A DNA stretch of 64,000 nt from Luidia sarsii. Taxonomy: Eukaryota; Echinodermata; Asteroidea; Paxillosida; Luidiidae. Below the pieces are notes generated by a model. It saw nothing but the letters and a program-made list of their open reading frames with translations, did no database searches and was not told where the DNA came from. Numbering within the stretch: position 1 is the stretch's first letter; every line of letters starts with the position of its first letter. This document shows, in pieces, positions 1-64,000 of this stretch. Location of the stretch: contig OX465109.1 in assembly GCA_949987565.1 (NCBI GenBank), positions 14,463,400-14,527,399 of the forward strand, in the 5' to 3' direction. The position numbers and the translations under genes were made by a program.

Positions 1-1012
1 TAAACCTTTTTTTGACCAAGTTTGGTACCGGTAACTGTCAGCCCTGCACTAATTAAGTAATGGTCTGGCGCGTAAATGACTTTTTTTTCTCAAAGGAGCT
101 GATTTATGTATTTCAAAAGCCTAGATATTTTCATTGAATGATTGCACATCAATGCATTTTATTTCATCGTCTAGAAGAGATTGAGCTGTTTCGTCTGATA
201 TATAAAAATTAAGGGCACAAATGTGACTGCAATCATACGCCTAAAATGCCTTGAAAAAAACACCCAGAAATACCCTTTTTTACAGAAAATTTCAGTGCCT
301 CGTACTCGGTCACTGTGGGATCATACATCGAGCTACTCCACCAGGTGATATCGTTCCATATGGGGATCAAATAGCCAAGATTTGAACTGAAACTGCTGAC
401 CCCCCACCTTCTCGAATTTTTAAGATTTTGCATTGTCTTCTCGTGAACTAACACTTAAGTTGGCGGCGGTCTGATTAAATTCCCAATTTCTGGAATGCAC
501 TTTGTATGCAAATTCTGAAGTCTGTCGACAAAACTAAGCCATGCAGAAATGTTGCCACTGTTTGAATATTTTTTCAAGATCTTGAAAAATTGAGGTCCAG
601 GGTGCTAGTCACAGACGGGTCTAATTCCTGTTTCCAAGGCACGAGATTTGTGAACCAGAACTGACAGCAACCAGTCTAAGCTTCTGACGCATTACCGTGA
701 CTAGTACTGGGGGCCTACTGCATGCCGTTACTTGTCCCGAGTCCGAAGCGCAGTTCAGACTGGGGTTCAATCACAGTGGTGCAAAACCCTAGGGCCCCGA
801 GAATAATTTGTTATTTTAAAAAAAAATCCCTTACTTGTCAGGCTGTCCTATGCTGGGCATACGGGCTGAACCCGTAACGTAAACAGGACAGGGCTTCGAG
901 ATCGGTCTAGTTTTAATTCTGTAAAATTATCTTGTGATAAAGCTGAAGGTGGTTTTCATCTCCTGGTGGATTATTCATGTTTTACCTCATAAAGTCGAGT
1001 ATGGGTCTAGGC
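1..1012. other. Non-coding start of window, no gene recognised
   Basis: No convincing coding region is visible. Short open frames here have no recognisable domain. A sequence resembling a tRNA B box (GGTTCAATC at 764-772) hints at an old SINE, but I could not find a matching A box. The interval may be the last intron or downstream flank of the minus-strand sorcin-like gene, whose last exon I could not locate. Confidence 0.4.
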
Positions 1013-1560
1013 TTAAAGGGGAAGCAACTCAAGAAATAAAGTTAGCTTATCTGATTGGGTGTTAAAAACAACCCTACAATTATCTACGAGTCACTCACGT
1101 ATGTTTTTCATAAAGAGAGAAAATTTGTGGAATTGTAGGTCGAATTTGCGTTCCCATACATAGCAATCTTTTCGAAAAAAAGCCGTCGCTGATTGCGGGA
1201 ATGTGATGTGAGGACGGATAACTGCCGTATGACTATGAGTATTGAGGTGCCCGGATGTGCCCCTAGTTTGTGTACACTCGCGAGTTAAACGAAGGCCAAG
1301 AAAACTGAGTTACATAGGAAATGGGCTACGTCCATCAAAGTGGAGAAATTTCTCAAAATCGACTAACAATACTCAATAGAAATCGAAAGGATGTAAATGT
1401 GATTTGTACTGTAGCAATCACTTTACCTCCATGCTTCACCGAGGAGGATTGGGAGGAGGCCTTGCGGGACAAACTAACCGCCTCGAAGCCGAGAAAGGAT
1501 ACTGAAAGAACATGCTGTTCCTTCTCTATATTCCACATCGACCAGCGGTAAAAACATGTG
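1013..1560 (+). mobile_element. Kolobok-like DNA transposon remnant with decayed THAP domain
   Basis: A TTAA at 1013-1016 precedes AGGGGAAGCAACTCAAG, which resembles the terminus of the element at 24359-24953 (AGGGGAATGAAACCCAG). The two copies stay alignable by eye: both have a CACTCACGTA...CATAAAGAG segment and a GTCGAATTTGCGTTCCC segment. They also share a stretch coding RKWATSIKVEKFLK (1315-1359). Downstream, the frames at about 1430-1560 contain EEDWEEALRDKL and, after a frameshift, an AVP-like motif, as expected for the C-terminal half of a THAP zinc finger. Several frameshifts make it a pseudogene. The right end is not defined. Kolobok is inferred from TTAA plus THAP; other THAP transposons (P-like) are the alternative. 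Confidence 0.55.
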
Positions 1561-1908
1561 AATCGACAGCTTCAAGAATTTCCGAATTATTTTCGTTTCG
1601 GTCCCTACGTGAATGTTTACTTATTCTCCAATGCACGTGCATGTGAGATCCTTCTCGGTGAAAACTGCATGAATCAGTTTGATTTCTTTATTTTTAAAAA
1701 TGTAAATTAATTCTAAAAATACAAGTATGTTTTTAAAAAATTTTTGGGTTTAGATTTCTGTATGACTTTGTGAAAATGTGGATTATTAACTTTTTTTTAA
1801 TAACTTTATTAACTTGCTGTATCCCCTCGTGGTGATCCTCCTTGCTGACCTGTCTACGTGTGTATGTAAGTCTGTCCGTCAGTTGGTATGTAAGTCTATG
1901 TTCTGTGT

Positions 1909-4599
1909 TTGTCTCTTGTCTTTTGCTCTAATATGAATAACCCAACCTGTTTCTTTCAACTTAGGAAACTGCAAAAAAAGGCTCTTCGATACACTTTCCA
2001 TCAAGACAACTACAACTTTTTCTCAGTCTCTCGCCTGATCCCTACTGGCTTACAGATATCTCACACCCCCCAAATTGGAAAACTCTCCCCCAACCTACAA
2101 AAAAAATGGAATCAAATTCTTTTTAGTGCTTCCATTCAGCTCATCAAGGTCCTCTCTGAGCAATGTGAAATTACCCTTCAGGCTGTCCACCAGGACATTG
2201 CTAATCTGGACTCCAAACTCCGCTCCAGCTGTTCTGAAAGCCAGTATAAGGATCTCAGTGATGAGATTGAGAAAGGTCTCTCTAACCTGAATTCTGTTCT
2301 CACCGACAGGAGAAACAAGAAGATTGGTGGCCTTGTTGCCAAACAACGCAGACACAACCGCTTCAGACGTAGTCCCCAGTCTACACCTGTACCCCCCACT
2401 AACACTGTTGTCAACCTTTCCTCTTCTTCTCTAACTGACGCCGAGCATACGTTACTTTCCAAGGGCTTGAACTTTTGTCCAACTCCCCCCAAAGTTGACC
2501 AAGTAATGCTCAGTCAAGATCTCACTGAGTATTACCGCAGACTTCGTCTGACTGAGTTCTTCTTCGATTCTGGCTCCCGTAAAGAAGAACCTTTCCGAGT
2601 AAAAAGCACTTGGGTCCCCCCCCCCAAGAACCGTGTTCCAGCCCTTAATTGAAACGTATGTGCAAGCAGTCAGTTCTCAAGTTTCCAACTCCTCTCATCT
2701 TACCCGTAAGCCCCACGACAATCTCCCTAGGGAAGAACGTCTTGCTCTCAACACTCTACGTTCCCGCGGTGACATCATTATCAAGCCAGCAGATAAAGGG
2801 TCAGCTGTTGTAATCATGGATCGCCAAAAATATATTGATGAAGCCAATCGCCAACTTAACAATCCCCAGCACTATAAGTGTCTGGACTCTAACCCCACTG
2901 GCAAATTTTCAGAGCAAATTCAGGAAGTTTTGGATGACATGCGATCACGTGATCATTTGAGTAAAAAAGCTCACAGATTTCTATCACCGATCAATTGTAG
3001 AACTGCCAGATTCTACCTTCTCCCGAAAAATCACAAGACCAACAACCCAGGCAGACCCATCATCTCTGGCAATGGTTCACCTACGGAACACATATCTCTT
3101 TTCATTGACTCTTTTCTCAAACCCTTGGTTCCCCAAATCCCCTCATACGTCCATGACACTCCCGACTTTCTGCAGTTGGAAAGTGTCAAGGATCAAATTC
3201 CGACCACTGCCATAATTGGTACTATTGACGTTTCCTCTCTATACACTAACATCCCCCAGGAAGAAGGCATTCAAGCTTGCTCCTCGGCCCTGGCCAAAGT
3301 AAAACAGTCTTCTCCACCCATCTCCGACATAACCACCCTCATGAGGCTAGTGCTGGCCAAGAATAATTTCTCCTTTCTTGGCAAGCACTATCTTCAAGTG
3401 CATGGCACTGCCATGGGCACGCGTATGGCTCCTTCCTTTGCTTGCCTTTTCATGGGTGACCTTGAGGAACGCATACTCAGTGAGGCTCCATGCCGTCCTT
3501 GGATTTGGTGGAGATACATAGATGACGTTTTCTTCATTTGGACTAGGGACAATAGCAGCTTGAATGCCTTCTTTGATCACATCAATTCCTTCCACAGCAC
3601 TATCAAATTCACATGGGAACACTCTCCAGCAGACCCACTTTCTGGATGTCACCGTCCGGAAAGACCTCGACACACTTAATACAGACTTGTATTCTAAGCC
3701 CACCGACACTCATCAATATCTCCATGCCTCCAGTTGTCACCCCAGACACTGTAAGACTGGTATAGCTTACAGCCAGGCCCTCAGATTGAGGCGCATATGT
3801 TCCCATGAGTCTGACTTTCGCCGCCATATACGTGTATTGGCCAGTAACTTGGTTGCTAGAGGCTATAGTTCTCGCCAAGTGAAGAACTCCATTGCTAAAG
3901 TCTATTCCATTCCCAGAAGTTCGGCACTAAAACAAAAGCCACCAGGTCCCAAGGACAAGCCCAAGGTTCCCTTAGTTACTTCCTACCACCCTTCTCTTCC
4001 TCCTCTCAGGAAGATAACTAGGGGAAACCACCATATTCTCCACACTTCAGATCGTCTGGCTGATGCCATTCCAAATTCGCCTGTTTTGGCTTTCAGGCGC
4101 CACCGGGAACCTGCGTGACTTAATTGTCCGAGCAGAGGTTCCCCCTTTGGACTCTTCACCTCCAACTAAATTTGGTACATTTAAGTGTACCTCGAAATGC
4201 ATTGTTTGCAAGACACATGTCAAGGAAATAGACTCTTTCAATGGACATTCTTCTGGAACTACCCACACGACCTATGGCTGTATCACGTGCAATACCTCCA
4301 ACATCATATACCTCATCTCTTGTAGAGTTTGTAATATTCAGTATGTTGGCGAGACCAAAAACACCCACAAAAAACAGATCTATGGCCATAGGTCTACTAT
4401 CAAAACTGGTAAAATGGACACCCCTGTTGGGTATCACTTCAATCTCCCTGATCATTCGATATCAGATATGAGTGTACTGGGCATAGAATCACTTGGTCAC
4501 CGTAGTAATGCTGTCCGTCTTAGCCGTGAGAAAATGTGGATGAAGCTTCTTCGGACTATTCAACCACATGGTCTCAACATCCAGGAGGGTAATGACTAA
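1909..4599 (+). pseudogene. PLE1 reverse transcriptase/GIY-YIG polyprotein, broken by frameshifts
   Basis: The reading frame runs through four overlapping segments: 1909-2652, 2633-3679, 3564-4118 and 4063-4599. Frameshifts lie near the C10 tract at about 2619, near 3640 and near 4100. The second segment has the PLE-typical IIIKPADKGSAVVIMD block, an FYLLPKNHK motif, RT motif A (TIDVSSLYTNIPQEEG), motif B (GTAMGTRMAPSFA) and the catalytic YIDD (3515-3526). The last segment carries a GIY-YIG core (IIYLISCRVCNIQYVGETK) with the downstream conserved RxxxH region. A CxxC...HxxC-like cluster precedes the nuclease, as in many PLEs. It is not expected to make a full protein as it stands; sequencing error in the homopolymer could explain the first break only. 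Confidence 0.85.
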
Positions 4600-4875
4600 C
4601 ACCATGCAGCTTTCTGATAATCCTTCTTTTGTGTTCAGTCCTTCACACTTCTCTCTTTGATCTTTCCCCCTCTTCTCACTAATCCCTACCCTACTCCTTG
4701 CCCTTCTCTTTGATCTTTCCCCCTCTTCTCACTAATCCCTACCCTACTCCTTGCCCTTCCCTTTGATCTCTCCCTACCAGCTGCACTCTTTGTCCTTTGT
4801 TTCTCATCAGTGTCCTATTCATTCTCTCCCCCCTTCCTTCGTGTACATGTATCTGTTTTGTCCTTGTCACTCTGC

Positions 4876-4908
4876 CTTTGAGAAAGGTCCTGCTAGGATC
4901 AAAACATC
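4876..4908 (+). ncRNA. Hammerhead-like motif at PLE1 3' end
   Basis: GGTCC...GGATC forms a 5-bp stem (with one G-U) around loop TGCTA, followed by AAAACATC where other copies have GAAACGTC. Upstream TTTGAGAAA sits where a hammerhead has CUGAUGA. PLEs are reported in the literature to carry hammerhead ribozymes with a minimal helix III in their terminal repeats. This copy departs from the catalytic core (no exact CUGAUGA, GAAA changed to AAAA), so activity is doubtful. Confidence 0.4.
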
Positions 4909-5464
4909 AGGCCCACTAAACTTTAAGATTTACATTTTGGTAATTTTAGTCAGTAAGCAGTTTGCACCATTTTTGTATATCACATTAATAACTTTTGTTA
5001 AATTTGAAAGCTTAATAAACCTTTTCACGTTCGCAAGGCTTTATGGAACATTGAGTTTTGTCGAAACGTTGAGTGGGTAGTTTCGGAGAAATCAGTGGAG
5101 ATTCCCTTGGTGACTGAAAGGCAATCTCGGCGCGTGCATGCAGCTAGCTGCACTTGATGCACACGATGCACGCATTGTAATTGTCAGTCACAGCTTTTTC
5201 CGAAACTACCCAGTCAACGTTCCGACAACAAATACATTTTGTTGATGGTATCTAGACGAAAATTCTGTGTGAGTTTCATTTCTGAACTCCATCTGGTTTT
5301 TGAGAAAATAAAATAAACAATTCACAAACTTACATGCTTCGCCATAGAGCTGTGTGATAAAAATATGGCCAGTTTGTCATCTATACCCATGATGCTTTGC
5401 GAACAATTCCATGAATTTTCTCTCTTTATGAAAATCGTACGTGAGTGACTCATAGGTAATTGTA

Positions 5465-5687
5465 GAAATAAGACTTTAGGCTTTGCATGGTGGGTGAATC
5501 AATATAGGAAGGTTTGGTGTGACACCATGTATAAGGTCTCTTAAAGAAGAGGTGTGGTTCTGAAAAGAACCTGAGTGGTAACTCGACAGTTCAACCAGTA
5601 TGCTCTGACTGTCATCAGGAGAATGACGGCCTGATGATGGCCAGAGCATACTGGTCGAAACGTCGAGTTACCACTCGGGTTCTTTTC
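5465..5687. mobile_element. 223-bp hammerhead-bearing hairpin insertion with 11-bp target duplication
   Basis: AGGTAATTGTA is present at 5454-5464 and again at 5688-5698, bracketing a 223-bp segment that interrupts the Kolobok-like repeat. The right part of the insert folds on itself: 5560-5587 is the reverse complement of 5662-5689 with one mismatch, and a second inverted block, 5595-5608 with 5641-5653, lies inside. The insert has no coding capacity. Its size, target duplication and ribozyme-like core suggest a small retro-element, perhaps derived from a PLE or retrozyme. Confidence 0.6.
5631..5664 (+). ncRNA. Hammerhead-like core in the 5465-5687 insertion
   Basis: An exact CTGATGA (5631-5637) is followed by a GGCCAG/CTGGTC stem II, an exact GAAA (5657-5660) and CGTC, where cleavage after GTC (5664) would be expected. 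Helix III is only one or two pairs with no loop, the minimal form described for PLE hammerheads. On the minus strand a second CTGATGA (about 5612-5618) lies in the opposite arm with TTGAACTGTC in place of TCGAAACGTC, a decayed head-to-head partner. Activity is untested. Confidence 0.5.
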
Positions 5688-6322
5688 AGGTAATTGTATG
5701 TTGTTTTTAACACCCAATCGGATAAGCAAACTTTATTTCTTGGATTGCATTCCACTTTAATAAACCTTTTTCACGTTTGCAAAGCATCATGGGTATAGAT
5801 GACAAACTCGCCGTATTCTTATCCCACAACTCTATGGCGTAGCACGTAACTTCGTGAATTTGTTTAATCATTTTCACCAAAACCCAGATGGAGTTCAGAC
5901 ATGAAACTTGCACAGCGTTTTCGTCTAGATACCAGCAACAGAATACATGTACACCTTTTGTTGGAACGTTGGTTGTGAGGTTTTGGAGAAATCAGTGGAG
6001 ATTCCCTTGGTGACTGGATGGCAATGCAGCGCACGCATGCAGCTAGCAGTGCACAGTAAGTAACAAACAATAACAATGCGTGCATAGCATGCCGCTAGCT
6101 GCATGTGTGCGCTGAAACTGCAATGGGGGTCATTTTTGGGGGGTAAAATAAACACACTAATGATGAACACATATTGCTGATGCAGTTCACACTTCAAATA
6201 TATAAATCAGTGTATTTATAGATTAAAATGGGATATTACAGATTTAGGCTTCAGCCTGCCTTTTTCATCAATCAACTCCTAGACAGATACATGTATGTGA
6301 AGCTGAATGAATGCCAACTAAC

Positions 6323-6436
6323 CTGTGAGAGCTCTCAGGCGTACGCAGCATGAAACAAAGTCATCAAAAGTGATCCTTCCTCCCTTCTCATATCGCTTCA
6401 TCATAACTCCCAATGCCTGAGGACTCAAGTTATATC
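6323..6436 (-). CDS. Sorcin-like exon 6
   Basis: 114 nt from acceptor TTCTGCAG to donor GTTAGT, encoding [37 protein letters not shown]. This corresponds to EF4 and the following helix. The next exon (SFRRRD...-type in sorcin) was not found downstream. Confidence 0.88.
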
Positions 6437-9400
6437 CTGCAGAAGAGCGAAAAGGTCACTGTCAGAGAATGTGTTTCATCATTATTCAAACAGAAATTAT
6501 ACATTTTTTGTAAATAATAAATTTTATTTTGAATTGATAATTTCTTTTTGTTTGAATTGATCTTGCAAGGGTAGGCTAAGCGCGCTATAGGATCTTTGCT
6601 TATGACTACAGTACAGCTCAAACCATCATGTTTCCACTATTAACAATTGATTATTTCTACCAAATCTTACTGACTACCATCCATTCTAATCCCCTGAATT
6701 CAAGTGTTTTGAATTCGTTTTTTGGGCACTTGTTGACCGAGAGGAGGGAGAATGCCTATGTTAACAAAGGCGATGTTGTGCATGCAGCACACGCTTGCCC
6801 CAGGAATGCTGGATAGTCGGAAAGCTGACCAACAATGGGGCTGGTCAAGCATGCAGTCAAGCAAAGGGCATATTGGTACATGTGTTTGTTCTTTTGGCCA
6901 CGCACCTCCGCTGTGTGTGCATCGTGTAAAAACTCGTGGATGTGGATGTGGGCATTGGGGGAATAGCTGGGCTAGAGTTGCTCAGTTGGGGGTGGGGCTT
7001 GTCCGCTTCGACGGACGTGGATGTGGGCATTGGGGGAATAGCTGGGCTAGAGTTGCTCAGTTGGGGGTGGGGCTTGTCCGCTTCGAAGGACGTGGATGTG
7101 GGCATTGGGGGAATAGCTGGGCTAGAGTTGCTCAGTTGGGGGTGTCGTTGGTTTCTAACCATGGATGCCGTCTGCAGTGCAGATCAGGCATTGGGGGAGT
7201 ACGGAGAGTTTTGTCAGGGGGAACTGGCCTCAGACATGGTTGTTCAGTTTTTAGATGGTCATGCGATAAGTGCAGTGGTGAGGATCCCCCTTTGGAAGTG
7301 AAAACTTGTTGGTGGTTTGTTCCCCTGAGAACATGGCCTTGGCATTTCCCTGCTTGGGCACCCCTTGTAGCCTGAGGGGTGGGGTGGGCCACAGAAAAAT
7401 TTGTGGCAAGACATGCAATCTAATTTGAGTTGTGCTAGTCTCTATAAGGCACATGTTAAACACATGCAAGTGACATGTACATGTCAGAACTTATGGTGTT
7501 TAAGTTTGGCAAAGGTAGCCTACTGCTTGTCGCAGGCATTGGGTTGTTTTGAGACCTTTCAATGTGTTGACCAGACAATCAAAGCCTGGTTAAACCTGTT
7601 TTATTATAGAATTGGACGTTTAGCAGTGTATACATTTTGCAATCTATAAAACCCAGCGGAGGTAGTTGTGTCCAAGCGGCAATCACGTGTCCGTGTGTCT
7701 CTCCGTTCCTCCGGGCCCAACTGTGTAAGTGTAAGTCTATTGTTACTTTGAATATTACTGATAAATAGTCATGATGATACAATTTGGCTTTTTTATGCCC
7801 TTTATTTGAGATAAAAATAGGTGATTTTAATGCATATAAATCCCTTTTATTGCACATGTGATTACTGTATATTAATCCATGTTTACGTTGAAACAACCTT
7901 GGTTATTTAGAAGACTACACTCCTCAGACAAACTGTTAGTTCCTTTAATTGAGTAAGGAAAATGTGATTGTATTCTTACAGCATAAACAAAAAACGAACA
8001 CCCAAAAAACAAAAAAAAGAAGAGAAAAGAAAGTCTACAGGATCCAGAAACCACAAGACAGTCTCTGTCGTGTTTATCTGCCAGTGTTTGACTCTCCTGA
8101 CCCAGTAGCCAAGGATTGACACCCCAACCAGTCCATTTCCATAACCTCTCTACACTCAGTGATTGAAATGCGTGCTTCAGTTGTGTTATTGTTTGCAAGG
8201 TTCAACTATGAAATAAATAGATAATATCATTTAATTAAGTTCTTAAAAATTAGTATGCTAGCCCTACATGTTTATATAGAAATAAATATTGTAAATTTCT
8301 TTGCCTACTTTTATTCATTGGTCCATTATACATGTAGGCTAATTAAGGAAGAAAGTATTGCTATCAAAAGTCTTACCAACTTTCCTAATAAACAGCAGTG
8401 AAAAAATGAAAGCATGGAGGAATCTCAGGAAAGGCTCTAAAATGCACAACAGAGCATTCCAGGACAAAATTTGCAGGAGTCCCAAACCCACACTGTTAGA
8501 TGGTTCACGCTTGCATACATATATAAAAGCCAGCCTGTCAACCAAAATCAGTTCAAAAATCCTAAGGATAACCCTGCACATGTATTTCCAGATAAGCGAC
8601 AACGATTGCACTATTGTGAGAATGTTTCTGTGGGTGATTGAGGTATTGTGCACTGCCATGGAAGACAGCATATTGGCATGTCCCACAGCTGCATAGTCAC
8701 TGGACAGACAATGGAAAACTTATATCCTCTGCCTCCCCTACAAATTGGGCCGACCACCTCAAGGATTTGTGAGTTTGGAGTGGAGGCTAGTCTGCAGTCA
8801 AAGGGCATCTGTGCACACAAATCTGTATCATTTTGGACACTCAGTATTTAAGGGCCTGTTATTAGAAAGAAAATGTGGAGGTCATGAGAACTGGAAAATG
8901 GCCCGAGTGTCTCGGGTGGCTCGGGTGACTCAGGTGACTTGAGTGGCTCAATGGATGGTCATGTAATAGCACTTCTATGGTCAACTGAAGACCCCAAAAT
9001 TAAAAATCCTGATTTGGTATTAAATATGTTCATTGGTACATTATAACCCCGGATCAAATGTCATACTTGTGTTTCAGGCTTATTGATGCTTTTTTTAATT
9101 ACCGGTAATCCAAATTATGCCTATAGTTGTTCTTTACCTTTTGGGGTGAAAGGCCATGAAAATTTATATAATCGGATTAAATCCCTGATGTGTTCAGTGC
9201 ATAATGCACCCTTTTAAAGTGCGGTGCCAGTCTTTTTCCCCGCCCCCCCCAAAAAAGGTTGCTGCCCAAATGTCTTTCCCAATTTTTTTTCTTCAGTCGT
9301 TAACAAGGATAGAGATTCTGAAAATTGTTTCCCAATGGCAATAGATGACACTGCACTGCAAGCTTTGATGAGTTGGATTATTTTGGTCAGCATGATTTTT

Positions 9401-12400
9401 GATGTCACATTTTAATACACATTTATTCCATTGTTGCAATCTTCAACAACGAATCATGCAGGCATGTCAAAAAATTTGTCATCTTTTACTCATGAAATTG
9501 GTTCTCTTGAAAAACATGCAGACTGTTTGTATATAAAAACATTGTAATATATGCAACACTTCCCCAACAAGAGTAATGGACAAGATTGTAAACTCATGAT
9601 GGCACCAACGACGGCCTTTTTGGGGAGTGGCTGCTCCCCTTCCAGACTTAAGTGTGTGCGTTTTGGGGTAGGCATCCTTCGCAAATTCAGTGGCCCTACA
9701 ACGCCTGGAAGGAGACCAAAACCTACCAAACCGGACCTCCCTCTCCCCCTCCAAGATCACTACCCTGTTGGAATTCATCTTGCAGTCCACCTATTTCCTC
9801 CACGAAGCACGAGTAGACGGACGGAGCAGCTATGGGTAGTCCAGTGTCCGCGGTCATCACTAATCTATACATGGAGGCATTTGAGGAGGAGGCCCTACAG
9901 AGTTGCCCTCCCGACTGCTCCCCCACGGTATGGAAGCAGTATGTCGATGACACCTTTGTCATTGCGCTGCGTTACCGGACTGACCAGCTGCTCTCCCACC
10001 TAAACAACCTCTAGCCCACCATACGTTTCACCACAGAGGTCGAAGAGGACAACACCATCGCCTTCCTGGATACTTTGGTCCATAGGGAGCCCAACTTCAA
10101 CCTGACCACCACCGTGTACCACAAACCTACGCACACCGACCAGTACTTGGCTTACGACTCCTACCACCCTGAGTCTGTGAAGTGTGGAGTGGCTAAGTGT
10201 CTCTTTGACTGTGCCTCGCGTCTGGTGACCAGACTGCAGTGTACAGCCACAGAGAGATGCCACGTACACAATGCCCTAGCAGCGAATGGGTACCCACCCC
10301 CTTTATCCGGGATTCTTTGAGACCCACGGTCAGCACCAATACGTAGCGGGTTGAGTACAAGTCCTTCGCTGTACTCCCCTTCATGGACAGCGTCTCCAGG
10401 CAGCTGAGAAGAATCCTCAAAGACACGGCATCAGTACCATGTTTCGTTCTTCCACCAGCCTGAGGAACCAGCTTGTCCGCCCGAAGGACCCTGTCCCCCC
10501 GGGAAGATGCAGAGGTGTCATCTACGAGATTCCGTTTAATGAGTGCAACTAGGTCTACATCGGCAAAACCGGCAGGCCCATCGGTGAGAGGATCAAGGAG
10601 CATCAATGCGACGTGAGACTCTCCTGTGTGGATGGATTGGTGGTAGCTGAGCATGCCTGGGGATCTGGTCATTGGCCTAAATGGGATGATGTGCGGTGTA
10701 TCGACCGTGAGCAACACTGGTACACTAGGCGCATCAAGGCCATCCACATCCCTCTCCGCCACAGCAACCTCAACTAAGACAGCGGTATTGACATCCCGTA
10801 TTCTAGCTCCCCACCATCCGTGGTTATAAACGTACACCACAGCATCAAATCTTCAGTTGCCTGATAAAATTCAGCAGTTCCAGCAACTGAAACGTCGCTA
10901 CCAGCAACGAGACATCACGACACGTGACATTAATCACCCTCTTTCTTACCTGTACCACCGTGATAAACAATCCCTTCCTTTCTAGTAATATATTTCCATA
11001 CAAAATTACATGTACTTGAGTACGCAGTGCCTTGGGCACAAAAATGTGGATAAGAAGTGACTGAGGTACGACATGATCTGTTAGTCTCGGCGATACTTCA
11101 TTTTCAGGAGAAACGCTTTGTTACATTAGCAGAGCGTAACTAATCGCTGAAATCAGAGATCAAACAATGAATAAGAAGTGGATGATTTAATCACCTACCG
11201 AAGCTCCTAATGGCATTGTGCAGCTCATGTCCTTCGATGGTTCCTGATCGATCAGCATCAAATTGTTGGAATGTGGTCTTCCATTGATTAAGAACACCCC
11301 ACAGTTCCTTGAATTCATTGAAACCCATTTTTCCAGAGTAATCACGCTACACAAATTAAGGAAATATATTAGTAAACAAATAAATGAAAAACTGACTAGG
11401 AAAATTGAAAAATGCCCCCCCCCCAACAAATTTGACTGAACTGGGATTTGAACCCAAGACCTCTGGTTTTGCGTACCAGCACTCTGACTCTGAGCTAAGG
11501 TACATTATCCAGCCCTTAGATGGTAGCTTTCCCAAATAGTCAACTAATCTTCGCCAGGGTTGGGGCACCAGTCAGAAGCATTAAACCATTATCTGCCGTA
11601 TATCTCCAGGAATATAATCAGGAATCACGCACCTGCTTTCATTCTGATGCAAACAACCACTGGTTGTAAACCAGTGGGTACAGCATTTTTAAAGTACACG
11701 TACCTGTTCCTGATGTCAGAATGTCAGAATGGTACAGCTAAAAGCATGTAGAAAGCCGGTGTATGTTTCCTGTTAACTATTTTTAAAAGTATAAAGGCAA
11801 TAATACTGTTATGAGGGGTTTATAAATATTAGTTTATAAATATTATGTCATCTGGTCCTAGAGGGGAGACAGTATGTCTGACCATCTGTAACTCCCGGTT
11901 CCTACCAATGTAAGAGATGGCATATACATGTATTCACAAACCAATGGCAACTTCTTGTGAGAAACATGTTTGATTGGAACATACATGTAAAGGATACATC
12001 TAACATTGCTATCATCACACGGCATGTCTCCAGATTGAATTCTGCAAATAAATGTACACATAAAAGATTACATGTACATTATAATATGCATGGTGAAACT
12101 AAATGCATTTTAAATACCGTAAATTCCCGCGTATAAGGCGCACTTTTTTTCACCGACGTGAAAACCCAAAGTTGGGGGTGCGCCTTATACGCGGGTACAG
12201 CCCGCTGGCGGTCTTGTTTATAGGCACCATGTCAAAAAGATTTTTATCGGCGCGACGCGTCCCACCTCCCGGATTAAATCGCGGCGCTACGCGGCGCCCG
12301 GACGGTCCCCTTGCTCATTAAAAGATCCCCTCTGTAAAGTCCGCTATTGTTATGTTAATGTAGAATGAATATGGAGAAGTCCCTGGCCCAGCACACACAG

Positions 12401-15400
12401 GGCACTCCGCGACCCGCCGCGGCCCGCCGCGGCGAGCTGTGTGTGGACAACATGGACTATTCCATTATGCGTACGGGCGTTATTTAGTTCCCCCCTTTGT
12501 TGTGCTGTGTTGTCTTCCTAGTAGCTTTCTTTCCACACGAAAGGCAAACTGTCGGAGTTATCAACTTTATATCTGAGTCTCCGTTGAAGGTCCTGCTAGG
12601 ATCGAAAGTTAGGCCATTCATTACAATTTTCCCCTTCTTTTCATTATTAAATTTAAAAAAAAAAAATTAAGAAAAAACTGAACGGGAACTGAAAATGGGA
12701 AAGAACATTTTTACTGTCCGGACCGGAACTCTTTTTAAAGTAAAGTAAAATAAACCAATGAAGTTGTCTACCTGCGCCTTGGGAAGGCTCAGAAAATCGC
12801 GGGCGCTACGTACGTCAATCCATTATTTTACATGTAGATTCACGAGTCAGAGTTTTGCCAATCAGAAAAGAAATTGCCCTGAAGCGGTATCAGCCTATTG
12901 GTGTTGACATTCCGATTTCCGGAGATTTTATTTATTTTTTATTTTTTCAGACGCTGCCCCGAAAATGTCTTTCTGAAACACTTCAGCTCCCGGTCATGCA
13001 GGATATATAATAGTGCCGGCCGCCAGCGCGGCCCTTAGCTTAGCACAGCGCGCTAGATTGATGTGTCGGAAGCTTGACCGTACCGTGCGCACTGCCAGCT
13101 AAACATTGCGCATTCTGTGCACAACAGCACGTGCAGGACATGTCAACGAACTTTTCGTCTGTGGGTACCAGTGAATCTTGGACACCGCTAGCGGTACCAA
13201 TCTACGGGTACCAACGGTAGTTGGGAGTGATTTACGTTGCACGATATATAGATTGCGCAATAACACGTGGTTGGGTTGCGTGTGAAAGTAGAATCCTAGA
13301 GCTGTCAAAAGTTTGCGCGTTCGATGACGGGTGCCTTTTAACCAGGCCCCGAAAGGAGAAAGCCAGACAGCAAAAGGAGCACTACTTACTACACGATACA
13401 GCACAAAAATGTTGCACTCTTAATTCATTTTTTCAGGTAGGCCTACGAACGTACGTCATCGTTTTTCAAGTTATTCTCACATTTTTGACGATAAATTTTT
13501 GGCACGGCCCACATCTCGATTCCTTGACAGCATGGACTATTCCATCAGGCATGAGAGGGGTACCACTGTATATACAGTAATAAGCTCCGATAATATTCTC
13601 GTTTAGGGTGGACCTATAGCTGCTTACAAATCCATCTTTACAAAACATGTACGTACATGTAGGCTATTGAGACTTTTTTCTGGGGATCTATTTTCACATA
13701 TTTTTGCCGTCAGGCCGACTAGAACATCCCGGCCATACCAGAATGGTACAGTCCATGTTCCGTGTGCTACTTACGGTACTCCGTGACCTTCTTTAGTGGG
13801 TCGTGGGTGCTGCGTGGAAACTTCGTACCGTATCAGTGTCCTGTGTGGCTTCGTGTTGACCGCCAGACGCGGCCCACACTATCCGTGTTATCTTTGATGC
13901 GCCGCGACGCGCCGCATACGCTATTGAGTACCCGGAAAGTCGAACTTCGGAAGAATGATCAAAGCGATAGGCGAAGTCCTAAACCTTATGTTACAAAATG
14001 CAGTTTCGCGGCCTTCAATGGCAGACTTTTAGGGGGGAAATGGTCAGGGGCTAATTGACAAGCACCTCAGAAGAAGATCCCATGAGTTGGCGATATTTTA
14101 CCGTGCAACTTTTTTTTTCTGTCGGCTGATGGCGAAAGTTGGGGGTGCGCCTTATACGCGGGTGCGCCTTGTACGCGGGAATTTACGGTATATGGCAAAT
14201 GTGTATACCTTCACTTTCAAATAAATGTGTCCAGAGATCAACATTGTCAGTAATTGAAATGTATTTTAATAACCTAAAAAAGTGGAGAAGAATGCCTTTG
14301 AGAATGGTCCTGCTATGATCGAAACATCAGGCCCTCCTAATTTTTAAGATTTCCATTTTGGTCAATTTCGTCAGCTATAATAATATTCTGCATATTGGAA
14401 CCATGCATTGTGCTATTCTCTAATGCAATTTACAATCTCTCTCTCTAAAAAAAAAGTCCATATATCAATATTTGAGCGCCAATATATCAATATTTGAAAA
14501 TCACAATGATGGTGCCTACACTGCGTTCACAATGTTTTGAAATTAATTAAAATTGCACATTTTACACAAAGAAAGGCAATTATACACAAATAAAGATGTT
14601 GAATATTTGAAGAAAATAACACATACGCTGATATGATCCTGCAATGCCTGATGATGTAAGGCACTGTTGTAGTTCCATTGGATCGATCTGGCCATCCTAA
14701 ATGTTAAAGAAACACTTCATGTTAAACACACATCCAAAATCCACCAAAATGCATGCACTGTCATTAAATTTACATTACATGTAAATTAGTCCTAGTAAAT
14801 TAGTGCATGTGAATGGAAACAAAAGCTTACCACTCCTGCGACTGCTTGAAAATACCCGAACAAGGGATCCTAAATGAGAAAATCACAATTAAACATGTTA
14901 TTGTTTCATGGTGAAGGTAAATAACATGAAATTCTGAATGCTGTTTATGATGAAAAATGTGAATGACAATATTTGTATATTTGAACCTTAAATTCAATGC
15001 CTCCAATCACCTCCTTCCCAAGCCCCCGATTCCAACACCCACAATTGTGGCCCCAGTGCTGAATCATAATGTACAAAACCAAAGTCCCACCCTGGAGTGC
15101 CACCAGAGCTGGACCCACGGTACCAGAGCTGGACCCAAGGTACCAGAGCTGGACCCACGGTACCAGAGCTGGACCCAAGGTACCAGAGCTGGACCCAAGG
15201 TACCAGAGCTGGACCCAAGGTACCAGAGCTGGACCCAAGGTACCAGAGCTGGACCCAAGGTACCAGAGCTGGACCCAAGGTACCAGAGCTGGACCCAAGG
15301 TACCAGAGCTGGACCCAAGGTACCAGAGCTGGACCCAAGGTACCAGAGCTGGACCTACCCCCAGAACTGTGGGGTTCTACGTCGTCCGCTGCTCTCCCGA

Positions 15401-16640
15401 CCGGAACCCCACAGATAACTAGGCTTTTTTCCCATAGGCTTCTGTGTAACGTTTACAAGTGCTGTGGCATAGGGATCAGCAGGTTCAGCATAACTCATAA
15501 AATACTGCTTCATTTGGCCCAAGATTTCTAGCACGTGGTTTACATACCATGCACCTGTGTGCAACTGTCCATTTGGCGAAAATGTGTCGATTTCCAAAAA
15601 AAAATGGGCGAAAACCTCCCGGTTTGGTCGCGAGATCCAAACAGCAGCGCCGCAACTGGCAGTCTGGCCCCCTGTACGTCTTCGCAGCAAGGCGCTATAC
15701 CGTACTACAGGGACCAGACTGCCAGTTACGGAGCTGCCGTTTGAATGTTGCAACCGAACCGGGAGGTTTTCGCCAATTTTTTTTTGGAAATCGACACATT
15801 TTCGCCGAATGGACAGTTGCACACAGGTGCGTGGTATGTAAACCACATTTGCTAGAAATCTTGGGCCAAATGAAGCAGTATTTTATGAGTTATGCTGAAC
15901 CTGCTGATCCCTATGCCACAGCACTTGTGAACGTTACACAGAAGCCTATGGGAAAAAAGCCTAGTTATCTGTGGGGTTCCGGTCGGGAGAGCACGGACGA
16001 CGTAGAACCCCACAGTTCTGGGGGTAAGCTGGACCCACGGTACCAGAGCTGGAACCACGGTACGAGAGCTGGACCCAAGGTACCAGAGCTGGAACCACGG
16101 TACGAGAGCTGGACCCAAGGTACCAGAGCTGGACAAAGGTACCAGAGCTGGACCAGAGCTGAAGCAGTGAAGGACTTGGACCCTTCTCACCTGACCCCTC
16201 AAAATTTCTTTTAAAAAGGGCGATTGTAACTGTAACTAAGTTACTCAGTGTAATGTAAGGGTCCAACTACATGCAGCTCTAGTCCGAGTAACTTGGACCC
16301 TTACAATCGCCATTTTTTTTAAATTTGAGAATCTCAAAATTTTTCAAAAGGGCGATTGTAATGGTCCAAGTTACTCGGAATAATGCAGCTCTAGCCTAGT
16401 CCGAGTAACTTCGACCCGACAAGTCACCCTTTTTTTTATCGAATTTGTCACCCGAAACTCAAAATGTCAAAATTCGATAAAAAAGGGTAACTTGTCGGGT
16501 CCAAGTTACTCGGACTAGCTCTAGCCAGAGTTAAACTTGACTTGAACTTGAAGACAGACGAAAATGAATAAGATTAAAGATATGTCAAAAACCTGAACAG
16601 GAGGAGGGGCGGGGCCAGTAGCATATCCTGGATAGGCCAT
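6323..16640 (-). CDS. Sorcin/grancalcin-like penta-EF-hand gene, six exons, 3' end missing
   Basis: Coding exons on the minus strand are 16593-16640, 14831-14869, 14627-14696, 11998-12041, 11199-11346 and 6323-6436. All have AG acceptors and GT donors, and their phases join without interruption into about 155 residues. The protein starts [16 protein letters not shown] (a short Gly/Pro-rich head as in sorcin), then [14 protein letters not shown]-hand loops [23 protein letters not shown] and [12 protein letters not shown], and [10 protein letters not shown] before CVRLRAL. Sorcin-family proteins are cytosolic Ca2+ sensors that dimerise through EF5 and bind membranes on calcium binding. The residues after RALT, including EF5, should lie in an exon below position 6323 that I did not find. 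Grancalcin and other penta-EF-hand paralogues are possible alternatives. Confidence 0.88.
6437..6940. other. Intron sequence
   Basis: AT-rich intron 5 of the sorcin-like gene. No other feature seen. Confidence 0.6.
6941..7146. repeat. 75-bp tandem repeat, about 2.75 copies
   Basis: The unit is repeated at a 75-bp period (starts at about 6941, 7016, 7091), with core GTGGGCATTGGGGGAATAGC and TTGGGGGTGGGGCTTGTCCG. Copies differ at single bases (GACGGA vs GAAGGA). Because 75 is divisible by 3, several frames stay open through it, which gives spurious ORFs of up to 207 codons. Confidence 0.9.
7147..9690. other. Intron sequence without recognised gene
   Basis: Intron 5 of the sorcin-like gene. 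Open frames here (up to about 115 codons) show no domain, no consistent composition and no splice structure. Poly-A/T tracts and a short CTCGGGTGGCTCGGGTGACT repeat near 8911-8940 are the only structure seen. Confidence 0.5.
9697..10990 (+). mobile_element. Penelope-like element, family 2 (PLE2), 5'-truncated copy
   Basis: Similarity to the PLE2 copy at 20085-23695 starts near 9697 and runs to the terminal repeat at about 10850-10990. It includes the motif B to C part of the reverse transcriptase and the GIY-YIG endonuclease. It lies in intron 5 of the sorcin-like gene, antisense to it. A CTGATAA...CAACTGAAACGTC stretch (about 10861-10895) is a degenerate hammerhead-like motif of the terminal repeat. 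Confidence 0.8.
9832..10830 (+). pseudogene. PLE2 RT/GIY-YIG fragment, broken
   Basis: [20 protein letters not shown] is RT motif B, and [11 protein letters not shown] has the catalytic YVDD. HREP, then [18 protein letters not shown], mark the thumb. An in-frame TAG follows at about 10012, and frameshifts lie after 10190 and 10450. GIY-YIG nuclease residues follow: [11 protein letters not shown], a stop in place of Gln, then [17 protein letters not shown] and the [11 protein letters not shown] and [12 protein letters not shown] blocks. Several stops make it non-functional. Confidence 0.8.
11199..11346 (-). CDS. Sorcin-like exon 5 (two EF-hand loops)
   Basis: 148 nt from acceptor GTGTAG to donor GTAGGT. 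It encodes [16 protein letters not shown] and [14 protein letters not shown], the two strongest calcium-binding loops of the family, and ends in phase 1 within IRSFG. Confidence 0.9.
11416..11530 (-). mobile_element. tRNA-derived SINE
   Basis: On the minus strand an A box (TTAGCTCAGAG, 11498-11488) and a B box (GGTTCAAATCC, 11454-11444) are spaced as in a tRNA head, with a tRNA-like CCAGAGGTCTTGGGTTCAAA between and around them. The tail runs into a C/G homopolymer and A-rich sequence. It lacks a good acceptor stem and anticodon arm, so it is a SINE rather than a tRNA gene. It lies in the intron between exons 4 and 5 of the sorcin-like gene, on the same strand. Confidence 0.6.
11998..12041 (-). 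CDS. Sorcin-like exon 4
   Basis: 44 nt encoding [14 protein letters not shown], matching the family stretch between EF1 and EF2. Acceptor TTTGCAG, donor GTATCC. The pogo-like transposon at 12117-14188 lies just upstream in the intron between exons 3 and 4. Confidence 0.85.
12117..14188. mobile_element. TA-flanked DNA transposon, pogo/Tigger-like ends, non-autonomous
   Basis: The left end CCGTAAATTCCCGCGTATAA and the right end ...GTACGCGGGAATTTACGG are inverted repeats of about 28 bp, with TA on each side (12115-12116 and 14189-14190). An extra inverted copy of the GTGCGCCTTATACGCGGG motif lies next to each end (12178-12196 and 14143-14162). No transposase frame is visible in the 2.07-kb GC-rich interior, which includes a short PLE1-end fragment (GGTCCTGCTAGGATCGAAAG near 12588-12607). 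Assignment to the pogo branch of Tc1/mariner is from the TA target and terminus style. Confidence 0.7.
14283..14375 (+). mobile_element. Solo PLE1 3' end fragment
   Basis: GCCTTTGAGAATGGTCCTGC...GATCGAAACATC followed by AGGCCCTCCTAA and a TTAAGATTTCCATTTTGGTC tail matches the last about 90 bp of PLE1. It includes the hammerhead-like motif with intact GAAA. It lies in the intron between exons 3 and 4 of the sorcin-like gene. Confidence 0.65.
14627..14696 (-). CDS. Sorcin-like exon 3 (EF-hand loop)
   Basis: [20 protein letters not shown]..., 70 nt, acceptor AG at 14698-14697 and donor GTATGT. It holds a calcium-loop DxQxDxxEL pattern typical of EF1 of the penta-EF-hand family. Ends in phase 1. 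Confidence 0.88.
14831..14869 (-). CDS. Sorcin-like exon 2
   Basis: Thirteen codons, [13 protein letters not shown], between acceptor AG (14871-14870) and donor GTAAGC. This is the start of the EF1 helix conserved in sorcin. Phase 0 at both ends. Confidence 0.85.
15108..15355. repeat. 20-bp minisatellite, about 12-13 copies
   Basis: Unit CTGGACCCAAGGTACCAGAG repeated at exactly 20 bp; early copies have CACGG for CAAGG. Because 20 is not divisible by 3 but the unit has no stop in most frames, both strands show long low-complexity open frames that are not genes. The array resumes after the inserted element at 16027. Confidence 0.95.
15356..16026. mobile_element. 671-bp snap-back element with 9-bp target duplication
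   Basis: Arms 15356-15676 and 15706-16026 (321 bp each) are near-perfect reverse complements around a 29-bp loop, starting TACCCCCAGAACTGTGGGGT. AGCTGGACC occurs immediately before (15347-15355) and after (16027-16035), out of register with the 20-bp minisatellite, so it is a genuine 9-bp target duplication. It encodes no protein. Long inverted repeats plus a 9-bp duplication fit a Mutator-like foldback MITE. Confidence 0.88.
16027..16160. repeat. Right-hand part of the 20-bp minisatellite
   Basis: About six more degenerate units (CTGGACCCACGGTACCAGAG, CTGGAACCACGGTACGAGAG) continue the array split by the snap-back element. Confidence 0.85.
16213..16520. repeat. Two adjacent MITE-like inverted repeats
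   Basis: GGGCGATTGTAA...GTAACTAAGTTACTC (16218-) faces CCGAGTAACTTGGACCCTTACAATCGCC (ending 16312). A second unit, 16346-16510, has arms with GTCCAAGTTACTCGG and a central AAAAAAGGGTAACTTGTCGG stem. The end sequence TAGTCCGAGTAACTTGGACC recurs at 17396-17432. Confidence 0.55.
16593..16640 (-). CDS. Sorcin-like exon 1 (start codon)
   Basis: ATG at 16640-16638, 16 codons, ending ...CCTGTTCAG with donor GT at 16592-16591. An AG at about 16680 upstream could be the acceptor of a 5' UTR exon boundary or simply lie in the leader. No promoter is assigned. Confidence 0.8.
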
Positions 16641-16803
16641 CTTGACAAAAGATTCCAGAAGATTTTCCTTGCACTTCCTGTAAGACTGTATTACTATTAT
16701 TAACCTGTGTCGTTGCTGACGTTACGGCTTGTCGTATACGAATCGGAAATCTATATTCACCTGTGTAAAAATACAACTGTCGAGCGCAAACCTCAGATAT
16801 TGC

Positions 16804-18068
16804 GCAAACCTCGGATTGACCCATACAGCCCTATGGATTGACCCTATCTTCGCTCATGTAAAATTTGCGCAGGAGCTATTTGCGCAGCATCGGAAAAAGC
16901 AAGTTGCGCGCTGTAATACTATAGTGTGCCGCACGCTCGACTTTGACGAACTGTACGACAGAAATTGCAGTGACACAATGTTAGCGCCAGTGCGTGCCTA
17001 GTCTTGGTTCAAGACGTACGTGTGTGAGGATCCCTGTGCGAGCACGTATACTGCGTGTGTCGACCGGTCTGTGTGGTGGGTGCGTATGTGTGTTTGCGAA
17101 TCATTAGGGAAACGTATTCATTGCGCCCTCGGGCGTCGGGCGTTAGAGTATCTCAACCAACAACGTCTTGAACCAAGACTAATGCAAGCCATAAAGCGCC
17201 CGCTAACTTCAGTACTGTCTTGTTTTCAGCTCCTGGCTTGGCTTGACATGAACTGTATGTTTGAATTAGATATCGCCGGCACCTTGAATGAAACCTCCAT
17301 GATGAAACCATGGCCCTTATTCCTCCATGATGAAACTAAGATGAAGAAATTACTCCCGAAATACACAAAATTGTCAAGCCTCCATGTATTAACATAGTCC
17401 GAGTAACTTGGACCCTTACAATCGCCATTTTTTTTTTTGAAGGGGTCGGGCGATAGTGGTGTCCAATCTTTTCAGCAGGGAAACACTGGCCGTTCACGTT
17501 TTTTGACTCCCCCGACCGAATTCGCGAAATCCCCAGATAACTTTTACCCCCAGGGCCCAAAACATCCGTGAAACCGTTCCATGCGCCCATTTTTGGATTA
17601 AGTGAGAATCACAGATTCAAAACTTGAACGTTACTCGGATTGGCATTAACATATTAATTTTAAAAAATGACTAAATAAATGTGTCTGTAAGCTGTCTAAA
17701 AAGTTAGAGCGTGTTGAATTTTGGAGCGCCTCACTCAAGCCGCGGATGATAATAATTTTATTGTTTGCCCTGTGGTACAGATGCCGGACACATCTTGTGT
17801 TTCTTCGCTCATTATATAGAATAATTCGAGGTATAATGAGAGTAAGTCGACGCAAGGATGTTGGAAAAAATAAATATGATACTATGACATTAAAAATATC
17901 AATGGGGGAAAAGGCAGAATAGTTTCCATTCACTAACGAACCTACAAGTACAAGTAGCTTCGAGTAAGGAGTCGGGTTTGCGCGTGACGTCGCTAAGCAT
18001 GCGCACGCAAACTTGAGTTGGTCCGCGAGGTTACGTTAGCGCTCACAGCGTCAATCCGAGGTTTGCGC
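16804..18068. repeat. Inverted 20-bp ends spanning about 1.27 kb
   Basis: TTGCGCAAACCTCGGATTGAC near 16799-16820 is inverted at 18048-18070 (GTCAATCCGAGGTTTGCGCAA). It could be an inverted-repeat transposon upstream of the sorcin-like start codon; the interior has no recognisable transposase. It contains the MITE end at 17396-17432. Confidence 0.35.
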
Positions 18069-18344
18069 AAGATTTGTGGTGTGACACCGTGTGGTTAGTA
18101 ACCAGTACCGTACGCTAGAGGGCGTACTCCGCCAAAATCATAGAGCTCTAATCGGCGCGATACATTATAGTTAATAACAGTACGTACAGTATAATTATAG
18201 TAGTCGATATAGACGCAGTTGGAGCAAATTGAAAGGAAATCTGGGAAGATAATTATTTTCTTCAGAGCTATGACCAAAATACTGTGCCGAGCTGTAGCAT
18301 TAGTTGGAAATTTATTTTAACAATTTTTGTGATATACAAAAATG

Positions 18345-18566
18345 TTGCAAACTGCTTAGGCCCCTATACTGACTAAAATTAACAAAATGCAAATCTTAAA
18401 ATTTAGTGGGCCTGACGTTTCGATCCTAGCAGAACCTTTCTCAAAGGCAGAGTGACAAGGACAAAACATATACATGTAGGCCTACACGAAGGAAGGGGGG
18501 GGGGAGTGAATAGGACACGGATGAGAAACGAAGGACAAAGAGTAAAGCTGGTAGGGAGAGATAAAG
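18345..18566 (-). mobile_element. PLE1 3' end fragment, inverted
   Basis: The sequence is the reverse complement of the PLE1 3' UTR and terminus. It includes GACGTTTCGATCCTAGCAGA (hammerhead-like motif, exact GAAACGTC, 18413-18446) and the CTCTCCCTACCAGCTTTACT stretch. It stops abruptly next to a different repeat at 18567. Confidence 0.8.
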
Positions 18567-18750
18567 GTAAATTCCGAGAAAAACAAGAAATGTCTGTGTC
18601 GGCTGAGTGGTATAAGGCCAGGAATTTTGTCTGTAGCTCTACCAATTCGTCTGCCCGCTGCAGAGCAAAAAATGCAGTCACGTGACATCCACATGATCGA
18701 GGCAAAAAAAGGGCGACGGCAGATATGGAATTCCATAGAACTGTAGCAGA
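18567..18750 (-). repeat. Dispersed repeat shared with 25130-25400
   Basis: ATGCAGTCACGTGACATCCA, CGGCTGAGTGGTATAAGGCC and CAGATATGGAATTCCAT occur here and in opposite orientation at 25130-25400. The latter copy also has an extra CCGTCGCCCGTCGCACGTCG segment. No coding potential. Confidence 0.6.
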
Positions 18751-20084
18751 TAACAGGTTGCTTTGCTCGAACCAAGTAAAACAACAAAGTACTATCAATA
18801 ATAATAGACGTATAGTCAACTTCGTGATACTGTGTATTTCTTTAAAAAAAAAGTCTACCTGTGGACAAAATATTATGTAGGCCCTATACTAGACAAAATA
18901 AGTGTAGTCAATTATCGACTACGAAAACGAAGTGACAAGAAATGTTCTCGGAGTAATGCCTGAACACCAGGCCATATTCCATACACTGGCACACTTACTT
19001 GTTATAAAACCATTTTAAACATTTTAAACTATTTTTAAGACGTTCATAGATTCCGAAAAACTACGCTGTAGCTGATTTACTTTTCGAATGAAAGAAAATC
19101 TTAACACCTTTACAGATTATTGTTAACTTTTGGTTTATGTATTTATTTTACTTAACTAATTTACTTTTTACTTTTTAAAATTGAGTGGGCCTGACGTTTC
19201 GATCCTAGCAGGACCTTTCTCAGAGGCAGAGTGACAAGGACAAAACAGATACATGAGAAACAAAGGACAGAGAGGGAAGCTGGTAGGGAGAGATCAAAGG
19301 GAAGGGCAAGGAGTAGGGTAGGGATTAGTGAGAGGAGGGGGAAAGATCAAAGAGAAGGGCAATGAGTAGGGTAGGGATTAGTGACAAGAGGGGGAAAGAT
19401 CAGAGAGAGAAGTGTGAAGGACTGAACACAAAAGAAGGATTATCAGAAAGCTGCATATATGGTGTTAGTCATTACCCTCCTGGATGTTAAGACCATGTGG
19501 TTGTCCGAAGACGCTTCATCCACATTTTCTCACGGCTAGGACATCATTACTACGGTGACTAAGTGATTGGTCCTCCAGTTGTCACCCCAGACACTGTAAG
19601 ACTGGTATAGCTTACAGCCAGGCCCTCAGATTGGTGCTTATAATTATGTTCCAATGAGTCTGACTTTCGCCGCCATACACGTGTATTGGCCAGTTACTTG
19701 GTTGCTAGAGGCTATCACATATAGTTCTCGCCAAGTGAAGAACTCCATTGCTAAAGTCTATTCCATTCCCAGAAGTTCGGCACTCAAACAAAAGCCACCA
19801 GGTCCCAAGGACAAGCCCAAGGTCCCCTTATATAGTTACTTCCTACCACCCTTATCTTCCTCCTCTCAGGAAGATAACTAAGGAAAACCACCATATATTC
19901 TCCACACTTCAGATCGTCTGGCTAATGCCATTCTAAATTCGCCTGTTTTGGCTTTCAGGCGCCCCCATAACCTGCGTGACTTAATTGTCCGAGCAGAGGT
20001 TCCCCCTTTGGACTCTTCACCTCCCACTAAATTTGGTACATTTAAGTGTGCCTCGAAATGCATTGTTTGCAAGACACGTCAAGC

Positions 20085-20118
20085 CTGATGAAGGTTCGCA
20101 GTTAGCAACCGAAACGTC
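20085..20118 (+). ncRNA. Hammerhead-like motif of the PLE2 left terminal repeat
   Basis: CTGATGA (20085-20091), stem II GGTT/AACC (20093-20096 with 20107-20110), GAAA (20111-20114) and CGTC (20115-20118) reproduce all invariant hammerhead core bases, with a minimal helix III. In the right terminal repeat (23570-23606) the CTGATGA is replaced by ACGCCGC while the remainder is kept. Stem I pairing is weak here, so cleavage is uncertain. Confidence 0.5.
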
Positions 20119-20180
20119 GCCACCAGCAACGACACATCGCGTGACTTTGATCACCCTTTCTACTTATCTGCACCACCGCG

Positions 20181-21206
20181 ATGAATAACCCCTTCATTTC
20201 TATTGAATCAGCATATGGGCGCTCTGCCCTTAGGCTCATACGTAGATATGAACGCTGCAGGATGAAACTTGCCCGTTTCTCCAACCACCTGACCTTCTTG
20301 GTCCGCTGCATCAAGAACTCGGTGGTTCCCAAGGATCTGAGGGTCAAACCTTTGGTCCGCACCAAGGGAGCACGGAAAGCAGCAGAGACAGCTTCTCTCC
20401 GGTTCCTACGTGAAAGGATCCATCTGACGCGGACAACGAAGACAACCATCCAGTCCGAGGTGAACTCCACCTTGGCCCAGATCAAGACCACCCTTTCCGA
20501 CGCCGACCATGCCCAGATGATTCAGAGAGTCGACAACCGTTGCCGCCATGAGTTCGAGAGGTGCAAGGCCCGTCAGCTCGCCAAGTTCCAAGACCTTGTC
20601 GAGGGACAGACACGCCTCCCCTCTGGCCAACGCTCGGCTGGATCAGCTGTGGACACAGCCAAGTGGAGCGTTAACCTCTCCTCGAGGACCCTGTCGGCCA
20701 CCGAAGAGTCACTACTGGGAAAGGGCCTCAACTTCGCCATCGCCCCTGACCGCGTTCCGGCTTCGGAGATCGTGGCCAATGTGGAGACGGCATTGAAGAG
20801 GCTTGACCCCGAGGCAGCCGACCTGGTCCGCAGGGAGGTGAACGCGACCCTGCGTAGAGCACGTCCGCCGAGGAGCAATATCAGCCGGGAGCAGCGCGTC
20901 GCCCTTAGGTCTCTGCGGGAGGATCGTTTCATCATGATCCTCCCCGCCGACAAGGGCCGCGCTAGCGTGGTCCTCGACGCGGAAACCTACCGGAGCAAGA
21001 TGGACGAACTGATCACCTCGGGCCCCTACCGTAAGCTAACGAAGGATCCCACTGACCGGCTCTGCAGGAAGATCACGCCCCAGCTACTGGAGCTAAAAAG
21101 GGCCGGGCATCTTGACGATGAAACCTACCGGAAGCTCCGCCCCTCCGGCAAGCAACCGCCCAGGATGTACGGTTTGCCCAAGATCCACAAACCTGGTACA
21201 CCCTAG
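20181..21206 (+). pseudogene. PLE2 N-terminal region and start of reverse transcriptase
   Basis: A 341-codon frame starts MNNPFISIESAYGRSALRLI. It has the PLE signature ILPADKGRASVVLDAETY and the RMYGLPKIHKPGTP motif, then a TAG at 21204. The frame continues past the stop with RT motif A (SFDVTSLFTNVPIE, about 21325-21366). The N-terminal about 200 residues are basic and helical, as in other PLEs. It is separated from the rest of the RT by the foldback insertion. Confidence 0.8.
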
Positions 21207-21492
21207 GCCCTGGCAGGAGTCCTGTCTCCGTTGATCGGGAACACGACCAACACGATGCCCAACTCCACGGCCTTCGTACAATTCCTCCGCGGACAACGGA
21301 TCGGCAGCCACGAGACATTGATTTCCTTCGATGTCACGTCGTTGTTTACCAACGTCCCCATTGAAGGCGCATGCAGAGTATGCAACGCCTGAAAGGGGAC
21401 CCTAACCTGTTGGACCGAACCTCCCTCTCCCCCGCCAAGATATTGCCACCCTGCTGGAGTTCGTCTTACGGTCCACGTACTTTCTCCACGAA

Positions 21493-22391
21493 TTCGAGTC
21501 AACTCGTACCCATGCAAACTCGTGCCCAACCAACTCGTACCCGCGCCAACTCGTGCCCGCGCCAACTCGTACCCGCACCAACTCGTGCTCGTGATTAAGT
21601 TTGCTATTAAAATTAATAAATTATTTGAAAGTCAAACAATTAAAGGAAAACTGACTGGGACCGTTTTTAATTTTTTTTTGAAAATGTCAAAGTTTTCTTT
21701 CAAAAAAATTAATTATTTTGTTTGCTCCTTGGTTGTTAAAATGTGTCAATTTTGTAATAATTTTGTCCAAGTGATGACACCTACGGTAATTTTGACCACA
21801 CGTACGGACGCACTTATAAGCGGCAATATTAAAGTATTGATATTCTATTGTTGCTGATGGAGTTGCATTCACGCACTGAACAAAGCCCACGGTGTGCAGT
21901 GTTAGCGGTGACATGAAACACCTTTTTTCAATTGACTACAAACTGGCATTTCAATGATTGACGTTTAGTCCGAAGTGTCGATCAAAATGTAACGCTGGCG
22001 TTCATTCTTGCAAAATGGTAGAGGCACGTACATTTTGTTTAATTGTTTGGCTAAAATTACCACGAAGACATTTTTTTCCTCATTCACATGCAGAATTTAA
22101 CATTATGCACAAAGCAGAAATCCATCATTTTCACAAACCAACAACACAGCGATACAAATTACCCAACCAAAAATTCCCCCTACAATGGATCCCCTATAAT
22201 GATAACTGGACACTTTACAAAGGTTTGTTAGAATTCAAGTCAACTCGTTCTCCGTGCATTATTTTATGCGAGCACGAGTTGGTGCGGGTACGAGTTGGTG
22301 CGGGCACGAGTTGGCACGGGTACGAGTTGACCAAAATGGGCACGAGTCGGTCAGAGTACGAGTCGGTTTGGGTACGAGTTGGCCTGTTTCC
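21493..22391. mobile_element. Foldback element with tandem-repeat ends inside PLE2, 11-bp target duplication
   Basis: TTCTCCACGAA flanks the insert at 21482-21492 and 22392-22402; joining the outer sequences restores the PLE2 sequence seen at 9789-9800. Both ends are built of imperfect 12-17-bp units of the type CCAACTCGTACCCGCG, inverted at the right end (CGGGTACGAGTTGG), about 100 bp each side. The 660-bp AT-rich interior has no recognisable protein. Repeat-structured inverted ends recall Drosophila Foldback/Galileo elements, but family membership is not established. Confidence 0.75.
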
Positions 22392-22402
22392 TTCTCCACG
22401 AA

Positions 22403-23666
22403 GGGACCTTCTACGAACAGACGGATGGAGCAGCTATGGGCAGTCCAGTGTCCGCGGTCATCGCCAACCTGTACATGGAGGCATTTGAGGAGGAGGCTCT
22501 GCAGAGTTGCCCTCCCGAATGCTCCCCTTCAGTATGGAAGCGGTATGTTGATGACACCTTTTTCATTGCACCGCGCGACCGAACCGACCAGCTGCTCTCC
22601 CATCTGAACTGTCTCCGGCCCACCATACACTTCACTGTCGAGGTGAAAGCGGACAACACCATCGCCTTCCTGATCCTGGACACTTTGGTCCACAGGGAGC
22701 CCGACGGCAGCCTAACCACAACTGTGTACCGCAAACCCACACACACTGACCAGTACCTGGCTTACGACTCCCACCACCCAGTGAATATGTGAAGCGTGGA
22801 GTGGCCAAGTGCCTCTTTGACCGTGCAGCGCGTTTGGTTATACCAAACCGCGCTGTACAGCCTCAGAGAAACGCCATGTGCACACTGCACTCACAGCGAA
22901 CGGATACCCAACCCCCTTCATCCGTCGCTCTTCGAGACCCAAGGTGAGCACCGATACGGAGTGGGTTGAGTACAAGTCCTTCGCTCGCTTCATGGACGGC
23001 GTCTCCAGACAGTTGAGGAGAATCATTGAGGGACACGGTATCCGTACCGTGTTTCGTTCCTCAACCACCTAGAGGAACCAACTCGTCCACCCCAAGGACC
23101 CTGTCCCCCCGGAAAGACGCGGAGGTGTCGTCTACGAGATTCCGTGTGGCGAGTGCAATCAGGTCTACATCCGCGAAACCGGCCGGCCCATCGGTGAGAG
23201 AATCAAGGAGCATCAACGCGACATGAGACTCTCCCGTGTGGACGGATCGGCGGTAGCCGAGCACGCTTGGGGAGCTGGTCACCGCCCCAATTGGGACGAT
23301 GTACGGTGTATTGACCGAGAACAACATTGGTACACCAGGCGTGTCAAGGATGGCCATCCACATATCCGACTTCGCCGAAACAACATCAATCGAGACAGCG
23401 GCATTGACATCCCCGGTTTCTGGCTCCCCACCATCAGGCGCCACGACCGCCGACCCACCACGGACGGGGCCGCTAGTGGACGCCAGAATCGCGCGCCAAA
23501 CCGCACGATCACCACTACGACGTCCGCAAACCATTACACAGGAACCGGCGAAGCGGACATAAACAGACGCCGCAGGTTCGCAGTTAGCAACCGAAACGTC
23601 GCCACCAGGAACGACACATCGCGTGACTTTGATCACCCTTTCCACTTATCTGCACCACCGCGATGA
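22403..23666 (+). pseudogene. PLE2 RT C-terminal part and GIY-YIG nuclease
   Basis: [20 protein letters not shown] (motif B), KRYVDDTFFIA (catalytic YVDD), and [18 protein letters not shown] are in frame 22379-22792, which then shifts. From about 23120 the GIY-YIG domain reads VVYEIPCGECNQVYIRETGR, with Arg where Gly is usual, then [12 protein letters not shown] and [12 protein letters not shown]. It continues to a stop at 23664. Frameshifts near 22790 and 23070 inactivate it. Confidence 0.8.
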
Positions 23667-24358
23667 ACAACCCCTTCATTTCTATTGAATGTTCATTATG
23701 TTGGCGAGACCAAAAACACCCTCAAAAAACGTATCTATGGCCATAGGTCCACTATCAAAACTGGTAAAATGGATACCCCTGTTGGGTATCACTTCAATCT
23801 CCCTGATCATTCGATATCAGATATGAGTGTACTGGGCATAGAATCACTTGGTCACCGTAGTAATGCTGTCCGTCTTAGCCGTGAGAAAATGTGGATGAAG
23901 CGTCTTCGAACTATTCAACCACATGGTCTCAACATCCAGGAGGGTAATGACTAACACCATGCAGCTTTCTGATAAACCTTCTTTTGTGTTCACTCCTCCA
24001 CACTTCTCTCTTTGATCCCCCCTCTCACTAATCCCTACCATACTCGACCTTGCTTTTCCCTTTGATCTCTCCCTACCAGCTTTACTCTTTAATTGTCCTT
24101 TGTTTCTCATCCGTGTCCAATTCACTCTCTTCCCCCTTCCTTCGTGTACATGTATCTGTTTTGTCCTTGTCATTCTGCCTTTGAGAAAGGTCCTGCTAGG
24201 ATCGAAACGTCAGGCCCACTAAATTTTAAGATTAACTATTTTTGTCTGTAAAACGTGCAAAATCACGTACTTTAAACATTGTATTTTAATATTTTATTCC
24301 AAAAACACTTTTCTAATAGTTTGAACTGCTTCAATCGGCGCGATACAAAATATTTTAA

Positions 24359-24953
24359 AGGGGAATGAAACCCAGTGAAAAATGTTGGCTTATCTGATTG
24401 GGTGTAAAAAAACAACCTACAATTACCTATGCGCTACTCACATACGCCCTCACTGTTTATTCCCTGGTCGCTGACCGCAACTATTGCGTGCATACATACA
24501 CTCCATGCCATGTGTGCAGTGAGGTTTCAGGGAAGTGCATGACCCCTGACCCCCAATAAACTACACACAGACTTTGAGAAATTTCTCAACTTTGATGGTC
24601 GCAGCCCACTTCCTAAACAACCCAGGTCTCTTGTCTTTGTTGGGAACTACATGGAAAGATTTCCCCAGCCTTTTTCCGCTGACATATTGACATCCAAAAG
24701 CCTGGCAGTACACCATCGTTCAGCTCGCGAGTGTATACAAATTGCACGCAGTATAGTAAGGGGTACATCCGTCCGGGCCCATACGGGAGTTATCCGTTGT
24801 GATGTCACAACGCGATGATTGGCGGGCCCTTCGAAAAGATGTCGGGTTGCGGGAACGCAAATTCGACCACTGAATTCTACGATTTTCCCCTCTTTATGAA
24901 ACTCGTAGGTGAGTAGCACATAAGCCGATTTTTTTTCTGGGTTTCATTCCCCT
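24359..24953 (-). mobile_element. Kolobok-like TTAA transposon, 595 bp, THAP exon retained
   Basis: The ends AGGGGAATGAAACCCAG and CTGGGTTTCATTCCCCT are perfect 17-bp inverted repeats. The left flank is TTAA (24355-24358) and the right flank TTCA, one base from TTAA. Inverted subterminal copies of a CTACTCAC...TACG segment follow. A THAP domain reads from the right end. It is an internally deleted relative of the element at 1017. Kolobok transposons use TTAA targets, and some carry THAP domains. Confidence 0.65.
24561..24716 (-). CDS. THAP-type zinc finger, N-terminal exon (51 codons)
   Basis: On the minus strand ATG at 24716 opens a 51-codon frame beginning MVYCQAFGCQYVSGKRLGKS, followed by FHVVPNKDKRP, FRKWAATIKVEKFL, and a stop at 24561. 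The spacing Cys-x4-Cys, then SFH, then Pro and Trp, is the THAP signature. The second half (Cys-x2-His and AVPxxF) is missing here but survives in decayed form near 1430-1560. THAP domains bind DNA and serve as the targeting domain of several transposases. Whether the stop is a true end or an intron/deletion is unclear. Confidence 0.6.
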   Translation of the reverse strand: MVYCQAFGCQYVSGKRLGKSFHVVPNKDKRPGLFRKWAATIKVEKFLKVCV

Positions 24954-25129
24954 TTCAAAAACGTTCGACGCTCCACGCTTTACCTCCTATTCGAAGAGCC
25001 CGGAAGTCAGGAATCTCGCGGTAACACGTACATGCTCGAGGCCAACTTACACGGTCTATACTGTACATGTACAGAGAAACTAAAAAAGTAGAACACACAA
25101 GGATAGAACATAATTTCTTGAAAATGCAG

Positions 25130-25400
25130 CCAAGTTTCCGATGATGGAATTCCATATCTGCCGTCGCCCGTCGCCTCCTATTTTTTGTTGTGTCCCAATT
25201 CTACCATTTGCTAGTTCCATACATGTCATTTTCCGTCGCCCGTCGCACGTCGCTTTTATTGCCTCGATCATGTGGATATCACGTGACTGCATTTTTTGCT
25301 CTGCAGCGCGCAGACGGAGGTAGAGCTACAGACAGAATTCCTGGCCTTATACCACTCAGCCGATACAGACATTTTATGTTTTCCTCGGAATTTAACCTTG
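25130..25400 (+). repeat. Dispersed repeat, second copy
   Basis: Inverted relative to 18567-18750. It contains GATGGAATTCCATATCTGCC, CCGTCGCCCGTCGC in two places, GTGGATATCACGTGACTGCA and CTTATACCACTCAGCCGATA. No protein recognised. Confidence 0.55.
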
Positions 25401-25849
25401 AAATTAAAAAATACAATAAAATAGCAAATTGTTTTTGTAATTTGTGTTGTGCATTTAACTGTTTATTGAATGTTTGGGGTAATTACTGTAACACGTGGAT
25501 TTTGCTAGGTCGTCTGAAGTCCTAGGTCCTGGGTGTTACCGGTATAGAGTGGCACAGATTGCAGACAATGAATGAACAGACTCCGAACAGAGTGGGTCGA
25601 TGAGATTTGTTGCAATCTCAGACTAACTTTAGTGTGGGATCTGCAGAGGGCAAGAGACTGCTCAGTAGTATACACACTGGGGGTTCTGGGACAGTTTTCT
25701 TTGTGGTCTCCATTCGGTGTTTTTCCTGTTTCTCGGCTCCCAGAGGGCTCGCAAAAACCCGGCCCCTATGTGCGTTGTATGTATTTCGTGTTCGTTGTAG
25801 AATTGGTGTAGAATTGGCGTGTAGGTGAAGACGATATTTCACGTACACA

Positions 25850-26240
25850 AAGAATGGGGGGAAATGGGTAAGAGCGGATTCACCTCGAATTACCTTTTTC
25901 ATTCGACGATATTTTTCGGGGGAGATGCGCCCATCCCGAAGCGCGTTCGAGATCACATCGCTTATGCTGTCGAGCTTGGAAAGGGCGAGAATGTGAATCT
26001 CGAAGTGTTTCGTAGCTTTCACTATAGTAGCCGCCGAGAGACGTTTTTCCCTGTAATGCCGGCAAGACCACAGCCAAGGACACCCACTTCCAACGCAACG
26101 ACAATGGGCGCTGCTATGATTGTAGAGAGCAGACCCACGCCCGCCGCACCCATCCTGGATACGACCAGTACTTTATCAACACCATCGATGATGTTGATGG
26201 CTCGGCGGGTACTTTTTGTACAGCTTGGCTCTGTCACCGC
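25850..26240 (-). pseudogene. Hydrophobic virus-like protein with conserved C-terminal helix, frameshifted
   Basis: Read on the minus strand: INIIDGVDKVLVVSRMGAAG, GVGLLSTIIAAPIVVALEVG and VLGCGLAGITGKNVSRRL (26237-26022) form two hydrophobic segments. After a frameshift at about 26030 the reading continues KATKHFEIHILALSKLDSIS, DVISNALRDGRISPEKYRRM. The pattern (two membrane or amphipathic segments, then a helical region) resembles uncharacterised proteins I recall from cnidarian and lancelet mobile-element clusters, but I cannot name a function. It lies left of the other virus-like genes and on the same strand as most of them. Confidence 0.5.
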
Positions 26241-26387
26241 TCTCGCGCTCTAGGCCGCGTTCAAGGTTCGGATTTCGGAAAGACGGAAGCTGGAGCCCTC
26301 CGCCGGCTCCGCCTCGAGGGCCGCGGGCGGATCGAGCCGTGGATGTATCAGTGGAGCGGATGCTTGCTGCTTCATGTTAACTGACAG

Positions 26388-27525
26388 TGCGTTTACACCT
26401 GATCCCGCGAGGAGGATCAGATCCTGCGGTCACGTACGGAGGATCTGATCCAGTGCTGCGTTTACACTTGATCCTGATCCCGCGTTGATCGCGCGTGGAG
26501 CAGCGGAAGCGCTCTCCAAAGGTTATCCACATAGGTCAGTAGTCATGCGCAGTAGAACGTCAGCACGGCCATGACGCGCGAAATCCGATGGACTCTGCAA
26601 CGGTACAACCTCTATGCATACAATGTACAGTACATGTAGGCCTACTGTACAGTACATACATGTACATGTACTGTACATGTGTACATGTACATGTACTGCA
26701 CACATGCACGTGCACACGTACATGTACATTGTGTACATTACGTACGTGCACACTACATGCAGCTGTGTAAAAGCTTGCCGCGTTGCATGTTGACAACTGA
26801 CACTGAAAGTACGATCAAGATGGAGGATTTGTTCCCAGTTCTGAAATGGTGTTGAACACCGCTGTGTTTCTGGTGGTACCGTCCAGTTTCGTTAGTATTT
26901 CCTCATTGGCCCAGATGTCTTAAAATAACTTCAATTCTTCATCGGTCCACAGCCGTCGATCCGCGCACTGTGTCCGTCGCCACTTTGCAGATACCGTGCT
27001 GTATGCGGATACCAGTTTCTCACCCCCCCCCCCCCACCCACACGACCAAACACACGACCCTGTCTAGTATTGGTTACCAGCGTAAAGTTGGACAAATTTT
27101 TGTCGAGTGTACGTACGTGTACATTGTGTGTACATGTACATGTACATGTACATGTACAGTGTACATGTACAGTACTGTACACCATGTACTGTACATGTAC
27201 ATGTACATGTACACCTGTACAGTACATGTACACGTACACTGAACATTGTACTGCACACGTACACGCAAGATGCTTGTTTTCGCGCGTTTTTCCAGGCATG
27301 GGCCGGATATGTGGTCGCTGAAAACCGCAGGATCAGATCCCGCGTTGCGTTTACACTTGCATGTTGATCCCGCACGCGGGATCAGACCCGGATCTGATCC
27401 TTCCCGAGAGGTGGATCAGATCCCGGGATCTGATCCTGATCGCGCGAGCGTTTACACTTGCGTTGATCGCCCTTTGATCGCCCTCGCGGGATCTGATCCT
27501 CCTCGCGGGATCAAGTGTAAACGCA
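26388..27525. mobile_element. 1.14-kb inverted-repeat element with TACATG arrays
   Basis: The ends TGCGTTTACACYTGATCCCG are inverted at 26388-26424 and 27489-27525 (37 bp). The GATCTGATCC motif is repeated many times near both ends, mostly in the right 200 bp. The interior holds two TACATG/GTAC palindromic arrays (26626-26770 and 27103-27266). No transposase is visible. A clear target duplication could not be assigned. It interrupts the virus-like locus. Confidence 0.65.
26626..27266. repeat. Two (TACATG)n/GTAC simple-repeat blocks
   Basis: Blocks at 26626-26770 and 27103-27266 are built of ACATGTACATGTACAGT-type units, which are self-complementary and so produce open frames rich in Cys, Thr, Val, His and Met on both strands. 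These are not genes. Confidence 0.85.
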
Positions 27526-27575
27526 GTCAGAGTAAACAATATCATTGATAGTCATATAATTATGTTTAACTGGAC

Positions 27576-27710
27576 CTAGATCAAAACCTCATCGTCGGTG
27601 AAGTTCTTGACGTGGTAGTCGATGAAATGCTGGACTACCTCCGCCTTGCCCAGCGCTCTTCCATACAAGCTCAGTATTCCCAACTGCTCGAGATTTATGT
27701 TCACTTCCAT
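27576..27710 (-). CDS. 44-codon ORF of the virus-like locus
   Basis: ATG at 27710, stop TAG at 27578-27576, encoding MEVNINLEQLGILSLYGRAL followed by a short acidic tail. Its first codons overlap the end of the next ORF upstream (ATGGAAGTGA contains the TGA of that frame), a compact arrangement typical of viruses and Polintons, not of host genes. Function unknown. Confidence 0.45.
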   Translation of the reverse strand: MEVNINLEQLGILSLYGRALGKAEVVQHFIDYHVKNFTDDEVLI

Positions 27711-27923
27711 AATGAGAACATATTAGAATTATAACCATCCATCAACACCCCATTATTCCGGAAACTAAGTTTATTAGACTCGCAGCTGATCGAGATGTGG
27801 TTTAACCGTGTAGTATCCATGGTGATGAACGCATCGTGTATAACTTCTGTCGCGGTGTTTAGCACCGAATAATTATAGGATATCCCACCGTCGCCCCATA
27901 CATATACAACGCGAACTTGGATT
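27701..27923 (-). CDS. Open frame overlapping the 44-codon ORF, 5' part decayed
   Basis: An uninterrupted minus-strand frame of about 73 codons, without its own start in view, includes VVYVWGDGGISYNYSVLNTA and ISISCESNKLSFRNNGVLMD and ends with TGA at 27703-27701, inside the start of the downstream ORF. Composition looks protein-like. Upstream it is blocked by a TAA at about 27924. No domain recognised. Confidence 0.4.
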
Positions 27924-27971
27924 TACACAACGAGGCCGTGTGCGGTTGAACGAGAGCATCAGGACATACGT

Positions 27972-28202
27972 GTGGGCGCTCTTAGGGGCTCAAGCACAGG
28001 CGGGGCGCCAGTTCTCGATACAGTCAGAGCAACCGAGGCGCAGGATAAGTTCAATTCCTTAATCGAAACAGCGATCGAGGTCCCCACATCGATCGGCGAC
28101 TATAATGACATACTCATAAACGCCAGCAGTAAGGTCGACTTTGTGTTCGGAATTAAGCGACGCCCAACACCGGCGGGCCCGTACAACCCACAACCAGGGT
28201 AG
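27972..28202 (+). CDS. Short ORF of the virus-like locus, unknown
   Basis: The plus-strand frame with LIETAIEVPTSIGDYNDILI and NASSKVDFVFGIKRRP reads like real protein, with a Pro-rich end (PTPAGPYNPQPG). The first about 15 residues probably belong to a different frame. Orientation is opposite to its neighbours. Function unknown; a capsid or minor structural gene remnant is possible given the context. Confidence 0.35.
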   Translation: MGALRGSSTGGAPVLDTVRATEAQDKFNSLIETAIEVPTSIGDYNDILINASSKVDFVFGIKRRPTPAGPYNPQPG

Positions 28203-28320
28203 CGCCCGACACCGGTGGGCCTGATGTACAACTCCCGACGAGGGCAGCCTCGGAGCATGACGACGAAAAAATGGCCCTGGTCGTGGGCGGGGTCGCGATA
28301 ATATTAGCAGCGATTTGGCT

Positions 28321-28980
28321 TCACCATAGCCAGGCCCGGGCAGCCACCAAGAGGAGGCCTCCTACCGCCAGAACCATCGCCCAAAGATTTTCTCCTAGCC
28401 AGTTGGCTGTCCGCGCGAGAAGCGAGAGGAGCCAGGAAACGATAGACCCGATGATGCCTGGAAGGGCCGCGGCCGCTTTACCCGCTAGATTAGCCAGGGC
28501 GCGCCCAAGAGACTGCAGGTGTTTTTTTGACCCATTCCTTCAACCCGCCTTTGTCGGAGGGTGGATATTGCCATCCAAATGGCGGCTAAGGTGGACGCGA
28601 TGGTGACCCCCTGCTCGCTCAGCGAGCGTGGCGTCCTCATGGAGAACCCGATTGATCGTCTCGCGGATTTGTTGGACCTGTGACCGGAGTTGTCCTTTGA
28701 GCATGTCGATGCTGTCTTGGACCGCTGCGAGCTGTTCTTCGGCTTTTTAAATTTCACGATCAATTTGGTCCGTTTGTACCGACATGAAAGGGCTCTTAAG
28801 ATCTTCGCGGAATCCCTCAAGCGCCTCCTGGAGAGCAACGTTTATGCTCTCCTGCACCGGCCTTGCGGTGCGCAGGGTTTTCAGGGCTTTGTCGAGTCCC
28901 AGAATCTCCCTCCACGGCAGGGTCTGCTGATCGGTCTGCCTCTCGGTATGCACCGTCTCAATTGTTGATACAAGATTCAT
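28321..28980 (-). pseudogene. Coiled-coil membrane protein of the virus-like locus, frameshifted
   Basis: Minus strand: MNLVSTIETVHTERQTDQQT starts at 28980 and runs to a stop at 28747. The frame resumes after a shift as a coiled coil (EEQLAAVQDSIDMLKGQLRS). After a further slip in an A7 run near 28528 it continues with LKEWVKK..., an AAALPGIIGSIVSWLLSLLA segment and a final hydrophobic helix ENLWAMVLAVGGLLLVAARA, stop at 28321. The layout (long helical domain, then one or two C-terminal membrane segments) suggests a virion or membrane protein. I recall similar sequences in animal genomes next to double-jelly-roll capsid genes, but this is from memory. Confidence 0.5.
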
Positions 28981-29095
28981 TCAGTGTTAACCACGTCGAG
29001 TAAGGGCAACTGAACCTCTTTGAATTACATTATCCTCGACGCAAACATCATGTTACATCTATTATCAATTTCCTTATCAAAGCCATCAGGGCTTG

Positions 29096-29354
29096 CGTCG
29101 ATAACTGCATCAGCACTTTTTCCCCACCTCTTCGAGCTGCTGCCGCCCTTTCGGGGTTATTCCAAGTCTCTGAGGGCAGCCACACCACCACCTGCCGATC
29201 TGCAAATACTTTCGATAGCTAGTAATTCACCCGTCGACTTAGAATAGAAAGATCGTCCACCGGACTTAAAGTAGAGGCCTCCACGTATTAACAAGAACTT
29301 CGACGTGTCTATTGCCAGGGGCGTCAACCCCCACTTCTCTGAACCACTCTCCAA
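29096..29354 (-). pseudogene. Short basic protein fragment of the virus-like locus
   Basis: GGLYFKSGGRSFYSKSTGEL, then LAIESICRSAGGGVAALRDL, then after a frameshift ITPKGRQQLEEVGKKC and a stop near 29103. It reads as a small basic protein. It overlaps the start of the plus-strand capsid-like frame, so one of the two may be a shadow. Function unknown. Confidence 0.3.
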
Positions 29355-29800
29355 TGAGGGGATCCCAAAGACTTTGTTGAAGCCTGCTGTAAATTGTACT
29401 GATGCCGTCGCTAATTACTACGACATAGAGAACATTTTGCTCGAGTACGACTTGGTCACCCTGCCCGCGCTGGCCAGGTCGATCCGCAATCAGTATATGA
29501 GCCGAATGACTATCCTCTACGAGCGCGTTCTCCGGCACCGCAAAATCGTAACGGACAAATCCGACGCCCTGTGGAACATCAACCTAAATACCCCTGCCCG
29601 CAGCATGAAGGGGATCCTGATGCTGTTCGAGGACCCAGCAGCCGCCTTCGCGCGAGACACCGAAGCCTTCTACAACCCGAAAATCGAAAAGGTCGAAATG
29701 ACGGTAGAGGGCATACCCAATCAGCTATAGGCTACTTGCAGGGGATTCGCGCCCATCAGCAATGGGACGAAAGTAGTGTGTTGATTAGCATAACAATAGA
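29305..29800 (+). pseudogene. Capsid-like protein, C-terminal fragment
   Basis: The plus-strand frame includes VLRHRKIVTDKSDALWNINL, NTPARSMKGILMLFEDPAAA and FYNPKIEKVEMTVEGIPNQL, stop at 29730. A one-base shift allows GIRAHQQWDES to 29774. The MKGILMLFEDP...FYNPKI...VEGxPNQ pattern is what I associate with the C-terminal jelly roll of Polinton/adintovirus-type major capsid proteins; I cannot confirm it without a profile search. Both ends are missing and the remainder of the gene is decayed. Confidence 0.45.
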
Positions 29801-29924
29801 GTTGATTAGCATAACAAGCGGATTAGAAAATCAACGGATCTAATTTGGGTACTTTTGCATACATTAGCATGACAAAGGTGTTAATTTGCGTGTATTAGCA
29901 TACATTAGCATAACAAGAGGGGAC

Positions 29925-30065
29925 CTGGAAATCTCTATACGGGACAATGGGAGGACCTGAAAGTCTCTACAGGACAATGGAAGACCTAGAAATCTCTACA
30001 GGTCAATAGAAGACCTGGAAGTCTCTACGGGACAATTGGGGACCTACGAGTTCCGATCGGCCAGA
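29925..30065. repeat. 30-bp iteron array in the virus-like locus
   Basis: Four to five degenerate units of the type GGACCTGGAAATCTCTACAG-GGACAATGGA. The core GACCTGnAnRTCTCTAYnGG is the same as in the 45-bp arrays of the palindromic element (38605-38870, 41580-41845). Further single units lie at 31500-31650. Confidence 0.7.
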
Positions 30066-30829
30066 GCAAAGGGCGTCGATGGTCAGAATAATGGTGGAAC
30101 TAAGAGGCCCGATTGGACGGAACAAAGGGTGTTAATGAGGAGTCCGAGAGTGATTGATAGAACGGGACAAGGATGGTGATAATGTGGAGAAGACAAAATG
30201 GCGGACCTATGAAATCTAATTGCAAAACGCGTACATCAATCATAGGGAAACTATGAGGGAAACAATTAAAAGAGTGGATCAAAACACATACGTCGATCAT
30301 TCGAAAAATTCTAAGGAAACAAAAAGGCTGACCCCCAAAGCCCCTTGCGCGTGAGTGGGACGGGAAAACAAAATGGCGGATTGATAAATCCAAACCTGAC
30401 AGCGTGTTTGTCAATCATATACGGGGAGAATTTGATGGACTAATAAACTCAGTCGGAGGGAGCGTGAGTAGGGACGGAAAAAAACCATGGTGGACTTATG
30501 AACCCTGATTGCAAAACACATAATCAATCATTCCGGGGAAAAAATAAGAAAACAAAATGGCTGACTCCCCCCCCCCCCAAAAAAAAAAGTATTAAAAAAA
30601 CCTGAACGCGGAAAGTGCGTGTGTGCCGGATGGGGAAATCGAGAAAATCCAAATCGGACAGCGCGTACGTCAATATTATACGGGGAAAATGTTGGACCTA
30701 TGAACTCAATCGGCCGGAGTATGAGTTGAACGGGGAAAAAATCGGCATACATAAGACAGAATGAGATGTGAGGGGACGATCTGAATGATGATGCATGGAC
30801 GATGCATGTTAAAAATATATAGTACGATT

Positions 30830-30845
30830 AGTCCTGAAAAGGACT
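30830..30845 (-). promoter_or_regulatory. Histone-like stem-loop variant
   Basis: On the minus strand AGTCCTTTTCAGGACT forms a perfect 6-bp stem with loop TTTC. It differs from the histone 3' stem-loop consensus only in the outer G:C pairs. It lies about 110 nt beyond the stop of the decayed 164-codon-family gene. Confidence 0.4.
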
Positions 30846-30912
30846 GTTTTGATTGAGTACTCACGGAAAAGCCACGGTCTGGCAGACGAAGGTGTAAGCA
30901 GACAATTTGAAA

Positions 30913-30928
30913 CACACTGAAAAGGGCC
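30913..30928 (-). promoter_or_regulatory. Decayed histone-type stem-loop
   Basis: Minus strand GGCCCTTTTCAGTGTG: the left half and loop match GGCCCTTTTCAGGGCC of the intact copy at 42469-42484, while the right arm is mutated. It lies about 30 nt after the stop at 30958-30960, the same spacing as in the two palindrome copies. Confidence 0.5.
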
Positions 30929-30957
30929 GTTCGGTTTGAATACTGATATGGAGCGCT

Positions 30958-31420
30958 TCAGACGAACAATCCCAAGCCCATCTTCGTCATGCAGAGGAGT
31001 GTGTGGATATCCATGTGGAATGGATTCTTGCTGAGCCTGTATCTTCTGCGGACTTCTTGTTTAGGAGTTTGGAGGTCCTCCGAGATGGTTCCCTTGAGCA
31101 GCAGATGTGTGGCTAGATGGTTGATGCGATGCTCGGGGTGGCAGTAGGGATACCGGTCCTCCGGCCGTTTCCTCCTCGTACTGCTGAATAAGATCGAGCA
31201 GACGGCTTTCTGAAAAGGCTACCTCATGGCTTCCCGTGGGTTGATGGTACAGCAGGGAAGCCTCGTCTTGGGTAATGCTCAAGTCATTACGATGGAGAAA
31301 GTTGGCCTCATTATTAATTTTGCTCCTAAGTTTTTCCAGATGTTGGAGGGGAACTCCTCGGCGATTTTCTGCATGAACATCATTACTCTTCCTCGAAAAC
31401 TCGTCATAGATGCCGGCCAT
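30958..31420 (-). pseudogene. Diverged copy of the 164-codon duplicated-domain gene, frameshifted
   Basis: MAGIYDEFSRKSNDVHAENR... to about 31150 is followed after a frameshift by RYPYCHPEHRINHLATHLLL and KGTISEDLQTPKQEVRRRYR, then a C-terminus CMTKMGLGLFV and a TGA at 30960. These align with LHLEELRSKIN, RISEQEARRRYRKFKNPF and CLRKMGCGKFI of the palindrome gene. The first half also keeps LEKLRSKIN and FSESRLLDLIQQYEEET. One frameshift near 31150 inactivates it. Confidence 0.6.
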
Positions 31421-31489
31421 GGGGGTATAGGTTGGGTTGGGGGACGAAAAGTTTGTGGGGAACGCCTTATTTGATTTGTCCTCGATGAA

Positions 31490-31660
31490 GTTTGTGTGAG
31501 GGGACCTTATTTGATGTTAATGGTCTGAATAATGAGGGGACCCGTAAGCCCCTTTAGGTCAATGGTGGACCCACGAGTCTTAATTGGATTAGTGCTATTG
31601 GTCGGAATAATGGGGGGACCTGAAAGTCTCTACTGGACGGGTCGTGCAAAGTGTGTCGAT
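31490..31660. repeat. Degenerate iteron units
   Basis: GGGGACCTTATTTGATGTTAATGG, GAGGGGACCCGTAAGCC and GGGGGGACCTGAAAGTCTCT resemble the iteron core of 29925-30065 at low identity. Confidence 0.4.
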
Positions 31661-31878
31661 GAGGGTGCCACCGTCAAGGGTTGGGAGGAGGGAGACGCTA
31701 CACCCACGCTAGAACATTGACGGCCATTTGCTCATTTCTAAAGATTTTTGTTTCAAATGACAATCCAAAAATATACATCAGAATAAATATACGTGACACA
31801 TTAATGCTTCGTTATTTCATGTTCTCTTTTTTATTATCGTTTATTATCGTCTTATCCTAAGTAACATTATCTTCCAAA

Positions 31879-32187
31879 TCAGGGACTAGCTGACTCGTCT
31901 TCTTTAGATGACTCGTCCTCTTCTTCATATGACTCGTCACCTTCTTCCTCTGGTTCGAGTTCCCCATCACTCTCTTCTGAATCATCGTCATCAACCGTCA
32001 ATTCTGTACCGTGGCTTTCTGTTCCCGAATTTTGGCATCTGTGCTTTTTAAATCCGGGTTGATAATAATCTACGTAAGAATCGCCAAACCGAAATGGCCC
32101 ATCTTCATGATCATCGTCAATATCATCATTTTCTGATTCATCTGCAGCATGTGTGCATGCTACATGTATTTGAAGGTTATGTAACAC
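31879..32187 (-). CDS. Acidic protein with zinc-finger remnant, virus-like locus copy
   Basis: A 102-codon frame with NLQIHVACTHAADESEN (remains of a C2H2 finger, compare NLRRHEENAHVAGES in the palindrome), DDIDDDHEDG, YYQPGFKKHRCQNSGTESHG (basic patch) and a long Asp/Glu/Ser-rich tail ending DESSKEDESASP. It is shorter than the palindrome relatives (177-204 codons), lacking their C-terminal helical domain. An acidic tail after a finger suggests a nuclear transcription-type or DNA-mimic factor, but the function is unknown. Confidence 0.5.
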   Translation of the reverse strand: MLHNLQIHVACTHAADESENDDIDDDHEDGPFRFGDSYVDYYQPGFKKHRCQNSGTESHGTELTVDDDDSEESDGELEPEEEGDESYEEEDESSKEDESASP

Positions 32188-32305
32188 AGGCTCAGTTAGT
32201 TTATGTGGGGGTACATTTCATTGCATAGCACCGGGGCACAATTTATCCAGGGGTACATTATTATTTGTTACAACCATGTGGTCTAGTCTGGTTCTCTGTT
32301 TGTAT

Positions 32306-33453
32306 TGTGGCGCAACAGCGGGTAGGACTGTTGGTAGTTTGTAGTGTAAAAACCCCTGTATATAGTGGAGTCGTCCGGTCACGGGATCGCGGCTGGGTGC
32401 CTGAGAGTGGCTGGACGAGGGAATAGGATTTAGTGTGCAGCGAGTGCATGCATGGGGCAGAGCGAAGTTCGGAGTGATTCCGACAAGTTGGCCTAAGCGA
32501 AGTTCGGAGTGATTCCGACAAGTGGTCGAAACCCTATCACTGTGGAGGCACGGGCGTCTGGTCAACGTCAGAGATAAGTGGTAAGTGCTTGGAAGTTTGT
32601 GTTGTCTACACCCTTTCATTTGACCTTTGTGTTGGGCATTTAAAGTAAATGGCCCGTTTGTACTGCGTTTTGTGTGCAGAGAATGTTGTTTAAGGGGCCC
32701 GTGTGACTGAATGTGCGTCTTGCGGGAAGTTTTGGGCCCAAGTTGGGGGAATAATCGAGTGGGTTTATTCTTGTGTACTGCATGTACTGGTTGAGCGGAA
32801 AGGCTGTGGTCGAGTTACTGGACACGCTGAGTGGGAGAGTGACTCTGAAGCCGGCCCCTCAGAATAGCCCCTCATTGAGGTGCTGGTAGCCCCTCAGAAT
32901 AGCCCCTCATTGAGGTGCTGGTAGCCCCTCAGAATAGCCCCTCATTGAGGTGCTGGTAGCCCCTCAAAGTAGCCCCTCAGAATAGCCCCTCATTGAGGTG
33001 CTGGTAGCCCCTCAGAATAGCCCCTCATTGAGGTGCTGGTAGCCCCTCAGAATAGCCCCTCATTGAGGTGCTGGTAGCCCCTCAAAGTGGCCTTTCAAAG
33101 TAGCCCCTCATTGAGGTGCCGTGGTTCGGGGTGAAGTGTTATATAGTAGTTGCAAAGAAAGATTAGCCCCTCATCTGGAGATCTGTAAATACATGTAATT
33201 GTTTTATTGTTGTAGACCAATAAATAGTTTGGCTGTGTTTGCATAGTAAAAGAGAAAGTGTTCCGAGTTCCTTCCATCCTGAGTCGAACTCGTCTGATTT
33301 ATAGGAGATCCAAAGGCAACTGACTGCAATTAAGGGGACGGTATACTTCCATCCAAACGGAACCGTTCCTAGCCGCTCAGGGACTTACGGTTTATAGAGG
33401 CCGTCCGGCACGCACTCCTTTACCCCTCATAGGAGAGGAGCCGGTGCGCCACA
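32306..33453 (+). repeat. Gypsy 5' LTR, 1148 bp
   Basis: TG...CA ends with 8-bp inverted TGTGGCGC/GCGCCACA. It contains a 35-bp class minisatellite (32862-33115) with units of AGCCCCTCATTGAGGTGCTG, more copies than in the 3' LTR. AATAAA occurs near 33220 as a candidate polyadenylation signal. Confidence 0.92.
32862..33115. repeat. LTR minisatellite
   Basis: About seven units of AATAGCCCCTCATTGAGGTG plus CTGGTAGCCCCTCAG, each with a small CCTCATTGAGG hairpin. The 3' LTR (46552-46670) has only about two to three, so the array has changed in length since insertion. Confidence 0.9.
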
Positions 33454-33456
33454 AAT

Positions 33457-33476
33457 TGGTGTCAGAAGTGGGATTC
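33457..33476 (+). promoter_or_regulatory. Gypsy primer-binding site (tRNA-Leu)
   Basis: TGGTGTCAGAAGTGGGATTC, three bases after the 5' LTR, is complementary to the 3' end of animal tRNA-Leu (...CCCACTTCTGACA plus CCA). It is the minus-strand primer site. Confidence 0.85.
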
Positions 33477-33537
33477 CTTGGTTGTTGGAGTTGCCTGGTT
33501 TTCCTCTGGTTTGTTAGTGGATGAGTTGACAGGATGA

Positions 33538-34598
33538 GTGCGATTTGATGAGTTTTCTGACACGGCCACCGACAGAGGTCAGCAGAGTTCCCACCCAGAA
33601 TTCGGGTGCAGAAAGGGCTGGACCTTGGAGGTGGAGAGAGATGTCAGAGTGGTAGGGGAAGATGAGCTAGGGGAGCGAGTCTCGCAGGCTTCTCGACGCC
33701 CAAATATTGTCCCAGACCGCTATAGTGGAAAGATTTTGTGGGACGAGTATTTTGGACACTTCGAGAGTTGCCGAGTAGTAAATAGATGGGATGACGCCCA
33801 GGCTGCTGATATCTGTCCGCCAGTCTGCAGGGGGATGCTCTTCGCATTCTCAAAGTCAATGTTCAACAAGGGCGCAGACCTAGCTATCCCGAGCTTGTGA
33901 AATTGCTGTCTAGGCGTTTCGGCCCTGGTCAGCAGGCCGAGAACTTCTTGGTTGAGCTGAGGCATAGAAGACAGAAACCTAAAGAGACGATTCGAGAATT
34001 GGGGCAAGCGGTTCATGAGTTGTCGGTAAAAGCGTATCCCGAGATTCCTGAAGAATCAAGGAGTCGCCTTGAAAAGAATCACTTCATTGATACTATTGCT
34101 AGCCAGTCAATCCGGGAGGGCATATATCGTGCCCGGCCCAAAGATTTGTCTGGTGCCATCGAAGCGGCACTGGAGACCGAGAATTTTGAGAGAGTGGAGG
34201 CTCACCGCACGCTGGAGAGGCCTTCCAAATTTGCACGGGTCACCGACCGAGAGACAGAAGAGAGGCTTCAAGTTGTTGAAAAGGCCATAAATCAACAGTC
34301 GAGAAGTGTTGGTAACTTGACTCAGCAGCTTGAAAAGGTTGTACATCTGTTAACCTCTCAACAAGTCACGCCGGTACCTGGTGAGGTTTCGGGTCTGCCT
34401 CCGAAATCGCCTCTTGCTAGGAAGCGATCTAAGGCGGAAATAAGGTGTTTCAATTGTGGTAAGATGGGACACTTCGCATGGGAGTGTAAGGAGCCCAGAT
34501 CCAAGAATTTCCGACCGCAGGGAAACGGCTCCCAGCCGACCGGAGGGTCCCCGGAAAGGCTGAATGGTGTCAAGGGCCCAACGGAAAAAGGAAATTAG
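33538..34598 (+). pseudogene. gag: Gypsy gag with CCHC zinc knuckle, one frameshift
   Basis: Frames 33538-33900 and 33897-34598 together form a retrotransposon Gag. The first has RYSGKILWDEYFGHFESCRV (capsid-region start); the second has LLSRRFGPGQQAENFLVELR and the zinc knuckle CFNCGKMGHFAWEC (CX2CX4HX4C). The shift lies shortly before 33890. The product would form the particle and bind RNA. It is followed directly by the protease frame. Confidence 0.85.
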
Positions 34599-34618
34599 AG
34601 GGTGGTGATGAGGAGCAT

Positions 34619-35290
34619 GTGGTGTCGATTCCCAAACAGGGTTTGTTTGTTGAGGGGATCGTGAGGTCCACTAGTTGCAGATTTCTGATAGATACCGGCT
34701 CCACAGATACATTGATTAGCACCACCGTCTACCATCAAATTCCAAAGGAACAGAGACCTGTCCTTGAAGATTGTGAATTCGGGGTTTGTCAGGCAGACGG
34801 CACACCACTTCGCACACTGGGAACAGCCTGGGTTGAGCTTAAGGTCGGGAAGACAGCATATCCCGTGAAAGCAATATTTGTGGACATTCCTCTTCCTGCA
34901 ATGTTGGGAATGGATTGGTTGCTACCAACTGGGGGTAGTTTGAACTTCCGAAGCATGGAGTTGACTTTGAATCAGGAGCGAATCAGATGCACTAGTAGTG
35001 CAGGCGAATCGTTGGTTTGCCGTGTTGTTGTCACAGAGACTACAGTAATACCTGCGGGGCATGAGGCCATGGTGGTCGGAGCAATTAGTAGGTCTGAAGG
35101 GTTGGCTGCTCCCATGATTGTGGAGCCAGTAGAAGGCGGCGGGGAACTCGCCCAGAGGGGCCTGGTGTTGGCAAGGGCCCTGATTGAGGCGCCTACTGAG
35201 GTGGTGCCCGTCAGGGTGCTGAACCCTTGTAAGGAAAAGAGGGTGCTCCGAGCAGGTACGCGGTTGGAAGGGTTCTCTCTGTTAAGGTAG
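34619..35290 (+). CDS. Gypsy aspartic protease
   Basis: FLIDTGSTDTLISTTVYHQI contains the DTGS active site (from 34691). AMLGMDWLLPTGG is the second conserved hydrophobic/flap-distal motif (ML-GxDWL) of retropepsins. Length 223 codons includes a linker to RT. It processes the Gag-Pol polyprotein. Confidence 0.88.
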   Translation: MVSIPKQGLFVEGIVRSTSCRFLIDTGSTDTLISTTVYHQIPKEQRPVLEDCEFGVCQADGTPLRTLGTAWVELKVGKTAYPVKAIFVDIPLPAMLGMDWLLPTGGSLNFRSMELTLNQERIRCTSSAGESLVCRVVVTETTVIPAGHEAMVVGAISRSEGLAAPMIVEPVEGGGELAQRGLVLARALIEAPTEVVPVRVLNPCKEKRVLRAGTRLEGFSLLR

Positions 35291-35373
35291 AGGACCAGCG
35301 GATTAGTGGGGATGAGCGGGAGGATGCAAAAGATCTTCCTGTTCACTTATATGACTTATTCCAGAGGAGTAAG

Positions 35374-36459
35374 GTGAACTTGAGGGCAGAGCACCACACT
35401 GAGGTGTTAAGGTGCCTCGTAGAGTTCCAGGATGTGTTTTCGAAGGGTGAGGGTGATATTGGTCATACAGATCTGGTACAGCACTGTATCAATACAGGTA
35501 GTGCTGGTCCAATCAAGGAGAGGCCAAGACGACATCCCCTCTGTAATCAAGGCGAAATAATGCGCAAAGTTGATGACTTGCAAAGACGGGGTCTCATTGA
35601 AAAGTCAGATAGCCCCTGGGCCGCCAATGTCGTGCTGGTTCAGAAGAAAGATGGGTCTAAGTGGTTATGTGTGGACTACAGGGGGCTGAATTCCACCACA
35701 ATTAAGGATGCTTATCCTGTCCCCAGAATAGACGAGACACTTGATGCCCTATCAGGCGCACAGTCGTTTTCTACCCTTGACCTGGCATCAGGTTTTTGGC
35801 AGGTGTCCTTGGATAAGGATGCCCAGCAAAAGTCTGCTTTTGTCGTAAGGAATGGTCTGTATTGCTGGAAGGTAATGCCATTTGGCTTGGTCAACGCTCC
35901 GGCAACGTTTGAGAGATTGATGGATAAGGTGATGGCTGGTCTCCAATGGGACATTTTGCTTGTCTATTTGGATGACGTCATAGTTTTTGGTAGAACCGTT
36001 GAAGAGGAGCTGAAGCATCTTCGCCGGGTGTTCTCCAGGTTGAGGCAAGCTGGATTGAAACTTAAGCCGCGCAAGTGTCATCTCTTTCAGAGGTCCGTGA
36101 CCTATTTAGGTCATATTGTATCCGCTGAGGGGATAGCGACAGAACCTGATAAAGTCAGGGCCATAGCGGAATGGCCAGTGCCAACATGTGTGAAGGAAGT
36201 GAGAAGCTTCCTTGGGTTAGCATCGTATTATCGCAGGTTCGTCCGCGGATTTGCAGACATTGCCAGCCCCTTACATGCTTTGACGGCCAAATCGAAAGAA
36301 TTCGTCTGGGATGATGCCTGTCAGGAGGCGTTCATTAGGTTGAGGGAGGTGTTGCAGACAGCACCCGTGTTAGCGTTTCCGTCACCAGAGGGAAAAATAC
36401 GTGTTGGATACGGATGCCAGCTCAGAGGGCATAGGAGCCGTATTGTCCCAGATGTGTGA
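35374..36459 (+). CDS. Gypsy reverse transcriptase
   Basis: The frame shows the seven RT blocks in order: [79 protein letters not shown] and the catalytic [11 protein letters not shown] (YLDD, 35965-35976). [18 protein letters not shown] and the [20 protein letters not shown] connection follow. A frameshift near 36400, in an A-rich run, breaks the junction with RNase H. Confidence 0.92.
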
Positions 36460-37118
36460 TGGAGAGGAGAGAGTAGTAGCATTTGCCAGCCGAAAATTAA
36501 GTAAGGCTGAGAGAAACTACTGTGTCACCCGACAATAATTGCTTGCGGTGGTGGTTTATCTCAGATATTTCCGACAGTACATGTACTTGTATGGGCAAAA
36601 GGTGACCGTAAGAACCGATCACTCGGCACTCAAGTGGTTGTTGAATTTCAAAGACCCCGAGGGCCAGCTTGCTAGGTGGCTGCAGGTCGTAGCGGAGTAT
36701 GACCTAACCATCCAACACAGACCGGGTCGAAAGCACTCTAATGCGGACAGTCTGTCCAGAAGGTTCTGCAAGCAGTGTGGACATGGGGATGGTCACGACG
36801 GCGAAGAAGACGATGAGGTACCGAGCACACCAGGTACCCCAGCTAAGGTATCTGGCAGTTTGGCTACCCCAAACAATGAACCAGCAGTGAGAAGTGTTAT
36901 CGCGCAGCCCTTGGTCAGCCTTGAGGCGCTCAGAGAAGCCCAGTTAGCCGATCCGACCATGGGTTGGTTGCTTGCTGCTAAGGAGGCTGGAAGTGAACGT
37001 CCTGATTGGAAGGATGTTTCGATAATGAGTCCAGCCAGTAAGACGTATTGGTCCTACTGGAACCAGTTGTCCGTTCATGATGGTGTTCTGCACCAAAGAT
37101 ATGAGTCGGATGATGGAA
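36400..37118 (+). pseudogene. Gypsy RNase H and linker, with internal stop
   Basis: In the frame after 36400, [16 protein letters not shown] is the first RNase H block, then [13 protein letters not shown], a TAA at about 36536 in place of Gln, LLAVVVYLRYFRQY, VRTDHSALKWLLNF and HRPGRKHSNADSLSRR. The linker continues to YESDDGK, where the palindromic element has inserted after ATGGAA (37113-37118). Confidence 0.88.
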
Positions 37119-37140
37119 AGTAGTATGTTGTGACCGATCT

Positions 37141-37265
37141 GCACCCCTTTTGGTGGTGCAAGCAAGTGGTGCAGGTGGTGCAGGTGGTGCGGGTGATGCG
37201 GGTGGTGCGGGTGATGCGGGTGGTGCGGGTGGTGCGGATGTGCGGGTGGTGATGTACGTGGTGCG
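37141..37265. repeat. Left subterminal GGTGGTGCG repeat
   Basis: About ten units of GGTGGTGCGGGTGATGCG-type sequence just inside the left end. The mirror copy lies at 43205-43330 with a somewhat different unit count. Confidence 0.85.
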
Positions 37266-37279
37266 GTAATGGTGGACGC

Positions 37280-37950
37280 ATAGGCCTACGGCTATTTTGT
37301 ATTGCATTGTTGCCTTTTTAAAATTATTATTATTCTTAATTTTTTTTTCCCCCCAGCGTTTTCTAACAAACAAACAAACAAACAAACCACACCCAAACAG
37401 ACAAAGGAACAAAAAAGTCAAACAACAGCTACGAATTGCGACAAGGGAGTTGGGTTAAAAAACGGTCGAAACGGGTGCCTAAAACCAACCGGAACTCACC
37501 AGAACATTCCTTATGTGGTCAACGGGCGATTTAGAGTTTGAAGTATTTTATTCAACTCTTCTACACGTGTAACAACAATAACAAAATGGCCAAAACAGGC
37601 ATGTGTGTGATGGGGCAGGTCTTGACAAATGTAAATCTGACAATGCAATGGATTAGTACAGTCTCGGATATAGGTTCTCACAAGATATAAATGAATTACA
37701 TGTTATAACAACAACAATTATAAAAAGAATTCAGAACTCAATGATTCATTAAAATCAAACAACTTTCAAAATCACAAGTCAAGAAAAAAGAAAAAAAGAA
37801 AAAAAGAAGAAGAATGGATTAGTGCAGTCTCGGGTATAGGCTCTCACAAGATATAAATGAATTACATGTAATAACAACAACAACAATTATAAAAAGAATT
37901 CAGAACTAATGATTCATTAAAAGGTGACGTCATCGTTCTTTAAGAAAATG
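37280..37950. other. Non-coding arm segment (mirror 42530-43200)
   Basis: AT-rich with CAAA microsatellite, a direct duplication of ATAGGCTCTCACAAGATATA-type sequence (37670-37720 and 37846-37895) and AAAAAGAAAAAAAG runs. No gene is seen. Close to the coding region lies TGACGTCA (37925-37932; 42530-42537 in the other arm), a CRE/ATF consensus. Confidence 0.6.
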
Positions 37951-37954
37951 TGGT

Positions 37955-37970
37955 GGCCCTGGAAAGGGCC
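37955..37970 (-). promoter_or_regulatory. Histone-type 3' stem-loop, left arm
   Basis: Minus strand GGCCCTTTCCAGGGCC: 6-bp stem with loop TTCC, one change (U9 to C) from the metazoan consensus GGYYYUUYUHARRRCC. The flanks CCAAAC and ACCACA resemble histone flanks. It lies 27 nt after the stop of the gene at 37998-38492. Confidence 0.7.
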
Positions 37971-37997
37971 GTTTGGGTTGGTTAAAGATTTATCCGG

Positions 37998-38492
37998 CTA
38001 GATGAACTTTCCACAGCCCATTTTCCTGAGACAGAGGAACATCTCCAGGTCGATAAACGGATTCTTGAATTTCCGGTAACGTCGGCGGGCTTCTTGCTCC
38101 GAGATGCGAGGATCTTGCCTGATGATGCCTCGTTGGAGCAGACGGGTGGCCAGGAGATTTATTTTGCTCCGCAACTCTTCGAGGTGGAGATACGGGTAGC
38201 GGTTTTCCGTTTCGTCTTCGTACCTCCACACAAGGTCGAAGAGCCGGGCAGGGGAAAATACCTCGTCTGTGTTTTTTATGGGTTGACTGTAGCGGAAGCA
38301 AGCCTCCTCTGCTGAAATAAAAAGATGATGTGTGACGAGCCCCTCATATTGAAGTAACCCCACAAGGGTGTTGATCTTCCGTCTGATTTGCTCGAGGTGG
38401 GTGCATGAATGTCCGTCCTCAATATCTTGCTCATACTTCTCCAAAAGGTATTGGAGACGGTTCTGGTGGGAAAATTCTTCGTAGTTGTTCAT
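37998..38492 (-). CDS. 164-codon novel protein with internal duplication, left-arm copy
   Basis: A complete frame starting MNNYEEFSHQNRLQYLLEKY and ending CLRKMGCGKFI. Two repeats of about 70 residues align: FSHQNRLQYLLEKYEQDIED with FSPARLFDLVWRYEDETENR, HLEQIRRKIN with HLEELRSKIN, and FISAEEACFRYSQPIKN with RISEQEARRRYRKFKNP. It is rich in charged residues and predicted helical, without signal peptide or membrane segment. It differs from the right-arm copy at one codon (KFKNP vs KFKKP). I do not recognise the family; the fold may be a helical tandem repeat. A histone-type stem-loop follows at 37955-37970. Confidence 0.75.
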   Translation of the reverse strand: MNNYEEFSHQNRLQYLLEKYEQDIEDGHSCTHLEQIRRKINTLVGLLQYEGLVTHHLFISAEEACFRYSQPIKNTDEVFSPARLFDLVWRYEDETENRYPYLHLEELRSKINLLATRLLQRGIIRQDPRISEQEARRRYRKFKNPFIDLEMFLCLRKMGCGKFI

Positions 38493-38604
38493 ATTGTAGG
38501 CCGGTGCAGTTGTGTTCAGTCCGAAGATGGAACGCGTAATGATCGTCTGCGAGGGTGACAGGGTACGTTGAATCGGTGCTAGGTGAGTTGTTACTACAAG
38601 TCCG

Positions 38605-38875
38605 AGTCAAGGGGACATTAGTCTCGATCGAACAAAACAAAGAGGGCTTAATCAGGGACCTGCACGTCTCTATTGGAAAGAACGATGAGGGGGTAATGAG
38701 CGACCTGCACGTCTCTATCGGACCAAACAAAGAGGGGGATAATCAGGGACCTACACGCCTCTATTGGACAGAACGACGAGGGGTAATGCGGGGCCCGCAA
38801 ATCTCTCTCGAACAGGACAAAGAGGGATCTGTGAGTGTCTATCGGACAGAACAAAGAGGGAATCTAGAAGGCTGA
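38605..38875. repeat. 45-bp iteron array, left arm
   Basis: Five to six units (core GACCTGCACGTCTCTATTGG, spacer ACAGAACAAAGAGGGGGTAA). It lies directly upstream of the 164-codon gene, between it and the acidic gene. The core matches the 29925-30065 array. Confidence 0.85.
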
Positions 38876-39054
38876 ATGTTATTGATGTCGGATCAATGCC
38901 GGCCACGAACAGTGTCAGTAATTCTAATGAAGGTATATTGTCCTATTGACGTATTTGAGCGCGGTCGTGGAAGTCTTCAAGAGACTTGACTGCTTGCAGT
39001 CGGCAACGTACTCATCGTCATCTGTGCATCCATCTAAAAACATCAAACAGGAAT

Positions 39055-39255
39055 CGGGACCTGCTCATTGTACTCATCCACCTGCTCATGTTGCTCATCG
39101 ACCTGCTCATTGTACTCGTCCACCTGCTCATTTTGCTCATTCACTTGCTCATTTTGCTCATTCACGTACTCATTTTGCTCATTGCCTACTCATTTTGCTC
39201 ATGTTGCTCATTTCCTGCTCATTTTGCTCATCGACCTGCTCATTTTGCTCTCATA
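39055..39255. repeat. GCTCATTTT/GTACTC repeat, left arm
   Basis: Units of TGCTCATTTTGCTCATTCAC type and 12-21 bp periods; mirrored at 41190-41385. All frames are open and Ser/Cys/His-rich, so the ORFs there are spurious. Confidence 0.8.
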
Positions 39256-39286
39256 AAGAAATAGGATTCTCTAATCCTTACCATCT

Positions 39287-39901
39287 CTAACTTTTTCTTC
39301 CGCTTTCATCATGTTGGAACAAGCCGAGAAATTCGGCATGGTGTTTAACCATTACCCTGTCCAGGGACTTGTCAACTTCCATGCCTTTATCTAGTTTTTC
39401 TTTGAGATCTGCGAGAATAACTTGGTGGGTTTCATTTTCTTCAAGTTGCAAGTAACTTGACAGGAAATCCTTGTAGTTTTTAAAGAAATTTCTCTTGACT
39501 GCCCAGCAGGTTTTCCTATTGGCTTTGTCTTCGGCTTCATCTTCGTCCATACCATTGTCGATGTACTTCTCGTGTTTCTCATTCCACATATCTTTGGTTG
39601 CCTCTTTGGCCTCTTTCAACCAGTCTTGGTAAGCGATATTATCTTCCAATTCAGAGCTGGACCCATCTTCTTCCGACAAGTCATCGTCAGTTTCTTCCTC
39701 TGATTCGTCATCACTCTCCTCCAAATCGTCACCATCATCCTTAGATTCAGTCCTGTCACCATCAATTGTAGATTCAGTTCCGCTACTGTCTGTTTCCGAA
39801 TCCTGACATCTACGCCTTTTAAATCCCGGTTCATAATCTTCTACGTTAGAATTGGCTGATCGAATTGTTCTTATGTTACGATCATCGTCAATGTCGTCCA
39901 T
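39287..39901 (-). CDS. Acidic helical protein (zinc-finger gene relative), left-arm copy, 204 codons
   Basis: MDDIDDDRNIRTIRSANSNV, then a basic patch EPGFKRRRCQDSETDS, an Asp/Glu/Ser-rich central region (DDLSEEDGSSSELEDN) and a helical C-terminal domain with WLKEAKEATKDMWNEKHEKY and HHAEFLGLFQHDESGRKS. Just upstream in another frame a C2H2 finger half (SYSRRYNLRRHEENAHVAGE) shows that the original gene carried a zinc finger, lost by a one-base shift before the ATG. KRRR could be a nuclear signal. Function unknown. This is the intact copy of the pair. Confidence 0.65.
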   Translation of the reverse strand: MDDIDDDRNIRTIRSANSNVEDYEPGFKRRRCQDSETDSSGTESTIDGDRTESKDDGDDLEESDDESEEETDDDLSEEDGSSSELEDNIAYQDWLKEAKEATKDMWNEKHEKYIDNGMDEDEAEDKANRKTCWAVKRNFFKNYKDFLSSYLQLEENETHQVILADLKEKLDKGMEVDKSLDRVMVKHHAEFLGLFQHDESGRKS

Positions 39902-39969
39902 TTCGATTCACCCGCAACGTGTGCATTTTCTTCATGTCTTCGAAGGTTATATCGCCGACTATAGCTTTT

Positions 39970-40469
39970 GGGGGAAAACCCATAAAATAATCGGGAGCGA
40001 GAATTTCTCTTTTCCCCGGGCATTCCCCCATTTTACTCATTTCTACTCATGTCTACTTATGTCTGTGCTCATGTCTGCTCATGTCTGCTCATGTCTGCTC
40101 ATGTCTGCTCATGTCTGCTCATGTTTGCTCATTTTTTGCTCATTTTTACTCATGTCTGCTCATTTCTGCTCATGTCTGCTCATTTCTACTCATGTCTGCT
40201 CATTTCTACTCATGTCTGCTCATTTCTACTCATGTTTGTGCTCATTTCTGCTCATTTCTGCTCATTTCTGCTCATTTCTACTCATTTCTGCTCATTTCTG
40301 CTCATTTCTGCTCATTTCTGCTCATTTCACCTGAATGAGGACAGAAAACAGGACATTTATATATTGCCCAATTTTAAACATGTCTTCCCATTTGGAGATC
40401 GACACTCCACGAGTAAACATCATGAATACTATTTCTGGGCTAAAACGCTATGCTTGTCATCGCTGCAGC
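39970..40469. other. Loop of the palindrome with GCTCAT repeats
   Basis: Unique 500-bp centre. 40030-40330 is a run of about 27 degenerate 11-bp units (TGTCTGCTCAT / TTCTGCTCATT), giving long Ser/Cys/His/Leu-rich spurious frames. The right end contains ACGCTATGCTTGTCATCGCT, coding the first half of the zinc finger (RYACHRCSK) that continues into the right arm. Confidence 0.7.
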
Positions 40470-40530
40470 AAAAGCTATAGTCGGTGATATAACCTTCGAA
40501 GACATGAAGAAAATGCACACGTTGCGGGTG
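40440..40530 (+). pseudogene. C2H2 zinc finger exon, broken
   Basis: KRYACHRCSKSYSR, a TGA where the left arm has CGA, then YNLRRHEENAHVAGESK: CX2CX12HX4H, a classical C2H2 finger. It runs into the acidic ORF at 40538 in a different frame. The first half is present only at this end because it lies in the loop. Confidence 0.6.
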
Positions 40531-40537
40531 AATCGAA

Positions 40538-41071
40538 ATGGACGACATTGACGATGATCGTAACATAAGAACAATTCGATCAGCCAATTCTAACGTAGAA
40601 GATTATGAACCGGGATTTAAAAGGCGTAGATGTCAGGATTCGGAAACAGACAGTAGCGGAACTGAATCTACAATTGATGGTGACGGGACTGAATCTAAGG
40701 ATGATGGTGACGATTTGGAGGAGAGTGATGACGAATCAGAGGAAGAAACTGACGATGACTTGTCGGAAGAAGATGGGTCCAGCTCTGAATTGGAAGATAA
40801 TATCGCTTACCAAGACTGGTTGAAAGAGGCCAAAGAGGCAACCAAAGATATGTGGAATGAGAAACACGAGAAGTACATCGACAATGGTATGGACGAAGAT
40901 GAAGCCGAAGACAAAGCCAATAGGAAAACCTGCTGGGCAGTCAAGAGAATCTTCTTTGACAACTACAAGGATTTCCTGTCAAGTTACTTGCATCTTGAAG
41001 AAAATGAAACCCACCAAGTTATTCTCGCAGATCTCAAAGAAAAACTAGATAAAGGCATGGAAGTTGACTAG
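40538..41071 (+). pseudogene. Acidic helical protein, right-arm copy, truncated by a stop
   Basis: Same protein as 39287-39901 up to KLDKGMEVD, then TAG (41069-41071) where the other arm has AAG (Lys). The remaining reading frame (RVMVKHHAEFLGLFQHDESG) is intact after the stop. The difference shows the arms are evolving separately after insertion. Confidence 0.65.
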
Positions 41072-41189
41072 GCCCTGGACAGGGTAATGGTTAAACACCA
41101 TGCCGAATTTCTCGGCTTGTTCCAACATGATGAAAGCGGAAGAAAAAGTTAGAGATGGTAAGGATTAGAGAATCATATTTCTTTATGAG

Positions 41190-41385
41190 AGCAAAATGAG
41201 CAGGTCGATGAGCAAAATGAGCAGGAAATGAGCAACATGAGCAAAATGAGTAGGAAATGAGCAAAATGAGTACGTGAATGAGCAAAATGAGCAAGTGAAT
41301 GAGCAAAATGAGCAGGTGGACGAGTACAATGAGCAGGTCGATGAGCAACATGAGCAGGTGGATGAGTACAATGAGCAGGTCCCGA
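41190..41385. repeat. GCTCATTTT repeat, right arm (mirror)
   Basis: Reverse complement of 39055-39255, read here as AATGAGCAAAATGAGCAGGT units. Confidence 0.8.
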
Positions 41386-41574
41386 TTCCTGTTTGATGTT
41401 TTTAGATGGATGCACAGATGACGATGAGTACGTTGCCGACTGCAAGCAGTCAAGTCTCTTGAAGACTTCCACGACCGCGCTCAAATACGTCAATAGGACA
41501 ATATACCTTCATTAGAATTACTGACACTGTTCGTGGCCGGCATTGATCCGACATCAATAACATTCAGCCTTCTA

Positions 41575-41845
41575 GATTCCCTCTTTGTTCTGTCCGATAG
41601 ACACTCACAGATCCCTCTTTGTCCTGTCCGAGAGAGATTTGCGGGCCCCGCATTACCCCTCGTCGTTCTGTCCAATAGAGGCGTGTAGGTCCCTGATTAT
41701 CCCCCTCTTTGTTTGGTCCGATAGAGACGTGCAGGTCGCTCATTACCCCCTCATCGTTCTTTCCAATAGAGACGTGCAGGTCCCTGATTAAGCCCTCTTT
41801 GTTTTGTTCGATCGAGACTAATGTCCCCTTGACTCGGACTTGTAG
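41575..41845. repeat. 45-bp iteron array, right arm (mirror)
   Basis: Mirror of 38605-38875; core on the minus strand GACCTGCACGTCTCTATTGG. It lies upstream of the 164-codon gene at 41947. Confidence 0.85.
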
Positions 41846-41946
41846 TAACAACTCACCTAGCACCGATTCAACGTACCCTGTCACCCTCGCAGACGATCAT
41901 TACGCGTTCCATCTTCGGACTGAACACAACTGCACCGGCCTACAAT

Positions 41947-42441
41947 ATGAACAACTACGAAGAATTTTCCCACCAGAACCGTCTCCAATACCTTTTGGAG
42001 AAGTATGAGCAAGATATTGAGGACGGACATTCATGCACCCACCTCGAGCAAATCAGACGGAAGATCAACACCCTTGTGGGGTTACTTCAATATGAGGGGC
42101 TCGTCACACATCATCTTTTTATTTCAGCAGAGGAGGCTTGCTTCCGCTACAGTCAACCCATAAAAAACACAGACGAGGTATTTTCCCCTGCCCGGCTCTT
42201 CGACCTTGTGTGGAGGTACGAAGACGAAACGGAAAACCGCTACCCGTATCTCCACCTCGAAGAGTTGCGGAGCAAAATAAATCTCCTGGCCACCCGTCTG
42301 CTCCAACGAGGCATCATCAGGCAAGATCCTCGCATCTCGGAGCAAGAAGCCCGCCGACGTTACCGGAAATTCAAGAAACCGTTTATCGACCTGGAGATGT
42401 TCCTCTGTCTCAGGAAAATGGGCTGTGGAAAGTTCATCTAG
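41947..42441 (+). CDS. 164-codon novel protein with internal duplication, right-arm copy
   Basis: Intact frame from MNNYEEFSHQNRLQYLLEKY to CLRKMGCGKFI, stop TAG at 42439-42441. It is identical to the left-arm product apart from Lys for Asn in RYRKFKKPF. Two about 70-residue repeats are visible, each with FSxxRLxxL, YExxxE, HLExxRxKIN and ISExEAxxRY landmarks. No intron is needed. The perfect histone-type stem-loop 28 nt after the stop suggests a replication-linked, non-polyadenylated mRNA. Preservation of both copies suggests that the gene was functional when the element inserted or that insertion is recent. Confidence 0.78.
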   Translation: MNNYEEFSHQNRLQYLLEKYEQDIEDGHSCTHLEQIRRKINTLVGLLQYEGLVTHHLFISAEEACFRYSQPIKNTDEVFSPARLFDLVWRYEDETENRYPYLHLEELRSKINLLATRLLQRGIIRQDPRISEQEARRRYRKFKKPFIDLEMFLCLRKMGCGKFI

Positions 42442-42468
42442 CCGGATAAATCTTTAACCAACCCAAAC

Positions 42469-42484
42469 GGCCCTTTTCAGGGCC
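42469..42484 (+). terminator. Histone-type 3' stem-loop, right arm (perfect consensus)
   Basis: GGCCCTTTTCAGGGCC fits every position of the metazoan histone consensus GGYYYUUYUHARRRCC, with flanks CCAAAC before and ACCACA after (histones: AAA...ACCCA). In histone mRNAs, SLBP binds this hairpin and U7 snRNP directs cleavage just downstream. A purine-rich histone downstream element is not obvious here. Confidence 0.75.
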
Positions 42485-43204
42485 ACCACATTTTCTTCCT
42501 CATCGCCCGTTTGCCCATGTAAAGAACGATGACGTCACCTTTTAATGAATCATTAGTTCTGAATTCTTTTTATAATTGTTGTTGTTGTTATTACATGTAA
42601 TTCATTTATATCTTGTGAGAGCCTATACCCGAGACTGCACTAATCCATTCTTCTTCTTTTTTTCTTTTTTTCTTTTTTCTTGACTTGTGATTTTGAAAGT
42701 TGTTTGATTTTGATGAATCATTGAGTTCTGAATTCTTTTTATAATTGTTGTTGTTATAACATGTAATTCATTTATATCTTGTGAGAACCTATATCCGAGA
42801 CTGTACTAATCCATTGCATTGTCAGATATACATTTGTCAAGACCTGCCCCATCACACACATGCCTGTTTTGGCCATTTTGTTATTGTTGTTACACGTGTA
42901 GAAGAGTTGAATAAAATACTTCAAACTCTAAATCGCCCGTTGACCACATAAGGAATGTTCTGGTGAGTTCCGGTTGGTTTTAGGCACCCGTTTCGCGATT
43001 CGACCGTTATTTAACCCAACTCCCTTGTCGCAATTCGTAGCTGTTGTTTGACTTTTTTGTTCCTTTGTCTGTTTGGGTGTGGTTTGTTTGTTTGTTTGTT
43101 TGTTAGAAAACGCTGGGGGAAAACAAAAAATAATAATAATAATTTTAAAAAGGCAACAATGCAATACAAAATAGCCGTAGGCCTATGCGTCCACCATTAC
43201 CGCA

Positions 43205-43330
43205 CCACGTACATCACCACCCGCACATCCGCACCACCCGCACCAACCGCACCACCCGCACATCCGCACCACCCGCATCACCCGCACCACCTGCACCACC
43301 TGCACCACCTGCACCACCTGCTTGCACCAC
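43205..43330. repeat. Right subterminal CGCACCACC repeat
   Basis: Mirror of 37141-37265 with CATCCGCACCACCCGCACCA units and CTGCACCAC units nearest the end. Confidence 0.85.
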
Positions 43331-43370
43331 CAAAAGGGGTGCAGATCGGTCACAACATACTACTATGGAA

Positions 43371-43963
43371 AGTCTGCAAGGTTGCGTGTTGTTGTACCTG
43401 ATAGGTACAGGCGAGAATTTATTGACGAGCTGCATGGTGGCCAGGTAAGTGGCCACCTAGGTCTGAAGAAGACCCTGGCGAGGGTCCGGCAGCGGTGTTT
43501 CTGGTCCGGTTTGACCGCCGATGTTCGGTCCTGTCTTCGGCTGTGTGATAAATGTGCTCGGAGAAAGTCCCCTCCGAAGAAACGGATTGCACCATTGCAG
43601 CAGTACCATGTAGGTGGAACCCTCGAGAGGGTTGCCATGGACCTCATGGGTCCCTTGCCTAAAACGGAGGCAGGGAATCAATGGATTCTGGTCGTTGGTG
43701 ATTATGCAACACGTTGGTTGGAAGCCTATGCCATCCCAGATGCAAAAGCCGAAACCGTGGCGGCAAAGTTTGTCACGAAATTTGTCTGTAGGTATGGATT
43801 GCCACGAGAAGTCCACTCCGATCAAGGCACGAATTTCGAATCCATGGTGTTCGGAGAAATGTGCCGTATTTTGGGTATAAGCAAAACAAGAACAACTGCT
43901 TATAATCCCAAATCAGATGGGTTTCAACAAAACCCTTATCAACATTGTGGCTTCGATGATTGA
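43371..43963 (+). pseudogene. Gypsy integrase, N-terminal and catalytic part, catalytic Glu deleted
   Basis: ELHGGQVSGHLGLKKTLARV and CLRLCDKCARRK form the HHCC zinc-binding domain. MDLMGPLPKTEAGNQWILVV has the first catalytic Asp, and EVHSDQGTNFESMVFGEM the second. At the third position the sequence reads KSDG directly joined to QQNPY/FNKTL: a short deletion removes the residues around the expected VERFN, including the catalytic Glu, and shifts the frame at about 43920. Confidence 0.88.
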
Positions 43964-44507
43964 CCCCCATAAAGGCCAAAGAGATTGGGACAGGTGTCTG
44001 TCGTTTGCAACTAGCGCATATCGTTGTGCACCTCAAGAGACAACCGGGGAGTCCCCGAACATGTTGATGTTGGGCAGAGAGGTGACTCTCCCGTGGGACT
44101 TGTTGGTTGAACAGACCCGTTCAAGGGAAGTGATGGCAAGTACAGATTTTGCCGAACAGTTGAGAGATGACATTCAGCAAGCACATGAAAGAGCGCGTGG
44201 GTGCCTTAAAAGAAATGTGCGACGGCAGAAGAAGAATTATGACAGACGTGCAGCAGACCTCCGCCTAAAGGCAGGCGAGTTCGTCTGGCTGTATACTCCA
44301 GCGAAAAAGAAGGGAGTTTCCACCAAATTACAGTTGAAATGGGAGGGACCCTTTCTGGTGTTGAAGAAGCTCTCTGATGTGGTGTACAGAGTACAACGGA
44401 GTAAGGGGTCCCGGCCGCGGGTAGTGCACGCGGACAGATTGAAACCGTACCAGGGTGACCCAATAGAGTACGTCTTGGGGTCCTGGGCGGAAGGTTCCTC
44501 CAGATGA
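43917..44507 (+). CDS. Gypsy integrase C-terminal part with GPY/F domain
   Basis: FNKTLINIVASMIDPHKGQR, RDWDRCLSFATSAYRCAPQE and TTGESPNMLMLGREVTLPWD follow the catalytic core. AGEFVWLYTPAKKKGVSTKL, WEGPFLVLKKLSDVVYRVQR and VVHADRLKPYQGDP make the GPY/F module. No chromodomain follows. The first codons come from a frame shifted relative to the catalytic part. Confidence 0.85.
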   Translation: MGFNKTLINIVASMIDPHKGQRDWDRCLSFATSAYRCAPQETTGESPNMLMLGREVTLPWDLLVEQTRSREVMASTDFAEQLRDDIQQAHERARGCLKRNVRRQKKNYDRRAADLRLKAGEFVWLYTPAKKKGVSTKLQLKWEGPFLVLKKLSDVVYRVQRSKGSRPRVVHADRLKPYQGDPIEYVLGSWAEGSSR

Positions 44508-44695
44508 ACCCACAGCAACTGAGGTAGCTCAGTCATGTGATGGCCCCTCAGCAGAGGCGCCAATCGAGACAGTAAATTGTGAAGGAGGTGGAGTATCGGT
44601 CCTATCAGAGGGCCAGACTACTGGAACCACGGAGGATGGTAATGGCCCCTTCTTTGAGGTGCTACTCAGAGATAAGTGTGCGATTCTGAGTTGTC

Positions 44696-45460
44696 ATGTT
44701 CACGTGTTTCCGGTGCAACAAAGGCTATCAGCAGAGCAGAGGGTTGGCTAGGCACCGACGTCTGGTGCATGGCCCAGCGATGTACTTGTACTGTCGGCGC
44801 TGCCAGTACAGCGATCCCAGACGTGATAACCTCCGCCGGCACTACCGGGAGATGCATGGAGGTCATAATTTATGTCCGACCTGGCGGACATTAAGCTGGA
44901 ATCTCCCCGGGCTGGGCTAAACCGAAGGGCTTCCCATGATGGTGCATGGGCACAAGTGAGTAAGCGGGAATGGCGGAGAGAGAGGGCAGCAGTGGCGAGC
45001 CCTGCTGCTAAGGAAGCCCACTCCGAGCATGCTCCCCCAAGCCTCGTCAGAGGCTGGAGACCTCCAGTTGAAAACCATGGAGACCTCCAACGAGCCCCCC
45101 GCGACCCCAGAGGCACCAACGTCCCCATCAGCGATCAGTCTTTTCTCCATCTCTCCCCTGAGACCCGATCCATCGGTCGTCCCACCAACAGAGGTACCAG
45201 CGGCTCCGCGCTCTGGAAAGCCCAAGGGGATGATCGCGATGATGCTCGAGAGCCACGACTCGTAGAGCACTTCGTCCGAGGAGCAGCAACCGGAGGAGCA
45301 ACCGGAGCAGTCCGAGGAGAAGCCACCGGTGGAGGCAGTTGCTACGATCCGGCAGCACACAGTTACCGTCACGATCGTGGACAACGTCGTGTGGTGCGCC
45401 GGGAGGAGAATAGTAAGGTTTTCCGGAAGCGAATCCCCGTCGATTGGTAAATCGTAGTGT
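44696..45460 (+). pseudogene. Extra gypsy ORF: two C2H2 zinc fingers plus Pro/Glu-rich tail
   Basis: FTCFRCNKGYQQSRGLARHR...H and YCRRCQYSDPRRDNLRRHYR..MH are two CX2CX12HX4H fingers (44699-44862). After a frameshift near 44870 the frames continue with SKREWRRERAAVASPAAKEA and, in another frame, TSNEPPATPEAPTSPSAISL, a TAG at about 45264, then EQQPEEQPEQSEEKPPVEAV. It sits between integrase and 3' LTR, the position of env or accessory ORFs, but encodes a nuclear-type factor, not an envelope. Its function is unknown. Confidence 0.65.
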
Positions 45461-45994
45461 AAGAAAAAAAACCTGTAGGGACTGTGATTTTCAGACACCT
45501 AATCACGAACTCAATCAGTGTATATTTTTGATTTTGACTTGATTGTCAGGGAAATATTTTTTGCCTTCTTGCCTTACATTCAACCCAACTGTATTTTTGT
45601 ATCATGATTGTTGTTTTGAGTCATGGATAGCTTAAGAATAGCGATCGTTTGGAAGTCTTGAAGCCTTAAGCGTTGGGTATTTTCATAGTTGTGCCTAAGA
45701 CGGGTATAGTTGTAAGTGCTAACAACCAAATAATATATTTTTTGCATTATTTATATACGTGTATAACAGTTTTATGAGCCAAATGTATTCTGTATGTGTT
45801 ACATGTACCGGGTATTATTTAAACTTGCCACATCTTTCCGGTGAAGTGACCTAAGACATGGGTATCGCGATCGTACTTAGAAGACATTGGTTAATTTGTT
45901 TTTGTAAGACAGTTTGTAAGTCACGCTGTTGCTTTGTAGTAGTAGTTGTCGAGTTTGTTGCGAACGGGGACGTTCGAGGCCTATCAGAGGGCAA
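45461..45994. other. Gypsy 3' internal non-coding region
   Basis: AT-rich, no gene seen. The polypurine tract before the 3' LTR is weak (AGAGGGCAA directly before 45995). Confidence 0.6.
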
Positions 45995-47003
45995 TGTGGC
46001 GCAACAGCGGGTAGGACTGTTGGAGTGTTGGTAGTTTGTAGTGTAAAAACCCCTGTATATAGTGGAGTCGTCCGGTCACGGGATCGCAGGCTGGGTGCCT
46101 GAGAGTGGCTGGACGAGGGAATAGGATTTAGTGTGCAGCGAGTGCATGCATGGGGCAGAGCGAAGTTCGGAGTGATTCCGACAAGTTGGCCTAAGCGAAG
46201 GTCGGAGTGATTCCGAGAAGTGGTCGAAACCCTATCACTGTGGAGGCACGGGCGTCTGGTCAACGTCAGAGATATGTGGTAAGTGCTTGGAAGTTTGTGT
46301 TGTCTACACCCTTTCATTTGACCTTTGTGTTGGGCATTTAAAGTAAATGGCCCGTTTGTACTGCGTTTTGTGTGCAGAGAATGTTGTTTAAGGGGCCCGT
46401 GTGACTGAATGTGCGTCTTGCGGGAAGTTTTGGGCCCAAGTTGGGGGAATAATCGAGTGGGTTTATTCTTGTGTACTGCATGTACTGGTTGAGCGGAAAG
46501 GCTGTGGTCGAGTTACTGGACACGCTGAGTGGGAGAGTGACTCTGAAGCCGGCCCCTCAAAGTAGCCTCTCAAAGTAGCCCCTCAGAATAGCCCCTCAGA
46601 ATAGCCCCTCATTGAGGTGCTGGTAGCCCCTCAAAGTGGCCCTTCAAAGTAGCCCCTCATTGAGGTGCCGTGGTTCGGGGTGAAGTGTTATATAGTACTA
46701 GTTGCAAAGAAAGATTAGCCCCTCATCTGGAGATCTGTAAATACATGTAATTGTTTTATTGTTATAGACCAATAAATAGTTTGGCTGTGTTTGCATAGTA
46801 AAAGAGAAAGTGTTCCGCGTTCCTTCCATTCTGAGTCCAACTCGTCTGATTTATAGGAGATCCAAAGAACTGACTGCAATTAAGGGGACGGTATACTTCC
46901 ATCCCAACGGAACCGTTCCTAGCCGCTCAGGGACTTACGGTTTATAGAGGCCGTCCGGCACGCACTCCTTTACCCCTCATAGGAGAGGAGCTGGTGCGCC
47001 ACA
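45995..47003 (+). repeat. Gypsy 3' LTR, 1009 bp
   Basis: Matches the 5' LTR along its length with scattered substitutions. It is shorter mainly because the minisatellite (46552-46670) has fewer units. Ends ...GCGCCACA. Confidence 0.92.
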
Positions 47004-47115
47004 GTAGTCCATGTAGTAGTACTACTACTAGTACTAGTAGTAGTGCTACTACTACAAGTACTAGTTATACTAGTGCTAGTACTAGTGCAGTACTACAAGT
47101 ACTACATGTACTTCA
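47004..47115. repeat. TAG/CTA and GTAC simple repeat
   Basis: GTAGTAGTACTACTACTAGT-type self-complementary microsatellite directly abutting the gypsy 3' LTR. Confidence 0.85.
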
Positions 47116-47344
47116 TGGGGTTGTACATGTACAACTTGCACTATGAAAAAAAAAAATACATTGTACAGTACACGAGTAGGCGTAGTGTAATTTGTACATG
47201 ACTGGTATGTGTATGATGTACATGTAACTGTTACTGTAACTTTGTATTTTGTAAGCCCTCCATCTTTGTTTTTCAGTAGGCCAAGGCCAGGATATTCAAA
47301 GAGTAGGCTATACCCTAGTTACATGTACACACAGTGCTTTTTTA

Positions 47345-47931
47345 CTTCATGTACCCGGTGTCACGGTCTCATCTATCCGCCGTGCTCGGATATCTGGAAT
47401 GCGACCAAACGCCCCGAACGTATGTGCAGTAATGCCATGTATATGCTCACTTTAGGGCCGTGCTGAGTTCCTACATCAAGTAAAGGTGAAGAAATTTGCA
47501 TACACACGCATGGGTCACATACTGCGGTTGAGCAGGCTACGGTCGTACGAACCCATGTACAGTACATGTACATTTACAATTACATGTACACTGTACTTGT
47601 AATTTCCTAAAAAAAATTATGCATTTAACTCAATTTGCTTGCTGTAGGTTGTTAATTTATTTGGCGCTGCTGTATAATAAATGCCATGTATCTCCAGACT
47701 TTGCGATTGCTCAACCGCTGACTACCACTGAGCGCGCAATGTACCATCTGTGTACGTACAGTACATGCATGCACATCACATGCCCACGTACGTACGTGTG
47801 TGTGTGCCTTTTGAGAGATCATCACGCCGGATAACTGAGCGCGTTACGGTAACGCGCTCAGTGCTCAATTATCCAGTGCGCTCTTCCGGATATCCGAGCA
47901 CGGCGGATAGATGAGACCATGACACCGTATG
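47345..47931. mobile_element. MITE-like element, about 585 bp, 42-bp inverted ends
   Basis: GGTGTCACGGTCTCATCTAT...GCTCGGATATC at 47349-47393 is inverted at 47886-47928. No coding region. A 13-bp perfect hairpin (CTGAGCGCGTTAC / GTAACGCGCTCAG, 47836-47862) lies near the right end. No target duplication recognised. Confidence 0.6.
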
Positions 47932-48026
47932 TATGTGTAGTTTATTGGGTCAGTCCATGGAGGAAGGACAGAAAGAAAGGGAAGGTTTTTAGTTGAAAAC
48001 CTACACCGTAAAATGGTGGGGAAAAA

Positions 48027-48353
48027 GATTAAATCCACAATAGACCACCTAGGCACATATTGTTGTGTAGACAATAGGTCTCTAGAGGCATTTTCTGGCA
48101 CAACCACTTGCCGAAAAAATTTGACTCACAGTTTTACCCAAAATCGTGATAAATCTGCATGTGTGCACATACTGTATGTGTAGGAATAGAGAAGTGCATG
48201 TTTTGTACACAGCTACATGTGTACATACTGACCATCACTCAGTTGGCACAGTACACATCTAAAATCATTTTCTGTCCAAGTGTCTGTGCGAGACAATTGT
48301 TTTTGTCTACATGACAATTTAGTGGTCTATTATGGATTTAAATAATCTTGTCC
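48027..48353. repeat. Short inverted-repeat (MITE-like) segment
   Basis: ATTAAATCCACAATAGACCAC (48029-48049) is inverted at 48331-48351 with a few changes. About 325 bp, non-coding. Confidence 0.4.
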
Positions 48354-48489
48354 ATCCAAAAAAGCATGGGATTTGTAATAGTTCTGTATGCTTGCCAGTT
48401 CAAGTTTTGTTAAATTAGTTACTAAACATAATACATGTATTAAGCATTGCATGTTCAGTGCTTTGCCTGCTGAAAAAAATATGTAGCTT

Positions 48490-48560
48490 GGGCAAGATTT
48501 GAACCCGTGACTAGTGCTTTCTCGTACATGTACTCCCTTACTTTGTGACCTCAGGCACAG
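48490..48560 (-). mobile_element. Possible tRNA-derived SINE fragment
   Basis: The minus strand has a B-box-like GGGTTCAAATCT (48507-48496) and a tRNA-like approach (CACTAGTCACGGGTTCAAAT), but no clear A box. Low confidence. Confidence 0.3.
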
Positions 48561-48897
48561 TGAGTGTTTACTGGTCGGCAGTGGGGTAGTAGTCTAGAAC
48601 CATAAAAAAAAAAGGCCTTTCACACGACTGCAATTTTGCACATGTCCCTTGCGAAATGATCACATACATTTGCAACATTTGATAAAATGTACCTTGTGTG
48701 AACAAATATTTAACAAAAGTCCAGACCTACATGTACATGTACTATAAAATCTTCCACTAGAGGAGGATTTCTCAGCAGAGGTGAGAAATCATTCTGGGAA
48801 AGGAACCCTTGGTTTTTTTTAATCAGACATCCTCTGCTAAATGTGTACAATTGTTTTTGTGAACTTTGTCATTATGCATGGAAGATCAAAATGGTTG

Positions 48898-49012
48898 GCT
48901 TTTCTGTCTCAAAGGAAAAGGCATATTTTTTGTTCTGATTTTTTTTTCTTTGGCTTTTCCGTTTCAACGAAAAGACATATTTTTTGTTCTGATTTTTTTT
49001 TTTTTCTTATCT
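48898..49012. repeat. Tandem duplication of about 55 bp
   Basis: GGCATATTTTTTGTTCTGAT and GACATATTTTTTGTTCTGAT with matching upstream CTTTTC..T.TCAA.G.AAA occur in tandem. The Lys/Glu-rich minus-strand frame across it is a by-product. Confidence 0.75.
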
Positions 49013-49999
49013 CCTCTTCTTCTTCGGCCCCAAATCCCATAGGCAAAGCACAGGTGCATTCTAATAAGTTTTTTAGCAATATGGAAAGACCGTTCTTAAC
49101 CAAACTTGGTCGAAACATTGTCCCTGAGGTGTATTGGTGCCGCACACAACGACGCTAATATTAAGTCATCATTTGTCACGTGACAGCACTTCAAACGGGC
49201 AAATTTTCAAACTCCATTATAAGCAAAAGTGCAATTTCGTTTGGTTTAAATTTTGCACTATATCTATAGTTGTCCTATTAGCATTGCCTTCATTTTGACA
49301 CACTCGGCATAGGAAAAGCCATTTGTTCTGTCTTAGACAGACAACAATTCTAGTTACATGTGTTACCTTTTTAGCCTATGCTGGAATATTTTGTTCCACC
49401 TACATGTGTGTGTACATGTATCTTGGCACTGGCTTCCGTTTCTGTCAGTTACATTTTGGACAATGTCTGACCCAACTCAAGCATTATGTACCATTCCATC
49501 CATCATTGCTTGTGTCCTCTCCTGCCCAAAAAGGTTTATAAGTAAAATTGTTTCGTCATAGTCCACCAATTTCTTGATTTCTGATTTTTTTTTTCATCTG
49601 GCCTCAAGGAGATTGTACACTTACAGCTGAACTGCAGGGGACCGTGCAGAATTAGCCATTTGAAAGACTTACATTTACATTTATGTACGTGCTACTGTAG
49701 GTTACCAGTTAGGTATGCTCTCAATGGTAATTTTTTTGTCATTTATCCATGTGAAAAGTTGTAAAATCAGTCAAGCATGATAACAAATAAACCACCAGCA
49801 CCAGGAAAACATATCTGAAGTTTTTTTAATTTTTTTTTAATTTTTGGTGTTAAAAAGGCTTAGAATGCAAGGAAGGGGTGCCAAATGTCACTGCAAGGAA
49901 AACCAATGTCTTGGGAGGGGGGCACAGGGTTGCCTGAGGATCTGATCATGATTGGCTTACCTGTTGCCAGGGCTGTTCCTGTGCAGCAAGCAGTCTATA
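49013..49999. other. Intergenic sequence
   Basis: No gene or repeat boundary seen; poly-T and TACATG motifs only. Confidence 0.4.
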
Positions 50000-50006
50000 G
50001 TATAAG

Positions 50007-52127
50007 CAGGGTTCGACATTAGCGGTTGCCCGCTTGCCCGGGGCAAGTAAAATTTCACGTCGGGCAAGTAAAATGTTCAGATGTTAAAATTTACTTGCCC
50101 GATCGGGCAAGTAAAATTTTGATAGTTACATAATTGAAATAATCAAAGTCCTTGCCCAAAACGAGCCAATTATATATTGTTCGCATTATTACGATTATTA
50201 TTTCGAAAAAGCGGAGCTTTTTGCGTCTGCTGACTAGTGGACGCGATATGCGAGCACAGATTGTATCCCGCACCGCTACAGTGTATAGCGGCCGTGCGCA
50301 CGATATACAGTACATGTACTGTACGTACAGTACATGTACTGTACATGTACAGTCACATACACAGTGTACATGTGCAATACATTTATATATACATGTACAT
50401 GTACATGTACTGTGTAACACATGTACTGCACACTGCTTTGGTCCAGTTCGCTGGTAAACATACGTTCATGCGTATAGGAATAGGATCGCCGGGTACCATT
50501 GAGGATAGAGAAAGCATGCCGCACGTGTGTTGTAAACAGCGACTTTCCAGTCTTCGCACCACGATCCTGTTCCAGATTTTGTATTCTGAGACTTGAACAA
50601 AGATTTGAATTGAATCTTGGTTTTTCTTTCACACACAGGGAAATACATTAACGATTGGATATGGTAGGGTACATTATTTTTTTGGTAATGCCCAAACACG
50701 CAGGGTGGACCAGTAAAAGTTGTAGAGTACTTTTTTTTTCGTGGTCCGATCTTCCTTCCTCAACGGTCTGTTTTGGTTGTTAGTAACGAGATAGGCTTTC
50801 CGCGCGGACCGAGTTGACATGAAACCCCCAGCCTTTACGATCGTACCGTGAAATCCATATTTTGAAAATTACTTAGACGAAATAATTATGGAAAATGTGC
50901 TACGGAAGTAACTCATCCTCCTCGCAAAAAAATTACAGGGTGGTCACTGGTGTACAACTGTACATGTACATGAACATGTACAGTACATGAGAATCTTTTT
51001 CAGTGTCGGCCTAAAGTTTATACGATGCTCCGCGGTTTGACCGTGTTGTTGTCAGTGACGTCGGCCGTGGCGCACGGCCAGAAAACTGCTGTTGCACGCC
51101 GAATCATGTCGGTTATTTTCCCTCCGTACGCCATACTTCTACGAAGTAATTTCTTTATCTTACACAATTTTTCAAACCTAAAATACCCTTATTTCTTCTA
51201 ATCAAATAACATACGGATCTTTACACCCCCAAATTTTATTTCCTTTTGTATAAATTAATTTAATGGCCTTATAATCACCAATATATCGTGGGAACTGATA
51301 ATCAACATTATATTTTTTGGGAGTGCTGCTCCTCATTTTCATTTTCGGTACGAAGAGGAAAATCTTCACAAGAAAACCGTGAATGAATGGTTACAACTTA
51401 AACTTATTAACAGTTATTTTGAATTTCCTGATTGATCACTCATGCACAGCAACTGTGGCTGTGCAATTCTATATTATTTTTAGTTTTACTTCTTGTAGGC
51501 CTACTTCATTTTTGGTTTTAGAATTTACTTCACCGTAGGGTTACCGTTTGTCACTTCCCCTTGCATAGTAGAATCACTTTGCTTGATCAAGGGCCTTAAT
51601 CACCAGTGCAGTGGAACCGACATTAGATTTTGTGGGGTGCTGTTCCACATTCAGGCGGAGGTAATTGGAGCGCTGGATACATAGCTCATAAATCTGTACC
51701 CACTATGTATTCTATTTGCACGGATTCAGAGTCTATGTCGATGTTTGGTTTTTCATTTTCGGTACGATCTCAGCAAGAAAAACGTGAATGAATGGTTACA
51801 CTTATTAACAGATACTGTTACTGTGAAGCGCAGTGGACTTTGAGCCAAAAGCCCCATACTTTTTCCAAGATCCTAGGGAGAACTCTGATAATGATTATGG
51901 GTTTTGAAAATTTAGAATTATAATAAATCACAGCTTTTAGCAAACTCATAATGTTATTGAAAGGCTTAAGTGATTTAGGATTAAATTGATAACTTCGATT
52001 TTTAATGTTTTCTTTTATTTTCATTTTCGGGCAAGTAGATTTTCCACTCGGGCAAGTAAAAATATGAAAAGTGATAAATTCACTTGCCCGAAGGGCAAGT
52101 AAAAAACATTGCTAGTGTGGAACCCTG
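50007..52127. mobile_element. hAT-like element, 2.1 kb, non-autonomous
   Basis: Left end CAGGGTTCGACATTAGCGGT, right end ...ATTGCTAGTGTGGAACCCTG: imperfect inverted repeats of about 18 bp beginning CAGGGTTC. GTATAAG occurs just outside each end (50000-50006, 52128-52134), a 7-bp duplication close to the 8 bp of hAT elements. Both ends carry clustered CGGGCAAGTAAAATTT repeats in both orientations. Inside are TACATG arrays (50305-50420) and a direct duplication with GTGAATGAATGGTTACA (51381-51397 and 51784-51800). No transposase. Confidence 0.75.
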
Positions 52128-52134
52128 GTATAAG

Positions 52135-53443
52135 AGTTACTACAGTGTATGACAACTGACTTTTTGACTCTTCTCTTCTCTCCTTACATATTATGCTTGC
52201 GTCAAGGAGAATGTATTTGAATGAAGGTTTGCCCTTCTCAATGTAATAAGCACCTAGTGCTCAGTGCTTTACCCGATTGCTTGTTGAAAATTCAGGCAGC
52301 TAGAATGGAATTTTTTCAGCAGGAAATTGGGCACGGCACTGAGCACTCCAGGAGCATGGACCATGAAAAAATAGTTCTCAAACCTGACTACATGTACATC
52401 TACTTGGTCTGACTTCAGAAATTGGTGGAACAGACCTCAGAGAACATTTCTAGGTAGTATGTGGCCTCATTTTGTGGTAGCACATTTGTGAAATTTGTTA
52501 TAATATTTTCAACAAAAGAATTATAAAGAAAAACAAAAGAAAAGTCAACAAATGGGTTTAAGCACTTGCTTGTTACTTATTTTCTAATCTTTTTTCTCTG
52601 TTAATGGAATATGAATCATATCATCAGATAATCATTCACCAAAATACATGTCAACGACTTGGAAGGTTTGAAAATGTGATCACGCTCATTTTGTTCAGTT
52701 GCAGGGTGGAAACGCGAGTCTTGTTTTTTGTTGCTCCTCAAATAATACCACAGTTAATACCTACAGTTTATAAGCACAAAACAATGTCTATCCTACAAAG
52801 TGTGAATCACATTCGCATTTTTGGTAACAAAGTAAACATTTCCAGGTCCTTGGTGGTCAAGAGAACGTTGCCAAGCCCGTTTTTTCAATTATATGAAAAT
52901 CTGTATCGCTTATCCGTTTGAGGCTGGTTTATTTGTAAGAAAGTCACATTTTCCTCACAAGTGACAAATTGAATGATTAAAAACAGGGTCAGGACAGTTC
53001 AGTGTTTGGTGGGTTTGTCCAAAGGAATAACCAGTTAAGCACAGGTTAATATGGCCAAAACTTGGATCTCCATGTTCACTATCCCTGTGAGCAGATGACA
53101 CATGACCATGATCATGAACAAATCGTCTTGAATAAAGTTCACTAAAACACTTCTAAAACATATCTAAACATCTTGATTATCCTGTTATCAGGCAGCAGTC
53201 CCTTCATATCTGCAACAAGTGTTTTAAGATTTTTACTTTGAAGACACTTGCATTTGTTGTGAATTTGTTTAAAAGAATGGATGATCTGCAGCTGAGCTGT
53301 CAGTGTGTGCTTCCCATGTGTTACCTGATCTGAAACCCTGACTTGTTGCATGGAAAATTGATAGCTCCTTCTCAAGTGAGGCACCAGACTCTAAGCCATC
53401 TGAAAACCCTTTTTTTAATATTTAGTAATCTTCTAGGGTGATA
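52135..53443. other. Intergenic sequence
   Basis: No gene recognised; open frames up to about 105 codons lack domains. Confidence 0.4.
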
Positions 53444-56400
53444 TGGGTCATTCCACCAGGTTGGGTCGCGCGTGAAAACTCTGTCCGTCATTATTTCAAG
53501 GTGAAAAAAAACAACGTTATACACTATTTCTTCAAAGTGAATTAACTTAAAACATGAAGCAACATCAAACTTATCATATTCCATCCACTTATTTCACACG
53601 CGGATGCGTCCGCGTATTTTTATGATGCAAAATGCTGTTGTGTCCACAGCACTTTTGGAGGTGAAAATTGTGACATTTTAAGCTGACATTTCTGACAAGG
53701 AACATCGGACTGAAAACATCGCAGAAAACTACCACCGGGTTGTTTATTTATTCGAGGGACTTCATTTTCCCCAAACAACGCGGACATTTCCAAGCCAAAG
53801 CCTTATTTTGTGATGTACAACGAAGTTAGACTGACCCATTCGACGTAACAGGGGGTGTCCACAAAAATATGTGCACGATACGTCGAAAAGGGAGGCTGTA
53901 GTTTTCAGCTTTAAATGCGAAACACGCTAGTATTACTTCTATTATATCTAGTTATTCATTGTTTGACAATATAACCATATAAAACAGGAAAATGCTCCAT
54001 GCCCACAAAATGTGCCTCGAAAATGAGCGACGGAACGACAGTGGTTGTCCAACGCAATGGTTGTAACGTCGGTGCATTCGGGACGACATTGCGAACGTTC
54101 CACCCCTATATTATAATGGAAAAGCCTACAGAAATATTTGGGGGGGTGCCTCACAGACCACGTGCGACACTGAAGTGGTTTTCCGTTCGTGATTTTTTTT
54201 CTGGGGCGATGTAAAGGTGCAAGTGTCCACACGTAACGTCGTTGAATAGGTGTGGCTCCCTGACTTCACAGTATTTGTCAGGATGTTTAGCTCTTGGAAC
54301 CAGACTATCAGCTAATAGACTGGTTCAACCAGCCTGCAATGCAAACGTTGACAAGGAAGATTCCTCAGAGTGATCGTGAAAAGGTAAGATATTAATCTAA
54401 TTACACTAATTTTAACCGAAGTACGCACACCTCATGATAAATGTATTTTCTAGAATTGTAGAAAAATTGAGAAGGATGTTTCATTTCTTTCTTGAGATAT
54501 CGGAAGTTCAAAATTGCCAAATCGCTCCGTGCTGCCGCGGCATATCGAGCTAAAATGGCGGAGAAAAAGTCCAACTCGTGTTTTTCGGCTTCCTAGCGCA
54601 CCCTGTAAACATCGTCAAAATTTGTCGATTTTACCCTTAAATTGAAGCTTGTATTCTCTTCTTTCTATTCATACCACTTTCAACATTAATGACGAAGGGA
54701 TAAATATTAGATTACGCGGAAACAACATTCGGAGACGAACGATGGAAGTAGCGTTTTCCCTTCGCGACGTTAACCAGGTTGGCAAGTCTAGGTTTGGTTT
54801 CCGCCTCGTAAAGCCATAGCGACACTACAGGACCAGTAGGGCCGAAACCAGCCTACGCGCTGCAATGTGACATGACACAACACGTCTTTGCACACTGCAC
54901 AGTGCACGTGCACAGCGGCCACATGGCTGCATATATGAGTACGCTGCGCTACTCAAGCCTGATCGGAACTTCCAAGTTCCAGGGAGTATAATACTTAATA
55001 GCGAGACAGTCACGCTACAAAAAAGTGCAATTTATTTTACTACCATTACAAAACATGAATTGTGATAATAATGGGTTTCTTTCTTTGTCGTTGGAATTGA
55101 GTGGGTTTTTTCTTTCGTTTTTCATAGAAAAAAAACCGCTCTCCTTAATTCAACAAAGTGAATTAAGGAGAGCAACTTTTTAGCTCTCCTCGTATTTATT
55201 AAAATGAAGGCCTGGATTCATTTTCTTGAATTCTGCAGTGGATTGCTTTAACATGTTTTCCAAACTCTGGCTTTCAATTTTAAAAAGATGTAAAACTGGT
55301 TGCTATTATTAGATATTCCACTTTCCTTTCAACAGGGTATCTTATGTATTTTTCTGTGTTTTTTTTTTATTGTATTAGGCCCTGAAGGAAATCGAGGATG
55401 ACGCCAAGATCCAAGAACCTCACTTAGGATAAGACTGCATCAAGGCAGCAAGTCCAAATGTGACAAAGCCTAAAAATCAAACTGTTCAGCAAAACCAAAC
55501 ATTAGCCGATTCCAGTGTTGTAGTCGAGACCTTGCAAAAGGTCGAAACCGAGATGAGACTGTAATGAAAGGATGACACAGTAAAAGTGAAGAAAATTAAT
55601 TAATTTGTACGAAACAGTACGATGTGAGTGATTTTACACAGTTTTATTGTTTAACATTTGTCATAAGTCAACTCCAAGGTTAGATCGAAGGGGAAAAAAA
55701 CAAAACAGTCTCATTCTTGTTTGGAATGTTAGGATATCTATCTATATACATAACAGACTTCCTAAGACCAAAACGGCAAAACAGGTGACTCATTTAAATT
55801 AATTCCCCTTGATGGAAAATTCTTCAACAAAGTCATTGATTGGTTTTCCCTTACGTCCCACATGCATACGTAAGATTGCATGTGCTCTCATTATTTTGTG
55901 ATTTTACGTGTGTATTGCATTCTACACAGTACCAGGACCCATGGTATTGGTTCGGGGAAGTTTGTGGAACCATACATGTAGAATGAGGCCCCGCATGATA
56001 TGAGTATTGGTTTTGCGTGATGTTTCCAACCTTCCACCCTCTGATGCATGGAGTTTACAGTGTCATTAACTACTCATCAGCCCTGGGCAAAATGCCCTAT
56101 GTGTAGTTCCCATAAAGGGTTTTTTGTTTTCAACAGACCGGGAGCTTAGAAAAAAAAGATAACAAATTAATTTCACATGTTCACATGTAAATAATGGCGG
56201 TCTCGAAGCAAGACAATATCCGAGACCGGAAGGGTCCAAGACCGAGACCACAGGGTAACGAGACCAAGACCAGGGAAAAATGGTCTCGAAACCTACAGCA
56301 CTGGCCGATGTAAAAGCCAAAAGCAAGCCAAAAGCCAAATCTAAAGCCAAAAATTCCCAACCATCAAAGGAAAAAAAACATGTTGTGCTGATGTAACATG

Positions 56401-56991
56401 ACACGGTGTCCACGTTACGTCTGCACAGGAGTTAATGAGTAAACCATATTTCAATATTGAGTAATTCCAGTTTTAATATTTTCCCAAACTATGATTTTCT
56501 GAAGTATATCTGTGCATTTAAAACCAAAGGAATGTTTGTTTCTTTGCTAACTTGAGTTCTATGTGACTTTGTGGAAATAAACATCATGCATGTGAAAATA
56601 TTGAGAAGAAATGAACTGACATGGTCTTAGTTTTGTCTTTCCTCGGTCGATGGTTGTATTCGTAGGTCAATCTAAAGTTTTGTTTTGATTTTTACTTCTT
56701 AAATACAATTATTTTATGATTAGTTGTTAATGAAATTCTATGCCTATGTATTATTTGCATTAAAATGATTTATTGGCTTTGGTGTCCACGTTACGTCTGC
56801 ACTGTTGGTGGAGCACTGCAGATTCTTGAAGAATTTATTTTTATTTTGTATATCAACACACCAAAAACATATGAGATTATGAAACTATGACATGTCACAC
56901 ACATAACAAGTGCAAAAGAATTGCTTTTCAACTAATTTGAATTTTTCACTTCCATGTCACACTTTGTGACCCAACCTGGTGGAATGACCCA
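53444..56991. mobile_element. 3.55-kb DNA element with 24-bp perfect inverted ends
   Basis: TGGGTCATTCCACCAGGTTG... at 53444-53467 is exactly inverted at 56968-56991. A TGTCCAC motif next to ACGTAACG or CGTTACGTC recurs within the element (53858, 54216-54234, 56407-56425, 56783-56800). The interior has no long ORF; a short exon-like stretch (ALKEIEDDAKIQEPHLG, 55379-55430, preceded by an AG) may be a transposase remnant. No clear target duplication. A GAGACC-rich segment lies at 56205-56300. Confidence 0.65.
55138..55173. repeat. Perfect 15-bp hairpin
   Basis: GCTCTCCTTAATTCA / TGAATTAAGGAGAGC with loop ACAAAG, preceded by A8 and followed by ACTTTTT. Inside the 53444-56991 element. Confidence 0.8.
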
Positions 56992-57001
56992 CATACAAAC
57001 A

Positions 57002-57570
57002 TGTTGCAAACTGCTTACTGACTAAAATTACCAAAATGTAAATCTTAAAATTTAGTGGGCCTGACAATTCGATCCTAGCAGGACCTTTCTCAAAGGCAGA
57101 GTGACAAGGACAAAACAGATACACGTACACGAAGGAAGGGGGGGGGGGAGAGTGAATAGGACACGGATGAGAAACAGGAGAAAGAGTGAAGCTGGTAGGG
57201 AGAGATCAAAGGGAAGGGCAAGGAGTAGGGTATGGATTAGTGAGAGGAGGGGGAAAGATCAAAGAGAAGGGCAAGGAGTAGGGTAGGGATTAGTGAGAAG
57301 AGGGGGAAAGATCAAAGAGAGAAGTGTGAAGGACTGAACACAAAAGAAAGATTATCAAAAAGCTGCATGGTGTTAGTCATTACCCTCCTGGATGTTGAGA
57401 CCATGTGGTTGAATAGTCCGAAGACGCTTCATCCACATTTTCTCACGGCTAAGATGGACAGCATCACTACGGTGACCAAGTGATTCTGTTTTTTCCTTGT
57501 CACTCTGCCTTTGAGAAAGGTCCTGCTAGGATCGAAACGTCAGGCCCACTAAATTTTAAGATTTAGTAAT
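57002..57570. mobile_element. PLE1 3'-end foldback, no RT
   Basis: 57002-57483 is the reverse complement of the PLE1 3' end, from the terminus to the last GIY-YIG codons. At 57484 the orientation switches and the last about 85 bp of PLE1 repeat in plus orientation, with the hammerhead-like motif GGTCCTGCTAGGATCGAAAC at 57521-57540. The two termini thus face outward, as in the inverted-tail copy at 19185. Confidence 0.8.
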
Positions 57571-58602
57571 CTTAATATTAATTTTTTTCTAAAACACAAA
57601 TATAAATTTGTATATAATTATAATTTCTTTTCAACAAAATATTTTATTAATGTTTTTAGATGAAATAAATACCCCAAAAGGTAATATACAAATCGCACTA
57701 GAACCACAAACGTTAAAATCCTAATAAGTAAACAATGCCCACTGAAAACAGGTTTTTGCTCTCTAAAAACTCTATTTTCTCAAAAGTGATACCACAAATT
57801 GAAGCCACATACATGAACTACACAGCAAAGCTGTTTAAGGTATAAACTTCTATTTTATGAAGTCAAACCTTAGATGTAGTGGTTGTTGAGTTAACAACTC
57901 CTTAAAGCCCCTACACAACATTGGTCGAGGTCAAAGAATAGCACCCATACGTTGTCTGATCCAACATATGCATGAAATAGCACACCTGTGGAAATTTCAG
58001 CTGAATCCGCCACAGAGTCTCGAGAAAATTGTGAAAACTGCTTAATTTGTTTCGCGAAAATGCACCATTCAACGCCGTACTGTTCCAAAAAATAGTTTAG
58101 ATCTCGGTGAGATGTAAACTATTTCTTTTACTCATTTCTCCCAAAATACAACATTTTAGGCAGAAATATTTCAGTGAGAGGTTTCTATTATAACCATCTT
58201 CAAACTGTATAAGTTTTATGTAAATCTGTGAACATTTCTGTTTTTCAATCTACCAATGTTGTGTAGGGGCTTTAATAAGAGGGCTTTCAGAACTTTGCTC
58301 CTTGTCTATATTACTTGAGTCGGGCAAACCCTCATTGAATACTTCTCTTCCAATTCCTGGTACTTTGGCTGAAAGTATCCCTCCAAAATGTGGCATTAAA
58401 GTTTGCCAGTGGAATTCATGCATCTTCTGGTCATTCACTCTGAAGATGACCAAACCATGGGGTTCATTTCAGAACCACACCTTTCCCAAAGTGTCTTGTG
58501 TACATGATTTTACATGATGTTACCACAAACCTTATCTTTGTCAACTGTTAATACTTGGTATTCTTTTACTTGTTACAGGGCTGTAGGACAACTGACTTCA
58601 AT
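57571..58602. other. Upstream region and probable intron of the aquaporin gene
   Basis: AT-rich. CCCCTACACAACATTGGT (57910-57925) and its inverse (58253-58270) make an inverted-repeat pair of about 360 bp, MITE-like. A splice acceptor (TTACTTGTTACAG, ending 58578) precedes the first coding exon. No promoter assigned. Confidence 0.45.
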
Positions 58603-59575
58603 ATGACATTGGTCTCCTCTTCCTTGATTGTTGGGGCTACCTTCCTTCTCACTCAGGCACTACGAGTAATTTCTCGACATGTCTTACCACGAAACGCCTA
58701 TCAGTATCTTGCAGAGAGTTTGTGTGTTTTTCAACTTACTAGCTGTGTTTTAGAGAATGGGATTGTGTTAGCGAACTATGGAACCTGGGTCTATGCAGTT
58801 CTTTTATTTTGCCTTGGCTTGGGATACAGTCTTACTTTTGATGCTTATGGCAATCCAGCAGCTATGTTTGAACAAATCCTTAAAAAGAAAATTAGTGTTT
58901 TGAATGGTGTTCTGAAAATGATATCAGAAGTTGCAGGAGGATTCCTAGCCTACCGATACATGTTTTACTTGTGGAATACCTTTGGTCCCAGTTCTTCTCA
59001 TATCAATCGTGTTGAGATCATGAGGACATCATGCGAATCTGCCCTAAAAGTAGATTTATTAACTGGACTTGTTGTAGAGGCTCTAGCGATGTTTGTATCA
59101 CGCAGTGTTGCAGGCATGGGATTAGGCGGACCAAAGTATTACAAGATGGTGAATGCATTCACATCAGCCATTGTGGTTATATCAGGTGAGATATTCCTCA
59201 GTCTTAAGCGTGGATCTTTGGTCAGTCAGATGTGTTGTTTTGATGTGCTCCAGCTCTGTTTTGCAATGACACTTGTGCAATCGCAGCCTTTTGTAAAAGT
59301 TAATAATTGCCATGAATGTTTTTATATTGCACTTATGCACATCTCAAGGTCTAGAATGGACTGGAATGATGTTCAACCCAGCCCTGGCTACTGCTCTAAC
59401 CTACAACTGCAGAGGACACCATTTATATGAGCACATTATTGTGTATTGGATTGGCCCCTTTATAGGCACTAGCTGTGGTATTTTAGTCTTCAACTTCATC
59501 TTAGATGAATATGAACATGGAAGCACGACTGTGGTCAAATGCAGAAATGGTATTGACAAGGAAAAAGACTCTTAG
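58603..59575 (+). CDS. Aquaporin-11-like water/glycerol channel, two coding exons
   Basis: Exon 58603-59185 and exon 59349-59575 are joined by a 163-bp GT-AG intron in phase 1, giving 269 codons (AQP11 proteins are about 270). The start at 58603 (MTLVSSSLIVGATFLLTQAL) is chosen because it lies 24 nt after an acceptor AG and opens with a hydrophobic helix. Motifs: a first NPA-type box (YGNPAAMFEQ, 58852-58860) and a canonical second NPA (MMFNPALATALTY, 59375-59383), six hydrophobic segments, and an acidic/basic cytosolic tail. AQP11/12 'superaquaporins' usually have a variant first box (NPC/NPT) and act in intracellular membranes; here the first box is NPA. AATAAA follows at 59609. Confidence 0.85.
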
Positions 59576-59608
59576 TTGCAATTAAGCATCCAGTAAATTT
59601 TCAAGAAA

Positions 59609-59614
59609 AATAAA
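59609..59614 (+). terminator. Polyadenylation signal of the aquaporin gene
   Basis: AATAAA 34 nt after the stop codon. Confidence 0.6.
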
Positions 59615-59629
59615 ATCAATCAATCATTT

Positions 59630-61050
59630 CAATCATACACATTACAAATCTGATTTTGTGATATGCATATTACTTTTCAGAGTAACAATACATTGTTTTA
59701 ATGCTGTGCATAAAATGGACAGCATGACCATCTTGCAAATAATGCAAGTCCTGGAGATTTATTGATTATAGCAGAAAATAGAAGCATTGATCCTGTTCTC
59801 AAATTAATGGTTTGATACAATGAAGTTATATTTTGCAATGATTGTCAAGGACTATTTTGTTGCGGTTATGTTTAGAAGTTTGTGAATGACAAAGACATGT
59901 TTTTGCCATATGTGGAAATGTACACGTACACACCCAGTGCCTTTTCTCTTGTGCTTTAAGTAACGGTTGATTGTCTGAAACACAATCATTGCTTAAATGA
60001 CCTTTCTATCATAGATTTTTTGCAACTTTATATTCCTAAAGCAGTAATCAGGTTCAAAGTCTGATAGGTGATAAAATAAGGAGGCAGCTGGATAAATAAA
60101 GAAAGATAAGGATAGTAGGCTAAACTCAAACATTATTTGAAAGATTTGGAGATTACAGAATGCTATACTGTAAAGAAAACCTACATGTATTTTCTTTGTG
60201 TTATTTTGTCATGAATTTGATATATTTATATTGAAAGTTTAATGCTTTGGATGTATGTTGAACATTTTATTTTAACATATTTGTTTCATTATATAAGGTC
60301 TTTAAAAATAACCTACTGCTGTGTGGCCAATTTCATAGATTAAATATACTTAAGCACACATTTGCTTAACATCGGGAAATTAGGCATCCACATTTGCATG
60401 AAAATCTATTTCTTTTTATTAACAAGTCATTGGTACATGTTAAGCATACTGTAATTCATATAGGGTTGTGACTGGTAACTTGATATTCATTACATACTGT
60501 CTATCAAGGTTTTGGAAGGAGTTTTTGGTGTTAAACCATCTCTATGATATTGTGTACTCATAACATGGATGATGGTAAGACTTTCCTTAATATAATCGAT
60601 CATGTACATGTTCATGCGCCTTTTTGTTCACATTTAAGACCAGTTCATCCACATATCTGACAGTGCCAATTATCTAAATTACATAAGATTAACACTTTCC
60701 CACATGTCTGTCTCTCCTGAACTGTAATGTTATCAACACCAGAAGAGGAAGGTGTCATCCCCATGACTAAATTTTTGTCTCCCCTCTTTACTTTATTCTG
60801 TTGTTTTCATCGTTTATTCAATAATCAATACAACTATGAAAAGTTAAAACATTTATTTTCCATTTCAATTAATAGTGTTTCATGTTACTTACACAGAAGT
60901 GACCTACTGCACTGAAAATAAATATCTGAAATGTTATAGTAAACAACTTATCAACATGTATGTTTGCATATGTAATGATTTGTTTAATAATATTGGTGCT
61001 TGTGATGTTTTGGGCTTAACGTTGAGTGCCTTATTAAACTTTGAATAAAT
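59630..61050. other. Intergenic, AT-rich
   Basis: No coding region, repeat or RNA gene recognised. Confidence 0.5.
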
Positions 61051-61056
61051 TTAGTA

Positions 61057-61233
61057 CAGTGGAACGTCGCTATGACAAATGCTGTGAAACCGAACATTCG
61101 GCTATAACGAACATGCCCTTTGGTTTCCGACATATACATCTGTGGATATGCAGCGGCAACTGCCATAACGAATGACCGCTATACCAAACAATTTTTATGG
61201 ATCCCGGATGTTCGTTATAGCAATGCTCCACTG
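61057..61233. mobile_element. 177-bp MITE, Tc1/pogo type
   Basis: The ends CAGTGGAACGTCGCTATGAC and ...GTTATAGCAATGCTCCACTG are inverted repeats. TA precedes the left end; the right flank is TTA. The inner sequence TTCGGCTATAACGAACAT / ATGTTCGTTATAG continues the pairing. Confidence 0.75.
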
Positions 61234-61257
61234 TTATACAAAAATTTAACTACTGGT

Positions 61258-61445
61258 GCTTACTGACTAAAATTACCTAAATGCAAATCTAAAATGTGAC
61301 ATTTCTCAAAGGCAAAATTCTGCCTTTTTAAGATTTAAAATAAGGAGGAACTTTAAGAAAGTCTCTAGGATCAAAACGTCATTCCCACTTAATTCCAGAA
61401 TTGTATGTTACCGGTAGTCATTTTAGTCAGCAGATTGAAACATTT
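61258..61445. mobile_element. Highly diverged PLE1 3'-end foldback
   Basis: CTTACTGACTAAAATTACCT (inverse of the PLE1 terminus) is followed by TTTCTCAAAGGC, then in plus orientation TCTCTAGGATCAAAACGTCA and TTTTAGTCAGCAGATTG. It has the same layout as 57002-57570 but is shorter and older. Confidence 0.55.
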
Positions 61446-61683
61446 TTGCTCAGTACTCTTTTTGGATTTAAATTAATTTAACAGATTTATTTTTATCTCT
61501 AATGAACACAATAAAAACAGTACCTGATTTCTCAAGTTACTTTTTATAACAGGAAATTACCTATGATATTTCTTATACTAAAATTGCCATTAATCAATTA
61601 CACTCTAGTTCAATACATGCTATTGTTGACTAACTGAAGAGAATAAAGTTTTACAAAATTTACTGTATAGTTTCCAGATGTTC

Positions 61684-61689
61684 TTTATT
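61684..61689 (-). terminator. Polyadenylation signal of the ALADIN-like gene
   Basis: AATAAA on the minus strand, 26 nt after the TGA. Confidence 0.6.
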
Positions 61690-61714
61690 CTATTTTAATC
61701 ATTGCTTATTAGAT

Positions 61715-61858
61715 TCACCACGATTGCAAATTTGAAAAGAGCTCACGAGTGCTTGGTAATGTTTCTTGTGCTTCACTGAATAGGCTTGCATTGTCTCCAA
61801 TGGTCTTGGCTGCCATGAATATCAAAGGAATGAAGGACACTTTTCCAGTATGCCAACC
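61715..61858 (-). CDS. ALADIN-like terminal exon
   Basis: Acceptor CTTGACAG, phase 0; GWHTGKVSFIPLIFMAAKTI to ...NLQSW stop. The last about 30 residues are less conserved than the WD block. Confidence 0.82.
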   Translation of the reverse strand, partial: GWHTGKVSFIPLIFMAAKTIGDNASLFSEAQETLPSTRELFSNLQSW

Positions 61859-63150
61859 CTGTCAAGCAAAATAAATACCAGGAAATTTCAGCAGCAACAT
61901 TCAAAATAAAATTCTATATTGTCTGCAGGTACCGGAGATGAACCTTACCATGAAAAGAAAAAAATATTCTTGGTCAAAACAAGTCTCAAAATATTGTTTC
62001 CTTTCTTGGCAAACACTTCATGTATCTCCAAATACATGGCACTGCTATGACCACATGGCTCCTTTGCCTCTCCTTGAAGGACACATGCTCAGTGCAGCAC
62101 ATTGCCATCCCTGGATTACACTTCATTTGGACTAGGGATGGAAGCAGCCTGAATGCTGCCTTTTGACCAGGCCAACTCTTTCCCTAGCACCATTGTGTTC
62201 ACATGGGAACACTCAACCAAGCCCACTTTTCTGGAGGTCACCATTCAGAAAGATGATAGCTCACCAACTTCTGACTTGTATTTGAAGCCTACTGACACTC
62301 ATCGACAGTCAAGTTCTCGGGTTGAGGTGCATATGTTCAAATTATTTTCTCCGCCATACACTAATTGTGGCACTTTGAGGGAAAATCCTGACAAATCACA
62401 TACTGTCACTGCCATGAATATGACTGATGGTGAATCAAGATTGCAAATACATAAGATTCTGAGTGAGTTACCATCTGCAACGTCTGATGTTGATGAGGAC
62501 ATTGATCACTACTGTCAGGCTGTAATATGTTAATTAAATTGCTCCATGGAAGTTCTGGCAGGAAAATAAGCACATACCACTGTCAATAATGCTCCATGTT
62601 TAAAGTTTGGCTGGAAGGATATCAACCGTGGGATCTCATCAGGCTCACCGCGCACAAAGCCACTTGGGGACAATAAGGAAGCAAGCACAAGTACAAGTCT
62701 TTAGGGTGTAAAGTGGTGCATAAATTATGAATATGAAAAATACAACCTGCCATAAGCCTTGATTCATTAAAAAATATAATCAAGCTTGCAGCACAAAGTA
62801 AAATTTAGACTGAAAATAAAGTGTGTAGTGTAAGACATACAAGAGGGGATTGATACAGTGATACAGTGAATGTCTAGAACTTGATTGTGCCATTGATGCA
62901 GATGCACACAGGATCTCAATGATGTACAGTGTATGTATGTTAAACTACTCCATGCTGACAAAGTCCTTGGCAATGGAATAGAAGAGAAAAAAGTGAACAT
63001 GCTCACCTCGGTATCAGTTGTAACACAGGATGCATTCTTGAGCTGAATAAGGCAATCAGGTAGTTTACAGTATTGTTACTCTGCTCGAACAAGACAGCTA
63101 ATCTCTCACCAGTAGGATCCCACTCCATGTCTTGAATAAGTCCACCAACT
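61715..63150 (-). CDS. ALADIN (AAAS)-like nucleoporin, last three exons
   Basis: Exons on the minus strand: 63007-63150, 62578-62662, 61715-61858 (TGA at 61717-61715). Phases join exactly. They encode VGGLIQDMEWDPTGERLAVL and LIALFSSRMHPVLQLIPSGF, then VRGEPDEIPRLISFQPNFKH, GALLTVGWHTGKVSFIPL and a short polar tail ending STRELFSNLQSW. DMEWDPTGERLAVL, the RGEP...LISFQPNF and GALLTVGWxxGKVxFIPL blocks are the C-terminal WD40 repeats of ALADIN, a nuclear-pore and spindle protein. The N-terminal exons lie beyond 64000. A decayed PLE1 fragment sits in the last intron. Confidence 0.85.
61985..62345 (+). pseudogene. Decayed PLE1 reverse transcriptase fragment
   Basis: FLGKHFMYLQIHGTAMT-like sequence (compare FLGKHYLQVHGTAMGT of PLE1), then IVFTWEHSTKPTFLEVTIQK and SDLYLKPTDTHRQSSSR match PLE1 3360-3800, with the YIDD region deleted. 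It lies antisense in the ALADIN-like intron. Confidence 0.7.
62578..62662 (-). CDS. ALADIN-like penultimate exon
   Basis: 85 nt, GFVRGEPDEIPRLISFQPNF and KHGALLTV, between AAG acceptor and GTATGT donor. Confidence 0.85.
63007..63150 (-). CDS. ALADIN-like antepenultimate exon
   Basis: 144 nt, acceptor ATTGCAG, donor GTGAGC; VGGLIQDMEWDPTGERLAVL FEQSN... ends in phase 2 within IPS. Confidence 0.85.
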
Positions 63151-64000
63151 CTGCAATTTACAAGAGTAAGAATGGTTCTTGGTATATGTATACAGCTGCT
63201 GATAAAAGGTTCTACAGGCATATTCACATTTTAGCTATAAACCAAACCAAAACAAACTTTTGTTTTATGGTTTTCTGTATAATGGTTGGTTGAGGTAAGC
63301 CTTTCCTCCTCTTGTATCAATCCTCCATTCACCCTTAGAGGAATGTCTTTTTACCCAAAACGATTTTCAAAAGAGCGCCCCTGCCAAGACTGTTTCATTA
63401 CTTAGGTTTTTTTTTATTATCCATCAATTTTCTTCTACATAAATCAGTAGCTGGGTCATTCCATATTAGAGTAACCCACCATTTGACCTGAGGTCTTCAG
63501 GTTTTAATAAAACAATGCTATTCCTGTAGAGTGTAGACAGCACGGAGTAATTACACATTGTATGATTAACAAATGCCAATTTTCATTTAAATCTAAAAAA
63601 AAACACCACATTTTAATCATCTAACAAGAAAAATGAATATAAACTGATTAATCTTAGTGCTCAAAAGGACATGAGATTCCACTTGAGAAGGAACCAATCA
63701 TTGAAGAAAAAACATTGCTTTTTGGGGTTTGAAACTTTTGGGCTTTCATGTGAAGTTCATGAAAGTATAAAGGTACCAGTATATCAAGTCTAATTTTCAT
63801 AATCCCTGTGAATAGAGAATGATGTTTCTAGTACTAGGTTTTTCATGATTTTCATACAAAATTTACATAAATTTGATGAATGATGACAGACAGATGTTTG
63901 CTTAACTAATAGTGAAGAAGTGGACTTTTGAATAAAAACTCAATTTTTCTTTAATTACCTATACTGCATGTGCATGCAATGAAAACCAGATTCTGCTAAC
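63151..64000. other. Intron of the ALADIN-like gene
   Basis: No further exon recognised to the window end. TGGGTCATTCCATATTAGAG at 63452 shares its first 12 bases with the 24-bp inverted end of the 53444-56991 element, so another copy may begin here and run out of the window. Confidence 0.4.

What the first reader, a model, noticed from the sequence alone, without database searches (positions are those of the whole stretch)
37119..43364. Palindromic Polinton-like element carrying duplicated novel genes, with a perfect 6-bp target duplication in a gypsy integrase
Seen: 12-bp exact outer ends AGTAGTATGTTG / CAACATACTACT, arms of about 2.85 kb that are reverse complements, a 500-bp loop, and ATGGAA on both sides. 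Deleting the element plus one ATGGAA restores the gypsy frame. Known: Polintons/Mavericks and related adintoviruses make 6-bp duplications with AG...CT ends and use protein-primed linear replication, which can give inverted dimers. Inference: this is a satellite or defective inverted-dimer form of such an element, carrying only two accessory genes per arm. I know of no described element with this layout.
Basis: partly seen in the sequence, partly recalled or inferred. Interest (0 to 1): 0.95.

Follow-up and report, generated by a model that had tools for sequence, protein, structure and literature searches.

The report
Palindromic Polinton derivative with duplicated genes
This is a real jumping-DNA element, one of a large family in this genome, built as two near-identical mirror-image halves; it has the ends of a virus-like transposon (a Polinton) but none of its enzymes, and it appears to spread by borrowing those enzymes and by copying itself through a folded-back form.

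Summary
In detail: 37119-43364 is a 6,246-bp inverted repeat (arms about 2.9 kb, 498-nt asymmetric centre), ends AGTAGT...ACTACT, ATGGAA on both sides, inside a gypsy integrase. It belongs to a large family: protein B of its arms matches at least 154 places in the genome, and 70 of 87 close copies listed form head-to-head inverted pairs. Of 18 copies with both ends, 17 have 6-7-bp flanking repeats. Its ~500-bp terminal repeat is shared (about 90%) with an enzyme-bearing Polinton on C2; gene A has a homologue beside Polinton genes on C23; related copies carry PolB and ATPase scraps. So it is a non-autonomous Polinton derivative in palindromic, snap-back form. In gene B, arms are identical in 11 of 15 two-armed elements; three relatives carry one, two and three copies of the same centre in alternating mirror arrangement, as repeated fold-back would leave. 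Gene B evolves under purifying selection (dN/dS about 0.4). The window copy is decayed, and its "loop" reflects a one-sided deletion. Trans-mobilisation and snap-back replication are inferred. My limited literature searches listed no such family.

The parts
37119..43364 (.). whole palindromic element, 6,246 bp
37113..37118 (+). target-site duplication ATGGAA, left copy
43365..43370 (+). target-site duplication ATGGAA, right copy
37119..37584 (+). left terminal inverted repeat shared with the C2 Polinton (about 90%), with 9-bp GTGGTGCGG-type tandem repeats
42878..43364 (-). right terminal inverted repeat, mirror of the left
37998..38492 (-). gene A, left copy, 165 codons, open; homologue beside Polinton genes on C23
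41947..42441 (+). gene A, right copy, 165 codons, open
38621..38826 (.). 45-bp tandem repeats, left arm
41613..41818 (.). 45-bp tandem repeats, right arm
38990..39054 (-). 65-bp fragment of the last ORF at the right end of the C2 Polinton, left arm
41385..41449 (+). the same 65-bp Polinton gene fragment, right arm
39058..39250 (.). 21-bp TGCTCAT-type tandem repeats, left arm
41208..41380 (.). 21-bp ATGAGCA-type tandem repeats, right arm
39287..39907 (-). gene B, left copy: open 206-aa frame that lacks about 44 N-terminal codons (part of the C2H2 finger) of intact copies
40335..41149 (+). gene B, right copy: full length but broken (one base short of intact copies, and an in-frame stop)
39970..40034 (.). 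remnant of the palindrome centre; the left half of its surroundings is deleted in this copy
40036..40328 (.). 10-bp tandem repeats (CTCATTTCTG type) between the centre and right gene B
36539..37123 (+). interrupted gypsy retrotransposon, RNase H side (site of the insertion)
43364..43963 (+). interrupted gypsy retrotransposon, integrase H2C2 + rve side

Best explanation
The element is a non-autonomous, palindromic (inverted-dimer) derivative of a Polinton. SHOWN: it has the terminal repeat of a Polinton of the same genome and a 6-bp target duplication; no core Polinton gene was found in it beyond scraps in relatives; it belongs to a family of dozens of copies, most of the close ones palindromic; the two arms are often identical within an element; three related elements carry one, two and three copies of one centre segment in mirror arrangement. 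INFERRED: Polinton protein-primed PolB, starting at the terminal repeats, copies a displaced single strand; a strand that folds back at or near the centre primes its own copying. The product is self-complementary, has an origin at both ends, and has identical arms again; a fold-back slightly beside the old centre leaves nested centres. The Polinton integrase then inserts the linear product, making the 6-bp duplication. Gene B (C2H2 finger, acidic stretch, helical C-terminal part) and perhaps gene A are kept because they help the element or its helper; regulation through the repeats around the centre is my guess.
For: Ends and duplications: (17 of 18 elements with 6-7-bp repeats). TIR shared with the C2 Polinton: (window copy 90%; the matching loci L021-L034 89-97%). 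C2 Polinton genes: PolB (DNA_pol_B_2 1.1e-5), protease (Peptidase_C5 4.4e-4), PC4 6.5e-14, rve 5.2e-6 with chromodomain 1.2e-8. Gene A homologue on C23 beside ATPase (Pox_A32 2.2e-6), protease-like and capsid-like ORFs; collinear with the L038-class arm. PolB C-terminal scraps in 14 of 20 sequences tested (window element and L021-L039), ATPase scrap in L037. Palindromic layout: (41 inverted pairs among 150 typed hits; 70 of 87 hits of at least 400 bits paired; no close pair in another orientation). Arms: (0 differences in gene B in 11 of 15 two-armed elements; L022 and L037 at least 6 and 5 away from every other element). Nested centres: (one copy in L038, two in L039, three in L058). Selection on B: dN/dS 0.38-0.44 between subfamilies.
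Against: No replication intermediate, transcript or transposition was observed. Over about 1.9 kb the own other arm is the nearest relative in only 6 of 13 elements, ties in 4 and is not the nearest in 3 (L021, L032, L036); in gene B the right arm of the window copy is nearer to other elements than to its own left arm. Arm identity could also come from gene conversion after insertion. The direction of the centre series (growth by fold-back or shrinkage by deletion between short direct repeats) is not proven. The left TIR of the C2 Polinton lacks its outer part, so its own duplication could not be checked. Gene B was not found in an enzyme-bearing Polinton. Helpers for the end types of L035 and L037 were not identified: the genome search did not complete. 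PolB, protease and rve scores are under Pfam's curated cut-offs, and capsid ORFs were recognised from recall, not by Pfam.
Confidence: 0.8

Rival explanations
1. An independent fold-back transposon with its own unrecognised transposase (gene A or B), which only resembles Polintons at its ends.
For: Genes A and B have no convincing Pfam or fold match beyond the zinc finger; B is under purifying selection.
Against: About 500 bp of TIR shared with an enzyme-bearing Polinton, Polinton gene scraps in the family, a gene A homologue beside Polinton genes, 6-bp duplications as given for Polintons (PMC10045372, passage). Elements such as L021 and L023-L027 have no gene A match yet are bracketed by duplications in most cases.
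Confidence: 0.08
2. Assembly artefact: mirrored or collapsed sequence produced false palindromes.
For: No raw reads could be examined; one copy lies near a contig end (C18:3958-9589).
Against: 41 inverted pairs on many contigs; 17 of 18 elements have their own flanking duplication with different flanks; arms of some copies differ (window copy 12 of 1,781 sites).
Confidence: 0.03
3. The palindromes arose on the chromosome (head-to-head insertions or a local inverted duplication), with arms kept alike by gene conversion; replication has no part in it.
For: Arm conversion is known from chromosomal palindromes (recalled). In the window copy 4 private changes are in both arms and 10 in one arm.
Against: One target duplication brackets each whole palindrome; the same centre segment is found in 13 of 37 sequences searched, at different insertion sites; the centres examined lack TIR sequence.
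Confidence: 0.12
4. A hairpin-telomere replicon: the centre is a T-shaped hairpin as in parvoviruses, used by a Rep-like system.
For: The centre of the main class folds into a stem with two small ears (z about -8 for L035, L023 and L037).
Against: Most of that score is the palindromic stem: the energy of the 31-nt tip alone is reached by 104 of 2,000 dinucleotide shuffles. The window's own centre is not unusual (z -1.3), the L038 and L039 centres have no such tip, and no Rep-like gene was recognised.
Confidence: 0.05

Closest known systems
[quoted passage not shown]
   Same: AG...CT ends (that Polintons end so is recalled), long TIRs, 6-bp duplications; an enzyme-bearing member with the same TIR lies in the same genome; shared gene A and gene scraps
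   Different: No PolB, integrase, protease, ATPase or capsid gene found; 3.0-9.5 kb in the 18 elements measured instead of 15-20 kb; palindromic along most or all of its length
Palindromic defective genomes of adenoviruses and other protein-primed linear replicons (recalled; one search found no paper)
   Same: Two copies of one genome end in inverted orientation, which keeps an origin at both termini and drops the core genes
   Different: Here they are integrated, numerous in an animal-size genome, and keep two open genes, one of them under purifying selection
Foldback-type transposons such as Galileo (start of one abstract seen; the rest recalled)
   Same: Very long inverted repeats with internal tandem repeats
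   Different: Galileo belongs to the P-element superfamily; this element has Polinton ends and gene scraps
Virophages and Polinton-like satellite viruses (recalled)
   Same: Dependence on a larger virus-like element is the likely life style here too
   Different: Virophages carry their own capsid genes; none was found here

Membership tests
Polinton/Maverick | own protein-primed PolB | tested here: not met
   (query: a 596-aa PolB piece): only a C-terminal scrap in 14 of 20 sequences, none in the window element
Polinton/Maverick | RVE-type integrase | tested here: not met
   (query: a 246-aa piece of the C2 integrase): no match in 20 sequences; ORF lists show none inside the elements
Polinton/Maverick | 6-bp target-site duplication | tested here: met
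   exactly 6 bp in 15 of 18, 7 bp in 2, none in 1; '6 bp for Polinton' in PMC10045372 (passage)
Polinton/Maverick | long TIRs with AG...CT termini | tested here: met
   the family rule is recalled
Polinton/Maverick | capsid genes, protease and packaging ATPase | tested here: not met
   (queries are pieces from C2 and C23): only a 38-aa ATPase scrap in L037
Non-autonomous derivative of a Polinton | shares TIRs with an enzyme-bearing element of the same genome | tested here: met
   for the window's end type; not tested for the L035 and L037 end types
Non-autonomous derivative of a Polinton | has been mobile | tested here: met
   many dispersed copies with different target duplications
Non-autonomous derivative of a Polinton | is moved by the Polinton integrase in trans | not testable with these tools
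   needs an experiment
Adintovirus | adintovirus-type phylogeny and gene set of the helper | not tested
   no tree of the helper genes was made
Parvovirus-like hairpin replicon | conserved T-shaped hairpin beyond chance | tested here: not met
   104 of 2,000 shuffles reach the energy of the tip; the L038 and L039 centres differ

The most novel reading that the evidence does not exclude
A lineage of self-complementary Polinton satellites. They multiply as snap-back molecules that re-equalise their two arms, re-dimerise at shifting centres (one, two, three nested centres), swap ends between Polinton families (three end types around nearly one core), carry a conserved zinc-finger regulator and may be packaged in the helper's capsids. 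This would be an endogenised, long-lived counterpart of palindromic defective-interfering genomes.
Probability: 0.35. Interest if true: 0.88.

Novelty: new variant of a known kind. Interest (0 to 1): 0.74.

Why it matters
How Polintons replicate is known mainly from models based on sequence (my understanding). A family that leaves snap-back products in the genome, with arms that are often identical and centres that are visibly nested, would give a genomic record of how protein-primed Polinton DNA is copied. It also points to satellites that live on Polintons in an animal-size genome, and to conserved accessory genes whose role can be tested.

Tried and rejected
T-shaped hairpin at the centre: looked striking, but the tip is not unusual against shuffles and is absent from the L038 and L039 centres; dropped. 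Function of B from its fold: mean pLDDT 65.8, best viral Foldseek E 0.11, PDB matches are common helical arrangements plus the zinc finger; no function read from it. Function of A: poor model (mean pLDDT 54.7, 4 sequences), so not searched; a Trans_reg_C hit under the cut-off was not relied on. Relatives of B, A and the capsid-like ORF in IMG/VR: none confirmed. Homologues of B (26) and A (3) were found only in unnamed contigs, all but one (32.7 kb) of at most 2.4 kb. Gene B in an enzyme-bearing Polinton: looked at single-arm loci on C14 and C2; upstream lie a retrotransposon, a zinc-finger ORF and another transposon-like ORF, no core Polinton gene. The totals of private changes were not used as printed: 354 of its 365 'both-arm' changes come from L037, whose outer module is not homologous; without L037 it is 11 in both arms and 17 in one arm.
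Full report
WHAT IS THERE. The 6,246-bp element at 37119-43364 has two arms that are reverse complements (97.5% over 2,899 columns; pieces listed), ends AGTAGTATGTTG/CAACATACTACT and ATGGAA on each side. It sits between the RNase H part (36539-37123) and the H2C2/rve integrase part (43364-43963) of a gypsy element, with the duplicated hexamer in the same codon phase on both sides. Each arm holds gene A (165 codons, open in both arms) and gene B. In less damaged relatives B is 272 aa with an N-terminal C2H2 finger (zf-C2H2 2.6e-4, under Pfam's cut-off, over it in homologue P0022). In the window the left B lacks about 44 N-terminal codons, and the right B is one base short and carries an in-frame stop. 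Against L035 the window copy lacks about 424 bp just left of the centre, which explains the 498-nt asymmetric loop.

A FAMILY. The window lies in an unnamed 470.9-Mb genome. The first 501 bp of the element gave 46 matches (a lower bound; some elements give several rows). Protein B gave 154 matches (a lower bound). Of the 20 genome loci, 13 are palindromes through the centre (L021, L023-L027, L031, L032, L035-L039), L022 has 2.5-kb arms, L028, L029, L033 and L034 have shorter arms, and L030 and L040 showed no inverted match (L040 reads N in part). Eighteen elements, the window's included, have both ends in hand: 15 have an exact 6-bp direct repeat, L026 has 7, L027 has 7 within a run of C, L025 has none.

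ORIGIN. An element at about C2:5465370-5481281 shares the TIR (window copy about 90%; matching loci L021-L034 89-97%). It was read in separate pieces. They encode a PolB (DNA_pol_B_2, 1.1e-5), an adenain-like protease (Peptidase_C5, 4.4e-4), a WW+PC4 protein (PC4 6.5e-14) and an integrase (rve 5.2e-6, chromodomain 1.2e-8); PolB, protease and rve are under Pfam's curated cut-offs. The capsid ORF was recognised from recall; Pfam gave nothing. Its left TIR has lost the outer part. Its last right-end ORF begins with the sequence that the palindromes carry as a 65-bp fragment. On C23, between 7228500 and 7234505, lie a capsid-like ORF (recall; no Pfam match), a protease-like ORF (Peptidase_C57 0.0038, under cut-off), an ATPase (Pox_A32 2.2e-6, over cut-off), a PC4-like ORF (my reading; no Pfam match), and then a 47% homologue of gene A. 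The TIR of that element was not identified; that A lies near its end is inferred from its collinearity with the L038-class arm. Fourteen of 20 sequences tested (the window element and L021-L039) carry a PolB C-terminal scrap, and L037 a 38-aa ATPase scrap; pieces of integrase, capsid and protease did not match. Hence the palindromes are Polinton derivatives. Three further end types besides the window's occur (L035/L036 AGTAGTAGGTGA, L037 AGTAGTATAGTA, L038 AGTAGTGTGTTG); the first two surround nearly the same core as the window's type (gene B 99-100% identical), so ends have been exchanged. Gene B was not found in an enzyme-bearing Polinton.

HOW THE PALINDROME IS KEPT. In gene B the two arms are identical in 11 of 15 two-armed elements; the others differ by 1 (L021), 3 (L027), 3 (L032) and 9 (window) sites. 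L022 and L037 are at least 6 and 5 sites away from every other element, yet each has identical arms. Over about 1.9 kb in 13 elements, the own other arm is the nearest relative in 6 (window, L022, L025, L026, L027, L037), ties with another element in 4 (L023, L024, L031, L035) and is not the nearest in 3 (L021, L032, L036). So the comparison favours shared arm history, clearly for L022 and L037, but most elements are too alike to tell. The centres say more. L038 has one copy of a 65-nt centre segment; L039 has two, in opposite orientation and joined through a 28-nt spacer, with 3,931-nt exact arms; a third relative, L058 on C12, has three, symmetric about the middle one. This 1-2-3 series is what repeated fold-back beside or at the centre would leave. 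Deletion between the short direct repeats so formed could run the series backwards, so its direction is the simpler reading, not a proof. Protein-primed PolB is described for Polintons (PMC6431247, section 10), and a single-strand intermediate was proposed for casposons on the model of Polintons (PMC4046053, passages). I infer that snap-back copying on such a strand resets arm identity.

GENES. B shows dN/dS of 0.38-0.44 between subfamilies with dS 0.46-0.77 (7 sequences), so it has been functional for long. Its model has a confident finger and a helical C-terminal region but no informative fold match. It starts beside 10-bp repeats at the centre, which makes self-regulation an attractive guess, no more. 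Selection on A was not measured.

LITERATURE. Ten library searches listed no paper whose title or shown abstract describes a palindromic Polinton derivative; only the top rows of the longer lists were seen, and the Polinton discovery papers and Repbase reports were not read. Passages were seen in PMC10045372 ('6 bp for Polinton'), PMC2836005, PMC4028283, PMC4046053, PMC5718144 and PMC6431247 (of the last also section 10). Palindromic adenovirus defective genomes are recalled, not checked (one search found no paper).

VERDICT. What is added: it is a large family, a helper type with the same ends is present in the same genome, arms are often re-equalised, centres are nested in a 1-2-3 series, and gene B is under selection.

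Noticed in passing
window 29783-32180 (- strand): A second, older remnant of the same kind (L038/L052-type arm, about 73-96% DNA identity in pieces): gene A remains at 30958-31420 and a gene B fragment at 31858-32180; no mirror half was seen in the window.
   Followed up: partly
G000 C21:14553397-14598519: Three copies of a palindromic element 5.05-5.08 kb long within 45 kb, perhaps a segmental repeat that carries one insertion along.
   Followed up: no
L028, L033, L034 (C12, C4, C6): Shorter elements (3.0-4.2 kb) with the same ends and target duplications but one gene B match each, i.e. deleted forms that are still bracketed by duplications.
   Followed up: partly
L021-class elements: Arms lack a gene A match and have instead TIR plus a PolB C-terminal scrap, as at the left end of the C2 Polinton, so the outer module seems interchangeable.
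   Followed up: partly
L051 2792-7000 (C2): About 4 kb of a long tandem array next to a diverged gene B, open in several frames as a repeat.
   Followed up: no
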